Source: Bacteroidales bacterium
GTDB taxonomy: Bacteria > Bacteroidota > Bacteroidia > Bacteroidales > GCA-2748055
Reading direction: 5' to 3'
Assembly (NCBI GenBank): GCA_029210585.1
Contig: JARGFP010000008.1
Span: 82,057 to 146,056 of the forward strand
DNA length: 64,000 bases
Made by a program: the position numbers and the translations under genes. This document shows positions 1 to 64,000 of the stretch, piece by piece; the first letter of the stretch is position 1; each line of letters starts with the position of its first letter. The notes beneath the pieces are model-generated. The model saw only the letters and a program-made list of their open reading frames with translations. It had not been told where the DNA came from and did not search any database.

Positions 1-744
1 CTGGAAATAAGGTGTATCCGGGCGGTTATCACCCTCTCCGAATTCATAATCAGGTGTGATCTTCCCGGTCAGCAAGCCCCGCTGCAGGGGACTGTATGCC
101 AGGATTGACACGTTTTCTTCCCGGCACCAGGGTACCAGGTTTTCTTCGATATCCCTGCGCACCATGCTGTAGGGCACCTGGACGCTTGCCAGGCGAATGG
201 TTTCATTGGCTTTCCTGGACAGTGTGGCATCGTAGTTGCACACACCTGCTGCCCTTACTTTTCCCTGCTGAATAAGCCGGTCAACCGCTTCCATGGTCTC
301 ATCAATGGACGTGGTGGCATCGGGCCAGTGGATCTGGTACAGGTCGATATAGTCTGTATTCAGTCTCCGGAGGCTGTCTTCACATTCAGCAATCACACTA
401 TCCCGTGATGCATGCTTGTATATCTTTACAGGGTAGCCATCGTTGTGCACGGATTCGAAATAGAATTCTCCCTGTTCCCCTTCCCATTTCATCCCGTACT
501 TCGTAAGAATTTCCACTTTGTCGCGTTTTCCGCGTATGGCCTTTCCGACAAGCTCCTCGCTTTTTCCGAATCCATAAATCGGGGCTGTATCGATGGAACT
601 GATCCCCAGGTCCAGGGAGGTTTCCAATGCCTCAATGGCATCTTTCTCATCTGCACCTCCCCACATCCAGCCGCCAATAGCCCATGCACCAAATGTAATG
701 GGTGTAACAGATACGTCTGATTTTCCAAGTTGTATTTTTTTCAT
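1..744 (-). CDS. Aldo/keto reductase (C-terminus runs off left edge)
   Basis: Minus-strand reading from ATG at 742-744: MKKIQLGKSDVSVTPITFGAWAIGGWMWGGADEKDAIEALETSLDLGISSIDTAPIYGFGKSEELVGKA..., AKR catalytic-region pattern; open to window start. Confidence 0.9.
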   Translation of the reverse strand, partial: MKKIQLGKSDVSVTPITFGAWAIGGWMWGGADEKDAIEALETSLDLGISSIDTAPIYGFGKSEELVGKAIRGKRDKVEILTKYGMKWEGEQGEFYFESVHNDGYPVKIYKHASRDSVIAECEDSLRRLNTDYIDLYQIHWPDATTSIDETMEAVDRLIQQGKVRAAGVCNYDATLSRKANETIRLASVQVPYSMVRRDIEENLVPWCREENVSILAYSPLQRGLLTGKITPDYEFGEGDNRPDTPYFQ

Positions 745-1037
745 CTCTTTATATTATAATTATTATTGGACAGACCCGCCTTTTAAAGCTGTACGGCGGA
801 CAGGAGGAGCCCGCCATTACTACAACATACGCATGTATTCAGCCGGTGTGCACCTGTGATGATTGTGTGTGTCAGTACGATCGCCATAACCCGGTTCATT
901 TGCACCTGTGATGTTGGTATTTAAGGTCCAAAGATAGTGAAAGGCAGAGAAAGATGAAAATCTGATTCCATCCTGTACGGTATCTGCTTATCAGACTTCA
1001 CGTTACAGAGTGCCCGGCTTTTCACTGTTCAATTCTT

Positions 1038-1970
1038 TTATTCTGATGAAGGCTCCCTTTTTCCTACGTAATTATCATAACTGAGGCATACTTCACGGGA
1101 AAAACCGGCCGCAGTCTGCAAAATATCCCTCCACTCCGCCTCCCCGAGCTGGTCCAGGTTGCGCCTGGTCACTCCCCTGGTATACAAACTATACAGGATC
1201 CCGGCATTAAAAGTATCGCCGGCACCTACGGTACTGACAGGCTCGATACGGTCCACATCGACATGCAGATGGATCGATGGGGTGAACAGGTCGACCCCTT
1301 GTGCATTGGCAGTATAAACGAAATACGCACACCGGGGAGCTATCTTTTCCCATGCTTCGCTTGCGGATGCAACACCATAAATATTCTGCATATCTTCATC
1401 CGAGGCCCTTACAATGGTGGCGACCCTGACATTCTCCTCAATAATTGATTTCAGTTGCTCCAGTGAGGCCAGGTGGCTGGACCTGAAATTCGGGTCATAA
1501 TAGACCAGTGCATTGCTTTCATTTGCGGCATCCAGCAGGGAGGTGATCTGTGGACGCAACACAGGGTTCAGTCCATAAAAAGATCCGAACAAAAGGTAAT
1601 CATCAGGGCCGAATTGAGGCATCACCTCGTTCAACCGCTGGTTCGGATAGTCTTTATAAAAGTCATATTCGGCATCGGAAGAGGCATTCAGAAAAGCCAG
1701 GGAAAGCGCAGATTTTCCATCTTCAAACATAACGACGTATTCATTGTCAACCCCGTTGTCAGCAAGGAACTGAAGAATGTAATTCCCGACACGGTCGTTG
1801 CCTACCTCGCTGATAAATGATCCGGGAATACCCAGTCTGCCAAGCGTGATCATGGCGTTAAATGCGGAACCACCGGGCTTTGCTGCCTCAGGATGGAAGT
1901 CTTTGAAGATGATGTCAAACACAGTTTCCCCAACTGCATAAACCTTTGGCGTAGAAGGAGTTTTTGGCAT
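1038..1970 (-). CDS. PfkB-family carbohydrate kinase (fructokinase-like)
   Basis: ORF 310 aa; GGSAFNAMITLGRLG and C-terminal VSTVGAGDTFNAGIL PfkB signature. Confidence 0.93.
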   Translation of the reverse strand: MPKTPSTPKVYAVGETVFDIIFKDFHPEAAKPGGSAFNAMITLGRLGIPGSFISEVGNDRVGNYILQFLADNGVDNEYVVMFEDGKSALSLAFLNASSDAEYDFYKDYPNQRLNEVMPQFGPDDYLLFGSFYGLNPVLRPQITSLLDAANESNALVYYDPNFRSSHLASLEQLKSIIEENVRVATIVRASDEDMQNIYGVASASEAWEKIAPRCAYFVYTANAQGVDLFTPSIHLHVDVDRIEPVSTVGAGDTFNAGILYSLYTRGVTRRNLDQLGEAEWRDILQTAAGFSREVCLSYDNYVGKREPSSE

Positions 1971-2512
1971 TATTTCACCAGTTTTGAGATTGCCTTGAAT
2001 TCCGGGGTTCCTGAGATCCGGGTAAGTTCAAATAAAATGGATTCACAACTCGAAATGATCGCACCTTCCTGGCGCATCCGCTCAATGGCTATTGCTTTAT
2101 CGCTCAGTTTCCTGGAGGAGGTGCAATCCTCAACAACCACCGGCTGGTATCCTTTCCCAAGTAAATCGATTGCAGTCTGCAGCACACAGACATGCGTTTC
2201 GATTCCGCAGATCACCACATTTTTCTTTGTATGCGTCTCCAGCGCAAGTGAAAATGCGTTATCGTCGCAACACGAGAAAGCCATTTTTTCCATAGGTGCG
2301 TATTCTTCCAGGTGGTCCCTGACATCCCGGACGGTTTCCCCGAGTCCTTTCGTGTACTGTTCAGTAAGATAAACAGGCACCTGCAGCGCCTTGATTCCTT
2401 CCAGCAGGATGCCCGTGTTTTTGATCAGCTCAGTATGGCCGGCCATGTGTGGCAGCAGCCGCTCCTGGATATCGATGACCAGCAGCATGGTATGATTCCT
2501 GGCTATTCTCAT
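1970..2512 (-). CDS. Isochorismatase-family cysteine hydrolase
   Basis: ORF 180 aa; LLVIDIQERL, VVICGIETHVCVLQTAIDLL motifs. Confidence 0.9.
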   Translation of the reverse strand: MRIARNHTMLLVIDIQERLLPHMAGHTELIKNTGILLEGIKALQVPVYLTEQYTKGLGETVRDVRDHLEEYAPMEKMAFSCCDDNAFSLALETHTKKNVVICGIETHVCVLQTAIDLLGKGYQPVVVEDCTSSRKLSDKAIAIERMRQEGAIISSCESILFELTRISGTPEFKAISKLVK

Positions 2513-3114
2513 TTGTTTTCGTTGTTACGTAATTTTTCGCCCAGGTAGCCCCCATGGTGCCGCCTGGCATAATCTGATGCCTTAAATCCTATTTTCTGCA
2601 TCAGGAGCACAGTCAGGGCATCGCCCATGACCATCATCACGGTAGTGGAGGTGGTTGGGGTGAGCCCCAGCGGACAAACCTCCTGTGGGTTGCCGGTATG
2701 CAGTGTAATGACGGATTTATCCACCAGGTCTCCCTCCGTGTTCCCGGTGATCAGCACCACGGGCAGCTTGGGATGCAACTGGTGGGTAAGCGCGACCAGT
2801 TCCTGGATTTCGCGTGTTTTTCCTGAATTGGAAAGCACCAGCAATACATCATTTTCGCGGACCACCCCAAGGTCACCGTGTTGCGCCTCACTCGGGTGCA
2901 GGAAAATGGCAGGTGTGCCGGTTGCGCTGAAGGTGGTGGCGATGTTATTGGCCACCTGGCCGGCCTTCCCCATTCCGCTGGCGATCACCTTGCCGCCTTT
3001 CTGATGAATCCTTTCGAAGAGCAGGGCGACTATGTCTTCAAACGCCTGGTCTTCGGGAATTGATCCTACCGCAGCTGCTTCAGCCTGGAAAATGGATTTT
3101 ACGGAGATACTCAT
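2509..3114 (-). CDS. SIS-domain sugar-phosphate isomerase (KpsF/GutQ-like, no CBS domains)
   Basis: ORF 201 aa; GMGKAGQVANNIATTFSATGTPAIFLHPSEAQHGDLGVV; 4-nt overlap with next gene. Confidence 0.9.
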   Translation of the reverse strand: MSISVKSIFQAEAAAVGSIPEDQAFEDIVALLFERIHQKGGKVIASGMGKAGQVANNIATTFSATGTPAIFLHPSEAQHGDLGVVRENDVLLVLSNSGKTREIQELVALTHQLHPKLPVVLITGNTEGDLVDKSVITLHTGNPQEVCPLGLTPTTSTTVMMVMGDALTVLLMQKIGFKASDYARRHHGGYLGEKLRNNENK

Positions 3115-3152
3115 AGCAAATGCTTTAACCGGAATAATAATGATATAATGAC

Positions 3153-4109
3153 TTATAAATTCCTGGCGACCAGTTCCTCCAGTTTCTCAATATCGGCTGT
3201 GAACTTGCGGATCCCTTCACTCAGTTTTTCAACGGCCATGGCGTCGGTGTTGTGCATCCAGCGGAATTCCTTTTCATCCAGGTGGATTTTTTCCATGTCC
3301 ATCCCGGCTGCTTTTTTCGGATCAAGTTTCACCTCCAGTTTTCCTTCCATGTCCTCCATCTCGCCAAGGAGTGACGGCGAAATCGTCAGCAGGTCGCAGC
3401 CGGCCAGCTCCATGATCTCTTCGGTATTCCTGAAGGAAGCACCCATCACTTCGGTTTCGTAACCGAATTTTTTATAATAATTATAAATCTTATGTACGGA
3501 AAGCACCCCGGGATCCTCATTGCCCGGGATATGGTCCACCCCCCGCTCTTTTTTGTGCCAATCGTAGATTCTTCCGACAAAAGGCGATATAAGCTGCACA
3601 TCAGCCTCAGCGCAGGCCACCGCCTGGGCAAAGCTGAACAACAGGGTAAGGTTGCAGTGGATTCCCTCCTTTTCAAGTTTCTCTGCTGCTTTCACCCCTT
3701 CCCATGTGGATGCGAGTTTGATCAGTATCTTTTCCCGCGAAATACCATGGTCCTCATACAGCCTGATCAGTTTTCTTGCTTTGTCAATGCTGCCAGCGGT
3801 ATCAAATGAAAGCCTGGCATCCACCTCGGTACTCACACGTCGCGGAACAATATTCAGAATCTCCGTACCGAAGAGCACAGCCAGCAGATCCATGGTTTCG
3901 CTCACCTTTTCTTCTGAAGTTCCCCCCATCTTGCTTCCCATCTGGATTGCCTTGTCGACCAGGTGACGGTACTCCTCTTTTTGGGCAGCAGCAAAAATCA
4001 ATGAGGGATTCGTTGTGGCGTCCACAGGTTTGAACCTGCGCATCGTTTCAAAATCACCTGTATCGGCCACCACCTGGGTATGCTTTTTTAATTGTTCTAA
4101 AATATTCAT
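3153..4109 (-). CDS. tal: Transaldolase
   Basis: ORF 318 aa; [31 protein letters not shown], full-length TalB-like. Confidence 0.95.
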
Positions 4110-4388
4110 ATTCTGTCTGTTAAAGTTTTACGCACAAATTATAGAAGGACCATGGAAACACACATGGCGGAACATGCCTGTCCGAACAATTTGTTCCCAT
4201 AGAAAAAACAGGTTCAAATATACTAAATTGCTGCGCTACCAAAGAATTTTTCCGGTTCACTTTTGGGAACCTGAAATGATTCCGTGACATTCTGCAGGTT
4301 GTACATTTTCCATGGATTTTAAATATACATGAATAAGATAGATGGATTTTATGTAGGTTTACAACAGGAAAAACAATACTGATTTACC

Positions 4389-5423
4389 ATGAATGCGATG
4401 ATGCTTACAGGGATATGGCAGATGGAGATGCGCCAGGTCCCGGACCCCATGATAGTGAACGACAACGATGTACTGATCAGGATGAAGGTGGTTGGGGTAT
4501 GCGGCTCTGATGTGCACTACTACAAATCCGGAAGAATCGGTTCCCAGGTAGTGGAGTATCCCTTTCCCGTGGGTCACGAGGGTGCAGGGGAAGTCGTAAA
4601 AACCGGCGCGGCAGTGACACGGGTCAGGCCGGGTGACCGGATCGCCATTGAACCTGCCATGCCCTGCTGGAAATGCGACCAGTGCCTTGCAGGGCGTCCA
4701 CACACCTGCCGGAAATTACGGTTCCTTGGATGCCCCGGGCAGGCCGAAGGATGTCTTTCAGAATATATCGTGATGCCCGAGACCAGCTGCTTCCCTATTC
4801 CGGATCACATGAGTTATGACGAGGCCGCCCTTTCCGAGCCCCTGGCGATTGGGGTGTATGCCGTCAACAGTTCGATTCCGATGGAGGGGGCAAAAGTGGG
4901 AATCCTGGGATTTGGTCCGATTGGTATTTCAGTAATGCTTCCCGCCATTTCCAGGGGTGCGGGAAAAATATATGTCACAGACAAAGTGGATGAGCGGGTT
5001 CAGATTGCAAAACAGCACGGTGCTGCCTGGGCCGGGAACCCGGACAAGGAAGACATTGTGCAGGGGATCACTTCACTGGAGCCCAACCTGCTGGATGTGA
5101 TCTTTGAATGCTGTGGACAGCAGGAGGCTGCCGACCAGGCCATTGAATTGCTGAAGCCGGGCGGCAAGCTGATGGTCATTGGCATTCCTGAATTTGACCG
5201 GTGGTCTTTCCCTTCAGATCAAATGCGCAGAAAGGAGATCACCATTCAGAATGTACGCCGCCAGAATGAAACCCTTGATGAAACACTGGAAATGATTGCC
5301 AGCAGCAGGATCAATGTAAGGCCTCTGGCTACCCACCGCTTTGCACTTGCCGATACAAAGCAGGCCTTTGACATGGTGGCAGGCTACAGGGATGGCGTGA
5401 TGAAGGCAATGATCGATTTCTGA
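4389..5423 (+). CDS. Zinc-dependent alcohol dehydrogenase, sorbitol/xylitol dehydrogenase-like
   Basis: ORF 344 aa; GVCGSDVHYY, GHEGAGEVVKTG, structural-Zn cysteines CWKCDQCLAGRPHTC. Confidence 0.93.
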   Translation: MNAMMLTGIWQMEMRQVPDPMIVNDNDVLIRMKVVGVCGSDVHYYKSGRIGSQVVEYPFPVGHEGAGEVVKTGAAVTRVRPGDRIAIEPAMPCWKCDQCLAGRPHTCRKLRFLGCPGQAEGCLSEYIVMPETSCFPIPDHMSYDEAALSEPLAIGVYAVNSSIPMEGAKVGILGFGPIGISVMLPAISRGAGKIYVTDKVDERVQIAKQHGAAWAGNPDKEDIVQGITSLEPNLLDVIFECCGQQEAADQAIELLKPGGKLMVIGIPEFDRWSFPSDQMRRKEITIQNVRRQNETLDETLEMIASSRINVRPLATHRFALADTKQAFDMVAGYRDGVMKAMIDF

Positions 5424-5526
5424 CCGGCATTACATCGCACAGGAATGCGGCAAACTTACCCTGCTTTTCCTCGTTCGTCCCATCGCCTGGCCGGTATTTT
5501 CAAGATAGGAAAGTAAACTATTGGCG

Positions 5527-6126
5527 TTATTCCTCTTTCGTCTTTTTCCCCAGCCAGGGAATGGCGCCGATAAACCAGACCACCGTGCCCACAAGCATCA
5601 GGTTTTTTATCTGATCCAGCTCCATGCTGCCCGAGAAATGCAGAATGGCGGGAATAAGCAACAGCAGCAGTCCTGCCCGGTAAAACGTCGGATTGGCGGT
5701 GGTCCACCCCGCGATCACCACACAAATGGCACCTGCGATCCCGATTGCCTCGTAGGCAACTACACCCGGAGCATCTGAGCTGGCGGCTGCCTAAAGGATA
5801 CCCGATGCGATCCATGCAACATAATGTCCCAGGAACATTCCTACTGCGGAAGCAAACCCATATTGCCATTTTTTTGCATACCGAAGGATGGTAAGGTCCG
5901 ACATCCCCAGGTGCATGGCCGCATTGGCAAGCCATGTGAAAAAGATCACGTGCCATATGGTGAATTGAGCCTGTCCGGGTTTCGCCACGCCTGTCCATAT
6001 GTGTTCATTGGCCACCTCCCAGAAGTTACCGGAACCGGCCTCAACGCCAAGTTTCGGAAGTACTGCAATTGCAGCCGTTACGAAAATCAAAAACATCCAC
6101 GGTGCAGCAACCTTTGCAAACCTGGC
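5527..6126 (-). pseudogene. NCS1/cytosine-permease-like transporter, C-terminal remnant with internal amber stop
   Basis: Same frame on both sides of a TAG: ...ARFAKVAAPWMFLIFVTAAIAVLPKLGVEAGSGNFWEVANEHIWTG...GHYVAWIASGIL*AAASSDAPGVVAYEAIGIAGAICVVIAGWTTANPTFYRAG...; N-terminal half absent. Confidence 0.8.
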
Positions 6127-6139
6127 CAGGGCGTCACCC

Positions 6140-7085
6140 CCCCGGCCAGGCACAAGTTGCGCAGACCGGTTTCCTTCACTGCGGTGCGCACCATCTTCAG
6201 CACAATTTCTTCGGTCACCTTTTGAATGGCATAAGCCAGGTTACAGTGATGCTGCCTGATCTCTTCTTCAGGCCGGCGCCGCCGGAAACCAAACAACTTT
6301 TTCCATGCTGCATCCGGAACCATCCGAAGCCCGGTGGCATACTTAAACAGTTTGGGATTAAGCCATACACTGCCATCCTCTGTCACCTCCACGAGGTGTG
6401 CATGGATGACCTGTTCAAACCTCTTTGTCTCTTCCGCATCAGGCACTCCGTAAGGGGCCAGACCCATCAGTTTATACTCGCCCGAATTTACCCTGAATCC
6501 CAAAAAGTATGTGAATGCAGAATAGAGCAATCCCACTGAATGGGGGAAATACAACTCACGGATCACTTCTATACCTGCTCCGGAGCCTTTGCAGATGGAA
6601 GCCGTGGACCACTCTCCCACCCCGTCAATGGTCAGGATTGCCGCCTCACTGAAAGGTGATGGATAAAACGCACTTGCAGCGTGTGACAAGTGATGCTCGG
6701 CAAACAACAGGGATACACCCGATGCGCTGTTCAGCCCAGCTTTCTTCAGCTCTTTCTTCAGCAGACTTTTCAGGAAAAGTTTCTCTTTTACCCATACCGG
6801 CATGGAAGAGACAAACGAAAGGATCCCCCTGGGAGCAAAATGATAGTAGGTCTCCAGCAGGCGCTCAAATTTCAGGAAAGGTTTATCGTAAAAGACAATG
6901 GCATCCATCTCGTCCAGGCTGTAACCCGACGCCTCCATGCAGTATTTCACAGCATGGGCAGGAAAGGAAGGGTCGTGCTTTTTACGTGTGAATCGCTCCT
7001 CCTGCGCAGCGGCAATGATCTTCCGGTCACTGATTATGGCAGCTGCAGCATCATGATAGTAGGCAGAAATTCCCAGGATGATCAT
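6140..7085 (-). pseudogene. NodU/HypF-type carbamoyltransferase, N-terminal remnant
   Basis: MIILGISAYYHDAAAAIISDRKIIAAAQEERFTRKKHD...; homologous reading stops at NLCLAGGV then continues out of family to stop at 6087; C-terminal half missing. Confidence 0.82.
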
Positions 7086-7550
7086 CGGCTTGTATTCAGA
7101 CCAACAAAAATATAATCTTTTTTAGTTTTTCGTACATTTACAGCACAAAGACCCGGTGAATGCTTTATTCTGTGTCTCAATTCTTTGCTGCTGACTTATA
7201 TATATACGCTGATGTGCATGCTGTATCCCTATGCACTGACCGGTATCGTGTGCATGCCGGTGATGTAATTACCTGTCACAAGGAAGCGGTGAATTCGGGA
7301 CATAACTTCATACAGACAGGCAGTCCGGTTGGAAACAGTCCGTACACATTGACAATAGCCGGTAATTTCCCTGAAAAAACAACCCATAAAATGTATCATT
7401 CTTCCAGGAAATACGTTAGAAGAATGGGTGGAGATGCAGCAAGTACTGAAAGAGGAAAAAAGGAAAGTCAGGGTTCCCGGTAAAACACCAGGAACCCGGA
7501 ACATCCGGTGAATTGAAAATAATTCCAGTAAAACCAATTGAACTGAACCC

Positions 7551-10262
7551 ATGAAAATAACTGTCCAACTCATCATTGCCGCAACAATCCTGATCTTAAC
7601 ATTCTCATCATGTGACCGCACTGGCACCAGGTACACGAGTGCATGGGAACACCAGCCCGACCGTGTTTGGGCCGGACCTGAATTTTGGGCCAACCGGATG
7701 CAGGACTGGCGCATTGAGGACGGAAAACTGAAATGTATGAACACCTCGCTGGGGTTACGGACCGTCCACCTGCTCACCCACCAGGTGGGAGACCAAAACG
7801 GAAAACTCGAAATTGATCTTTTCCTGGGGCTCGACCAACTGGCAACCAGGCAGGGCAGTGAAGGATGGGCAGGTATCCTGGTTGGTGCCGGAGAAGGAAC
7901 AATGGACTACAGGGGAAGTGCACTGATCCACCATTCACCAGGAAAAGGAGGAGGCATCATCATTGCTGTAAATGAAAACGGCCAGGTGGTTTTCCTCGAC
8001 AATACCAATAACCGGGAACTGATCGGGTCCATGCAGCAGCTCCCCGAACAGGACTATCCCGATAGCCTGATCCTGACCGTTGATATCTACCTGAATGAAG
8101 ACAGTACCTACACGATCTCGGCTTCGGCGGTGGACCAGCACACCAGGGACGAGGTCAGCCACAACAACCTCACCAAAATATCGCCGGAAAGGCTGCAGGG
8201 AAATATCGCCCTTGCAGCCAATCATATTGAAAAGGGGCTTGCGGGACCCGGCTACTGGTTCGGGAAACTGAACATGAAAGGCGATGCACTGGTTGAAAAC
8301 AGCCACCAGAGGTTCGGACCTGTCATGGGTACAATGCATACCCTCAGTGATGGTGTGCTGAAGCTTACTGTCCAGATGCCCCCGATTGGTGAAGAAGACC
8401 AATCATATGTGCGGATGTGGTTGCGCAGGAAAGGTGAACGGTCATGGACAGAGAGCGACTCCGTCGTTATCGACCGGGATGCCTTCATCGCACCGGTACG
8501 GTTTGATAACTGGCGGGATGACCTGGAGCAGGAATACCGGTTGGCATACAGGATCCCTGATCATAAGGGCAGGATGCGCACCTACTATTACACAGGCGTG
8601 ATCAAACCCGAACCGGTGGACAAGGAGGAACTCGTTGTTGGAGCATTTGCATGTATCTCTCATATGGAAGGCAACATCAATGGCCAGAACTGTGATTATC
8701 CCGACCGGTTGTGGTTCCCACACCAATCGTTTGTGCAATCGGTCACAGCACAGAAGCCTGATATACTGTTTTTTACAGGTGATCAGATTTACGAAGGCCG
8801 GCCTACCCCTCCCGACATGTCCACCCCGGAAAATACGGAACTGGACTATCTCTATAAATGGTATATGTTTCTTTGGTCAACCGGGGAATTAATGCGGAAT
8901 ACACCGACCGTTTGTATGCTCGACGACCACGACGTTTACCATGGCAATATCTGGGGAGCCGGCGGTAAGGCTGCACCTGCATACCCTGAAGACTCCATTT
9001 ACCCGGATCACTACCAGGGTCTTGAATCACACTGGCAACAGGACCAGGGCGGCTACAAGCTGCGTCCTTCCTCTGTGAATATGATCCAGAAGACCCAGAC
9101 CAGCCACCTCCCCGATCCCTATGATCCTTCTCCCGTAAAGCAGGGTATCGAGGTTTATTACACAGACCTGAATTACGGAAGGATCAGTTTTGCTATCCTG
9201 GAAGTCCGCAAATTCAAATCTCCCCCCTCTGTGATGCTTCCGGATGCCAGGGTCGTCAACGGCTTTGCGCAAAACCCGTGGATCAGCGGAAGAAGGCTGG
9301 ACGATTCTGAAGCAAAACTGCTGGGCGACAGGCAACTGGCTTTCCTTGAGGACTGGACCTCTGACTGGGAAGGGACAGATATGAAGGCCGTGGTCAGCCA
9401 GACGATTTTCGCCAACCTGTCGACCTACCCGGATACTTTCCGGACAGATGCAGGAACACCCAGTCTGGATGCTCCTCCCCCCGGAGTTATTCCGGAAGGA
9501 TACAGGGTTGCCAAGGATATGGACTCAAACGGATGGCCCCAGACCGGAAGGAACAAGGCATTGAAGGTGATCAGGAAAGGATTTGCCCCGATCATTGCGG
9601 GCGATCAGCACCTTGGATCGCTGATCCATATGGGAACAGACAGATGGGAGGACGCCAGCTATTCATTTTGTGTACCTGCCATCGGAAACCTCTGGCCGCG
9701 CAGGTGGTTTCCGCAGGAACCGGGACTGGATCACCAGGAGGGCATGCCACCTTATACCGGCAAGTATTTCGACGGCTTCGGCAACAGGATGACCGTCTGG
9801 GCAGTTGCAAACCCGGTTGAAACAGATAAAGAACCAGCTGCATTGTACAATCGTGCCGTTGGTTACGGGATCATCAGGTTCAATAAGCCAGCCGGCGAGA
9901 TCACGTTCGAAAACTGGCGCAGGGATGCCGACCCGACCCGGGGAGCAGAAGACATGTTCCCGGGATGGCCAAAAACCATTTCCATGCTGGACAATTACAG
10001 CCAAACCGTCCGTACCTGGCTTCCCAATTATGTCGTGGAAGGACTTGACAAGCATCCTGTCTTCCAAATAATCGACCCTGACACCGGGGAGACCGTGTAT
10101 ACCGTAAGGGTGCCTGGCAACAGCTACCAACCGGGAGTATTTACCTATGGAGGGACCTATACCGTCAGGATCGGGGATCCGGATACTGATAATTTCCAGG
10201 TTTTTGAAGAAGTACAGGCAAGATATACCAAGAATGAGACACCGGTGATCGTCACATTTTAG
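7551..10262 (+). CDS. PhoD-like metallophosphatase / alkaline phosphatase D-related lipoprotein
   Basis: ORF 903 aa; lipoprotein-like N-terminus ILTFSSCDR; FTGDQIYEGR, MLDDHDVYHGNIWGAGG, IIAGDQHLGSL. Confidence 0.85.
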   Translation: MKITVQLIIAATILILTFSSCDRTGTRYTSAWEHQPDRVWAGPEFWANRMQDWRIEDGKLKCMNTSLGLRTVHLLTHQVGDQNGKLEIDLFLGLDQLATRQGSEGWAGILVGAGEGTMDYRGSALIHHSPGKGGGIIIAVNENGQVVFLDNTNNRELIGSMQQLPEQDYPDSLILTVDIYLNEDSTYTISASAVDQHTRDEVSHNNLTKISPERLQGNIALAANHIEKGLAGPGYWFGKLNMKGDALVENSHQRFGPVMGTMHTLSDGVLKLTVQMPPIGEEDQSYVRMWLRRKGERSWTESDSVVIDRDAFIAPVRFDNWRDDLEQEYRLAYRIPDHKGRMRTYYYTGVIKPEPVDKEELVVGAFACISHMEGNINGQNCDYPDRLWFPHQSFVQSVTAQKPDILFFTGDQIYEGRPTPPDMSTPENTELDYLYKWYMFLWSTGELMRNTPTVCMLDDHDVYHGNIWGAGGKAAPAYPEDSIYPDHYQGLESHWQQDQGGYKLRPSSVNMIQKTQTSHLPDPYDPSPVKQGIEVYYTDLNYGRISFAILEVRKFKSPPSVMLPDARVVNGFAQNPWISGRRLDDSEAKLLGDRQLAFLEDWTSDWEGTDMKAVVSQTIFANLSTYPDTFRTDAGTPSLDAPPPGVIPEGYRVAKDMDSNGWPQTGRNKALKVIRKGFAPIIAGDQHLGSLIHMGTDRWEDASYSFCVPAIGNLWPRRWFPQEPGLDHQEGMPPYTGKYFDGFGNRMTVWAVANPVETDKEPAALYNRAVGYGIIRFNKPAGEITFENWRRDADPTRGAEDMFPGWPKTISMLDNYSQTVRTWLPNYVVEGLDKHPVFQIIDPDTGETVYTVRVPGNSYQPGVFTYGGTYTVRIGDPDTDNFQVFEEVQARYTKNETPVIVTF

Positions 10263-10541
10263 ACTGCTGTCACCCGGTTTCACTACCTGCACCGCGACCG
10301 GAATACGAACTGACCGGATTACCTAAGCAAGGCTCATGTTGTAATATATGGTTGACTGTATCAGTTCAGCGACCAACGATTCACGGCTTCATTCCAAATT
10401 CCGGATAACTCCTTTTTTACTGTTTCCGGGGTGATTACTTCATTCCGGAACAGCATACTTACGGGCCATTCGGACCTTCTATTGACCAAAGACACAACAT
10501 TCCCAACCACACAGCTGCCTGCTGAAACAATACCTTTTACC

Positions 10542-10646
10542 GCACCACGTTCCCTGGCAAGCTTTTGCACTGTGTAACAGGGTGCACTGCAACCTAACCT
10601 GCTGCACTGCACCACGTTCCCTGGCAAGCTTTTGCACTGTGTAACA
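10542..10646. repeat. Perfect 38-bp direct repeat (copies 10542-10579 and 10609-10646)
   Basis: gcaccacgttccctggcaagcttttgcactgtgtaaca present twice, start-to-start offset 67 bp. Confidence 0.95.
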
Positions 10647-10768
10647 TTGGACTGTCAGTATCGAAAGAAATCCAGATCACCGAAAAATTTGCATTGCCCC
10701 TGAGCGGGTCTATGATATGGAATCCTGACAGGGAGCAATATTACGTGGTTGCAGGCATATCATTCTAA
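10643..10768 (+). pseudogene. C-terminal remnant of an outer-membrane beta-barrel protein
   Basis: Open frame without start: NIGLSVSKEIQITEKFALPLSGSMIWNPDREQYYVVAGISF*, typical terminal beta strands ending in Phe. Confidence 0.6.
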
Positions 10769-10798
10769 GCAGATCATTAACAGAAAAAACAATACACA

Positions 10799-11146
10799 AT
10801 GAAAAAGATAGAAGCGATTATCCGGAAAACCAAGTTTGAGGAGGTGAAAGACGCTCTTCATGACAATGGCATTGAGTTTTTCTCATTCTGGGATGCAAGG
10901 GGCGTGGGAATGGCACGCCAGAGCAGGGTCTACCGTGGTGTAGCCTATGACACAAGCACCATTGAAAGGATTTACCTTTCTATTGTAGTCAGGGACATCA
11001 ACCTGCAAAAAACCATCGACACCATCACAGCGTCGGCCCGAACCGGGGAAGTGGGAGACGGGAAAATATTTATCTCCAACATTCATGAGAGCATACGGAT
11101 CAGGACCGGGGAAGCGGGAGATGAATCACTGTATATCAAGGACTAA
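10799..11146 (+). CDS. glnK: Nitrogen regulatory protein P-II
   Basis: ORF 115 aa; MKKIEAIIRKTKFEEVKDAL, VYRGVAYDTS T-loop, TGEVGDGKIFI. Confidence 0.93.
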   Translation: MKKIEAIIRKTKFEEVKDALHDNGIEFFSFWDARGVGMARQSRVYRGVAYDTSTIERIYLSIVVRDINLQKTIDTITASARTGEVGDGKIFISNIHESIRIRTGEAGDESLYIKD

Positions 11147-11170
11147 TTGTAAACAATAAATAACTAGATC

Positions 11171-12388
11171 ATGGAAGGATTAACAATTTCTATAGATACC
11201 ATTTGGATCCTGGTTGCCGCGGCCCTGGTGATGTTCATGCAGCCCGGTTTTGCCCTGGTTGAATCAGGATTCACGAGGTCCAAGAACACGGCGAACATTT
11301 TAATGAAAAACCTGATGGACTTTTCCATCGGATCCATGGGCTTCTGGCTGATCGGGTATACCATCATGTACGGTGAAGATGTCGGAGGGTTCATCGGGAA
11401 GATGTCCTTATTCTTTAACAGTGATGCCATCAACGGGGTGCCCGACAAGGCCTCACTGATGTTCCAGACAGTCTTTGCGGCTACAGCGGCTACGATCGTT
11501 TCGGGAGCCGTGGCTGAGCGGACCAAATTTTCAGCATACCTGATTTTCAGCGTGGCGATCACAGTGATCATCTATCCCATATCAGGACACTGGGTATGGG
11601 GAGGCGGATGGCTCTCTGAGCTTGGATTCCACGATTTCGCCGGATCCACAGTGGTCCACTCTGTGGGTGCCTGGGTCGGCCTCATTGGCGCAGCAATGGT
11701 TGGCCCCCGCCTGGGCAAATACGGCAAAGCAGGCGAACCCAAAGCGATCCCCGGATCCAACCTGGCGCTGGGCGCGCTGGGTGTATTCATCCTCTGGTTC
11801 GGCTGGTTCGGATTCAACCCCGGTTCACAGCTGGCTGCTGCGGGTGAAGAGAATGCGGTCGCCATTTCGCACATCTTTATCACCACCAACCTGGCTGCTG
11901 CTGCCGGTGCAGTTACTGCCATGTTTGTTACCTGGATGAAATACAAGCGGCCCGGCCTGTCCATTACCCTGAACGGCGCACTTGCCGGATTGGTTGCCAT
12001 AACGGCAGGTTGTGATATTGTCAGTCCGGGTGGCGCAGTCCTCATCGGCATCATCGCAGGTGTGATTTTGGTATTCGGAGTGGCATTCATCGACAGGGTG
12101 CTGAAAGTGGATGATCCCGTGGGTGCAGTATCTGTACACGGACTCAGCGGAGCTGCAGGCACACTTCTTGTCGGACTATTCAGCACCACCGAAGGTCTCT
12201 TCTATGGCGGCGGAACCACACTCCTGGGCATCCAGGCCATTGGTGTCCTCGCTGTGGCAGCATGGGCCATGGGCCTCGGTTTTATCCTGTTCTTTATCCT
12301 GAAGAAAACGATCGGGATTCGCGTCAGCAGGCGGGTTGAAGAAGAAGGCCTGGATGTATACGAACATGGTGAATCCGCTTTCAATTAA
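11171..12388 (+). CDS. amt: Ammonium transporter
   Basis: ORF 405 aa; FMQPGFALVESGFTRSKNTANILMKNLMDF, DFAGSTVVHSVG; follows P-II gene. Confidence 0.96.
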   Translation: MEGLTISIDTIWILVAAALVMFMQPGFALVESGFTRSKNTANILMKNLMDFSIGSMGFWLIGYTIMYGEDVGGFIGKMSLFFNSDAINGVPDKASLMFQTVFAATAATIVSGAVAERTKFSAYLIFSVAITVIIYPISGHWVWGGGWLSELGFHDFAGSTVVHSVGAWVGLIGAAMVGPRLGKYGKAGEPKAIPGSNLALGALGVFILWFGWFGFNPGSQLAAAGEENAVAISHIFITTNLAAAAGAVTAMFVTWMKYKRPGLSITLNGALAGLVAITAGCDIVSPGGAVLIGIIAGVILVFGVAFIDRVLKVDDPVGAVSVHGLSGAAGTLLVGLFSTTEGLFYGGGTTLLGIQAIGVLAVAAWAMGLGFILFFILKKTIGIRVSRRVEEEGLDVYEHGESAFN

Positions 12389-12430
12389 TACCTCCTTCAC
12401 GCACTTTTATATAAATGGTTAGTTTGAGAG

Positions 12431-12458
12431 GCGGTATCGGAAACGGCACCGCTTTTTT
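12431..12458 (+). terminator. Intrinsic terminator after amt
   Basis: gcggtatcggaaacggcaccgc followed by tttttta. Confidence 0.65.
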
Positions 12459-12749
12459 ATTGCCATGCTCCGGTCTTTTGCACAGTGCCCTGTTCACATC
12501 ATACAGAGCTTTGCCGTATTGCAGCTGGTGTGAGACAGACTTTTTCAACAGACCTTAAGTAATTCAGGGCGGCACCTGTATAATGAATGCCCTTTTGCAT
12601 GTTCAATTCCGAAAAATGCCTAATAAACAGGAAGTTCCTGCAAGGATACCGACCCGGTTCAAAGGCCAATTTTTTGTCGTTTATCTTTCAGTTTTTAAGT
12701 TTTGAAGCATAAAAAGGTGTTAATTTATAATTATTAAGCATTTTACACT

Positions 12750-12780
12750 TTTGATTCGTAATTATTAATAATTATCTTTG
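12750..12780 (+). promoter_or_regulatory. Bacteroidota-type promoter for gltB leader
   Basis: TTTG at 12750-12753, 19-nt spacer, TATCTTTG at 12773-12780 (consensus TTTG-N19~21-TAnnTTTG). Confidence 0.7.
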
Positions 12781-12786
12781 CAACGC

Positions 12787-12858
12787 ATGACGAAAACAAA
12801 ACACGATACTGCCAATCATCTGATAAGGGTTGTAATGAATATGCGACAATCCGGATAG
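12787..12858 (+). CDS. Candidate leader peptide MTKTKHDTANHLIRVVMNMRQSG
   Basis: 24-codon ORF (including stop) starting 7 nt after the -7 element and followed by an intrinsic terminator before gltB. Confidence 0.5.
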   Translation: MTKTKHDTANHLIRVVMNMRQSG

Positions 12859-12881
12859 GAATGGTATAAGTGAATCAAAGC

Positions 12882-12923
12882 AGACCGTTTCCGGAAAAAG
12901 ACCAGAGGAACGGTCTTCTTTTT
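12882..12923 (+). terminator. Candidate attenuator terminator upstream of gltB
   Basis: AGACCGTT (12882-12889) pairs with AACGGTCT (12909-12916), followed by TCTTTTT; 16 nt before gltB ATG. Confidence 0.65.
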
Positions 12924-12939
12924 AATAGGAGAAAAAGAG

Positions 12940-15900
12940 ATGAGAAGAGAACGCCCAATGCAACAAGGACTGTACAGTCCTGAAATGGAACACGACAATT
13001 GCGGAATTGGTTTTGTTGCCCACCTGAAGGGAGAGAAGTCACATTCCATCATCCGGCAGGGACTGGAAACTCTGAAGAATATGACACACCGCGGGGCAGA
13101 AGGGGCCGACAGCAAAACCGGGGACGGTGCAGGAATCCTGATCCAGGTCCCCCGCGACTTTTACCTGATGCAGGGGTACGCCATTCCTCATGAAGGACAA
13201 TTCGGGACCGGGCTGGTGTTTTTCCCGCAGGATAAAAATGCAGCCAAGGCATGTGAAGACATTCTTTTACAAATCATTGCCGAAGAAGGTGTTGACTTTA
13301 TTGGCTTCAGGGAAGTGCCCACGGACAATTCAATTCTGGGAGACATCTCGCGCGCTGCGGAACCGGTGATCAGGCAAATCATGTTGGGAGGAAAAGAGCC
13401 GAACCAGGATGTACTGGAGCGAAAATTGTATATTATCCGCAAGCGGGCGGAAAAACAGATCGCATCCTCAGGGATCAGCCAGAAAAACTTTTTCTACCTC
13501 CCAAGTCTTTCCACCAAGGTACTGATCTACAAAGGCATGCTTACCAGTGAGCAGCTGAGGGAGTATTTCCTGGACCTGCAGGACAAGCGGCTCGAAAGCG
13601 CCATTGCACTGGTTCATTCCCGGTTCAGTACCAACACTTTTCCCAGCTGGGACCTGGCACAGCCGTTCCGCATGCTTGCCCATAACGGGGAGATCAATAC
13701 AGTGAAAGGCAACCGGTTCTGGATGGCGGCAAGGGAGTCCATCCTGAAATCGGACAACCTGGGTGACCTGTCGAAGATTTACCCGGTCATTGAACCCGAC
13801 AAAAGCGATTCCGCATCGCTCGACAATGTACTGGAATTCCTGGTGATGAGCGGAAAATCGCTGCCCTATGCCATGTCGATCCTCATACCGGAATCGTGGA
13901 ACGAAAAAAATCCCATTTCCCGCGAACTGAAAGCGTTTTACCAGTACCATTCCACATTCATGGAACCCTGGGACGGTCCGGCATCGCTCCTGTTCTCCGA
14001 CGGGCGGTATATCGGGGGAACGCTTGACCGGAACGGATTGCGTCCTTCCAGGTACGTGATCACCAGGAACGATATCATGGTGATGGGATCCGAAGTTGGT
14101 GTGCTGACTTTTCCCCCGGAAGATATCCGGGAGAAGGGACGACTCCGTCCGGGTAAATTGTTGCTGGTGGATACAAAGGAGGGTACCATCAAATACGACC
14201 CTGAAATCAAAAAGGAACTTGCCGGCGAGTATCCTTATATCGACTGGATCAAGGAAAACATGGTGAGCCTGGAGAAAATCGAAACGGGCCAGAAAGCACC
14301 TGTCGGACTTGGTGAGGCTTACAGTATTTTTGAAAAGACCTTCAATTATTCAACGGAAGACATTGAAAAAATCATTCTTCCCATGGCCACCGCAGCAAAG
14401 GAACCCACAGGTTCCATGGGGAATGATGCTCCTCCGGCAGTGCTTTCAGAGAAACCTTACAGGTTGTTCAATTATTTCAAGCAGTTGTTTGCCCAGGTCA
14501 CCAATCCTGCCATCGACCCGATCAGGGAAGAGCTGGTGATGACCCTCACCGGTTACCTCGGCTCCACCCAGACCAATTTACTGGAAACCCATCCTGACCA
14601 TGTCAAACTGGTGAAATTCAAAACACCGGTCGTCTCCAACACCACTTTTGAGCTTATCAAACGACTGAGTTATAAAGGATTTGCATCCACCACCATACCC
14701 ATGCTGTTCAAGGCGTCAGAAGGGGCCGGGGGTCTCGAACGGATGGTAGATGAAATTTGCAAGGCTGCTGAGAAAGCAGTGGATGAAGGCAAGAACTATA
14801 TTATCCTCAGCGATCGTGGGATTTCAGAAGAACAGGCTCCCATCCCCTCTCTTATGGCAGTATCGGCTGTACATCATCACCTGATCAATACACGGAAGCG
14901 TATGCAGATCGATATCGTGGTCGAATCGGCTGAGCCCAGGGAAGTGATGCATTTTGCCCTGCTATTCGGGTACGGTGCCAGTATCATTAATCCATATATG
15001 TGTTTCGCCGCAATCGAAAAGCTGGTGAAGGGAAACAAGATGCAGATGGATTATGACCGTGCCGAGTGGAACTTCATGCATGCTGTCGAGAAGGGATTGC
15101 TGAAAATCCTGTCCAAAATGGGGATCTCCACGCTCAGGAGTTACCGTGCCGCCCAGATTTTCGAAGCGGTGGGTATAGATAAAGCTATCATTAACAAATA
15201 CTTCGAAGGAACCCATTCGCGAATTGGAGGTATTGGCATGGAAGAACTGACCAGGGAAATCCTGATACCTCATAAGAACGCATACGCCCCGGAGCCGCTT
15301 GCTTCGCCCCTTACCGAGGGTATCTATCAATACCGCAAACATGGCGAACTGCATGCCTGGAATCCCGAATCGATCTCCCTGCTGCAATGGGCCACGCGGA
15401 ACAATGATTACAGTAAATTCAAGGAATACAGTGCCATTGTTGACAGGGATACAAAGTTACCAGGATTCCTGCGGGGAATGCTGGACTACAAAAAGAATCC
15501 TATCGCTATCGAAAAAGTGGAACCAGCTGAAAATATCATGAAAAGGTTCGTTACCGGAGCCATGTCTTACGGATCCATCAGCAGGGAAGCACACGAGGCG
15601 CTGGCCATTGCCATGAACAGGATCGGGGGCCGCAGCAACACAGGTGAAGGAGGTGAGGACCCGGTGCGTTTCAAACCCCTTGAAAATGGCGACAGCGCGA
15701 GGAGCAAAATCAAGCAGGTCGCCAGCGGACGTTTCGGTGTTACCGCGGAATACCTGGTGAATGCCGATGAGATACAGATCAAGATCTCCCAGGGAGCAAA
15801 ACCCGGAGAAGGGGGCCAGTTGCCGGGCCATAAAGTGGACCAGATCATTGCCAAAACCAGGTACTCCATACCGGGAATCACGCTGATCTCTCCCCCGCCG

Positions 15901-17472
15901 CACCATGATATCTATTCCATTGAGGACCTGGCGCAGCTGATCTTTGATCTGAAAAATGTAAATCCCGATGCCAAAGTAAGCGTCAAGCTGGTCTCAGAGA
16001 CCGGGGTCGGAACCATTGCCGCAGGGGTAGCCAAGGCATCTGCCGACCTGATCACCATCAGTGGTGCAGAAGGAGGTACAGGCGCCAGTCCAAGCTCCTC
16101 CATTAAACATGCAGGCCTGCCGCTGGAAATGGGACTCAGCGAGACCCAGCAGATACTGGTGATGAACAATCTTCGGAAGAAAGTGGTGCTGCAGGCAGAC
16201 GGGCAAATAAAAAATGGCCGGGATGTCATCATGGCGGCCCTCATGGGTGCCGAGGAATTTGGTTTTGCCACAGCGGCACTGATCGTCCTGGGATGCGTGA
16301 TGATGCGCAAATGTCACCTGAATACATGTCCGGTGGGCGTGGCAACGCAAGACCCGGAACTCAGGAAACGTTTCAACGGCAGCGCTGATTATGTGGAGAC
16401 CTATTTCAGGTTCATTGCCGAAGAGACCAGGGAACACCTGGCAGAACTTGGATTCGAAAAGTTTGAAGAAATCGTTGGAAGAGCCGACCTGCTGGTAAGG
16501 GATGAACAGGTGACCAACTGGAAAATCAAAAATCTCGATCTCTCCCCGCTGATGTTCATGCCGGAAGAAGCGAAAACCAATGCCATGCGCTGGCAGCAGC
16601 CCCAGGAGCATAAGATTGCAGATATCCTCGACAGGGAACTGATCAGGAAAGCCGCACCGGCACTTGACAACGGTGAACAGGTAACTATTCAACTGCCGAT
16701 CAGGAATACTGACCGGACCACCGGAGCCATGCTTTCGGGTCAGATCACAAAAAAATATGGCGCAGAAGGATTACCTGATGGTACCATCAAGTGCAGGTTT
16801 TCCGGATCTGCCGGACAAAGTTTTGGTGCATTTCTCTCAAAAGGAATGGAATTCCACCTGGAGGGTGATACCAATGATTACCTGGGCAAGGGTCTTTCAG
16901 GCGGACGCATCATCGTGGTTTCGCCGCCGGGATCCACTTTCGAGTCGCATAAGAACATCATTATCGGCAATACAGTGCTTTATGGGGCAACCCGTGGTGA
17001 GGCATATATCTCCGGAATGGCCGGCGAGCGCTTTGCCGTACGGAACAGCGGTGCCATCGCAGTAGTGGAAGGTGTCGGCGACCATGGATGTGAATATATG
17101 ACCGGTGGACGGGTGGTCGTGCTCGGTGAGATCGGCAGGAACTTCGCAGCAGGCATGAGCGGTGGAATCGCCTATGTACTGAATGAAACCAGAAACGTGG
17201 ATTATTACTGCAACATGGGCATGGTGGAGCTTTCATTGCTCGAAGAACAGTCCGATATCAGGGAACTGACAGAACTGATCTCCAAACATTATGAGCACAC
17301 CGGCAGCCTGATCGCCGAAAAGATATTGTCGGAAATGCATTTATACATACCTAAATTTTTGAAGGTTATCCCGTTTGAATACAAGAAAGTATTACAGGAG
17401 CAGAAGCTGGCAGAACTGAATAAACGTATTTCGGAAGTGGAGAAGGATGTGGAGCATGTATCCTCCGACTGA
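12940..17472 (+). CDS. gltB: Glutamate synthase large subunit
   Basis: ORF 1510 aa; HDNCGIGFVAHLKG N-terminal amidotransferase, GGRSNTGEGGEDP, GAEGGTGASP, CHLNTCPVGVATQDP. Confidence 0.97.
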   Translation: MRRERPMQQGLYSPEMEHDNCGIGFVAHLKGEKSHSIIRQGLETLKNMTHRGAEGADSKTGDGAGILIQVPRDFYLMQGYAIPHEGQFGTGLVFFPQDKNAAKACEDILLQIIAEEGVDFIGFREVPTDNSILGDISRAAEPVIRQIMLGGKEPNQDVLERKLYIIRKRAEKQIASSGISQKNFFYLPSLSTKVLIYKGMLTSEQLREYFLDLQDKRLESAIALVHSRFSTNTFPSWDLAQPFRMLAHNGEINTVKGNRFWMAARESILKSDNLGDLSKIYPVIEPDKSDSASLDNVLEFLVMSGKSLPYAMSILIPESWNEKNPISRELKAFYQYHSTFMEPWDGPASLLFSDGRYIGGTLDRNGLRPSRYVITRNDIMVMGSEVGVLTFPPEDIREKGRLRPGKLLLVDTKEGTIKYDPEIKKELAGEYPYIDWIKENMVSLEKIETGQKAPVGLGEAYSIFEKTFNYSTEDIEKIILPMATAAKEPTGSMGNDAPPAVLSEKPYRLFNYFKQLFAQVTNPAIDPIREELVMTLTGYLGSTQTNLLETHPDHVKLVKFKTPVVSNTTFELIKRLSYKGFASTTIPMLFKASEGAGGLERMVDEICKAAEKAVDEGKNYIILSDRGISEEQAPIPSLMAVSAVHHHLINTRKRMQIDIVVESAEPREVMHFALLFGYGASIINPYMCFAAIEKLVKGNKMQMDYDRAEWNFMHAVEKGLLKILSKMGISTLRSYRAAQIFEAVGIDKAIINKYFEGTHSRIGGIGMEELTREILIPHKNAYAPEPLASPLTEGIYQYRKHGELHAWNPESISLLQWATRNNDYSKFKEYSAIVDRDTKLPGFLRGMLDYKKNPIAIEKVEPAENIMKRFVTGAMSYGSISREAHEALAIAMNRIGGRSNTGEGGEDPVRFKPLENGDSARSKIKQVASGRFGVTAEYLVNADEIQIKISQGAKPGEGGQLPGHKVDQIIAKTRYSIPGITLISPPPHHDIYSIEDLAQLIFDLKNVNPDAKVSVKLVSETGVGTIAAGVAKASADLITISGAEGGTGASPSSSIKHAGLPLEMGLSETQQILVMNNLRKKVVLQADGQIKNGRDVIMAALMGAEEFGFATAALIVLGCVMMRKCHLNTCPVGVATQDPELRKRFNGSADYVETYFRFIAEETREHLAELGFEKFEEIVGRADLLVRDEQVTNWKIKNLDLSPLMFMPEEAKTNAMRWQQPQEHKIADILDRELIRKAAPALDNGEQVTIQLPIRNTDRTTGAMLSGQITKKYGAEGLPDGTIKCRFSGSAGQSFGAFLSKGMEFHLEGDTNDYLGKGLSGGRIIVVSPPGSTFESHKNIIIGNTVLYGATRGEAYISGMAGERFAVRNSGAIAVVEGVGDHGCEYMTGGRVVVLGEIGRNFAAGMSGGIAYVLNETRNVDYYCNMGMVELSLLEEQSDIRELTELISKHYEHTGSLIAEKILSEMHLYIPKFLKVIPFEYKKVLQEQKLAELNKRISEVEKDVEHVSSD

Positions 17473-17527
17473 CAGGAACCAGGGTGACAAGTAATTTTAA
17501 AGGAACTTATCAGAAAATCAGAATATT

Positions 17528-18949
17528 ATGGCTGATCCTAAAGGATTCATGAAGGTTGCAAGAAAGAATGCGGGGAACCGGCCCATTCATGAGCGCACAT
17601 CAGATTACAGTGAAGTTGAACAAACACTGAACAGTGAAGACAGGGCATTGCAGGCATCCCGGTGTATGGATTGCGGCATTCCCTTATGCCAGTGGGGATG
17701 CCCGGTAGATAACCTGATCCCTGAATGGAACGAAAAGTTATACAAGGGTGACTGGAAAGCAGCCATCGACCTGCTTCATTCAACCAATAATTTCCCGGAA
17801 TTCACTGGACGGATATGCCCTGCCCCATGTGAGCACAGCTGTGTGCTGAATATCGGTGAGGAGCCGGTAACAATCCGGGAAAACGAAGTGGCCATCGTCG
17901 AAAAAGCGTTTGCAGAAGGATACATCAAACCCAGCCCACCGAAACAGCGTACAGGAAAAACAGTGGCTGTGATAGGTTCCGGACCTGCAGGGATGGCAGC
18001 AGCTGATCTGCTGAACAAGGCCGGTCATACCGTTACCTTGTTCGAAAAAGATGAGAAACCGGGCGGTCTGCTGCGGTATGGGATTCCCGATTTTAAACTG
18101 AATAAGTATACCATTGACCGCCGGATCCGACTGATGGAAGAAGAAGGCGTGGTAGTGAAATGCAATATGCAGATCGGCCATGATATTTCAGTGCAGGAGC
18201 TTGTAAGCTCCTTTGATGCAGTGTGTCTTACGATCGGAGCCATGCAGCCGCGTGATCTGCCCGTGCCCGGAAGGGACCTGGATGGTGTCCACTTTGCCAT
18301 GGAATTTCTCGGACAACAGAACAGGATCGTATCGGGAACGGAGATCCCCTATGATGAGCGAATCATTGCCAAAGACCGGCACGTGCTGGTGATTGGCGGA
18401 GGGGATACCGGGTCTGACTGTGTGGGAACCTCAATACGTCAGAAGGCAAAGAGCGTAACACAGATAGAGATACTGCCCAAGCCCCCGGAAAAGCGAACGT
18501 CAGACAACCCGTGGCCTTACTATGGCAAGATTCTGAAGACCTCCACTTCGCACGAAGAAGGTTGTGAACGCCGCTGGAACATTTCAACAGTCAAATTCAA
18601 CGGGTTGCAACAGAGGGTCATATCGGCTGATATTGAGCAGGTTGAATGGGGACTCGTCAATGGGAGCTACGCCATGAAAACGGTTCCCGGAACGCAGGAA
18701 ACCATACAGGCAGACCTTGTGCTGCTATCGATGGGATTTGTGCACCCGGTGCTGGAAGGATTGGTAACGGACCTGGGACTTGATCTTTCAGAAAGAAAGA
18801 ATATCAGGGTGGGGAAAAACCACCAGACCAATATTGAAAATGTGTTTGCAGCCGGTGACGCAATCACCGGGGCAAGCCTGGTGGTAAATGCCATCGCCAG
18901 TGGCCGAAGGGTTGCCAAAAGCGTCCACAGCTACCTGGCGGAAAAATAG
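17528..18949 (+). CDS. gltD: Glutamate synthase small subunit
   Basis: ORF 473 aa; CMDCGIPLCQWGCPVDNLIPEWN, FAD motif GSGPAGMAAADLL, NAD motif GGGDTGSDC. Confidence 0.96.
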   Translation: MADPKGFMKVARKNAGNRPIHERTSDYSEVEQTLNSEDRALQASRCMDCGIPLCQWGCPVDNLIPEWNEKLYKGDWKAAIDLLHSTNNFPEFTGRICPAPCEHSCVLNIGEEPVTIRENEVAIVEKAFAEGYIKPSPPKQRTGKTVAVIGSGPAGMAAADLLNKAGHTVTLFEKDEKPGGLLRYGIPDFKLNKYTIDRRIRLMEEEGVVVKCNMQIGHDISVQELVSSFDAVCLTIGAMQPRDLPVPGRDLDGVHFAMEFLGQQNRIVSGTEIPYDERIIAKDRHVLVIGGGDTGSDCVGTSIRQKAKSVTQIEILPKPPEKRTSDNPWPYYGKILKTSTSHEEGCERRWNISTVKFNGLQQRVISADIEQVEWGLVNGSYAMKTVPGTQETIQADLVLLSMGFVHPVLEGLVTDLGLDLSERKNIRVGKNHQTNIENVFAAGDAITGASLVVNAIASGRRVAKSVHSYLAEK

Positions 18950-19041
18950 GGATTCGGCCCATGGTCAGTTTGCAGTAAGAGGCATGAATAAATGCTTCCG
19001 ATAAGCTCCTGCAGGTTATGCAGTGCCGGAGGGTCTTATGA

Positions 19042-21714
19042 TTATGGCAGTTCCATCCTGAATGCTTCGCCTTCCTCCAGTGACAGCGTGCCATTGAATG
19101 CGAGGATAAGGGACACATTTTCGTAATCGACATTCACATCGTGAGAAGGAACAAATTCCCGCAACACAAAGAAGGATCTCCCTTCAAACACCAGCTCATC
19201 CAGGTCCAGGGTCCCGTGCAGACACGTAAGCTGTATCTTCGCCCGTGATACCTCCAGCGTCCCCCACCCTGTTCCTGCCGACCAGAAAAAGCGGACCGGC
19301 AACACATCTTCCGCAGGTGAGAATTTCATCCTGTCCTTTGTCGCGTCGTACTGGTACCCGGCCATCGCCTGGTAGACTCCCCAGCTCGACATAGCTCGCG
19401 CATAATAGCGGCCAGATTCGATTTCGGCAAACGGATTCCTGTTGGCTCCACTGTACCTGGAGCGTACTCCCTCCGTAATCTTCAGTCCTTCGTCCACCAG
19501 GTCTGCAAAAATCAGCGAGGTGGCCACCTGGTATTCAACGCCGGACCATACCTCATCTGAGTAAACAAATGGCAATACCGGCCTGTTTCCATCGGGCCAG
19601 CTGCAGTTGACCAAACCGGGTTCGCCGTTGGCTGCAAAGATTCTCTGAACGTTTTCAACACTGCGCATCTCCTCCCTGAAATTGTATTTGAACACCGCTG
19701 ACAGGGCTTGCCGTGTTACAAAAGTATCCATGAGATATCCCATTCCCGATACAAAGGCAAGGTATTGCCCCAGCAGCTGATCGGAGAGACACCCGTCGCC
19801 AACCTGGTATTTTGGCAGCACATTTCCGCTGGCATCCGGGGGTGATTTTAACCGGTCGGGCACCGTCACACCCTCAACCACTTCCACCTGTTGCGTAAAA
19901 TACTCCCCGTTCCAGAGCAGGTCCATGTATCGCTCCCTGCCTTTCAGGTAGAGCTCCCCGTACTCCACCGATTTCTGGGGCGCATTCATCGCAAGTGCCA
20001 TTTCTGAACAGGCCTTCAGGGCACCAAGGTAAAGCGACCCTGTCATCATGTTCGGACCAAAGAAAGTGATGTCATACGTATTGTGCTGGTCTCCGCGCAT
20101 CACCCCCTCCTTGTTGGGATCCCATGGAACCTGGCAATTGTCCATCCATGGATATGTTTCCTGCAGTTCTCCCACGCCTTTCCATGCAAACTCCAGTGCA
20201 TGCTGCACATCGGGCCACATCATTCCCAGCCATTCCGTATCACCCGACATTTTCCATTCCCGGTAGACCCGCATGATATTGCCCATCTGTCCGTCGGCGG
20301 CCACATTCATGAAAAAGTTGTCAGACAATGGAAATACCGTCCTGAAACACTGGTACCCGTTTTCATGCGTGGAGTGGTTAAACCCGGTCTCCCGCACGTT
20401 TCGTTCAAGAGAGGGAAAGAGCACGGCCATGGTCTGGGCATAGTTCCAGACATGTGTGCAATTGCCGGCACAACATCCAAAGTCATTGCCCAGTCCCTCG
20501 TATCCATGAAGATGACCTGCCTCGTTCTGCATCAGCAGGTTGGTCTTGAGCGATGCCATGTTGGAGATGGCAGCATCAAGGACTGCAGGCGGAACGGAAG
20601 AGGTGCTCATTGCCTCGCTGAAACGATACGTTTTCTCTTTCAACGCCTCCATGTTTGCAGTAAAGTGTTCCGTTACCCTGTCGATGTCTTCGTACAACGT
20701 CGTGTAATAATTCCTGGTGATCGTACCGCGCACCGCGTCATTGCCGAAAGCCATATTGTCCTCAAGCTGACGGTAAGGGATATGCCATGCGAAGATGAAT
20801 GGCAGAACGGCAGTCTCCCCGGACGCCAGTGTTCCTGAAATAGACATCACAGCTGTTTCTTTGCCAGTGCGCCGCCGGGTAGTAGTATCGCCGCGCACTT
20901 CAATTTGTCCGTCATCAGCGAAGTCCTCCCAGAAGAGATGGGCCTCATCCCACCAATCGCTGCCTGAAAGGAGCGTTGTGTTGATGCTGTCCCCGGTAAA
21001 CAGGATACGGAAATTCCCGGCATCCGGCTTTCCGGTGGCAGCATCGGGACTGCTGAAAGTGAAGCCTGTCCACTGACCGGAGGACGCAGGCATTACGGTG
21101 CAAGCGTCGTTGCCCGGTCGTTCTCCTGCTGACAGCGCTTTCATGGGGTTTCCCATGGTGAAACCCACCGAATATTCTACTATTTCGTCTCCGGGGTTGG
21201 TCAGTTTCCATTCAATCACTGCTGCCGGCAGACTGCTGCTCCTGGTATCTGTCGGAATAAAAGGACTCCAGGCCGACATGGTCACGTCCAGGGGCACTAC
21301 TTCATCGATCAGATCGAGATGCACCATCGGGTAGGCATTGTGGAAAACAGCTTCGCGGAAACGGGGAATACCACCGAGTTGCTGCCTGGGTTTACCGAAC
21401 GGATTGGGATATTCATCCAGGAATTCCCGCTCGAGTATCCGCACAACGGGATCCTGTTCCGCTTTTTTTGTGTATAGCGAGAAGAAGGTCATGTCGGGCG
21501 GAAGTTCAGCCATGGACGGCCTGTTGAAAATCTCGATATCCCGAATGGCCCCATACCCATTGATGAGGATGTTCCCGGTACCGATCCCTCCCAGGGGACA
21601 GCTGATATACCGCAGCTGTTCACCGGTGTAGGTAATATCGATATGGTAATCGTCCTTTTTCAGACAAGATACAGCCACCAGGGCTGCAAGCAGGAGGAAA
21701 GACATTTTTTTCAT
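19042..21714 (-). CDS. GH116-like (bile acid beta-glucosidase/DUF608 type) glycoside hydrolase lipoprotein
   Basis: Start set at MKKMSFLLLAALVAVSCLKKDD; GGIGTGNILINGYGAIRDIEIFNRP, NDFGCCAGNCTHVWNYAQTMAVLFPSLERNVRE, AHNTYDITFFGPN-like catalytic region. Confidence 0.87.
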   Translation of the reverse strand: MKKMSFLLLAALVAVSCLKKDDYHIDITYTGEQLRYISCPLGGIGTGNILINGYGAIRDIEIFNRPSMAELPPDMTFFSLYTKKAEQDPVVRILEREFLDEYPNPFGKPRQQLGGIPRFREAVFHNAYPMVHLDLIDEVVPLDVTMSAWSPFIPTDTRSSSLPAAVIEWKLTNPGDEIVEYSVGFTMGNPMKALSAGERPGNDACTVMPASSGQWTGFTFSSPDAATGKPDAGNFRILFTGDSINTTLLSGSDWWDEAHLFWEDFADDGQIEVRGDTTTRRRTGKETAVMSISGTLASGETAVLPFIFAWHIPYRQLEDNMAFGNDAVRGTITRNYYTTLYEDIDRVTEHFTANMEALKEKTYRFSEAMSTSSVPPAVLDAAISNMASLKTNLLMQNEAGHLHGYEGLGNDFGCCAGNCTHVWNYAQTMAVLFPSLERNVRETGFNHSTHENGYQCFRTVFPLSDNFFMNVAADGQMGNIMRVYREWKMSGDTEWLGMMWPDVQHALEFAWKGVGELQETYPWMDNCQVPWDPNKEGVMRGDQHNTYDITFFGPNMMTGSLYLGALKACSEMALAMNAPQKSVEYGELYLKGRERYMDLLWNGEYFTQQVEVVEGVTVPDRLKSPPDASGNVLPKYQVGDGCLSDQLLGQYLAFVSGMGYLMDTFVTRQALSAVFKYNFREEMRSVENVQRIFAANGEPGLVNCSWPDGNRPVLPFVYSDEVWSGVEYQVATSLIFADLVDEGLKITEGVRSRYSGANRNPFAEIESGRYYARAMSSWGVYQAMAGYQYDATKDRMKFSPAEDVLPVRFFWSAGTGWGTLEVSRAKIQLTCLHGTLDLDELVFEGRSFFVLREFVPSHDVNVDYENVSLILAFNGTLSLEEGEAFRMELP

Positions 21715-21802
21715 GAATTCAGTTGAACCTGTGAATATCAAAGGTGTGTTTACAAAACTGCTTAAAATCATCCTCATTCACAAAATAATTTATCTTTACC
21801 GG

Positions 21803-22045
21803 ATGGATTGCAGAATCGGTTGCGGGGCCTGCTGTATCGCCCCGTCCATCAGTTCCCCCATCCCGGGGATGCCCGAAGGGAAACCTGCGGGTGTGCGGTG
21901 CATCCACCTCACAGAACAATATACGTGTGGAATCTACGATCATCCCGATCGTCCGCCCGTATGTGACCTGTTCAGGGCCGACCCGGCAGTGTGTGGTGAA
22001 AGACGCGAAGAAGCGATTATCCTGCTTTCGATGCTGGAAGGGTAA
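21803..22045 (+). CDS. YkgJ-family cysteine-cluster protein
   Basis: MDCRIGCGACCIAPSISSPIPGMPEGKPAGVRCIHL...CGIYDHPDRPPVCDLF. Confidence 0.85.
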   Translation: MDCRIGCGACCIAPSISSPIPGMPEGKPAGVRCIHLTEQYTCGIYDHPDRPPVCDLFRADPAVCGERREEAIILLSMLEG

Positions 22046-22162
22046 TTCCTTCTCCCATTAACTGACAGTCAACGCATTGCGCCGGGTAACCAGCACCATG
22101 GGCCGGTTAAATAATTCACCGGCAACTTTCAGGATGTGTTTTAAGCAGGAAGCGCAACAGCG

Positions 22163-22498
22163 TTATCCTTTATTGCCCATGGCAAAAAAGTAGAACCCCA
22201 GTGAGGCTGGCACAATATGTTTAAGCAGCATATCAAAGCTAAACCCATCCACCAGCAACATTATTACAGACAACCCGCAAATGACCAGTCCGGCCACAAC
22301 CGTCATCGTATGTTTTTTCATAAAACCTCCGATGATCAATGCTGCAGCACTTAAAATCATTGCAAAGGCAATAAAGTATTCGAATGAATCAAAGCTAAAC
22401 TGTGTGAATTGATCGAAATAATAGTCGAATACCAGTATAGCTACCGAGATTCTCAATAACCATTTGGCCAATGGTGCCAGTACTTTTTTTGGTTTCAT
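22163..22498 (-). CDS. Small hypothetical membrane protein (3-4 predicted TM segments)
   Basis: ORF 111 aa, strongly hydrophobic segments. Confidence 0.6.
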   Translation of the reverse strand: MKPKKVLAPLAKWLLRISVAILVFDYYFDQFTQFSFDSFEYFIAFAMILSAAALIIGGFMKKHTMTVVAGLVICGLSVIMLLVDGFSFDMLLKHIVPASLGFYFFAMGNKG

Positions 22499-22810
22499 AG
22501 TAGTTTAGTTTTAGATGTTATACAATATATGTTTAATTTTTTACTTTCAAAAAAGATTCGTGAAACACTTATCATCGGGCACAGGTTTTTCAACGGTGTA
22601 ATTGCAGAAGGAAATGCATTTATTCCAGTGCGAAAACATCCTGTCAATTGATGGGGGTTACACATACGATTGATTGATATTAACGCTATTCATGCGCATA
22701 TTGAAGAAGTTGGAATTTTCATGTCCTCTGGAAAAGTGCATTGCTGAACATTCAAACTGGCGTGGTGTTTTATCATATAGAACCGGTATAATGTAATCGC
22801 CTGATACAAT

Positions 22811-24910
22811 ATGAAAAATACAGCACCATCATCCGCCAACCAGTTGATCCACGAATCCAGCCCCTACCTGCTGCAACATGCCTATAACCCGGTGAACTGG
22901 CATCCCTGGGGTGAACAGGCACTTGAAAAAGCCAGGCAGGAAAAGAAACTTTTACTGATCAGCATCGGTTACTCCGCCTGTCACTGGTGCCACGTGATGG
23001 AGCATGAGAGTTTTGAAAATAAAGCGATAGCTGCATTCATGAACGACCATTATATCGCGATCAAGGTGGACCGCGAGGAGCGTCCGGATGTGGACCAGGT
23101 ATACATGCAGGCGGTCCAGCTCCTTACGGGACGTGGTGGCTGGCCATTAAACTGCATCGCGCTTCCGGATGGCCGGCCGATCTATGCCGGCACCTATTTC
23201 CCCCCGGCAGAGTGGCTTGAAATGCTGAAACAGGTGCTGGAATTTACCAAGACCCGCCCGGAAGAGACGGAGGAACAGGCGAGGAACCTGACACACGGGA
23301 TCAGGTCACAGGAATCCATTTACAACGCCGAAGCACGAGAAGCATATGCGATGCGGGACCTGGATGAGATCTTTGAAAAATGGGTTCGCCAACTGGATAC
23401 CGAAAATGGAGGGACCAAAGGGGCTCCCAAATTTCCATTGCCATCGGGGCACAGGTTCCTGCTGTTCTACCAGCTTCTCAGTGGTAACAAGGAAGCCCTT
23501 GAGGCTGTCAGGCTGACCTTGCACAAGATGGCAGCAGGAGGAATCTACGACCAGGTTGGTGGCGGATTTGCCCGTTATTCCGTGGATGCCGAATGGAAGG
23601 TCCCGCATTTTGAAAAAATGCTGTACGACAATGCCCAGCTCGTCACCCTCTATGCGGAAGCGTTCCGTGTCACGAGGGACCATGAATACAAGAGGATCAG
23701 CCAGGAAACCCTGGCATTTATTAAACAGGAAATGACTTCCCCGGAGCGCGGCTTTTACAGCGCGCTGGATGCCGACAGCGAAGGAGTGGAAGGAAAATAC
23801 TATACCTGGAGTCACGATGCTTTTATCCAGGCACTCGTCAATCCCCAAATTGCGGGAGAAAAAAATGAGCATAATAAGCATACTATCCGGGAAGATTCCG
23901 CTGCCATCATTGCTGAATATTATAGTGTGCTGCCGGGCGGTAACTGGGAGGATGGAACCAACATCCTGCATACAGGAAAAAACAGGAAAGCGTTCGCCGC
24001 CAAACATGGTATCACTGAACAGGAACTGGATGCATTGCTCAGACAAGCAAACCAACACCTGCTTGCATCGCTTGAAACCAGGGTCCGCCCGGGACTGGAC
24101 GATAAAATTCTTACTTCATGGAATGCATTGATGGCCAAGGGATTTATCGAGGCATACCTTGCTTATTCCCAACAAGACTACCTCGATGCGGCACTTGCAA
24201 ACCTGACGTTCATTCGGACCCACATGATCCGTGAAGACCATCGTGTGCTCAGAAATTACAAGGATGGTAAAGCTACGATCAACGGGTTTTTGGACGACTA
24301 TGCCTTCACCATTGCCGCGATGATCGCTGCCTACCAGGCAACCTTTGATGAAGAATGGCTGATGCTTGCCAGGCAGCTGACGGAATATGTGCTTGCCCAT
24401 TTCCATGATCCTGCCAGCGGAATGCTGTTTTACACTTCCGACCTTGATCCGGAACTCGTGGCAAGGAAGATGGAGGTGCCCGATAACGTGATTCCCTCCG
24501 CCAGTTCTGAGATGGCGAAAAACCTCTTCCTGCTCGGAGCATATTTCGATAACAATGACTATACCATGCGGGCCAGGCAAATGCTGGACAACGTTAAAGA
24601 GCATGCTTTACAGGGAGGTGCCTATTATTCCAACTGGGATATCCTTATGGCATGGTTCGCAAAAGACCTGTTTGAAGTGGTGATCATTGGCAGGGATGCG
24701 GAAAAAATCCGCAGGGAGTTAAGCATGGAATACCTGCCTGATGTGTTGCTGGCCGGAGGAGAGAACGGCAGCTCCCTGCCCGTGCTTCAGCATAAGCATG
24801 TTCCCGGCCAGACAACCATCTATGTCTGTGTCAACAAGACCTGTCAACAACCGACCACGGAAGTCAGCAACGCACTCAGGCAGATCAGGGAACTGCGAAA
24901 ACATTCGTGA
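22811..24910 (+). CDS. Thioredoxin-domain protein, YyaL/SSP411 (DUF255) family
   Basis: [29 protein letters not shown]..., [19 protein letters not shown]. Confidence 0.95.
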
Positions 24911-25009
24911 GCAGCATTTCGATGGCCACAGAAAGCATTGGTGGTTCATTTTTCGGTCACCGCACCGGGAATCCCGGGCAGTTGTCACAAGCTGCAGCAA
25001 GCGTTATGA

Positions 25010-25687
25010 TCAGACTTTCAATCGTTGCAGCAGGATCCCCTTCAATTCTTCCCTGATCTGCTCCATGTCCTGTTTTTCACCCAGTTCCTTTTCCATGGAG
25101 GTCACCCCTTTTTCCTGGAATCCACACGGATTGATATAGGTAAAGTAATCGAGGTTTGTATTTACATTGAATGCAAAACCATGCATGGTAATATACCGGC
25201 TGGAGCGCACCCCGATGGCGCATATTTTCCGGGCCTTGCGCGGATGACCCTCATCCAGCCACACACCGGTGGCTGTTTCTGAATGGGTCGCTGCAATGCC
25301 GTGATTTGCACATAATTCAATGATGGAGTCCTCGAGGAATTTAATATAACCCTTCAGGCCCATTTCATGGAATTCCAGGTCGATAATCGGATATCCTACA
25401 ATCTGTCCTGGTCCGTGGTAGGTAATGTCGCCCCCCCTGTTGATCTTGTAATAAGTAGCATCGATCTCCTTCAGGAAATCGGCATGGATGAGCATGTTTT
25501 TTTCATCTCCGCTTTTACCCAGGGTGTACACATGCGGATGCTCAACAAACAACAGGTACTCCTTTGGTGGCGTTCCCTGTTCGCCATCTCGCTTGAAATC
25601 CATCCATTTACCGAACAGTTCCTCCTGGTAGTCCCAGGTCTCCTTGTAGTCCTTTGACCCCAGGTCCTGAAATACTAATTCTGACAT
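25010..25687 (-). CDS. lipB: Octanoyltransferase
   Basis: ORF 225 aa; NRGGDITYHGPGQIVGYPIIDL; adjacent to lipA. Confidence 0.95.
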   Translation of the reverse strand: MSELVFQDLGSKDYKETWDYQEELFGKWMDFKRDGEQGTPPKEYLLFVEHPHVYTLGKSGDEKNMLIHADFLKEIDATYYKINRGGDITYHGPGQIVGYPIIDLEFHEMGLKGYIKFLEDSIIELCANHGIAATHSETATGVWLDEGHPRKARKICAIGVRSSRYITMHGFAFNVNTNLDYFTYINPCGFQEKGVTSMEKELGEKQDMEQIREELKGILLQRLKV

Positions 25688-25765
25688 TTCCTGATATTGT
25701 TATAACTTATTTCGACGTATCTGATTGATCATGTACATGCCACCTGCTGGCATAGTGCCATTCCA

Positions 25766-26629
25766 TCATTTCCTCAATTGTTGTTCCGCACGATAGGAAG
25801 AACGTACGAGCGGACTGCTTTCCACGTGCCTGAAGCCTTTCAGCAGTGCAATTCCTTTGTATTCCGCAAATTTTTCAGGTACAATATACTCCTCCACCGG
25901 CAGGTGGCCGAGCGTGGGTTGCAGGTACTGGCCGATGGTTAACACCTCGCATCCAACCTCCAGCAGGTCATCCATGGTTGCAATGATCTCGGGTTCGGTC
26001 TCCCCGAGTCCAAGCATGATCCCTGATTTTGAGATCAGTCCTGAACTGCTGATTTGACGTATTACCTCCAGGCTGGTTGCATATTTTGCGCGGCTCCTGA
26101 TCTGCGGAGTAAGTCTTCTTACAGTCTCGAGGTTATGGGAGATCACTTCTGGCGCTGCATCGATCACCTGGCGGATCAGTTCCGGTCTCCCGTCCATGTC
26201 CGGGATCAGTGTTTCCATGGTCAGTTCCGGCAGTTCGGACTTCAGCACACGTATGGTTTCGGCCCAGTACCCGGCGCCCTTGTCATCCAGGTCATCGCGG
26301 TCCACCGAAGTAATCACCGCATGTTTGATGTTCATTTTTCGAATGGATTCGGCAAGTCTCCGTGGCTCATCCGGATCCGGCGGCAGCGGCCTGCCGGTAT
26401 GGACGGCACAGAATTTACATGAGCGGGTACAGGTATCACCGAGGATCATGAAAGTGGCTGTTCCTTCTGCCCAGCATTCGCCAATATTCGGACAGTTTCC
26501 ACTGGTGCAGATGGTATGAAGCTTGTTTTTTTCCACCACATCTTTCACCTGCATATAATTCTTCCCTCCCGGCATCTGCATGCGCATCCAGTGCGGAAGC
26601 CGCTTTCTTCCCTTCAGGTCATGACCCAT
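25766..26629 (-). CDS. lipA: Lipoyl synthase
   Basis: ORF 287 aa; CTSGNCPNIGECW, FMILGDTCTRSCKFCAV. Confidence 0.97.
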   Translation of the reverse strand: MGHDLKGRKRLPHWMRMQMPGGKNYMQVKDVVEKNKLHTICTSGNCPNIGECWAEGTATFMILGDTCTRSCKFCAVHTGRPLPPDPDEPRRLAESIRKMNIKHAVITSVDRDDLDDKGAGYWAETIRVLKSELPELTMETLIPDMDGRPELIRQVIDAAPEVISHNLETVRRLTPQIRSRAKYATSLEVIRQISSSGLISKSGIMLGLGETEPEIIATMDDLLEVGCEVLTIGQYLQPTLGHLPVEEYIVPEKFAEYKGIALLKGFRHVESSPLVRSSYRAEQQLRK

Positions 26630-26712
26630 ATGTTTTCAGTATTGATTTGAAGCTACAAAACTAATAAAGGACAATCAATTGAGACAGGCTGAACAACATA
26701 AACATTCCGGCA

Positions 26713-27174
26713 TCACCCCTCTGCTCTGACGCCGGCCACTTCAGCGACGGTGATGTCTGCCGGGGCGGAACCAAATCTTTTTCTCACATAATTCAGGACA
26801 TCCGCTACCTCCTGGTTGCTGAGATGCGGCAATGGAGCCATGATGGTATGGTAAATTTCCCCGTTGACCTCGATTTCCTCGTCCATTCCATGCAAAACGA
26901 TGCTGATGAGGGTTGCATTGTCCCCATTGACCCACTCGGTGTCGTGCAGCGGAGGAAACATGCCGGGAACGCCATTGCCATCGGCCTGGTGACAAACCAG
27001 GCAATGCTGTTTGTATAGGGATTCACCCGGATGACTGGAAAGGTCATCAGCAGCATCAAGTATTGCCGTTTTTTCCGGAAGCGGACTTTTGTCCATGGTA
27101 TTTGTTTTTTCACTGCTTCCCCCGCAGGAAACCAGCAGTACAAAGGCAACTGAAAGTACAATCAATAATTTCAT
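26713..27174 (-). CDS. Class I cytochrome c lipoprotein
   Basis: Lipoprotein N-terminus VLLVSCGGS; LYKQHCLVCHQADGNGVPGMFPPL heme motif. Confidence 0.88.
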   Translation of the reverse strand: MKLLIVLSVAFVLLVSCGGSSEKTNTMDKSPLPEKTAILDAADDLSSHPGESLYKQHCLVCHQADGNGVPGMFPPLHDTEWVNGDNATLISIVLHGMDEEIEVNGEIYHTIMAPLPHLSNQEVADVLNYVRKRFGSAPADITVAEVAGVRAEG

Positions 27175-27266
27175 CCGTTTGTTTTTAAATATAATAATGG
27201 TCATAAGGAACCCAGTCTCACTTCAATTGTTCCATTTGTCAAAATTAAGTTTTTCTTAGGATTACG

Positions 27267-27625
27267 CTAGCCGGAATAGAAAATTTTCCAGATACGTCCT
27301 TGTCTTGAATCGTTCACATACAATGATCCATCCGGTCCAACCGCCAGACCGCAGGGACGATACACTGCATCACCCGGGTTTTCCACTGTCTCCTGTTGTG
27401 AAAACCCATTGGCGAACACTTCCCAATCGCCTGAAGGCAATGCACCTTCGAAAGGTACAAAAACCACATTATAGCCTTTTTGCTGCTCCGGCGCCCGGTT
27501 CCAGGATCCGTGAAATGCGATGAATGCACCATCCCTGTATTTTGCGGGAAATTGTTCCGCATGATAAAAAAGGATTGGGTACCAATGATTATCCTGCTGC
27601 TGAAGAAGTGGTTGATTCCGGCGAC
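27267..27625 (-). pseudogene. PQQ-dependent sugar/sorbosone dehydrogenase, C-terminal remnant
   Basis: EQFPAKYRDGAFIAFHGSWNRAPEQQKGYNVVFVPFEGALPSGDWEVFANGF...GDAVYRPCGLAVGPDGSLYVNDSRQGRIWKI; N-terminal beta-propeller blades absent. Confidence 0.8.
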
Positions 27626-27630
27626 CCTGC

Positions 27631-27750
27631 CTTCCGGCAGACAGGAAATGGTATATGCGAATCCTGGTCAGTGAAATCGTTTTACAATACATGAAAAGCC
27701 TGGATCTTTCGTATCCTGAACTTTCCCTGAGCGGTGAAAAGGAAGTATAA
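27631..27750 (+). pseudogene. Polyphosphate kinase 2 (PPK2)-family C-terminal remnant
   Basis: Open frame without start: LPADRKWYMRILVSEIVLQYMKSLDLSYPELSLSGEKEV*, matches PPK2 tail pattern (PADxKWYRN..V...I...L..L...YP). Confidence 0.68.
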
Positions 27751-27840
27751 GAGATAAGGGCTGCGCTGAAAAGGAAGATTCAAGGGGATAAATAATATCT
27801 TTGTGACGGAAATGAATCACACGAAATTTTCACCTTTACT

Positions 27841-28488
27841 ATGAACACTACCTCCCTCCTGCTGAATTTTGCCAAGCGCGTCCATGCCCTGGCTGAAACA
27901 GGTCAGCATTTCTCAGAATCGGATTACGACATGGACCGGTACACGGAACTGGAACAGATCGCACTGGAAATGATCTCCCTGGTTACCCAAAATGATATTT
28001 CACTTGTCTCCTCAGGCATCCAGGAAAAAAACGGCTACCGGACGCCCAAAGTGGATGTCCGTGCCGTGGTATTCAACCAGGAAAAACAAATCCTGATGGT
28101 GAGGGAGCAGATCGACGGCAACTGGTCGCTTCCAGGTGGTTGGGCCGACGTGGGATTCACGCCAGCTGAGATTGCAGTAAAGGAAACAAGGGAAGAGGCA
28201 GGCGTGAAAGTGCAGCCGGTCAGGCTGCTGGCAATCTTCGACAAAAAATGTCATAACCACCCCCCGGATGTGCATTATGCATATAAGATTTTCATTGAAT
28301 GCAGCATCCTCGATGCAACGATACGCACTGGTTATGAAACCACGGATGCCGGCTTTTTCAGCCTTGAAGCACTCCCGCCCCTTTCCACCCCCCGAAATAC
28401 ACTTGAACAGGTTGAAATGATGTTCCGCTTCCGGGACAACCAATTGCGCTGGCCGCATATCGACCTGGAGTGTAATCATGGATTGTAA
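27841..28488 (+). CDS. NUDIX hydrolase with N-terminal NUDIX_N-type domain (ADP-ribose pyrophosphatase-like)
   Basis: GGWADVGFTPAEIAVKETREEAGVKV = Nudix box. Confidence 0.92.
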   Translation: MNTTSLLLNFAKRVHALAETGQHFSESDYDMDRYTELEQIALEMISLVTQNDISLVSSGIQEKNGYRTPKVDVRAVVFNQEKQILMVREQIDGNWSLPGGWADVGFTPAEIAVKETREEAGVKVQPVRLLAIFDKKCHNHPPDVHYAYKIFIECSILDATIRTGYETTDAGFFSLEALPPLSTPRNTLEQVEMMFRFRDNQLRWPHIDLECNHGL

Positions 28489-28716
28489 TCCCTGGTTATA
28501 TGAAAGGGCTTCCATTCATTGTGGAATTTCAGCAGGATCGTACGCAAACACAGATGAATTTTTAATGAGGGATTCCACTTACTTTTAACCTTCCCGAAAC
28601 CGGATACGCGTATTCATTCTGTTGTGAATTAAAAAGTTAGCAACGCTGTCGTTAAATGGACAGCACAGCTTGTTGTATTAGGCATCACCTTTCTGTTATT
28701 CTTTTCACAAAAAGAT

Positions 28717-28747
28717 TTTGTACCTCCCCTTTTTAGCAGTATTTTTG
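28717..28747 (+). promoter_or_regulatory. Bacteroidota-type promoter for aspA-hydF-hydE
   Basis: TTTG (28717-28720), 19-nt spacer, TATTTTTG (28740-28747); aspA ATG at 28764. Confidence 0.65.
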
Positions 28748-28763
28748 CACGAAAGCTGCATAA

Positions 28764-30218
28764 ATGAGAACTGAGAAGGATTTCCTGGGAGAAATAAAGA
28801 TACCAACAACTGCCTTGTATGGTATCCATGCTGCCCGGGCAGCGGATAATTTTCCGAATAAGGACCTGTTTCACATTGAATGGTACGAAGCGGCCGGCAA
28901 AGTCAAACAGGCATGCTATGAAACTGTGCTGATGTTCAGGGAGGCTGTTGAAAAGGAGCATCCCGACCTGTTGCCGCAGTTGCGCATTCCCGAAGAAAAA
29001 CAACTGGAGGTGATGATTGCAGCTGCCAAAGAGGTATGTATCGGTGAACATTTCAGTCATTTTATCATCCCGGCGGTGCAGGGAGGTGCAGGCACAAGCA
29101 TCAATATGAACATCAATGAAATCATCACGAACCGTGCACTGCAGCTTCTCGGAAAAGCACCCGGTGATTACACGGTAATTGATCCTGTTGAAGCAGCCAA
29201 CATCTACCAGTCCACCAACGATGTGATCCCCACTTCCCTTACCGTTGCAGTAATGGAACTTCTGAAAAAACTCGAAGAGGCAGTGAATGCAACCCGGCTG
29301 CAAACCGAAAACCTGGAAAGCAAATACAGGAACTCGATACGGTTGTGTTACACCCAGCTCCAGGAGGCGGTACCGGGGACATACGGACAGCTGTTCAGCA
29401 ACTTCAGCGATGCCTTTTCACGCGATTGGTGGCGGGTATCAAAAGCATCCGAACGCATTAAACAGGTCAACATCGGCGGGGGTGCCACGGGAACGGGTGT
29501 ATCCTTTCCGCGTTTCTATATCATGGAAGTGGGCAACCAGCTCAGACGAATCACAGGGCTGCCCCTGGCACAAGGTGAGAACCTGGCAGACAGTACTTCC
29601 AACATGGATTCGCTGGTCGAGGTACATGCGATCCTCAAGGCACATGCCGTAAACATGGAAAAATTCGCATCGGACCTGCGCCTGCTGGCTGCCGGGGTAC
29701 GGGGTGAGAAAGAGGTGTTACTTCCTGAAAAGCAATCCGGCAGTTCCATCATGCCCGGCAAAGTAAACCCGGTAATACCGGAATTTGTGATTTCATCGGC
29801 CCACCAGGTGTATGCAAATGATCAACTCATCACAGGCCTTGCAGGACAGGGACAACTCGATCTGAATGCCTACCTGCCCTCCATCGGAAACGCACTGCTC
29901 AGCAGCCTGAAGTTACTGATCTCCATCAACCATACATCCAGGGAGCATTTGCTCAAAGGCCTGGAAATCGACGAAACTGTTGCTGCCTCCAGGTTGTTCA
30001 GGAGTCCTGCTGTCACTACTGCCCTTTCTCCGCTTATCGGATACAACAAGTCTGGTGAGCTTGCCAGAACCATGAAGAAGGAAAATATAGATATATTTGA
30101 AGCCAACGACAGACTGGAACTGCTTCCGGCCGAGAAATTGAAAAAGATCATGCAACCAGAATACCTGCTCAAGAAGGGATTTTCCATGAAAGATGTCAGG
30201 GACTTACAAGAAGAATAA
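28764..30218 (+). CDS. aspA: Aspartate ammonia-lyase
   Basis: ORF 484 aa; GSSIMPGKVNPVIPE fumarase/aspartase signature, MNINEIITNRA. Confidence 0.93.
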   Translation: MRTEKDFLGEIKIPTTALYGIHAARAADNFPNKDLFHIEWYEAAGKVKQACYETVLMFREAVEKEHPDLLPQLRIPEEKQLEVMIAAAKEVCIGEHFSHFIIPAVQGGAGTSINMNINEIITNRALQLLGKAPGDYTVIDPVEAANIYQSTNDVIPTSLTVAVMELLKKLEEAVNATRLQTENLESKYRNSIRLCYTQLQEAVPGTYGQLFSNFSDAFSRDWWRVSKASERIKQVNIGGGATGTGVSFPRFYIMEVGNQLRRITGLPLAQGENLADSTSNMDSLVEVHAILKAHAVNMEKFASDLRLLAAGVRGEKEVLLPEKQSGSSIMPGKVNPVIPEFVISSAHQVYANDQLITGLAGQGQLDLNAYLPSIGNALLSSLKLLISINHTSREHLLKGLEIDETVAASRLFRSPAVTTALSPLIGYNKSGELARTMKKENIDIFEANDRLELLPAEKLKKIMQPEYLLKKGFSMKDVRDLQEE

Positions 30219-30237
30219 TGAAGCGGAGCTAATTGTG

Positions 30238-31452
30238 ATGAAAGGCAGAGACACGAAACCACATATCGGGATCTTCGGACGCAGGAACAACGGCAAGAGT
30301 TCATTGATCAATTCACTTACAGGTCAGGATGTTGCAATCGTGTCTGAAGTACCCGGCACTACCACCGATCCTGTTAAAAAATCGATAGAGATCCCGGGGA
30401 TCGGCCCCGTGGTGATGATCGATACAGCAGGGATGGATGACCTGGGAGAACTGGGGACCAAACGTGTGGGCAGGACCAGGGAAATCATCAAACGCATTGA
30501 CCTGGCCGTGCTGGTCCTGGCAGCAAACCTTTTTGGTGAGCCCGAGGAGCTGTTGATCAACGAACTGGAGAAATGGGAAGTTCCATGGATCGTGGTTCAT
30601 AATAAATCTGACCTTGTCGGGGCAGACCATTCGTTAAAAAAGCAGTTCGATGGCAGGCTGGTCGATTATTCAAGCATTTCACCTTCCAACAAGGAAATGC
30701 TTACCAGCCTGATCATAAGGCACATGCCCGAAACGGCCTATCTTACCAAATCCCTGGTCGGCGACATCATCCGCCAGGGAGACCTTGTTTTGCTGATCAC
30801 CCCCATCGATGAGGAGGCCCCGGAAGGAAGACTGATCCTTCCGCAGGTGCAGGCCATCCGTGACATCCTTGACAATAACGCTGTTGCCGTAGTGGCCAAG
30901 GAACGGGAAATTGATTCCCTGATGAAAAAATTGCATCCCCGACCGGCCCTGGCAATCTGCGACAGCCAGGTGTTCCTGAAAGCAGATGGGTCCATTCCCA
31001 CTGACATACCACTTACCAGTTTCAGTACGGTGCTCGCACGCTACAAGGGCGACTTCGAAAATTACCTGAAAGGCACACCCAGGTTATCTGAACTACAGAA
31101 CGGGGACCGGGTACTTATACTGGAATCCTGCACCCACCATGTATCCTGTGACGATATCGGCCGGGTGAAAATTCCCAGGTGGCTGTCGCAATTTTCCGGG
31201 AAAGAACTGGATTATACCGTAGTGAGCGGTCTCGATAACATTCCCGGGGAGATTACCGACTACAGCATGGTGATCCAGTGCGGCGGATGCATGATCACCA
31301 GGAAGCAACTGATCAACAGGCTGAAACCTGCTGTAGAGGCCGGGGTTCCGGTAACGAATTATGGGATGGCGATCGCATATATGCAGGGTATTTACCGCCG
31401 GGCCATCGCGCCATTTGTAAAATCAGATGAAACGGCCTCCGACTATTTGTAA
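30238..31452 (+). CDS. hydF: [FeFe]-hydrogenase H-cluster maturation GTPase HydF
   Basis: GRRNNGKSSLINSLTGQ, IDTAGMDDLGELG; C-terminal ESCTHH ... QCGGCM cluster ligand motifs. Confidence 0.95.
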   Translation: MKGRDTKPHIGIFGRRNNGKSSLINSLTGQDVAIVSEVPGTTTDPVKKSIEIPGIGPVVMIDTAGMDDLGELGTKRVGRTREIIKRIDLAVLVLAANLFGEPEELLINELEKWEVPWIVVHNKSDLVGADHSLKKQFDGRLVDYSSISPSNKEMLTSLIIRHMPETAYLTKSLVGDIIRQGDLVLLITPIDEEAPEGRLILPQVQAIRDILDNNAVAVVAKEREIDSLMKKLHPRPALAICDSQVFLKADGSIPTDIPLTSFSTVLARYKGDFENYLKGTPRLSELQNGDRVLILESCTHHVSCDDIGRVKIPRWLSQFSGKELDYTVVSGLDNIPGEITDYSMVIQCGGCMITRKQLINRLKPAVEAGVPVTNYGMAIAYMQGIYRRAIAPFVKSDETASDYL

Positions 31453-31531
31453 TAGCTAGTATTACTGGTTATGGCGTCCAGTTTGAAGGGCAGGGCAATG
31501 CAATAACCACATTGAACACTAAACAGAAAGC

Positions 31532-32626
31532 ATGAAATTTGAAAAACGTATCAGACAAGCGCAATTGGGAAAGACTGATCTTGTTGCAATGCTCAATGCC
31601 ACCGGGGAAGAACGAACGTTATTGTTCCGGGAATCTGCAAGGATCAAGGAAGCGCATGTGGGCAGGAAAGTGTATTTCAGGGGACTGATCGAATTTTCGA
31701 ATATCTGCAGCAAGGATTGCTACTATTGTGGTATCCGGAAAAGCAATAAAACTGTTGCCAGGTATAACCTCTCCGATGAGGAGATCCTTCGGGCAGCAAC
31801 CTATGCGCATGAGCAAAACTACGGCTCTGTTGTGATCCAGGGTGGTGAGATTGCATCCCCTGCATTCACCCTTCGGATTGAAAACCTGCTGAAACAGATC
31901 AAGCAGTTATCGGGAAACAGCCTGGGAATCACCCTTTCCCTCGGTGAGCAATCACCCGAGACCTATGAGCGATGGAGGGATGCCGGGGCGCACCGCTACC
32001 TCCTGCGCATTGAAACATCCGACAGGGAACTGTATAAAAAAATACATCCGGAAGATGCGCATCATGATTTTGACAAGCGTTATGAATGCCTGCGTACACT
32101 GCAGGAACTGGGCTACCAGGCCGGGACAGGAGTGATGATCGGCCTGCCGTTTCAAACCACCGAACACCTGGCTGACGACCTGCTTTTCATGCAGTCCTTC
32201 GATGTGGACATGGTGGGCATGGGTCCGTATATTGAACACCATGATACGCCACTGTATGCATTCAGGAATGAATTGCTGCCTATCGGAGAACGTTTCGATC
32301 TTGCACTTAAAATGATCGCGGCGCTGCGGATACTGATGAAGGACATCAACATTGCAGCCGCCACCGCGCTGCAGGCAATCGACCCGCTGGGCAGGGAAAA
32401 AGCGGTGAAGATCGGTGCCAACGTGATCATGCCGAATGTAACTCCCGGGCTGTTCAGGAACGACTATGCCCTTTATGAAAACAAACCCTGCACAGACGAA
32501 AATCCGGACGACTGCAAAAACTGCCTGGATGCAAGAATTCAGCTGGCCGACGGCGAGATAGGATATGGCGAATGGGGAGATTCAGTTCATTATGCAAGGA
32601 GGATGGAGCGAACCCGGCAACTGTAA
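31532..32626 (+). CDS. hydE: [FeFe]-hydrogenase H-cluster radical SAM maturase HydE
   Basis: IEFSNICSKDCYYCGIRKSN radical SAM motif; C-terminal CTDENPDDCKNCLDAR accessory cysteines. Confidence 0.95.
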   Translation: MKFEKRIRQAQLGKTDLVAMLNATGEERTLLFRESARIKEAHVGRKVYFRGLIEFSNICSKDCYYCGIRKSNKTVARYNLSDEEILRAATYAHEQNYGSVVIQGGEIASPAFTLRIENLLKQIKQLSGNSLGITLSLGEQSPETYERWRDAGAHRYLLRIETSDRELYKKIHPEDAHHDFDKRYECLRTLQELGYQAGTGVMIGLPFQTTEHLADDLLFMQSFDVDMVGMGPYIEHHDTPLYAFRNELLPIGERFDLALKMIAALRILMKDINIAAATALQAIDPLGREKAVKIGANVIMPNVTPGLFRNDYALYENKPCTDENPDDCKNCLDARIQLADGEIGYGEWGDSVHYARRMERTRQL

Positions 32627-32715
32627 AATCGAACAGCACCGGAGGGTATAATTATGAACTTCTCAGGGCAGTGGATTGAAATCAACACTACCTGGTGAAT
32701 AAAATCAGTGCATTT

Positions 32716-33039
32716 ATGGATAAAAAGCAGATCAAAGAGATCATTCTCAAAGAGATCAGTAAGACTGAGCGGCTGATCAGTGACTACAGGGATATGAGCC
32801 AGCCCGTTGAACCGGACAATGCCATCGGGCGTATTTCCAGGATGGACGCGATCAACAATCAGAGTGTCACAGAGGCTTCCCTCCGACAGGCTGAGGAGAA
32901 ACTCAGGAACCTCAACAGGGTGTTATCCAGGATCGACACCAATGATTTCGGCATCTGTCAGAAATGCGGAAAGGAGATTCATATACGACGCATCATGATA
33001 CGACCCGAGAGTTTGCTTTGCGTGAACTGTGCCCGATAG
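32716..33039 (+). CDS. TraR/DksA-type zinc-finger protein
   Basis: RIDTNDFGICQKCGKEIHIRRIMIRPESLLCVNCA. Confidence 0.9.
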   Translation: MDKKQIKEIILKEISKTERLISDYRDMSQPVEPDNAIGRISRMDAINNQSVTEASLRQAEEKLRNLNRVLSRIDTNDFGICQKCGKEIHIRRIMIRPESLLCVNCAR

Positions 33040-33139
33040 AGAGATACAATTCATATATTTGCACTGTACCTCTCGCAAGGCAGGGAAAGCATCTATAACA
33101 GTATTTCCGGAACAACGATGGTAATAAAACAAGTCCAGA

Positions 33140-34099
33140 ATGCATAGAAAGAAAGCAATGATGCAGAAACAACTACTGGTTCTTTTGCCGCTCTTCTGGT
33201 TGCTGACCGCTTGTGCACAACCATCCCTGCTCACGCCAGGCCTAGCGAAAGCTGAAATAAATGGTGACACGATCTGGTACCATGTCGTTGGTGACGGAAA
33301 CTCCACCCCGATCCTCATGCTCCATGGCGGTCCGGGAGGCACCTCCTATTCCATGTATGCCCTGTCTCCGCTGGCAGATGATTACACGCTGATCCTGTTC
33401 GACCAGGTCGGAACCGGCAGGTCAGGGAATCTGCAGGATACATCACTGATGCGCATGGACTATTTTGTGGACCAACTGCACGCATTCGTGGAAAGTCTGG
33501 GACTGAAAGATTACATTGTGTACGGTCACTCCTGGGGCACCATGCTGGCGCTTGATTATTACCTGGAACATCCTGAAGGGATCCAGGCGATGATTATGAA
33601 CAGCCCGCTTGTGAGCACCGATTACTGGATGAAAGATGCCGATACACTGATAGCGACATTGCCTGACACTGTTCAGCAGATCATCAAAAAGAGCAATGCG
33701 GAAGCACAATATGATTCCCCGGAATACCAGTATGCCAAGTGGGTGCATTACAAAAATTTCATTTCCAGGGGAGAACGGGTTGCAGGCCCCGACTCGTTGA
33801 AGCGGGTGCCGGGCAATCGACTGATGTACTTGTATATGTGGGGACCAAGTGAATTCCGTTCCACGGGAACCCTGCAGGATTATGACCGGCTGGACCGGCT
33901 TAACGAACTGGTTGTTCCCGTCCTCTGGATAACGGGTGAATATGATGAAGCCCGTCCTGCCACAGTGAAGTACTTCCACACCCTGGACCCCGGATCTGAT
34001 TTTGCCGTGATCCCGGATGCAGGACATGGCACCATGCATGACAACCAGGCGGATAATGTCCGGTTGATCCGTGAGTTCCTGGGGAAACACGGATGGTAG
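33140..34099 (+). CDS. Proline iminopeptidase-like alpha/beta hydrolase, lipoprotein
   Basis: LLTACAQP lipobox; MLHGGPGGTSYSMYALSPL, GHSWGTMLALDYY. Confidence 0.9.
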   Translation: MHRKKAMMQKQLLVLLPLFWLLTACAQPSLLTPGLAKAEINGDTIWYHVVGDGNSTPILMLHGGPGGTSYSMYALSPLADDYTLILFDQVGTGRSGNLQDTSLMRMDYFVDQLHAFVESLGLKDYIVYGHSWGTMLALDYYLEHPEGIQAMIMNSPLVSTDYWMKDADTLIATLPDTVQQIIKKSNAEAQYDSPEYQYAKWVHYKNFISRGERVAGPDSLKRVPGNRLMYLYMWGPSEFRSTGTLQDYDRLDRLNELVVPVLWITGEYDEARPATVKYFHTLDPGSDFAVIPDAGHGTMHDNQADNVRLIREFLGKHGW

Positions 34100-34224
34100 C
34101 AATTGAGCAGGGGAACTACTCCCCTTCCCTTGAGCTGGCATTCAGGATCGCCAGGCAATTCAACACACCGCTTGAAAGAGTCTTCACATACGAAAAACCA
34201 GGTCCTGACGACGTTGTAAAATAA
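34093..34224 (+). pseudogene. XRE-family HTH regulator, C-terminal remnant
   Basis: MVAIEQGNYSPSLELAFRIARQFNTPLERVFTYEKPGPDDVVK*; first HTH helices missing. Confidence 0.72.
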
Positions 34225-34329
34225 TTGTGTTGGTTTTTACTGCATGCAGTGCCACATTTCTGCAAGAATGCTTATTTTTAAGGATGTGCAGAAACGATGT
34301 ACAGAAAAATATAATATAATAAAACAATT

Positions 34330-34555
34330 AATACTGGCTGCTGCCGTCGAGGATTTCAAATCGGTACGGTGGTTCATCGATTGCGGCGACGACGATTTCC
34401 TGTACGAAGGGAACAGCCTGATCCACATTGCCATGAAAAAGCGGAACATTCCCCATGAATACAGGGTAAGGGACGGCGCACATAACTGGACCTACTGGCG
34501 CGAATCACTTCCCGTGTTACTGGCGTTTGTTTCGGATGCTTTTCACCAGCACTGA
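34330..34555 (+). pseudogene. Putative esterase (Esterase_D/FrmB-like), C-terminal remnant
   Basis: Within ORF 34244-34555: FIDCGDDDFLYEGNSLIHIAMKKRNIPHEYRVRDGAHNWTYWRESLPVLLAFVSDAF; catalytic Ser region absent. Confidence 0.75.
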
Positions 34556-34717
34556 CAACCGGTAAGATAAGAACTTGCCGTTTGGGAAAACCCGTCGCCC
34601 GCATGATTCCATACTTATGCAAACTTCCCATGATCTTCTGTTATTATCCTGATTTTTTTCTATTTTAGGATATCATAAATGCAATGGAATTCAATTAACC
34701 GCCACATCCAATAAATT

Positions 34718-36592
34718 ATGCATACCCAAAAACACACACTGTTCCTTGGTGGTGGGATCATTTTGATCTCCAGCTTGTTTTCATTTGGCATATCCGCCCA
34801 GGTTAAGGAACCGAGCAGAGCTCCGGATGCTGATGCCGTCCCAGTCTTCTTAAATGGCGAGGCACAGATAGTGGAAGCGTTCAGTGATCCGGACAAATGG
34901 ATCCGGCATGACCTGTGGGTAGAGACTGAATTTGATACCGACGGTGATGGCAGACCAGACCGTATGCATGTAGCTGTCACCCGCCCCTACCAGACTGAAA
35001 CCAGCGGATTGAAATTACCCGTTGTATATAATACGAGTCCGTATTTCGCAGGCACCGCTTCAGGTTCCTCAAAATATTTCTGGAATCCAAGGCACAACCT
35101 GGGGGAACAACCTCCCGTGCGGATTCATCCCCCGGAGATAAAAAGACGCGGTGAACGTCCTGTCATCTCCCGCGGACATGTGGGTACATGGGTGCCGAGG
35201 GGCTATATCGTGGTCCACTCCTCCTCACCCGGAACCGGTCTGTCTGACGGCGCTCCCACCGTAGGTGGTGACAATGAATCGCTTGCTCCCAAGGCGGTGA
35301 TCGACTGGCTCTGCGGGCGTGCCAAAGGCTATACTGAACGGGAAGGTGGTGAAGAGGATCTGCCTATTGGTCAACCGGCAAGGTGGGTATGACCGGGACA
35401 TCATACAACGGGACCCTCCCGCTGGCTGCAGCAACCACCGGTGTGGAAGGACTGGAGGCCATTATTCCGGTTGCACCGAATACTTCCTATTATCATTATT
35501 ACAGGTCCAACGGGCTGATCAGGCACCCGGGCGGATGGATGGGTGAAGATATCGACGTATTGTATGATTTCATTCACAGTGGTGATGAAACAAAGCGCGT
35601 GTACAATAATACCGTGGTCCGCGACAAGGAGCTTATTGAAGGAATGGACAGGATTACCGGAGACTGGAACGAGTTCTGGGCAGGAAGGGACTACCTGCTG
35701 GACATGGAACAGATGAAAGCAGCCTTGCTGATGTCCCACGGTTTCAATGACTGGAACGTGATGCCGATCCACAGCTACAGGATCTACAGGGCTGCAAAGG
35801 AAAAAGGCATCCCGGCAAAGATATTCTACCACCAGGAAGGACATGGCGGTCCTCCCCCGCTCTGGCTGATGAACAAGTGGTTTACGCGCTACCTGCATGG
35901 TGTTGAGAACGGGGTGGAGGACCTGCCGGATGCTTGGATCGTGCGGGAAGATGATGACAGGTCGGATCCCACACCTTATGAAGATTTTCCCAACCCGGTG
36001 TCAGAGCCAGTTGCATTCTTCCTTTCTCCCGGCGCGCCGGAGCAAGGTGCACTGACCCCTCCGCAAAGAAAGGAACCAGGGTACAGAGACGCTTACAGAC
36101 AATTTCTCATTTTCCGGGTCGGCGCTTGCACAGGCAGAAATAACGGAACATCGTCTGCTTTATGTCACAAAACCGCTCAATGACAGCGTACATATCTCAG
36201 GCCTCCCGGAAATGACCGTCAGGCTGGCCAGCAGTGAGCCCTATGCCAACCTGTCGGTCTGGCTTGTTTCCTTGCCCTGGAATGAAGGAAGAAGGGCAAA
36301 GATCACTGACAACATCATCACACGTGGCTGGGCGGATCCGCAAAATTACAAGTCTATCTCAGAAAGTGAGCCTTTGATCCCGGACAAATTCTACGAGGTC
36401 ACCTTCAACCTGCAGCCCGATGACCAGGTGATCATGCCCGGACAACAGATCGGACTGATGATCTTTTCCAGTGACAAGGACTTCACGCTCTGGCCCGATC
36501 CCGGCACCAGGCTGACCATCGACCTGGACGGAACGTTCATGACCCTGCCGGTTGTGGGAGGAGTGAAAGCCATCGAAAAGGCAATCAGATAA
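34718..36592 (+). pseudogene. CocE/NonD (X-Pro dipeptidyl-peptidase type) hydrolase split by two frameshifts
   Basis: ORFs 34718-35392 (frame 2), 35383-36183 (frame 1), 36212-36592 (frame 2) form one protein; AYWSTGKVGMTGTSYNGTLPLAAATTG is encoded out of frame before 35383 and TLTDNFSFSGSALAQAEITEHRLLYVTKPLNDSVHISGLPEMTVRL before 36212. Confidence 0.85.
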
Positions 36593-36678
36593 CCCTGTTT
36601 TGAAGTAATGCAATATATTTGCATGAAAACAAGGGCATCAACCCACCAGTAGACATCAACTTTAATCAACAAAAAACA

Positions 36679-38268
36679 ATGACGAAATACTGTATTTTCT
36701 CCGCAGTGGTGCTGTACCTTTCTGCGACACAACTGAATGCGCAACCCGACTCCATATTCAACAGGATCATTGAAACCGGCACCACCGACAACCATACCAT
36801 GGAGCACCTGGATGTACTGAGCAATCGCATCGGAGGCCGGCTGATCGGCTCAGATGCATATGAAAATGCGGCTGTATGGGCGGCTACTAAGTTCAATGAG
36901 TGGGGTATGGAGGTCGTTTTTGATGAAGTGGGGGAACTGCCCGTGGGATTCAACCGGGGACCCTGGTTTGGTAAGCTGCTTTCGGAAAACGGGACAAACC
37001 TGCATTTTGCCACACCCTCTTATACCTCGGGAACCAGGGGAGTGCAGCGCGGACATGTGCTGATTGAGCCAAAAACAGAAGCAGAATTCGACCGTATGAA
37101 AGGTAAACTGAAGGGCGCATGGGTCCTGATCTCGGGAGAAAATGAAGGATGGCCCATCGACTGGTCGCCAACAGGCGACAGCATCAGGGATTCCATCAGG
37201 GAAGAGAACATCCGTATTTCAGAGGAAAACCGAAGGATTCGCAGGGAGAACAGTGAAAATGAGGGCAAACGCAGGTACGAAGCGCAGGAATTGCTGGAAC
37301 CGATCGTCGCGCCTGCCCTTTTCTACCGGGAAATGGTCGATGCGGGCATCCTGGGGATCATACAGTCATCGAAAGTTCCCATCCGCGTCATGTACGACAG
37401 GAAAAACCTGTTTAAAATGACATTTGACTCATTGCCGCCGGTGCCCGACATCAAACTGGAGGAGCACCAATACAAGTTGATCTACCAAATGGCCAGTGAA
37501 CGGCGCTATTTTCAGCTGGAATTCGATATCAGGAACCATTTCAAGATGGGGCCTGTCAAATACCACAATGTAATCGGGATTATTCCCGGGACTGAATATC
37601 CAGAGGAATATGTGATCATGGGTGGACACCTGGATGCCTATGATGTCGCCACGGGAGGAGTGGATGACGGATCAGGTGTATCTCCCACGATGGAAGCTGC
37701 CAGGCTGATCATGGAAGCCGGGGGGAAACCGAAACGAACCATCCTCGTGGTCCTGTGGGCCGGGGAAGAGTTCGGATTGTATGGTTCCAGGAGCTGGGTT
37801 ACCCGGTTTGAACAGGATCTTGACAAAGTTTCCAACATGATCAATCGAGACGGCGGACCGACCGTTCCTGCATCCATCACTGTTTCTGAAGCCATGAAAG
37901 CGGATTTTATTCCCATCGTGGATGCCATCAACAGGATCAACCCGGAATTTCCCCTGGAGCTAAAAACCAGGGAACCGCTGGAACGTCCCAAACGTGCGTG
38001 GGGAACCGATAGCGGGCCCTTCGCTGTAAAAGGCGTCCCCACCATTGGTTTTCAGAATGCAGATCCGCGGGGTTATGATTTTGATTACCGGGAGATCTGG
38101 CATACGGAGCGTGACCTGTACAACATGAGCATCCCCGTGTACCAGGAACATGCAGCGATCGCCACTGCCATCCTGGCTTACGGTATCGCAGATCTCGACC
38201 ATTTGCTCGACCGCGAAGGGTACTATGTTGAAGAAACATCCGGAGAAAAGAAGAAAAAACAGGATTGA
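36679..38268 (+). CDS. M28-family metallopeptidase (carboxypeptidase Q-like)
   Basis: YVIMGGHLDAYDVATGGVDDGSGVSPTMEAARLI, VVLWAGEEFGLYGS. Confidence 0.92.
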   Translation: MTKYCIFSAVVLYLSATQLNAQPDSIFNRIIETGTTDNHTMEHLDVLSNRIGGRLIGSDAYENAAVWAATKFNEWGMEVVFDEVGELPVGFNRGPWFGKLLSENGTNLHFATPSYTSGTRGVQRGHVLIEPKTEAEFDRMKGKLKGAWVLISGENEGWPIDWSPTGDSIRDSIREENIRISEENRRIRRENSENEGKRRYEAQELLEPIVAPALFYREMVDAGILGIIQSSKVPIRVMYDRKNLFKMTFDSLPPVPDIKLEEHQYKLIYQMASERRYFQLEFDIRNHFKMGPVKYHNVIGIIPGTEYPEEYVIMGGHLDAYDVATGGVDDGSGVSPTMEAARLIMEAGGKPKRTILVVLWAGEEFGLYGSRSWVTRFEQDLDKVSNMINRDGGPTVPASITVSEAMKADFIPIVDAINRINPEFPLELKTREPLERPKRAWGTDSGPFAVKGVPTIGFQNADPRGYDFDYREIWHTERDLYNMSIPVYQEHAAIATAILAYGIADLDHLLDREGYYVEETSGEKKKKQD

Positions 38269-38375
38269 CCAGCGGGTTTTTCGGGCTCCCTGAAGATATA
38301 ATTGCAACATGATTGATGGTATATGCAGTAAAATACGGGACTGATCACATCAGGTAAATTTTCAATCGGGTAATA

Positions 38376-38405
38376 AACGTAGTTAAAAACGTGTTTAACT
38401 ACGTT
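38376..38405. repeat. Perfect 12-bp inverted repeat with 6-nt loop
   Basis: AACGTAGTTAAA-aacgtg-TTTAACTACGTT between convergent genes. Confidence 0.9.
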
Positions 38406-38427
38406 GTTTATAAAGCCGGGGGTGTTG

Positions 38428-38796
38428 TTACGCGGTACCTGTTTTTCGATCTCTCAGAATGAAAATGATAATTGCCATACGGGCAATCAGGAAGGCTGTT
38501 AGTCCGGCAAGGGGACCCAGGAGTGCCATCTTTAATCCGCCAGCCATCAGGCTCGGCGTTATCTCCCCTGCTGCCGCGATTTTATCAAAGGCCAAGATCA
38601 GACCATAGGTGCGTCCCAGGTAACCCCATGCAAGAGCGAACCATCCCAGGGATGCGATCAGTGATTTATTCCTCGGGGTTTTGTCACTTTCAAGCAATGT
38701 CCATATAAAAAGAGCAAGGATAATCAGAATCAGCAGCAGAATCGTATAGGTAATCAGTGGTCCGCCATCGTTCATTTTTTCAATAATTGATTTCAT
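38428..38796 (-). CDS. MotA/TolQ/ExbB-like small membrane protein
   Basis: ORF from MKSIIEKMNDGGPLITYTILLLILIILALFIWTLL...; GLILAFDKIAAAGEITPSLMAGGLKMALLGPLAGL resembles ExbB/MotA C-terminal helices. Confidence 0.65.
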   Translation of the reverse strand: MKSIIEKMNDGGPLITYTILLLILIILALFIWTLLESDKTPRNKSLIASLGWFALAWGYLGRTYGLILAFDKIAAAGEITPSLMAGGLKMALLGPLAGLTAFLIARMAIIIFILRDRKTGTA

Positions 38797-39010
38797 GTTA
38801 ATCTGGGTTTTAGGTGAATAATACATCTAAGATAATCCACCCTTCAATGCAAAATATTTTTTTACGATGAACAGTCGATCCTGCACCTGATTTTACCTTT
38901 TTTCCGATGCAAATTGTAAAATATCCCCCAATTCTGCAAAAACAGCCGCTAAAAGTGCAATTGGTCTATATTTTCGACCTGAAAGCGTTAGATTTTGTAA
39001 TATTGTTCCC

Positions 39011-40075
39011 ATGAATGCGCATCGAATAAGGCGCTGTCGCACGATCGCGATACACCTGCTGTTCTGGACGGCCGTATGGTTCCTGTATTACTACTTTTTC
39101 AGCTACAACTCAGAAGACATGGAATACGTGATCTGGTTCTCCAGCCTGCTGGTCCCCCTCACCATAGCCGTCACCTATTTTGCAGTCTATTACCTGATCC
39201 CCAATTACCTGCTGAAACAGGACTACAGCAGGTTTTCACTCTTCAGCTTTTACGTCCTGGTGGCTTCTTCCTATTTCATTGTTCTGATCATCTATGGCTG
39301 CCTTATTTTCCTGAAAAAATGGGATGCTACCAATATCCCGCCTATGATGAAGAATTTTTTCTTTGTACTGATGCTGGTCTACCTGGTCGTGGTCATTGTC
39401 GGCTTTATAACAGTGTTGAACCATAATTTCAAAACCGACAGGATGAACAAGGAATTGCAGAACAAAATCCTGACTGCACAGCTGCAGTTGAAAGACCAGG
39501 AATTGTATTACCTGAAGATGCAGATACATCCGCATTTCCTTTTCAATACACTGAATACGATTTACGGATTCGCCATCAGGCAATCGAAGCAGACCCCTGA
39601 GATCATCCTTCGGCTCTCCAACCTGTTGGATTACATTCTATACCAGGTCAACAAGCCTGCGGTAAGTATGAAAGAAGAGGTCCTGCACATCAGGGAATAC
39701 GTTGAACTGGAGCGCATCCGCTTCCAGGAAACGCTTCGGGTTGACATTGATACCAGTGAAATTGCAGACCAACTATTGATCCCCCCCATGTTGCTGATGC
39801 CCTTCGTGGAAAATGCATTTAAGCACGGCAGCATCCGTGACGGATTTTTGCGGATCACCATCGTTATCGAGGTTACCGGGAACAAATTATCTTTCATGAT
39901 TCGAAATACTGCTGATCCTGAAATATCCCGGGGCAAGGGGATCGGGCTGGAAAACATCAGGAAAAGACTGGATCTTCACTATGCCGACCTTTACAGGATC
40001 GACCAGGAACAAACTACATCAGAATACATTATACAACTGCAGATCGATAACCTAATGCAAATAAAAAATGTCTGA
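39011..40075 (+). CDS. LytS/YehU-type sensor histidine kinase
   Basis: LKMQIHPHFLFNTLNTIYGFAIRQS, MLLMPFVENAFKHGS. Confidence 0.93.
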   Translation: MNAHRIRRCRTIAIHLLFWTAVWFLYYYFFSYNSEDMEYVIWFSSLLVPLTIAVTYFAVYYLIPNYLLKQDYSRFSLFSFYVLVASSYFIVLIIYGCLIFLKKWDATNIPPMMKNFFFVLMLVYLVVVIVGFITVLNHNFKTDRMNKELQNKILTAQLQLKDQELYYLKMQIHPHFLFNTLNTIYGFAIRQSKQTPEIILRLSNLLDYILYQVNKPAVSMKEEVLHIREYVELERIRFQETLRVDIDTSEIADQLLIPPMLLMPFVENAFKHGSIRDGFLRITIVIEVTGNKLSFMIRNTADPEISRGKGIGLENIRKRLDLHYADLYRIDQEQTTSEYIIQLQIDNLMQIKNV

Positions 40076-40790
40076 ACCCATTCATTGCATCATCGTCGAT
40101 GATGAACCGATCGCCAGGGATATACTGAACGAACATCTTGGGAAAATTGACCGGATCAGGGTCATCGCGAGTTGCAAAAATGCATTGGAAGCGTTCAAAG
40201 CCATCAATGATTATCCGGTTGACCTTGTGTTCCTTGACATTAATATGCCGGAGATCGACGGTCTTGCCTTTGCCAGGTCCATGACCAGGCAGATCAAGGT
40301 AATTTTCACTACTGCATACAGGGACTATGCTGTGGATGGATTTGATCTCAGGGCAGTGGATTACTTGCTGAAGCCGGTCTCGTTTGAAAGGCTTTTGCAA
40401 TCCATTAATAAATACCTGGATGAATCGCAGGTTGAAGTTCACAGTACCAACAAGGAGCTTGTTTCAGAAAAGGACGATTCCCTCTATGTGCGGTCCGATC
40501 GCAAAATGATCAGGATCCGTTTTTCAGAGATTCTTTACCTGGAAAGTATCGGCGATTACCTGAAAATCCATTTGCAGAACAGAACCGTTGTCACAAGGGA
40601 AACAATGACTACACTGGAAGCAAAGCTGCCGGCCATGGAGTTTATCAGGATCCACAGGTCCTTCCTGGTTGCAAAAAAGGAAATTGATTCTTTTACGGCA
40701 GAATATGTGGAACTCGGGGGGATTCAGCTCCCCGTAAGCCGCAGCTACAAGGAGGATGTACTGACCAGGTTACATGAAAAAGACCGGTAG
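40068..40790 (+). CDS. LytTR-family response regulator
   Basis: CIIVDDEPIARDILNEHL, VFLDINMPEIDGL; C-terminal LytTR DNA-binding domain; 8-nt overlap with kinase. Confidence 0.95.
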   Translation: MSEPIHCIIVDDEPIARDILNEHLGKIDRIRVIASCKNALEAFKAINDYPVDLVFLDINMPEIDGLAFARSMTRQIKVIFTTAYRDYAVDGFDLRAVDYLLKPVSFERLLQSINKYLDESQVEVHSTNKELVSEKDDSLYVRSDRKMIRIRFSEILYLESIGDYLKIHLQNRTVVTRETMTTLEAKLPAMEFIRIHRSFLVAKKEIDSFTAEYVELGGIQLPVSRSYKEDVLTRLHEKDR

Positions 40791-40794
40791 GATC

Positions 40795-42309
40795 TCAGAG
40801 CAGCGTATCTTCATCTTCCAGCATCGGGTTGTCGTAGAAAATTTTGCGTTCAACCTCAAAATCGTACAACGTGAGGATCCTGATATAAAAAAATGATTCC
40901 CAGTAGTCTTCGATCGAACGTATATAGTCCCGCTTGGCAGACTCCCGTTCACTCAATGAGATTTTCAGTTCCGTGATACTGATCTCCCCGTTCTGGAACT
41001 TTTTCTGGGCGATCTTATAACCGTTTTCTGCTACCTTATCGGCCTCTTCTGCTGTTTTCAGTTGTTCTTTTAACAGGTTGAAACGTTCCACCTGGACTAC
41101 GACCCTGCGATCGAAATCCTTCATATCCCTTTCCACATCGTAGAGCACCAGGTCGCGCTGCGACTCTGCCAGTTTCACCTGTGAGGCAGACCGCCCCCAG
41201 TCGAGGATCGGAACACGCACAGAAAGCTGAACGAACTGTTGCTGCTCGGGCTGCTCATAAATGCCGCCCAGTACTTCTGAAGAGTTAGACAAACCATAAC
41301 TTCCACTCAACGTAGCACTCAGGCTGTTGTCCCTTTTCGCCTGTTCGAGTTCCCTTTCTGCATTGAGCAATCGTTGCTGGAAATTGATCACATCATCCTT
41401 GTTTTCCTTTGCTTCACTAAGCGCTTTCTCCGGATCAATGTAAAACAGGGTCATCTCCAGCGGGATCATTAACTCGATTTTAGTGGATTGATCCAGGTTG
41501 ATATAGGATTTCAGTTCAAAATCGGCATTCCGCAGGTCCATGTCTGCATTCCGTACAGATTTCTGTGCATTGAGCACTGCCAGCCTGATGCGGGAATAGT
41601 CGTTCTCAGAGATCGTTCCCAGCCCCCGGCGGACTTCGGCTATTTCCAGGTTATCCTGGCTGTTCTCCAGGTTGCTCCTGGCCAGCTCATAATTTGTTTG
41701 TATACGCAAATAGCTAAAAAACAGTGCCGTAGAACGGTGTGCAATCTCCTCGATGGTCTCCAGGTAATCCCGCTGTCCCCGTTCATACTCCAGGGGAGCG
41801 GTTTTCCTGTACCACTTTGCCCAGTTGTACTGAAAAATGGGCTGATTGATCCCGATGTAAATGGGGCTGCTAGAGAACTCCTGGTCAGCGGACAGGATAT
41901 TATTGATCCCATAGACTGAAGTGGCTGCATAAATGGAGGTATTGGTCTGCGGGATGGTTTGGTTCAATGAAAGGTTTGCCGAAGCAGAAAGTCGGCGGAT
42001 TCTCCGGAAATTTATACTGCCATCTTGCTGTGTAATAGGGTTATTGGTATTCTCAAATTCTGGCAGTTTCCCTTTCAACAGCAACTGGGGCCGGAAACGT
42101 GTCTGGTAATTCCTGAACCGCCAGTAGGAATTCACATTGGTATTCTGGGCATATTTGATGGCAGATGACTGGGTAATTGCCAGGTCGATCACATTCTGAA
42201 GACTCAGCTTAAAGGCCATCGTATCTTGCTGCAGTGCCGGTTCCTGGGCAGAAACAGCTGACAGCATCCAACCTGACAATATTAAAGCAATAAAGGTCTT
42301 TGAAATCAT
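40795..42309 (-). CDS. TolC-family outer membrane efflux protein
   Basis: Signal peptide MISKTFIALILSGWMLSAVSAQ; coiled-coil TolC organisation. Confidence 0.88.
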   Translation of the reverse strand: MISKTFIALILSGWMLSAVSAQEPALQQDTMAFKLSLQNVIDLAITQSSAIKYAQNTNVNSYWRFRNYQTRFRPQLLLKGKLPEFENTNNPITQQDGSINFRRIRRLSASANLSLNQTIPQTNTSIYAATSVYGINNILSADQEFSSSPIYIGINQPIFQYNWAKWYRKTAPLEYERGQRDYLETIEEIAHRSTALFFSYLRIQTNYELARSNLENSQDNLEIAEVRRGLGTISENDYSRIRLAVLNAQKSVRNADMDLRNADFELKSYINLDQSTKIELMIPLEMTLFYIDPEKALSEAKENKDDVINFQQRLLNAERELEQAKRDNSLSATLSGSYGLSNSSEVLGGIYEQPEQQQFVQLSVRVPILDWGRSASQVKLAESQRDLVLYDVERDMKDFDRRVVVQVERFNLLKEQLKTAEEADKVAENGYKIAQKKFQNGEISITELKISLSERESAKRDYIRSIEDYWESFFYIRILTLYDFEVERKIFYDNPMLEDEDTLL

Positions 42310-42322
42310 TTCAACATCGACA

Positions 42323-43528
42323 TTAATAGATTTCCACTTTTTCCCTGTTCCTGAAGAGCGATACATCAGAAAGGATCACCTGGTCTCCTGGTTCCAGGCC
42401 GGACCGGATCTCCATATAGTCATCCCCCATTACCCCGGTGGAAATTCTTTGTTTCAGGGCCACATTGCCTTCCACCTTGTATATATCAAAGTTGGAAGTG
42501 CGTTCAAAAGACGATCCGTATTCAACACGCAGGACGCTATCGGCCCTGGCCACAACCACATGCATGGGCACCGTCATGTTGGGCCTGAGCCTGGAATGGT
42601 TACTCTGATCCAGGTACACGTCGAATTCAACTTTTTTATCCTTGATCGCCGGGCTCACAGTACCGATTTGCCCATCCAGTTGCTCGTCTCCGAGGTTGAC
42701 AATTACTTCTGAACCTGTTCGTATATATTCTGAATGCTTGTCATCGGCATTTGCCCGTATCTTGAAATTCGACAGGTTGGACATTTTCACCAGGAGCTTG
42801 TCCTTATTGACCTTCTCCCCCACCTGTCCGTCGAGCGACAGGATGATCCCGGATGACGGAGCGCGTATGATCATCTTTTTCAGCAGTTCTTCCTGCTGTT
42901 CCAGGGCTTTTTCCTGGATAGCAATCTGGAGCTTGAGTCCTTCATCTTCGGTTTCAAGTTGTTGCAACCTGATTGAATTCCGGGCACTGACCGTTTCCAG
43001 GTCTTTTTCTGCCAGCACAAGCTCCTGCTTGGTCTGTTCATAGCGTGCCGGTGAAATCCCCCCCACTTCCAGCAGTTGTTCCTGGTCTGCAAGCTCCGAT
43101 TTCAGGGAAGCGATCCGTAGTTTCTTCACTTCAATATTGTAATCGAGATCCACCCGGATACTTCGTGCATTCAATTGATTTTTTCGCAGGGCGTTGCGTT
43201 TAACCTCCAGCTGGTCCTCGATCTTTTCAATTTCTTCCTGGACCGGCTGGGGGTCGAGGATAATAATGGCCTCTCCAAGTTCCACGCGGCTTCCAACGTC
43301 TTTAACAATTCTTTGTATAATGCTGGAAGCGGGACTCAGGATCAGCACCTCACTTTCCGGTTCGACGGTTCCTTCGGCTGGAATCGTGGAAACAACGGAT
43401 CCTACTTCCACCTTTGAAATTACGAAATCACCTGAATTGATTTTCCCGATGGGAACATATTTAAGTATGACAAAAACAGCAGCTGCAAGAACTACCGCAA
43501 TCAGCAGAATAACAATGACTTTTTTCAC
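42323..43528 (-). CDS. HlyD/MacA-like periplasmic adaptor (RND/ABC type)
   Basis: ORF 401 aa; GTVEPESEVLILSPASSIIQRIVKDVGSRVELGEAI, IRAPSSGIILSLDGQVGEKVNKD. Confidence 0.88.
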   Translation of the reverse strand: MKKVIVILLIAVVLAAAVFVILKYVPIGKINSGDFVISKVEVGSVVSTIPAEGTVEPESEVLILSPASSIIQRIVKDVGSRVELGEAIIILDPQPVQEEIEKIEDQLEVKRNALRKNQLNARSIRVDLDYNIEVKKLRIASLKSELADQEQLLEVGGISPARYEQTKQELVLAEKDLETVSARNSIRLQQLETEDEGLKLQIAIQEKALEQQEELLKKMIIRAPSSGIILSLDGQVGEKVNKDKLLVKMSNLSNFKIRANADDKHSEYIRTGSEVIVNLGDEQLDGQIGTVSPAIKDKKVEFDVYLDQSNHSRLRPNMTVPMHVVVARADSVLRVEYGSSFERTSNFDIYKVEGNVALKQRISTGVMGDDYMEIRSGLEPGDQVILSDVSLFRNREKVEIY

Positions 43529-43728
43529 AGATAATGAATTAGTAATTGGTTAACGAATGATCCGCACAAAAAAACGTTCTCCGGTTGGTTTCCATCTTGC
43601 TGCAACGGTCATAAATTGCAACGAACAAAATTACATAATATTACCCACCAAAAACAGGAAATCCACAATATTATTCCTTAATATATGTGGCTTTCCCGGG
43701 TACAATTTTAGCTGAACATGACAAAATT

Positions 43729-45033
43729 CTACATGGCACGCTGCCGGGTAACAGCACTTCGTACGGGATTGAAAATACGTTGGAGCAGTCTCATTTTATC
43801 GGTCAGTATCTCTGCTTCTCCAACCATGTTCTGGTTGAAACCGATCTCAATTCCGTAAAAAGTAGTCAATCCGTCGGGCAGTATTACCTCCACGGTATAA
43901 AAGTTATCCTGTGGAACCTTTGAGACATTTCCGACCCTGCCCCTTACCATTCCATATTCCAGGTACGGATAGCTATCGAACTTAATATTTACCTGGTCGC
44001 CTTCATCCACTTCACCTGCTCCCTGCATTGGAAGTTGTATCTTGCCTATGAGTACACCTCCCTGTTCCGGAACGATGGTCATCACTTTTTCGCCTGCCTT
44101 CACATTCTGGTTTTCACTCCAGATCTGGTTAAATGTTACCTGCCCTTCGATAGGTGCAATAATCAGGTATTGTTTTCTCCAGGTGGCAATCTCAGCAACC
44201 AGTTTGTTCAGGTTTTCTTCCAGCAACGTGGAGAATGAGGTTACCTGCTCCTGCTGACGCAGCTCCATTTCCAGGATCTGTTCCCGGATGCCTGCTGTCT
44301 GGATGTCATTTTCAGCCTTCAGGCTTAACATTTCCTGCCAGTTGGCAAGGCGCGACAGCATTTCCGATTTTGTATTCTCGTAATCTGACTCAGACACCAC
44401 ACCCTGGCGGAACAGGATGGAATCGCGCTGGTATTGTTTCTGGTACAATTCATATTCTTCCCTGAGTGTTGCGGCACGTACATCGAGGTTCTCTGAATAG
44501 GCCAGGTATTTCTCATATTCCTCCAGGAGCAGTTCAATTTTTCGCTGGTGGTAATCGAGTTGAAGAAACTCCCGGTAGTCACGGTAGTTTTTATAGAAAG
44601 CTGCATAAACCGGCTGAATGGGGCCCAGGTCTGCGTTGCCATTCACAGGGAGGTTCAGTTCGGGAAGTGTATCAGCAGGAAGGAACAGTTTCCTGATTTG
44701 AGCACTGAGATTTTGTACATCTTCAAAATCTGCCGGATTCTCAATTACTGCGAGTACCTGTCCTACTTCAACTTTTTCATTGTCGGTCACCAACAGTTGC
44801 TCCACCTTCCCATCGGTCCGGGCTTCAATGTTTGCAGGTGGTTGGAGAGAGGTCACGTATATTTCTGCCTTTTTAACATCCGGTACTTTGAACATCCATG
44901 CGCCCAGCAGAAGGATTGCAACGATGGCAAAAAGCATCACGATTCCGTTCCGGGTGACCCAACCCGGAACTTTCCCTAATATATCCTCGACCTCTTCACT
45001 TCTGAGTTCGATTTTTCTGTTTTCTTCAGCCAT
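43729..45033 (-). CDS. HlyD-family secretion protein
   Basis: ORF 434 aa; single N-terminal TM, biotinyl-lipoyl-like and coiled-coil segments, IIAPIEGQVTFNQIWSENQNVKAGEKV. Confidence 0.88.
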   Translation of the reverse strand: MAEENRKIELRSEEVEDILGKVPGWVTRNGIVMLFAIVAILLLGAWMFKVPDVKKAEIYVTSLQPPANIEARTDGKVEQLLVTDNEKVEVGQVLAVIENPADFEDVQNLSAQIRKLFLPADTLPELNLPVNGNADLGPIQPVYAAFYKNYRDYREFLQLDYHQRKIELLLEEYEKYLAYSENLDVRAATLREEYELYQKQYQRDSILFRQGVVSESDYENTKSEMLSRLANWQEMLSLKAENDIQTAGIREQILEMELRQQEQVTSFSTLLEENLNKLVAEIATWRKQYLIIAPIEGQVTFNQIWSENQNVKAGEKVMTIVPEQGGVLIGKIQLPMQGAGEVDEGDQVNIKFDSYPYLEYGMVRGRVGNVSKVPQDNFYTVEVILPDGLTTFYGIEIGFNQNMVGEAEILTDKMRLLQRIFNPVRSAVTRQRAM

Positions 45034-45103
45034 GGCAAAGAATTGATATTGAGCTAATATAGAAAAAAAAACGAATCCGGTTCTGAAGAGTAATCAACAA
45101 TGC

Positions 45104-45143
45104 AAAAAAAAACGCCGGGCGTAACACCCGGCGCTGTTTTTTT
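45104..45143. terminator. Bidirectional intrinsic terminator downstream of gyrB
   Basis: aaaaaaaaa-CGCCGGG-cgtaaca-CCCGGCG-ctgttttttt. Confidence 0.85.
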
Positions 45144-45155
45144 GCTTGCGATGCT

Positions 45156-47171
<2,016 letters not shown>

Positions 47172-47600
47172 TTATTCTTTAGCTATATTTTTTTCACAAT
47201 ACACTCCGGTTCCAACAAATTCACCTTCGTTGAATTCCGAAAAAACAGTCATTAAATTTTACAGAATAAATGTGATTTCCCGACGGATCTTCCAGCCGCA
47301 TTTTCAAACCACTTTAAGAGGGCATGTAAAACTCCTTCCAAAATATTAAAAATCAAACGCTTACAAGTAAATATTATCTTTATTTCCGGCACAACCAAAA
47401 GTAGTCAAAAAAGCCGGAAAAACCATGAATAAAAGCACTGAAAATCAGTCGAGTTATTAACATTTAAATGTTTGAAATATGCATGATTCCGGATGGTGGG
47501 TACAGACGTAAAATATGGTTTTTCTTCCGGTCAGGATTTTGCGGGACATTGGCCGTTCGTCCGGCTGGTTTTGATGGACCGGTGTAAACGAAAAAGGAGA

Positions 47601-48305
47601 TTATTCAAAGAAATCCTCCAGCTGGTAAACAAAGTCGCCCAGGCTTTGCATTTTGTTCGCCAGGCGATGGGTAAAGAAGTTGAAGTCAAGCCTGGCGACG
47701 ATACTGTTCAGTTTTGTCCGTTTCTTGGTATAATCGTGATCGGCCAGGCGGTAGACTCTTTTCAGGTCATAGGCAGGCTGTTCGCGGTATTCCATATTTT
47801 CCGACTTTGGATTAAAACCCAGTCGTTTCTGGATAAATTCCGGGGTGAGTTTCTGCGAAATTTTCCTGAGATGGGTATATTCCCCCAGGAACCAGGCTTC
47901 TGTCTCCATCACCGCCAGGAAAATGGTTGTGGTTGCCCCTTTTTGCAGCACCTTAAAATTCAGCCCTTTCTTCAGCCTGGGAATCTCTTCGCGGGTAAAG
48001 TTCGGGTACACATCCCGCAGCCCGAGAATACAGGTGTATCCTTTGTCGACCAGGCTCTGCCGTTGCATCATCAGGTAACCCTTCACGTTGGTCTCGCCCC
48101 CGCAGTCATAGATCAGCACGTAATAACCCGTATTCCGGTCGACCCTGGCGGCCTGCATGACGGTAAATGACATACGGATGTTGTGGCCGCCGGTGATCTT
48201 GACCGTTTGGATGGCGACACCCTTCTTCTCCATAACGGATTCAAGCATGCGCCTTACCAGTATCTGCTCCGTGAGTCCTTCAACAAAGATGGCGATGCGC
48301 TTCAT
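47601..48305 (-). CDS. DUF4276-like TOPRIM-fold protein, putative effector partner of upstream ATPase
   Basis: ORF 234 aa; IAIFVEGLTEQILVRRML, YYVLIYDCGGETNVKGYLM, GLRDVYPN, AVMETEAWFLGE. Confidence 0.65.
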   Translation of the reverse strand: MKRIAIFVEGLTEQILVRRMLESVMEKKGVAIQTVKITGGHNIRMSFTVMQAARVDRNTGYYVLIYDCGGETNVKGYLMMQRQSLVDKGYTCILGLRDVYPNFTREEIPRLKKGLNFKVLQKGATTTIFLAVMETEAWFLGEYTHLRKISQKLTPEFIQKRLGFNPKSENMEYREQPAYDLKRVYRLADHDYTKKRTKLNSIVARLDFNFFTHRLANKMQSLGDFVYQLEDFFE

Positions 48306-48333
48306 AGGTGCATTTCAGGTTGGCGAGGAGGGT

Positions 48334-49491
48334 TCATTCTTCTGATTGGTCTGAGAATCCTGTTTTAAAGAATTCACTGGCATAGAAGTCGAAGTTGTTC
48401 AGCCCTGTAAACTTGAATTCCTCGAAGATTTCCCTGGAGTTTTCGTAGTTGTACAAACTGATCTTGTTGCCGTTGCGTTGCAGGACCGCCCAGTTCTCAA
48501 TAGCCACGGAGTTCATAATAAAAGAGTCGTTGGTGGACATGATCAGCTGGATCCCGGAAGATTTCGCCTTTTTCACGAGCAGGCTTACCAGCAGCTTGGC
48601 GCGGGAAAAATCGAGTCCCTCCCCGATGTCATCAATAACCACGCACCCGGTTTTCCCCTTCAGGATATACCTGTCGAATCGCGCAAGCACACTGAACGCC
48701 CTGAACATTCCCTGGGACATGTCGGATTGGGTAACCTGCTTCTCCAGTCCTGCCTCCGTGGTATACACCGCGTAACGGTCGAGCTGTGAAGGATTGTGCT
48801 TCTCGGAATACTGAACGACACCGGCATCTTCAAGTTGGTAACCGATCTCCCGCATATCGGAGATCAGCTGGTCGCGGAAACCGGTGAATTCTTCCATGGC
48901 ATACTGAAGCACAGGCACGAGTGATGCGCTGGTATCACTGAAATCGATCTCATCCTCCGTAAATACACTTTTAAGAGCATAGCTGTTCTTTCCCAGGTTG
49001 CCGCTGAAGTCGAACCTGCGCATGTTGGTGGCCCACTCATGCAATTCTTCCAGGAACGGATGCTGCAGTTTATCTCTTTTGGCATAAGAGGCGAGTTGCT
49101 TGGGTGGTATTCCGAAATCAAGCGAGATGTGTTCTTTTCCGCCCATATAGATGATCCAGCCGGCTCCGTCGGCACCTCGCCCGAGTACTTGTTCACCCTT
49201 CCAGATGAGCTGTTCATTCAGGATAACGCCATTGTCGTACTCAAAATCAAGCAGCACCTCCTCTTCACCGGTAATGAAGGTGACTTTGTACTTTCCATGT
49301 ATCTTGGGAATATTGCGGCCTCCCAGGAGCATCTCCACCAGCTCGGAGATGGCATTGAGTGTCCGGGTCTTCCCGCTGGAATTCTGCCCTACGATGAGGT
49401 TGATCTTTCCAAGGTGCACGTTATCGATCAGCCATTCGATGGCCTTTCCTTCGTTTTCACTGAATGTAAGCTTTCGAAGGTACATATTCAT
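48334..49491 (-). CDS. AAA/ABC-type ATPase (AAA_15/AAA_21, OLD/RecF-like)
   Basis: ORF 385 aa; Walker A GQNSSGKT, signature-like QSDMSQGMFR, Walker B-like GCVVIDDIGEGLD, LIMSTND. Confidence 0.85.
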   Translation of the reverse strand: MNMYLRKLTFSENEGKAIEWLIDNVHLGKINLIVGQNSSGKTRTLNAISELVEMLLGGRNIPKIHGKYKVTFITGEEEVLLDFEYDNGVILNEQLIWKGEQVLGRGADGAGWIIYMGGKEHISLDFGIPPKQLASYAKRDKLQHPFLEELHEWATNMRRFDFSGNLGKNSYALKSVFTEDEIDFSDTSASLVPVLQYAMEEFTGFRDQLISDMREIGYQLEDAGVVQYSEKHNPSQLDRYAVYTTEAGLEKQVTQSDMSQGMFRAFSVLARFDRYILKGKTGCVVIDDIGEGLDFSRAKLLVSLLVKKAKSSGIQLIMSTNDSFIMNSVAIENWAVLQRNGNKISLYNYENSREIFEEFKFTGLNNFDFYASEFFKTGFSDQSEE

Positions 49492-49664
49492 CTGAAGTTG
49501 GTGTCTTGTAAATATACAGCAAATGGCAGAGAAAGCGGCACATTTCCCATGTGAAAATGCAGCGCCTTATTTCTCCGGGAACGCATCATATATTGTGCCC
49601 GTGCAAATTTTGTACACTTGCATACTGTTCGCAGCTGTCGACGGCAACCAACAGGTGGAACGAT

Positions 49665-51317
49665 TTACAATCCGTACGTGAATCCCAGCATCAGCCGGAA
49701 CCTGTGCGAGGGATAATTGTTCCAGATATAATAGGGCTGGGCCGTCATGTTATTGAAACGGGCCCAGAACGACAGCAGCCTGGTGTACCTGTATTCCACG
49801 CCCAGGTTCAGGTCCACCGTGGCATTCAGCTTTTGGGGATCGCCTCCCTGAACCACGGAAGGATAGTAGCGCGGTCCGATCACGAACAGTCCGGCATCCG
49901 CCAGTATCTTGTCGCCCAGGTTATAGCGTGCCTGCAGACTGGCATCAAAATTCGGTTTGTACCAGGCATATGCTTCACGCGATGTCTCGTAGCTGTAATA
50001 ATTACCTTTCAGGAATACCCGCATTGATTCGGTAGGCGCGATGTTCAGCTCACCATACACATTCAGCACCGTCATATCGTCGTATCTCACGGTAAATTGG
50101 TTGTGCAGGTAATTGGTTGTGTCGGTTACGAAGAAATACTGGTCATCGACAGCCTCGTAGGTCCCTTTGAAATTATAGGCGAGGTAATCCGTTACTTTGC
50201 CTTTCAGTCCGGCATAGGCAACCAGTTTGTGGTTCGTTGGCGTAACCACCAGTCCGGGTACCGCGTAAGGATTCTCTCCCACGATCTTCATGTAGTTATT
50301 GGTTTCCTGGAAACCATCAACACCAAAATAGGGCACGATGACTTCCTCGACGATATTGAAGGAGAATTTACCGCGGACATAGAATCGCGGCTTCACATCT
50401 CCATTCCGTATTTCGGTGTAGGTATTCAGTCCGGCCATGAAGCTCCACTGTGCACTGGACTTGGAAATATAGGGGTTCAGCTTCACCATGAACTGGTTGG
50501 TGAGCAGGGTGTCCCATTCGGGCTGATGACCAAAATATTTGAGACCCAGGTCGCCACCGATCCTGAAATCTCCAAACATCTGGTCGACGGATCCGTCGAA
50601 CACCACGCCATGCTCCATCTGGTCAAAATCGTGTGTAAAGAAATTGTATTCCAGTGTTCCGTCGTATTGCATGTGGAATGAATCGGGCCTGGCGGACTGG
50701 AAGCCCACGGCACCATGGGCATTGAAGAACGGGTGGGTCATATCGGGCCTGTTCACCGAATCGGCATGGGCAGTATCCACGCCGTAGTGCATATAGGTGT
50801 CATACGATGCACCGGCATTGTATTCAAAAATGGTGTAGCGGCCAAACCGCTTCCCGTAGATCTCCAGGTCGTTCTCATTAAAGCCCGCATCCACTTTTAC
50901 ATCATTGGCCAGTCTGACCTTCCCATTCATGGAATGGTGTTTCAGCAATACCCCGAACGTGCCGTCGCTGGACCGCACCTGGTTAATACGAAGTTCCGCC
51001 AGCGGTGTGAGGTAGTTTCCGGCGCCCAGCTTCAGTTCGCTTTTGTACAGCTTGTCAAGATCTGGCTTCACCATCCTGGCCGGTTTGATCGGCGTCACCC
51101 TGAAATCGGTTTCGTAGCGCTTGGAAAAGATCGCGTATTCAAATTCGGGTTTTTCATATGCCACGGAATCGCCGATTTCAGGCAACAGCTGAATCTTTTC
51201 TGCCCCTGAAAGGGTCGGGGTATACGGTTTTACCACCCGTACCTCTTCCTGTTGCGCACTGAGGGCAACAGGCAGGACCAGTGCGGCTGTGAACAGTATG
51301 GATCTGAAATATCTCAT
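49665..51317 (-). CDS. Outer-membrane beta-barrel (TonB-dependent-receptor-like) protein
   Basis: Signal peptide MRYFRSILFTAALVLPVALSAQ; alternating beta-barrel pattern; ends WNNYPSHRFRLMLGFTYGL. Confidence 0.75.
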   Translation of the reverse strand: MRYFRSILFTAALVLPVALSAQQEEVRVVKPYTPTLSGAEKIQLLPEIGDSVAYEKPEFEYAIFSKRYETDFRVTPIKPARMVKPDLDKLYKSELKLGAGNYLTPLAELRINQVRSSDGTFGVLLKHHSMNGKVRLANDVKVDAGFNENDLEIYGKRFGRYTIFEYNAGASYDTYMHYGVDTAHADSVNRPDMTHPFFNAHGAVGFQSARPDSFHMQYDGTLEYNFFTHDFDQMEHGVVFDGSVDQMFGDFRIGGDLGLKYFGHQPEWDTLLTNQFMVKLNPYISKSSAQWSFMAGLNTYTEIRNGDVKPRFYVRGKFSFNIVEEVIVPYFGVDGFQETNNYMKIVGENPYAVPGLVVTPTNHKLVAYAGLKGKVTDYLAYNFKGTYEAVDDQYFFVTDTTNYLHNQFTVRYDDMTVLNVYGELNIAPTESMRVFLKGNYYSYETSREAYAWYKPNFDASLQARYNLGDKILADAGLFVIGPRYYPSVVQGGDPQKLNATVDLNLGVEYRYTRLLSFWARFNNMTAQPYYIWNNYPSHRFRLMLGFTYGL

Positions 51318-51337
51318 GCTATATGGTTTTGCAGGCA

Positions 51338-54300
51338 TTATTGTAAATCATTGAATGTATCACTGTCATCGTAGATCTGGCTGTCCACTTTGGCTGCCAG
51401 GTTCTCATGACGGCGTTTGGCTTCGTCCACGATCCCGTCGTCGGGTACGGTGTAGTAATCGATAATACTCTTGAGGGTGTGGATCGCCTGGAATTCATCG
51501 TCCAGCGAGAGGTATACATCGGAGAGGAGCAGGAATGCCTTCCCCATCCAGTACTGGTGCGGGGTATTCATTTCTATGAATTCGAAAATCTCTTCCTCGA
51601 TTTCCCGGTAGGGTGCAGGATCATAGGTACTCTGCAGCACGGCCCTGTCGTACATGATCTTTGCCACCATGAACTTGGACTCTGCCCCCTCTTTCGTACT
51701 CACATCAAAGGCGTTTTTCCTGAAGTATTCGTAGGCCCTGTCCACCTGGCTGAGCGCCATGTAGGATTTTGCCATCTTGTACCAGGCCTCCCTTTCTATT
51801 TCTGTACGCAGTTTTTCAAGGTTCAGTACATCGGTTGCCGCATCGATGGTGTTGGCATATTCTTTCAGGAGGAAATAGCAGCGCATTACGCCGATACTTG
51901 CCTCGGTGATGTTGGCAGGTTCGTTTGCGATCTCCAGCAGGCGCAGGTATTGATTGACAGCCCTGTTGTAGCTTCCATTGTTGAAATGGATCCTGGAAGA
52001 GGCCACCAGGGCCAGCTCCGAGAACATGTTGCGGGGTTGTGCTGCGATATAGTCCAGGGAACTCAGCGCTTCATCCGGCTGGTTCAGTTTCAGGTGACAG
52101 TCGGCTTTGTAGTAATGTGCATTCAGCAGGTAATTCCCGTTGGGATGGTTCGCCAGGTACTTTTCCAGTGAGCTGATCGCCTCTGCGCAGTTCCCTCCTG
52201 CATACACATTCTCAGCGGCGACATACATAAGGGAATCCTGCTGCTTGTTGGAAATGTCACGCCCAAGCTCGTTCACGAAGGCCAGGTAGCCATCGATATT
52301 GTTGTTGCGCACGTAAATTGTTTCCAGGCTCTGCAATGCATTATCAGCTTCAGGCGTACCCGGGTAATCGCGTGCCACCCTGGTGAAATAGGAAAGGGCC
52401 TCGTTGTATGCATCCTGGTTGAAATAGATCAGTCCCACCTGGTTCAGTGCCTTGCTCAGGTAGCTGCTGTTGGGATGATCTCTGATCAGTTCCCTGTATA
52501 CCTCAACGGCTGCATTGCTGTTTCCAAGGGACACATATGTCCTTCCTGTTTCGAAAAGGGCATCATCAACGTAAGGTGATTCCGGCAGATCGGAAACAAT
52601 GTTTTTCATTACCTCCAGTTTTTGCTCCAACCTGTTGAGGATGCCATAGGTGAATCCTTTCTGGAAATAGGCATAGTCTTTATCCGATCGTCCAAGCCGG
52701 ATGGATTCATTGTACTGCTCGATGGCCACCCAGTAATCTTTCTGCACAAATTTACAGTCGCCCAGCCTGTTGTAGGCATCCGACAGCGTTTTCGAGCGGG
52801 TATTGTCCTCTGTCCGGACATAGGCTGCGAACCATTTTGCCGCCTCGTCATAGTCCTCCTCGTCGAAAGCGATATATCCCATGCTGTAATTGGCCAGCCC
52901 GTATTCCTCCTGTCTCACGGCCAGGGGTTCCTCCAGGAATTCACTGAAATAGGTCCGTGCCATGACCAGGTCGCCAGACCGATAGGCCGCCTCACCGAGC
53001 CAGTAGTAGGTACGCGCCCTGATGGCTTCGTCATACTGCCCGTATTCCAGCGACTTTTCGAGAATGTTCACCGCCTCGATGAACCGAAGGTTGTTATAGA
53101 GTTCAAGTCCCCGGTAAAATGCCACTTTCTGGTAGGCCCGTTCAATCTGTTCATCCCTGTACCTGATCTTCTCCAGCGAGGCCAGTGCCATACTGAAGTT
53201 CCTGGTTTGCAGGTAAGCCATTACAAGGTAATTATATGCTTCGTCGATCCGGTCCGAGGAGGGGTAATAGGTGATATACTGGTTGAAAGACTTGATGGCC
53301 TCGTTGAATGGATTATAGGATAATTCAAATGTGAGTTTGGCATAGTTGAACAGGGCATCTTCCTGGATCTTCTGATCGTAGTCCATCTTGGAAGCTTCCC
53401 CGAAAGCCGTCATCGCCTTATTTTTGTTACCAAGGTTCAGGTAGCAGTCAGCCAGGTGGTACAATGCACTTTGCGCAATCTCTGACCTGCGGTAGGTAAT
53501 CTTTTCAAATATTTCCCTTGCTGCATCATATTGTCCGTTCTTATAGTAAGCAAAGGCCATCTGGTACCTGTCCCTGATGGAGTAACCCGAAGTATTTTCC
53601 TTGTATAACTCCAGGAAGGGCACTGATTCCGCATATCTTTCCAGCATGAAATAGCTCTCCCCGATGATCTTGGCCATCTCCCCGATGCGTTGGTCCGAGA
53701 TTGAGTCCATCAGTTGCGGGGCATAATCGAGGACCTCTTCGTATTTCTTCTGCAGGTAGAGGATCTGAGAGATATAATACGGTGCAATAGTGGTAAACAA
53801 CGGGTCTGTATCGATCTTCCTGAACCCCATCAACGCAGTTTCATAATTCTCTTCCACGTAATGGATGTGGGAATAGTAATAGGTCGCGGGAGCAGTATAG
53901 GGTGAATCCACTTCCAGTATCTCGTAGAAATTTACACGCGCATTCTCATAATCCCTGCGCATATAAAAGGCATATCCCTTCCTGAAATAATATTCGGCCC
54001 TTTCGTCCCTGGCGAGTTCCTGGCGATCGACCTTGTTGTACCACATGATCGCCCGGGGCCAGTTCATGTTGTAATGGAAGTAGTTTCCCAGCTGGAAGCA
54101 CAGATCACTGACATGGGGACTCTCGGGGTGTTCTGCGATGAACCTGTACACCTGGTACTCAGCGTCGCGGTTGTAGAGGTTGACGGCGCTCATGGCAAGG
54201 TAATACATCGCCTCGGCACGAAGCTGGGTTTCCTCTCCTTCCGTGGCTTCAATAACCTTATCGAACTTCAGTCGTGCTGCCCCGTATTTCTCCTTTTCAA

Positions 54301-54424
54301 AGAGCTCGATGCCCTCGTAGAGATCACGGTCGCTATATTGGTATGCGGCATTCTTCTGTCCGGCCAGGCTGGTGGCCACGGCCATGAAAAAAACCGTACA
54401 AAAGATAAAATTTCTTTGCTTCAT
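51338..54424 (-). CDS. Large tetratricopeptide-repeat protein with signal peptide
   Basis: Start set at MKQRNFIFCTVFFMAVATSLAGQ; many TPR units. Confidence 0.88.
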   Translation of the reverse strand: MKQRNFIFCTVFFMAVATSLAGQKNAAYQYSDRDLYEGIELFEKEKYGAARLKFDKVIEATEGEETQLRAEAMYYLAMSAVNLYNRDAEYQVYRFIAEHPESPHVSDLCFQLGNYFHYNMNWPRAIMWYNKVDRQELARDERAEYYFRKGYAFYMRRDYENARVNFYEILEVDSPYTAPATYYYSHIHYVEENYETALMGFRKIDTDPLFTTIAPYYISQILYLQKKYEEVLDYAPQLMDSISDQRIGEMAKIIGESYFMLERYAESVPFLELYKENTSGYSIRDRYQMAFAYYKNGQYDAAREIFEKITYRRSEIAQSALYHLADCYLNLGNKNKAMTAFGEASKMDYDQKIQEDALFNYAKLTFELSYNPFNEAIKSFNQYITYYPSSDRIDEAYNYLVMAYLQTRNFSMALASLEKIRYRDEQIERAYQKVAFYRGLELYNNLRFIEAVNILEKSLEYGQYDEAIRARTYYWLGEAAYRSGDLVMARTYFSEFLEEPLAVRQEEYGLANYSMGYIAFDEEDYDEAAKWFAAYVRTEDNTRSKTLSDAYNRLGDCKFVQKDYWVAIEQYNESIRLGRSDKDYAYFQKGFTYGILNRLEQKLEVMKNIVSDLPESPYVDDALFETGRTYVSLGNSNAAVEVYRELIRDHPNSSYLSKALNQVGLIYFNQDAYNEALSYFTRVARDYPGTPEADNALQSLETIYVRNNNIDGYLAFVNELGRDISNKQQDSLMYVAAENVYAGGNCAEAISSLEKYLANHPNGNYLLNAHYYKADCHLKLNQPDEALSSLDYIAAQPRNMFSELALVASSRIHFNNGSYNRAVNQYLRLLEIANEPANITEASIGVMRCYFLLKEYANTIDAATDVLNLEKLRTEIEREAWYKMAKSYMALSQVDRAYEYFRKNAFDVSTKEGAESKFMVAKIMYDRAVLQSTYDPAPYREIEEEIFEFIEMNTPHQYWMGKAFLLLSDVYLSLDDEFQAIHTLKSIIDYYTVPDDGIVDEAKRRHENLAAKVDSQIYDDSDTFNDLQ

Positions 54425-54748
54425 AATCCTTGCATTATCCTGTAAAAGTACTAAATATGAAAGGGTGCTTTCCGGGATTCTCACCTTTTTAATTAACAGG
54501 GCCATGTTAATTTTTATTTCCCTGATTTTCACAGTTATTCCACGACTTTTGTTTGCCCGGATACCGAACAGTACCGGTAACCCACACTCTAAAAACGTAG
54601 CGGGACGCTGATTATTTTTGTATCTTCAGCAGATCGAATCAGGTTTCGGGAGTACCGGGGTATTTAAAACGTTCATCGTCACACTTTTTTGTCTAATTTA
54701 GTCCCCGGAAAACACTATGATTTCATCAATAAAAAATGCAGCTATCCT

Positions 54749-55462
54749 ATGTCAATAGACACTGTCATATCATTTGAGCATGCCAGCATCAAGGTGGAAG
54801 ATCACCTGGTACTGTCCGATGTGAACTTCAATGTAAAAAAGAACGAATTCGTATACATCATTGGAAAGGTGGGCAGCGGCAAGACCAGCCTGATCCGCAC
54901 AATCAATGCTGAATATCCCCTGAAAGAAGGTTTTGGCACTGTAGCCGGTTTCCATCTGCATCAACTGAAGCGCAAGGAAATTCCCATGCTGCGCAGGAAG
55001 CTGGGCATTGTGTTCCAGGATTTTCAACTGCTTAATGACCGGAACATCAACAAAAACCTTGAGTTTGTGCTGAAAGCCACAGGCTGGAAGAACAAGAAGG
55101 AGATCGACGAACGGATCGCCGAGGTGCTTTCGAAAGTGAACCTTGGCTACAAGGGGTTCAAGATGCCCCACCAGATCTCCGGCGGAGAACAACAGCGCGT
55201 GGTCATTGCACGGGCGTTGCTGAATAACCCGGATATTATCCTTGCGGATGAGCCCACGGGCAACCTTGACCCGGCCACCTCCGAAGAGATCATGATCATC
55301 CTGCACGATATATGTAAAAGTGGCCGCGCCGTGGTGATGGCAACACACAATTACAACCTGATCAAGAAATTCCCTTCACGGACGGTGAAATGTGAGAAGG
55401 ATAGCGTCATGACCACCAACCTGAGTGAGGCCGACCTGGACCGGCTGATCCAGAATGAATGA
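54749..55462 (+). CDS. FtsE-like ABC ATP-binding protein
   Basis: [54 protein letters not shown]. Confidence 0.88.
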
Positions 55463-55463
55463 G

Positions 55464-55495
55464 GTGACTTGGTGAGGGGGTGACTTGGTGAGGGG
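55464..55495. repeat. Perfect 2 x 16-bp tandem repeat gtgacttggtgagggg
   Basis: Direct reading; lies between stop codons of convergent genes. Confidence 0.9.
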
Positions 55496-55503
55496 GAGTT
55501 TTT

Positions 55504-56619
55504 TCAGGTAAAGATATAATCGCCGTCTCCGTCCCGGAACCTGGTGTTGTTTTCGAGTGTTTCTTCCAGGGGCAAACTGAGTGCCGTGTACCTGGTTGCT
55601 TTCCTGGCATGCACCGCCGGGAATTTCTGTTTTTCGACAAACCCTGCAAATCCTTCATGAAAGCTCACGAGGGTATGGCTTCCCGGAATGGTTATAAGAT
55701 AGTTTAACAACGATTGATAAAACGCCTGTTCACTGTCACTCCTGAAATACAGGTAATGCGTCTTCAGCACACCGTCCCTGTTGCTGATGATCGCGAATCC
55801 TGCCAGTACATCATTGCAGGTGCACTCGGGGATGAACAGTTCGTTATGCACTGCCAGTGCACTGAAATAATACCGCCGGGCAATCCGCCGGGTGTAACTG
55901 TCGGGTGGTACGAGCCATGGATGGTCCCGCCACCAGTTGAAACGCTTTATCGACGGCAACGTAATGTCCCCTTTTGAATGTTCGCGTGCAAAGTCTACAT
56001 GCGTATCATGAAGTTCCCGGCTTACTGTAATCCTGCAGGGCGCGGGATGTTCCCTCAGCCAACGCTCCGTTCGCTTTTTTCTGCCGGTATTCAGTATACC
56101 ATCCGCCAGCCGGAATATACCGGTTACAGCGGCCACCTGCAATACACGGGGAGCCTTCCTGCTGGTCCGGATGCGCTTGTTGTATGCATGCCTGAACCGC
56201 ACTGCCATGCCTGTCCGTGACGCCACGTGGTATCCCTGCAATCTGCGCAGGATCCCGGCCGTTTTTTCGGTCATGTCAGAAAATGCCACCCTGTTACCGG
56301 TAACTTTCAGAAAACGGGAAAAGAGCGACAGGGACACGCCCGCACCGGCACCAGGAGCCACCCACCAGCAGGTGTTCCATGAAATTCTTTCCGTCTCATT
56401 ACCAGACAGTTGGAACGGAAGCAAACCAATATACCCTGCAATCTGCCCGGCATTACCGATCGCAACGATCAGCAGCAGATCATCGGGCCGTGCATCCGGA
56501 TTCTCAGCCTGGCTCCCGGCCCGCCAGGGGGTTACAGGGAGTACGGGAGACGTACTTGCTGCCACCTGGTTTGCGAAATCAACAATTTCAGAAGCCTTGA
56601 TCTCCCTGATTTCCATCAT
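55504..56619 (-). CDS. GNAT-family acyltransferase-like protein
   Basis: MMEIREIKASEIVDFANQVAAST...; ATGA overlap with upstream ACP stop. Confidence 0.6.
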   Translation of the reverse strand: MMEIREIKASEIVDFANQVAASTSPVLPVTPWRAGSQAENPDARPDDLLLIVAIGNAGQIAGYIGLLPFQLSGNETERISWNTCWWVAPGAGAGVSLSLFSRFLKVTGNRVAFSDMTEKTAGILRRLQGYHVASRTGMAVRFRHAYNKRIRTSRKAPRVLQVAAVTGIFRLADGILNTGRKKRTERWLREHPAPCRITVSRELHDTHVDFAREHSKGDITLPSIKRFNWWRDHPWLVPPDSYTRRIARRYYFSALAVHNELFIPECTCNDVLAGFAIISNRDGVLKTHYLYFRSDSEQAFYQSLLNYLITIPGSHTLVSFHEGFAGFVEKQKFPAVHARKATRYTALSLPLEETLENNTRFRDGDGDYIFT

Positions 56620-56852
56620 TGACCTGTTTTTTTCTCCACTGCTGCACATATTTCACCAAAGCTTTGCATGGTAAGCATTTCATCCAGTTCAAAGCTGATT
56701 CCAAATGTTTCTTCGATTTTACTGATCAGCACGATGTGGTTCAGGGAATCCCAGGCATGGATATCTCCTGAGGACAGTGCGTCCTGTAATGGAGGGGTCA
56801 CCCTGAATGTTTCGGCAAACACCTCCCCGATCCTTTTTCTGATGTCATCCAT
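56616..56852 (-). CDS. Acyl/peptidyl carrier protein
   Basis: 78 aa; AWDSLNHIVLISKIEETFGISFELDEM, phosphopantetheine Ser in DSL motif. Confidence 0.92.
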   Translation of the reverse strand: MDDIRKRIGEVFAETFRVTPPLQDALSSGDIHAWDSLNHIVLISKIEETFGISFELDEMLTMQSFGEICAAVEKKTGQ

Positions 56853-56861
56853 AAGTATACA

Positions 56862-57620
56862 TTATCTTTTCCCGAGCAGCCAGTAGATATCATAGCGGTT
56901 CACTTCGCGGAAACCTGCCCGATGATAAAGCTTCATCCCCTGGCGGGTGGCATGCAGCACTAACCTTTCTGCACCTGCCGTCTTCAACTCTTTCATCGCA
57001 TAATCAAAGATTGCGGTGCCATACCCCCTCCCCTGTTGCAATGCATCGGTCGCTACAAAATAGAGACCGGCTGTCTGGTCATGCACAAAGATAAGGGTTG
57101 CCGACAACAATTCATCGTTCTTCCACAAGCCATAAAAATGAAAGTTCTTGTCAGGCAGCAATTTCCTGAACAACGCCGGGTGCAGACTGGTGGATGTCAT
57201 GATCACCCGGTTGACCAGTCCAAGCCACAGGTCCAGTTCGTTTTCGCCTGATATTTTCCTGATATCGCACTCCGGGGCGGGTTGCACATTCATCTGCATG
57301 TCCCTGCCCTCAAGGTACATACCGGTCCAGTAGTTGATCATTCGGATGCCGTGGGACGACAATAGCTTTTCAGTTGCCCCGGACCCGTCAGACTCCAGTA
57401 TCCAGAACGCCGGCACACTGCCTTGGGCCATGCTGGCTGCGATCTGCTTCACCTGTCCTGCACCCGGGGCTCCACCTCCCAGCAGGTATCCGGGCCAGCC
57501 TCCCGAAGGACGCCCTATCCAGGGAATCCCGCCGATGATCCCACTTTCGAGCTCACCCAGCCGGGACACTTCTGAATAGAATGTGAACAGGTTCTTTGTG
57601 ATGTGTGCTGCTTCGTTCAT
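56862..57620 (-). CDS. GNAT-family N-acetyltransferase
   Basis: GLYFVATDALQQGRGYGTAIFDYAMKELKTAGAERLVLHATRQGMKLYHRAGFREV. Confidence 0.88.
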   Translation of the reverse strand: MNEAAHITKNLFTFYSEVSRLGELESGIIGGIPWIGRPSGGWPGYLLGGGAPGAGQVKQIAASMAQGSVPAFWILESDGSGATEKLLSSHGIRMINYWTGMYLEGRDMQMNVQPAPECDIRKISGENELDLWLGLVNRVIMTSTSLHPALFRKLLPDKNFHFYGLWKNDELLSATLIFVHDQTAGLYFVATDALQQGRGYGTAIFDYAMKELKTAGAERLVLHATRQGMKLYHRAGFREVNRYDIYWLLGKR

Positions 57621-57768
57621 AGAGAGGTAAGGCTAATCATTGTTCGCCGAGTGTGCACCAGGTTGTTTGTTGATGGAATTTATGATTGTTTATGACTGAA
57701 CTTTTGGTTGTTATAATTCTCATTTTCTATCATTTATTCAATTTTTTCAATTGCATATAGTCTGGGGC

Positions 57769-59352
57769 TCAGTGCAACGGAATTTGTTTTTTCAGGGCAG
57801 TCCGGTTGATCTTGCCCCCGGCAGACTTGGGAAATGTCTCCAGGTTGATGACTTTCCTGGGCACCATGTAGGCAGGCAGGCTTTTTTCCAGGTGCTGACT
57901 GATCTCATCGGCGGACCGGGAAGTATTTTCCACAAAAAGGAATAATTCAGTCACATGGTTTTCATTGACACGGGGAATCACAGCCACATTGGCTCCTTCA
58001 AGGAATTCAATCGCATGCTTTTCGATCTCGCTGAGTTCCACCCTGTATCCCTGGATCTGTACCTGCGAATCGAGTCTCCCGATATACATATAATCACCGT
58101 CTCCGTCGCGGTAGACCAAGTCGCCAGTCCGGTAGAACCTGCGCACCTCCCCTTCCACCTCACGTTCAAAAAAAGCCGCACTGGTCTGGTCGTCATCCTT
58201 CCAGTAACCGCGTGTCTGCTGGTTTCCTGACAGGCACAATTCTCCTTTTTCAACATCTCCCAGCGGTTCCAGATCCTTTCCGGCCACCATTGCCACCGTA
58301 TCTCCAAAACACTTCCCGATGCTGACGATCCCGTTGCTGCTTTTGTCTTTATTGCGTGTGCTGTCCCAGTTGTAGATATGGCTGTTGATCGTAAACTCCG
58401 TTGGTCCGTATACATTCTGGATCTGTGCATTGGGTACACATGCTGCCCAGCGCTCTGCCAGTTGCGAGGAGAACGCCTCCCCTCCCAGCAAGCAGTAGCG
58501 CAGGTGCTCCAGGTTGATGGAACTGAAATATGGTTGCAGGTAAGAAAGCGTTGAAGGGGGCATCTTCACGAATGTAAGTTGCTGTTCCTTCATCAGTTTA
58601 TAAGCATAGAGGTATTTGATCTGATCGCGGGGGACCGTATAAACACAGCCTCCAACTGTAAGGGGTACCGTAAAGCAATGAACCGAGGCATCGAAAGAGA
58701 GATCGTAGATTTGCAGAAACCGGTCGTTCTCGTCCAGCGCGTATCCTGCTCCAAGAAACGCGCGCACAAATGTATCCAGGTTCCGCCGGCTGATGGGAAC
58801 ACCTTTGGGTCTCCCGGTACTGCCGGAGGTAAACAGCACATAACAGGCATCGTCACTTATATTTTTCAGCGGCTTCAATCCCCCTGCAGGCATAGCAACC
58901 TCCTGTCCTGCACCTGTTGATGTTACCTGAATGTTTATCCCGGCATACGAAGCAGCCTCCTGTCCTGCTCCGGATGAAGTATCGACAATATTCGCTTCAG
59001 CAGCCGGCAACAGAGATACAACAGCATGTACCTGGGAGGTCAGTATGGTCCGGATTCCCACCTGGCTTATGATCTCCATGTTCCGCTTCCGCGGATTGTC
59101 GGGATTCAGCGGGACATATGCCTTGCCAAGGAACCATAAAGCATATATGGAGGCGTAGGTCTCGAGGTCATCATAGGTGATGATCCCGAAGTATTGCTCA
59201 CCGGCACCGGCACTGTTTGTTACCTGTTGCCTGATCGATGCAATCCGGGATGCGAACGCCGCATAGGTATGGAAACGGTCCCTGATGTAAAACGCATTCC
59301 TGTGGGGGAATTTTTCGAAATTTCTAACCAGGTTATCGAGCATGTAAAGCAT
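57769..59352 (-). CDS. AMP-forming ligase, DltA/NRPS adenylation-like
   Basis: YVLFTSGSTGRPKGVPISRRN, VYGPTEFTIN, YRTGDLVYRDGDGDYMYIGRLDSQVQIQGYRVELSEIE, SAGGKINRTALKK. Confidence 0.9.
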   Translation of the reverse strand: MLYMLDNLVRNFEKFPHRNAFYIRDRFHTYAAFASRIASIRQQVTNSAGAGEQYFGIITYDDLETYASIYALWFLGKAYVPLNPDNPRKRNMEIISQVGIRTILTSQVHAVVSLLPAAEANIVDTSSGAGQEAASYAGINIQVTSTGAGQEVAMPAGGLKPLKNISDDACYVLFTSGSTGRPKGVPISRRNLDTFVRAFLGAGYALDENDRFLQIYDLSFDASVHCFTVPLTVGGCVYTVPRDQIKYLYAYKLMKEQQLTFVKMPPSTLSYLQPYFSSINLEHLRYCLLGGEAFSSQLAERWAACVPNAQIQNVYGPTEFTINSHIYNWDSTRNKDKSSNGIVSIGKCFGDTVAMVAGKDLEPLGDVEKGELCLSGNQQTRGYWKDDDQTSAAFFEREVEGEVRRFYRTGDLVYRDGDGDYMYIGRLDSQVQIQGYRVELSEIEKHAIEFLEGANVAVIPRVNENHVTELFLFVENTSRSADEISQHLEKSLPAYMVPRKVINLETFPKSAGGKINRTALKKQIPLH

Positions 59353-59410
59353 ATTCCTGCTTGGCTATTATTGAATTTGATGTATTTTAACACTCCTGTA
59401 TGCTGCCCCT

Positions 59411-60415
59411 TTATCGTTTGGTCAGGTTGCTGCCAGCCAGTATACGGACCCTTCTCCGGTTGATTTCACCGCGAAGGGTGGTCCTGGCATCCTTGTCCAG
59501 CAACTCCATCGGAATGCGCTGGAAATACCCGGGCCACTTGTCATCCTTCAGCCCGGCTGTCCCGAATCCTGCATCGATGATGTTGTTCCTGAACAGGTGC
59601 TCTATCGTACTGTCCTCCACACCGCTGTCGGTGAAAGGAAAGGCAAAATATTTATGGTCCAGGCCGTATCGCTTCCGAAGTCCTTCCACGCTTGACCTGA
59701 TATGGTCGATGGTGACCTGTCGCTTCAGCAGTGCAAACAGGGGGTGATCGATGCCATGGGAACCAAACTCAAATCCTTCGTCCAGCATCTTTTTGATATG
59801 GATCGAAGTAAGGTAGACCGGCTCCCTGCGCATGTATTCCGTATAGGAAAAACCCCATGAATCAGCCACCTGGTCAGTGATCTCCCGTTCCACATAGTTG
59901 ACGTTCATCAGCCTGGACCGGATTTCCCTCACATCGCAATGGAGCAATTGTGCGGCCCTGTATTTTTTCTCAGGCGTTATTTTTCCCAGCTCTTCCACCA
60001 GGAGGCTCACCTTGAAACGAAAAAACATCGACATGTTGTCTATAAACGCATTGTTCAGGAAAAAGGTGGCAGGGACACCCCTGGAAATAAGGATCGGCAT
60101 CACATCTTCATAGCACTGGATGAGCCCGTCGTCAAAGCTCAGCACCATGGGCGGACGGTTCGGGTCTGCTGGAATATTTCCCGAAAGGTATTCACTCATT
60201 TTCACCGGCTGAAAATACTGCAGCATGTAATCCAGGTCCAGCTTGAACTGCTGCACCGTGCGGATGGGATACAGGTGTTTCAGGTGTGGCAGTTCCCTGT
60301 CGGATACTGCATGGTAGAAAGGGAAAATCACGTCCAGCTTAGACTTCCGGATGTGCCGCTGCATATTCATAGGTCCCGGGATCAGGGATGCGATATGTTT
60401 AAAAAGGTCAGACAC
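59411..60415 (-). CDS. Polysaccharide deacetylase (NodB-like) family protein
   Basis: MVLSFDDGLIQCYEDVMPILISRGVPATFFLN, FGSHGIDHPLFA. Confidence 0.9.
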   Translation of the reverse strand: MSDLFKHIASLIPGPMNMQRHIRKSKLDVIFPFYHAVSDRELPHLKHLYPIRTVQQFKLDLDYMLQYFQPVKMSEYLSGNIPADPNRPPMVLSFDDGLIQCYEDVMPILISRGVPATFFLNNAFIDNMSMFFRFKVSLLVEELGKITPEKKYRAAQLLHCDVREIRSRLMNVNYVEREITDQVADSWGFSYTEYMRREPVYLTSIHIKKMLDEGFEFGSHGIDHPLFALLKRQVTIDHIRSSVEGLRKRYGLDHKYFAFPFTDSGVEDSTIEHLFRNNIIDAGFGTAGLKDDKWPGYFQRIPMELLDKDARTTLRGEINRRRVRILAGSNLTKR

Positions 60416-61319
60416 TCCGGATTTTTTTTGCCAGTCTGGTTACTGAATTTTTAAACGTAAGACGCTGATACTCTTGTGGTTTTGCTCCGAATCCCCTGAA
60501 AAAGCGTGCAATTGAAGGAATATTGGAACCTTCAAAATCAAGTTTGGGCAATTTTCCGGCATACATCTGTATGAACTGATCCACTACCATGAACATGGCC
60601 CTGTGTTCTTTTCCTGCTTCACTCGATACGGACAATAAAAAGATTCCCCGCTGTTCGCTGAAAGCAAAAACTGCTGCTGCCACGAGGTGATTCCCCTCAC
60701 GTGCGCCGAAGATCCGTATCCGGTCCAGCGATTTCAATTTGAGCAGCAGGTGATTGATGTAGGTATAATTGGCGGCTGTGCCGGCGGCTTTTGATGCGTT
60801 CTTCTTCAGCGAAATGAACGCATCAACAGCGATTTCATCGTCGAATTGAAGGTTGTGTCGTACTGTGTGCTTCAGGTTGCGCCTGCAGTTTTCGCTGTAA
60901 CCGGATTGCAGCGTAGCATGATCGGCGATCAGTGGCAGGACATAGTTCATATTATCGGTTACTTCAAACCCCGGCTCTTCCCCGATGACAATCCCTTCAT
61001 TGAGGGCATAATCGCCCATGCTGAATTTCTTTTGCATGGCATGCAGGAACATGCGTGTGATTTCGACATCAATTCTTTTTGCTGAATAAATCCCCAGCTG
61101 CTGGCAGTACACTGGCTGGTAGGTGTACCGCATTCCAATCTTCTTCCTGAAGGCCACCGGCATCACACACTCATAACTGTTCATTACGAACGCCCCCCAG
61201 TTATCGGCACATGTATCCAGGTACCAGGCATACGGGTAAATGGTCTCATGAGCGGAGGATGCAATTACCCTGTTCCACTGTTCCTCGTCTATATTTCGCC
61301 TTCCGACGTATCTGATCAT
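60408..61319 (-). CDS. FemAB/GNAT-like acyltransferase
   Basis: 303 aa; AFRKKIGMRYTYQPVYCQQLGIYS, YSENCRRNLKHTVRHNL, LDFEGSNIPSIARFFRGFGAKPQEYQRL. Confidence 0.72.
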   Translation of the reverse strand: MIRYVGRRNIDEEQWNRVIASSAHETIYPYAWYLDTCADNWGAFVMNSYECVMPVAFRKKIGMRYTYQPVYCQQLGIYSAKRIDVEITRMFLHAMQKKFSMGDYALNEGIVIGEEPGFEVTDNMNYVLPLIADHATLQSGYSENCRRNLKHTVRHNLQFDDEIAVDAFISLKKNASKAAGTAANYTYINHLLLKLKSLDRIRIFGAREGNHLVAAAVFAFSEQRGIFLLSVSSEAGKEHRAMFMVVDQFIQMYAGKLPKLDFEGSNIPSIARFFRGFGAKPQEYQRLTFKNSVTRLAKKIRSV

Positions 61320-61360
61320 TTTTTCAACGGTAACATGCTAAAATGTGTTCAAAGATAGCG

Positions 61361-63856
61361 TTATGGTCCGAACTGCACAACGGTGATTCCGGCACCTCCC
61401 CTTTCCACGTGTTCATCAGCATAGGAGTCGACCACATCACTTGTTTGCAGGAAATCACGTATCAGCTGACGCAGGATTCCGTCGCCTTTCCCGTGAAGGA
61501 TGTGTACTTCAGAAGCCCCGACCATGATGGCTTCATCGATCAGTTCGGTTACTTTCTGCAGGGCTTCATCGGCACGCTTCCCGCGAACATCAATCTCCGG
61601 CCGAAACAATACGCGCCGTTTGCTGACATTCCAGTCACCGAGGTTGACACTGCTTTTTTTCTCTGCTGATGGCTTGTCCCGGCCTGACTCTATCCTGGTT
61701 AGTTTAACCAGTTTCACACGTGATTTCAGGTTTCCAAAGGCCACCACCGCATTGTTCCCCCGCAGTTCCATGACTTCCCCCGGGGGATCCTGTCCCTCGA
61801 CGTGCACCGTATCACCCACACGTATGGTGGTATCGGCCTCCTTTTTGGGCTTTCCGGTTGTTTTCTGTTGTGTCTTTTTGCGCAGGTCGGGACGAATTTT
61901 CTTCAGTTCTTCTTCCCGTTCCTTCAGTTTTTTGTATTCCCTGGCCAGTTCGTTTTCCGCAGCCGTCTCATCCTTGTTGACCACCTCCCTGAATGCTTCC
62001 AGCTTTTTCCGGGCCTCGCGCGTCTGCTCCTTCTCCGCATTGGACTCCTTGATCTCCCTGATGGTGTTCTCGATCTTCCTGTTGGCCTGTGCCAGCATTT
62101 CTTCTGCCTGTTTTTTGGCCTCGGCGATCAGCACCTTGCGTTTCTTCTCGCTCTCTCCCAGTTCCTGCTCGTATTTCAGCATCAGGTCCTCAAGCTTTTT
62201 TTCCGACAGCCGGATTTTCTGACGTTTCCGCTCCCAGTATTTCTTGTCACGCAGGACATCGCGCAGGTGCTTGTCGAAGTCGATGTGGTCCTGCCCCACC
62301 TTTTCAGAAGCGTGCTGCAGCACCTCTTCCGGCAACCCGATTTTACGGGCGATTTCAAATGCAAAGGAACTTCCCGGTTTGCCGATCTGCAGCTCATACA
62401 GTGGCTGCATTTTGTGATTATCGAACAGCATGGCCCCGTTGACGATCCCTTCGGAAGATGCGGCAAAATGTTTCAGGTTCGTATAATGTGTAGTGAGCAC
62501 ACCGTAGGTTCCTGCACCGTTCAGGTTTTCAAGAATGGATTCTGCAATGGCGCCTCCCAGCATCGGCTCCGTACCGGTACCAAATTCATCAATTAAAATC
62601 AAAGAATCTGCTGAAGCATGTTTCAGGAAATACTTCATGTTTACCAGGTGGGAACTATAGGTACTCAGGTCATTGTCGATGGATTGCTCGTCGCCAATGT
62701 CGATAAATATGGATGAGAAAACACCAAACCGCGAAGCCTCTCCCACAGGAACAAGCATGCCGCACTGAAACATATACTGGAGGAGTCCCACTGTTTGCAG
62801 ACAGACCGATTTTCCCCCGGCATTGGGTCCCGAAATGAGCAACATCCGTCCCTCCACGTTCAACGCGAGGTTCAAGGGAACCACTTCGCGTCCCGACTTC
62901 TGAAAAGACAGGAACAACAGGGGATGTATCGCATCGAACCATTCGATCGACGGGCTTTCGGAAAGTTTGGGACGAATGGCACGGATACGTATGGCAAACA
63001 GCGCCCTGGCCCTGATCGCATCGATCTCTGCAAGAAAGCCATGCATTGCAGTGAGTTCCTCAAGGTACGGACGGATATCGTTGGTAAAGACCGTGAGGAT
63101 ACGTATGATCTCCCTTCGTTCGGCATATTCCAGTTCGCGGATCTCGTTGCTGAGTTCCACCACCTCAGCAGGCTCAATAAATACCGTTTTTCCCGAAGTG
63201 GACTCATCATGCACCAGTCCGCCGATGCTTCTTTTGTAAGATGCCGAGACGGGGATCACCGGACGACCATTGCGGAATGTTGCGCCGATATCCTCTTCGA
63301 CCCAACCTTCGGACTGCGCCTTTTTTACCAGCTTGTTCATCAGGCGGGTAACCGATGACTGCCTTGCCATTATTTCCCGCCTGACCTGCTGCAATTCCGG
63401 AGAAGCATTGTCACGCACCTGTCCGTGTTTGTTCAGGATCTTCCCGATCCTCTCGGAAACGAACGGGTAGAGCTTTACAGATTTGGTAAGTTCCCGTAAT
63501 CGCGGATATTCATTCTCTTCCCTGTCCTGGAAGAAATTGATAATCAGCCTGACAGATTCCAGGCTTTTTGCCAGTCCTGCCAACTCGTCCACTTCAAGAA
63601 AAGCACCTTCAACAGCTGCTTTTTTCAGTGCTTTCCGGCTGTCGTGGAACTGGTGAACCGGAAAATCCTCGTCACCCGTCTGGATGTGACGGAACTCATC
63701 CACCGGTCCGAGCTGGCCCTCAATCTCTTCATCTGACTGAAGCATGTGCAACGCTTCGATCAACTCACGTCCGGGCTCAAACAGGCAGTGATCCTTCACC
63801 ATTTCCCGTATCCGGGAAAATCCTATTTTATCTTCAAAATTGGATGGATATATCAA
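61361..63856 (-). CDS. mutS2: Endonuclease MutS2
   Basis: ORF 831 aa; ISGPNAGGKSVCLQTVGLLQYM, LILIDEFGTGTEPMLGGAIAE, C-terminal Smr domain LGDWNVSKR..EIDVRGKRADEAL..VHILHGKGDGILRQLI. Confidence 0.94.
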   Translation of the reverse strand: MIYPSNFEDKIGFSRIREMVKDHCLFEPGRELIEALHMLQSDEEIEGQLGPVDEFRHIQTGDEDFPVHQFHDSRKALKKAAVEGAFLEVDELAGLAKSLESVRLIINFFQDREENEYPRLRELTKSVKLYPFVSERIGKILNKHGQVRDNASPELQQVRREIMARQSSVTRLMNKLVKKAQSEGWVEEDIGATFRNGRPVIPVSASYKRSIGGLVHDESTSGKTVFIEPAEVVELSNEIRELEYAERREIIRILTVFTNDIRPYLEELTAMHGFLAEIDAIRARALFAIRIRAIRPKLSESPSIEWFDAIHPLLFLSFQKSGREVVPLNLALNVEGRMLLISGPNAGGKSVCLQTVGLLQYMFQCGMLVPVGEASRFGVFSSIFIDIGDEQSIDNDLSTYSSHLVNMKYFLKHASADSLILIDEFGTGTEPMLGGAIAESILENLNGAGTYGVLTTHYTNLKHFAASSEGIVNGAMLFDNHKMQPLYELQIGKPGSSFAFEIARKIGLPEEVLQHASEKVGQDHIDFDKHLRDVLRDKKYWERKRQKIRLSEKKLEDLMLKYEQELGESEKKRKVLIAEAKKQAEEMLAQANRKIENTIREIKESNAEKEQTREARKKLEAFREVVNKDETAAENELAREYKKLKEREEELKKIRPDLRKKTQQKTTGKPKKEADTTIRVGDTVHVEGQDPPGEVMELRGNNAVVAFGNLKSRVKLVKLTRIESGRDKPSAEKKSSVNLGDWNVSKRRVLFRPEIDVRGKRADEALQKVTELIDEAIMVGASEVHILHGKGDGILRQLIRDFLQTSDVVDSYADEHVERGGAGITVVQFGP

Positions 63857-63870
63857 GGTTTTGTCAAATT

Positions 63871-64000
63871 TTACGACAAATTTAACAATTTGCTCCTCAT
63901 CTTGAGGTCCTCGATATCATTTGGTTCTTCAAAGGAAGATTCTGCCATATTCAGCACCATGGTTGCGTGGTTTTTCAAAGCCTCTTTATGTGAAGAATTT
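63871..64000 (-). CDS. C-terminus of an unidentified ORF running off right edge
   Basis: Open frame ...NSSHKEALKNHATMVLNMAESSFEEPNDIEDLKMRSKLLNLS*. Confidence 0.4.
   Translation of the reverse strand, partial: NSSHKEALKNHATMVLNMAESSFEEPNDIEDLKMRSKLLNLS

Follow-up and report, generated by a model that had tools for sequence, protein, structure and literature searches.

The junction between a dehydrogenase fragment and a polyphosphate kinase (ppk2) fragment in the studied genome (G000) is very probably a deletion scar, at which about 2.0 kb of a divergent dehydrogenase/ppk2 gene pair would have been lost. The analyzed stretch of DNA (64 kb, referred to as the window) belongs to a draft assembly of 4.6 Mb, which consists of 116 contigs and was rated 99.13% complete. 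For comparison, the genomes of three congeners (G001, G002 and G003) and of a further member of the same order (G039) were considered. Coordinates of the features at the junction and in its surroundings are summarized in Table 1.

Table 1. Features at the junction and on its flanks (window coordinates).
Feature	Position	Strand	Remarks
lipA	25766..26629	-	left flank of the syntenic block; 82% amino acid identity to G003
c-type cytochrome gene, intact	26713..27204	-	directly downstream of the dehydrogenase remnant; Pfam Cytochrom_C, E 2.9e-11
GSDH-like (glucose/sorbosone dehydrogenase-like) remnant	27267..27572	-	corresponds to the C-terminal 101 residues of the G003 protein (422 aa) and includes the stop codon
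Junction sequence	27573..27630	.	58 bp standing where G003 has 2,045 bp
Inverted repeat CTGCC-TTCC-GGCAG	27627..27640	.	judged incidental
ppk2 remnant	27631..27750	+	begins at the equivalent of G003 residue 246 and runs to the premature in-frame TAA; TIGR03709 match
ppk2 frame past the premature TAA	27751..27795	+	EIRAALKRKIQGDK plus stop; alignable with the C-terminal end of the intact orthologue
NUDIX hydrolase gene	27841..28488	+	right flank; 69% amino acid identity to G003

Two gene tails and the intact pair of a congener

On the minus strand, an open reading frame of 141 aa extends over positions 27267–27692, within which homology to the dehydrogenase is confined to the stretch between 27572 and the stop codon. 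The rest of this frame covers the junction sequence and then runs antisense to the PPK2 tail. Full-length dehydrogenase orthologues of 422–423 aa are encoded in G001, G003 and G039, and the 141-aa frame aligned to the C-terminus of the proteins from these three related genomes with 62–73% identity (E down to 6e-56). The fragment itself shares 78% amino acid identity with the G003 protein over 101 residues and 74% with that of G001, and neither a stop codon nor a frameshift was found within it in these alignments. For the full-length G003 dehydrogenase, a Pfam match to GSDH (PF07995) was obtained at residues 141–340 (E 8e-9) in addition to an NHL repeat, whereas the fragment alone gave no PF07995 match in the Pfam search. 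Among solved structures, the orthologues weakly matched the extracellular PQQ-dependent sugar dehydrogenase 6jt5 (E 1.3e-6). As judged from these sequence matches, the designation GSDH-like appears fairly well justified, with PQQ-dependent sugar oxidation being putative at most.

On the plus strand, the translated segment LPADRKWYMRILVSEIV...LDLSYPELSLSGEKEV matched the NCBIfam model TIGR03709 (PPK2) at positions 226–262 of 264 (E 1.2e-7), and a profile search of the G000 genome also retrieved this tail (E 1.0e-5). No Pfam match was obtained for the PPK2 tail, which is too short for Pfam alone. The remnant is 67% identical to the G003 protein over 39 codons and is interrupted by an in-frame TAA at 27748–27750, located 14 codons before the native end of ppk2, the next stop codon following at 27793–27795. 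In tblastn, residues 245–294 of the G003 PPK2 aligned to positions 27628–27777, running through the TAA, and behind this codon EIRAALKRKIQGDK of the window aligns with EIKSELNKKAGK of G003. A nonsense codon at this distance from the native end might be tolerable in an intact gene. The earlier note had interpreted the two fragments as the C-termini of a minus-strand dehydrogenase and a plus-strand PPK2 with their 5' ends facing each other, and had proposed a PPK2 profile search and an alignment to full-length families as checks. The TIGR03709 match and the alignments, in which both fragments appear as C-terminal tails, bear this interpretation out.

An intact divergent pair encoding a PPK2 of 297 aa and a dehydrogenase of 422 aa is present at the same spot in G003 (record CAKZNC010000023.1, an uncultured Bacteroidetes assembly). 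In this genome, hydE-hydF-lyase-NUDIX-ppk2 on one strand face away from dehydrogenase-cytochrome c-lipA-lipB on the other, and the gene order of the window is the same on both flanks (lipB, lipA and cytochrome c on one side; NUDIX, lyase, hydF and hydE on the other). Based on this shared order, the intact divergent pair that had been sought in relatives was located in G003. Compared with this locus, the window is devoid of 2,045 bp and contains 58 bp in their place, the breakpoints being approximate and not exact to the base, since the nearest relative is only about 70–75% identical in DNA. The missing sequence comprises some 320 N-terminal residues of the dehydrogenase, among them the signal region, an intergenic stretch of 350 bp and residues 1–245 of PPK2 with the P-loop; the absence of both 5' halves and of the divergent intergenic region, deduced from the window alone in the earlier note, thus becomes visible by comparison with the intact pair and its flanks of the same gene order. 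When the G000 assembly was searched with the full G003 dehydrogenase, only residues 300–421 matched, at the scar, and the N-terminal part was found nowhere else. Likewise, PPK2 profiles detected no other PPK2 in G000, the sole further match being partial (E 0.14).

The G003 PPK2 scored 335 bits against TIGR03709 (cut-off 247) and could be aligned almost from end to end with the class III PPK2 of Cytophaga hutchinsonii (PDB 6AN9/6ANG; E 5e-84). Its motifs DAAGK (residues 70–74) and FHRSYYE (residues 124–130) are both located in the part missing from the window. A glutamate following Walker B constitutes the signature of class III PPK2 enzymes (PMC8776046). In the G003 protein, this glutamate corresponds to E130, which is aligned with C. 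hutchinsonii position 137. Walker A, Walker B and the class III glutamate are all absent from the PPK2 tail in the window, as they belong to the lost part.

Junction sequence and assembly

The two remnants had been described as meeting within about 20 bp. This distance needed correction, as the clear homologies end at 27572 and begin at 27631, leaving a gap of 58 bp. In total, 19 shuffle tests were run on the origin of this filler, and those considering it as a piece of the dehydrogenase gene, of ppk2, of G003 intergenic DNA or of an esterase gene of G001 were unconvincing. The lowest p values, 0.02–0.03 for G003 intergenic DNA and 0.05 for extending the dehydrogenase match, do not convince among 19 tests. 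The latter value refers to a gapped tblastn alignment that extends the dehydrogenase match to 27644, but this extension is no better than shuffles. Furthermore, a copy of some other part of the genome was rejected as the source of the filler, the 29-nt core of the filler being unique in G000 at up to 3 mismatches, and the insertion and subsequent excision of a mobile element was discarded because supporting repeats were not found near the join.

The small palindrome to which attention had been drawn at the junction is indeed present, once. However, hairpins with a 5-bp stem and a 4-nt loop occur 73 times in the 64-kb window, so that a palindrome of this size would be met by chance at any place and its location beside the junction calls for no special cause. 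Given this number of comparable hairpins, the palindrome was rejected as a recombination or insertion site, and no role is assigned to it.

Two truncated genes could also be brought together by a misassembly or strain chimera, i.e., by a wrong join at 27573–27630 in the sequence of an organism that keeps the intact pair. The assembly is a draft in 116 contigs, and the dehydrogenase fragment evolves as part of an intact gene would. Moreover, truncation is the only lesion of this fragment, and an assembly join would give the same, which is a point against the scar. However, a wrong join would usually leave the missing 2 kb on another contig, and they are found nowhere else in the assembly. A search at the join revealed no repeat whose length could have led an assembler astray, the core of the junction occurs only once in the genome, and the flanks carry the syntenic neighbours that would be expected on either side. 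A nonsense codon, which a wrong join would not create, is an additional and independent lesion of the ppk2 tail. Considering the nonsense codon, the absence of the missing parts elsewhere and the lack of a long repeat at the join, misassembly is very unlikely, and the deletion would have occurred in the organism itself.

The variable lipA-NUDIX interval and the course of the proposed deletion

The interval between lipA and the NUDIX gene differs among related genomes. In G001, an esterase-like gene (Pfam GCE_fung, E 1.6e-31) is located 14 bp from NUDIX, where G003 has ppk2, and no ppk2 was found in the lipA-NUDIX interval of this genome. In G002 (L149) and G008 (L150), the interval harbours a trpB-like (tryptophan synthase beta chain) gene, named by eye from its sequence, and in a number of genomes from a different genus within the family (L132–L137) lipA adjoins NUDIX with no gene between them. 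These comparisons characterize the interval as a variable site with apparent gain and loss of genes, of which the window represents one more state.

As a separate observation, a 40-aa remnant of a glucuronyl-esterase-like gene (78% identity) is located between ppk2 and the dehydrogenase gene in G003 (L046:5747–5866), and an intact copy of this esterase is present in G001 (L027:4832–6157). This esterase is another gene undergoing decay at this site.

For the proposed deletion, an ancestor is assumed in which, as in G003, the minus strand would have encoded the GSDH-like dehydrogenase and cytochrome c and the plus strand a class III PPK2. One or more deletions would have removed about 2.0 kb, namely ~320 dehydrogenase codons, the divergent promoter region with its contents and 245 ppk2 codons (1–245) including the Walker motifs, and would have left the 58 bp of junction sequence. 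Both remnants would represent non-functional tails. The ppk2 tail would have gained its nonsense codon as well, either before or after the deletion, and the dehydrogenase tail is so far without visible decay. Within this deletion reading, a scar formed in several steps, for example by separate decay of each gene and of the esterase gene between them, is conceivable but rather unlikely: the lipA-NUDIX interval is unstable in relatives, and the filler together with the nonsense codon suggests more than one event, but a single deletion with filler explains both truncations more simply, and the sequence requires no more than that.

Regarding the age of the proposed deletion, the dehydrogenase fragment differs from G003 by 17%, 15% and 50% at codon positions 1, 2 and 3, respectively, and its pN relative to G003 amounts to 0.146, compared with 0.170 for the intact G003–G001 pair. 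No relaxation is visible in the fragment, where changes on the window lineage are few (14 base changes over 99 codons). Since the pN of the fragment is no larger than that of the intact pair and neither a frameshift nor a stop codon is present, the deletion appears recent when set against the divergence of these species, an age that is relative only and provides no date, as synonymous sites are near saturation.

The same codon-position pattern, which resembles that of functional genes, as well as a reading frame open over 141 codons would also be expected if the 141-aa frame encoded a functional short protein, in which the dehydrogenase C-terminus was re-started from antisense ppk2 and junction DNA. 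However, such a protein would retain only one quarter of the dehydrogenase sequence, without the signal region of the N-terminus, G003, G001 and G039 all possess forms of 422–423 aa, and a recent deletion explains the codon pattern equally well. A functional product of this kind is therefore considered extremely improbable, and in genome annotation the 141-aa frame belongs under pseudogene fragment.

Concerning the neighbouring cytochrome gene, 80 related dehydrogenase loci from GTDB genomes were considered, among them 76 with enough downstream sequence. A CxxCH frame of at least 80 codons was detected within 1 kb after the dehydrogenase in 49 of these 76 loci. This conserved adjacency, seen in many Bacteroidota, supports the former partnership that the earlier note had deemed plausible, and the cytochrome c was probably the operon partner of the dehydrogenase. 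The cytochrome gene of the window evolves like its counterparts, with pN/pS values of 0.29–0.36 versus relatives and of 0.31 between relatives. Its former promoter region, upstream of the dehydrogenase gene, would have been removed with the deletion.

Polyphosphate kinases and comparison with known systems

In G000, PPK1 is intact, and the profile search of this one draft genome revealed no intact PPK2 of any class, only the tail at the scar. G001, G002 and G003 each possess another PPK2 elsewhere in the genome. The second PPK2 of G001, the only one tested, is of the TIGR03707 type, and the gene beside it has only a 34% match in G000. The species represented by the window may have recently lost every PPK2, i.e., the class III enzyme as well as the separate copy of its congeners, and have kept PPK1; this proposal is given an even chance. 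If true, the loss of every PPK2 with PPK1 kept would represent a lineage-specific shift in polyphosphate use. The scar would gain in importance only if polyphosphate metabolism in this lineage had changed through the disappearance of both PPK2 genes.

The locus is interpreted as ordinary gene decay by deletion and not as a new kind of element, and would illustrate clearly how genes are lost by deletion at a variable site of the chromosome, where the intact arrangement of a relative can be compared. With the class III PPK2 of C. hutchinsonii (6AN9/6ANG) the window has the C-terminal tail in common, whereas residues 1–245 with the P-loop and the Walker B region are missing and a premature stop codon is present. 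With the pair of GSDH-like dehydrogenase and c-type cytochrome known from Bacteroidota it shares the C-terminal 101 residues and the adjacent cytochrome gene, but three quarters of the dehydrogenase are gone and the cytochrome gene is without its partner. Finally, the locus resembles bacterial deletion pseudogenes in that a breakpoint connects two truncated genes, one of the remnants contains a nonsense codon, and a syntenic relative has intact orthologues. It differs from them in nothing of substance except that both genes of a divergent pair, together with the promoter region between them, would have been affected at once.
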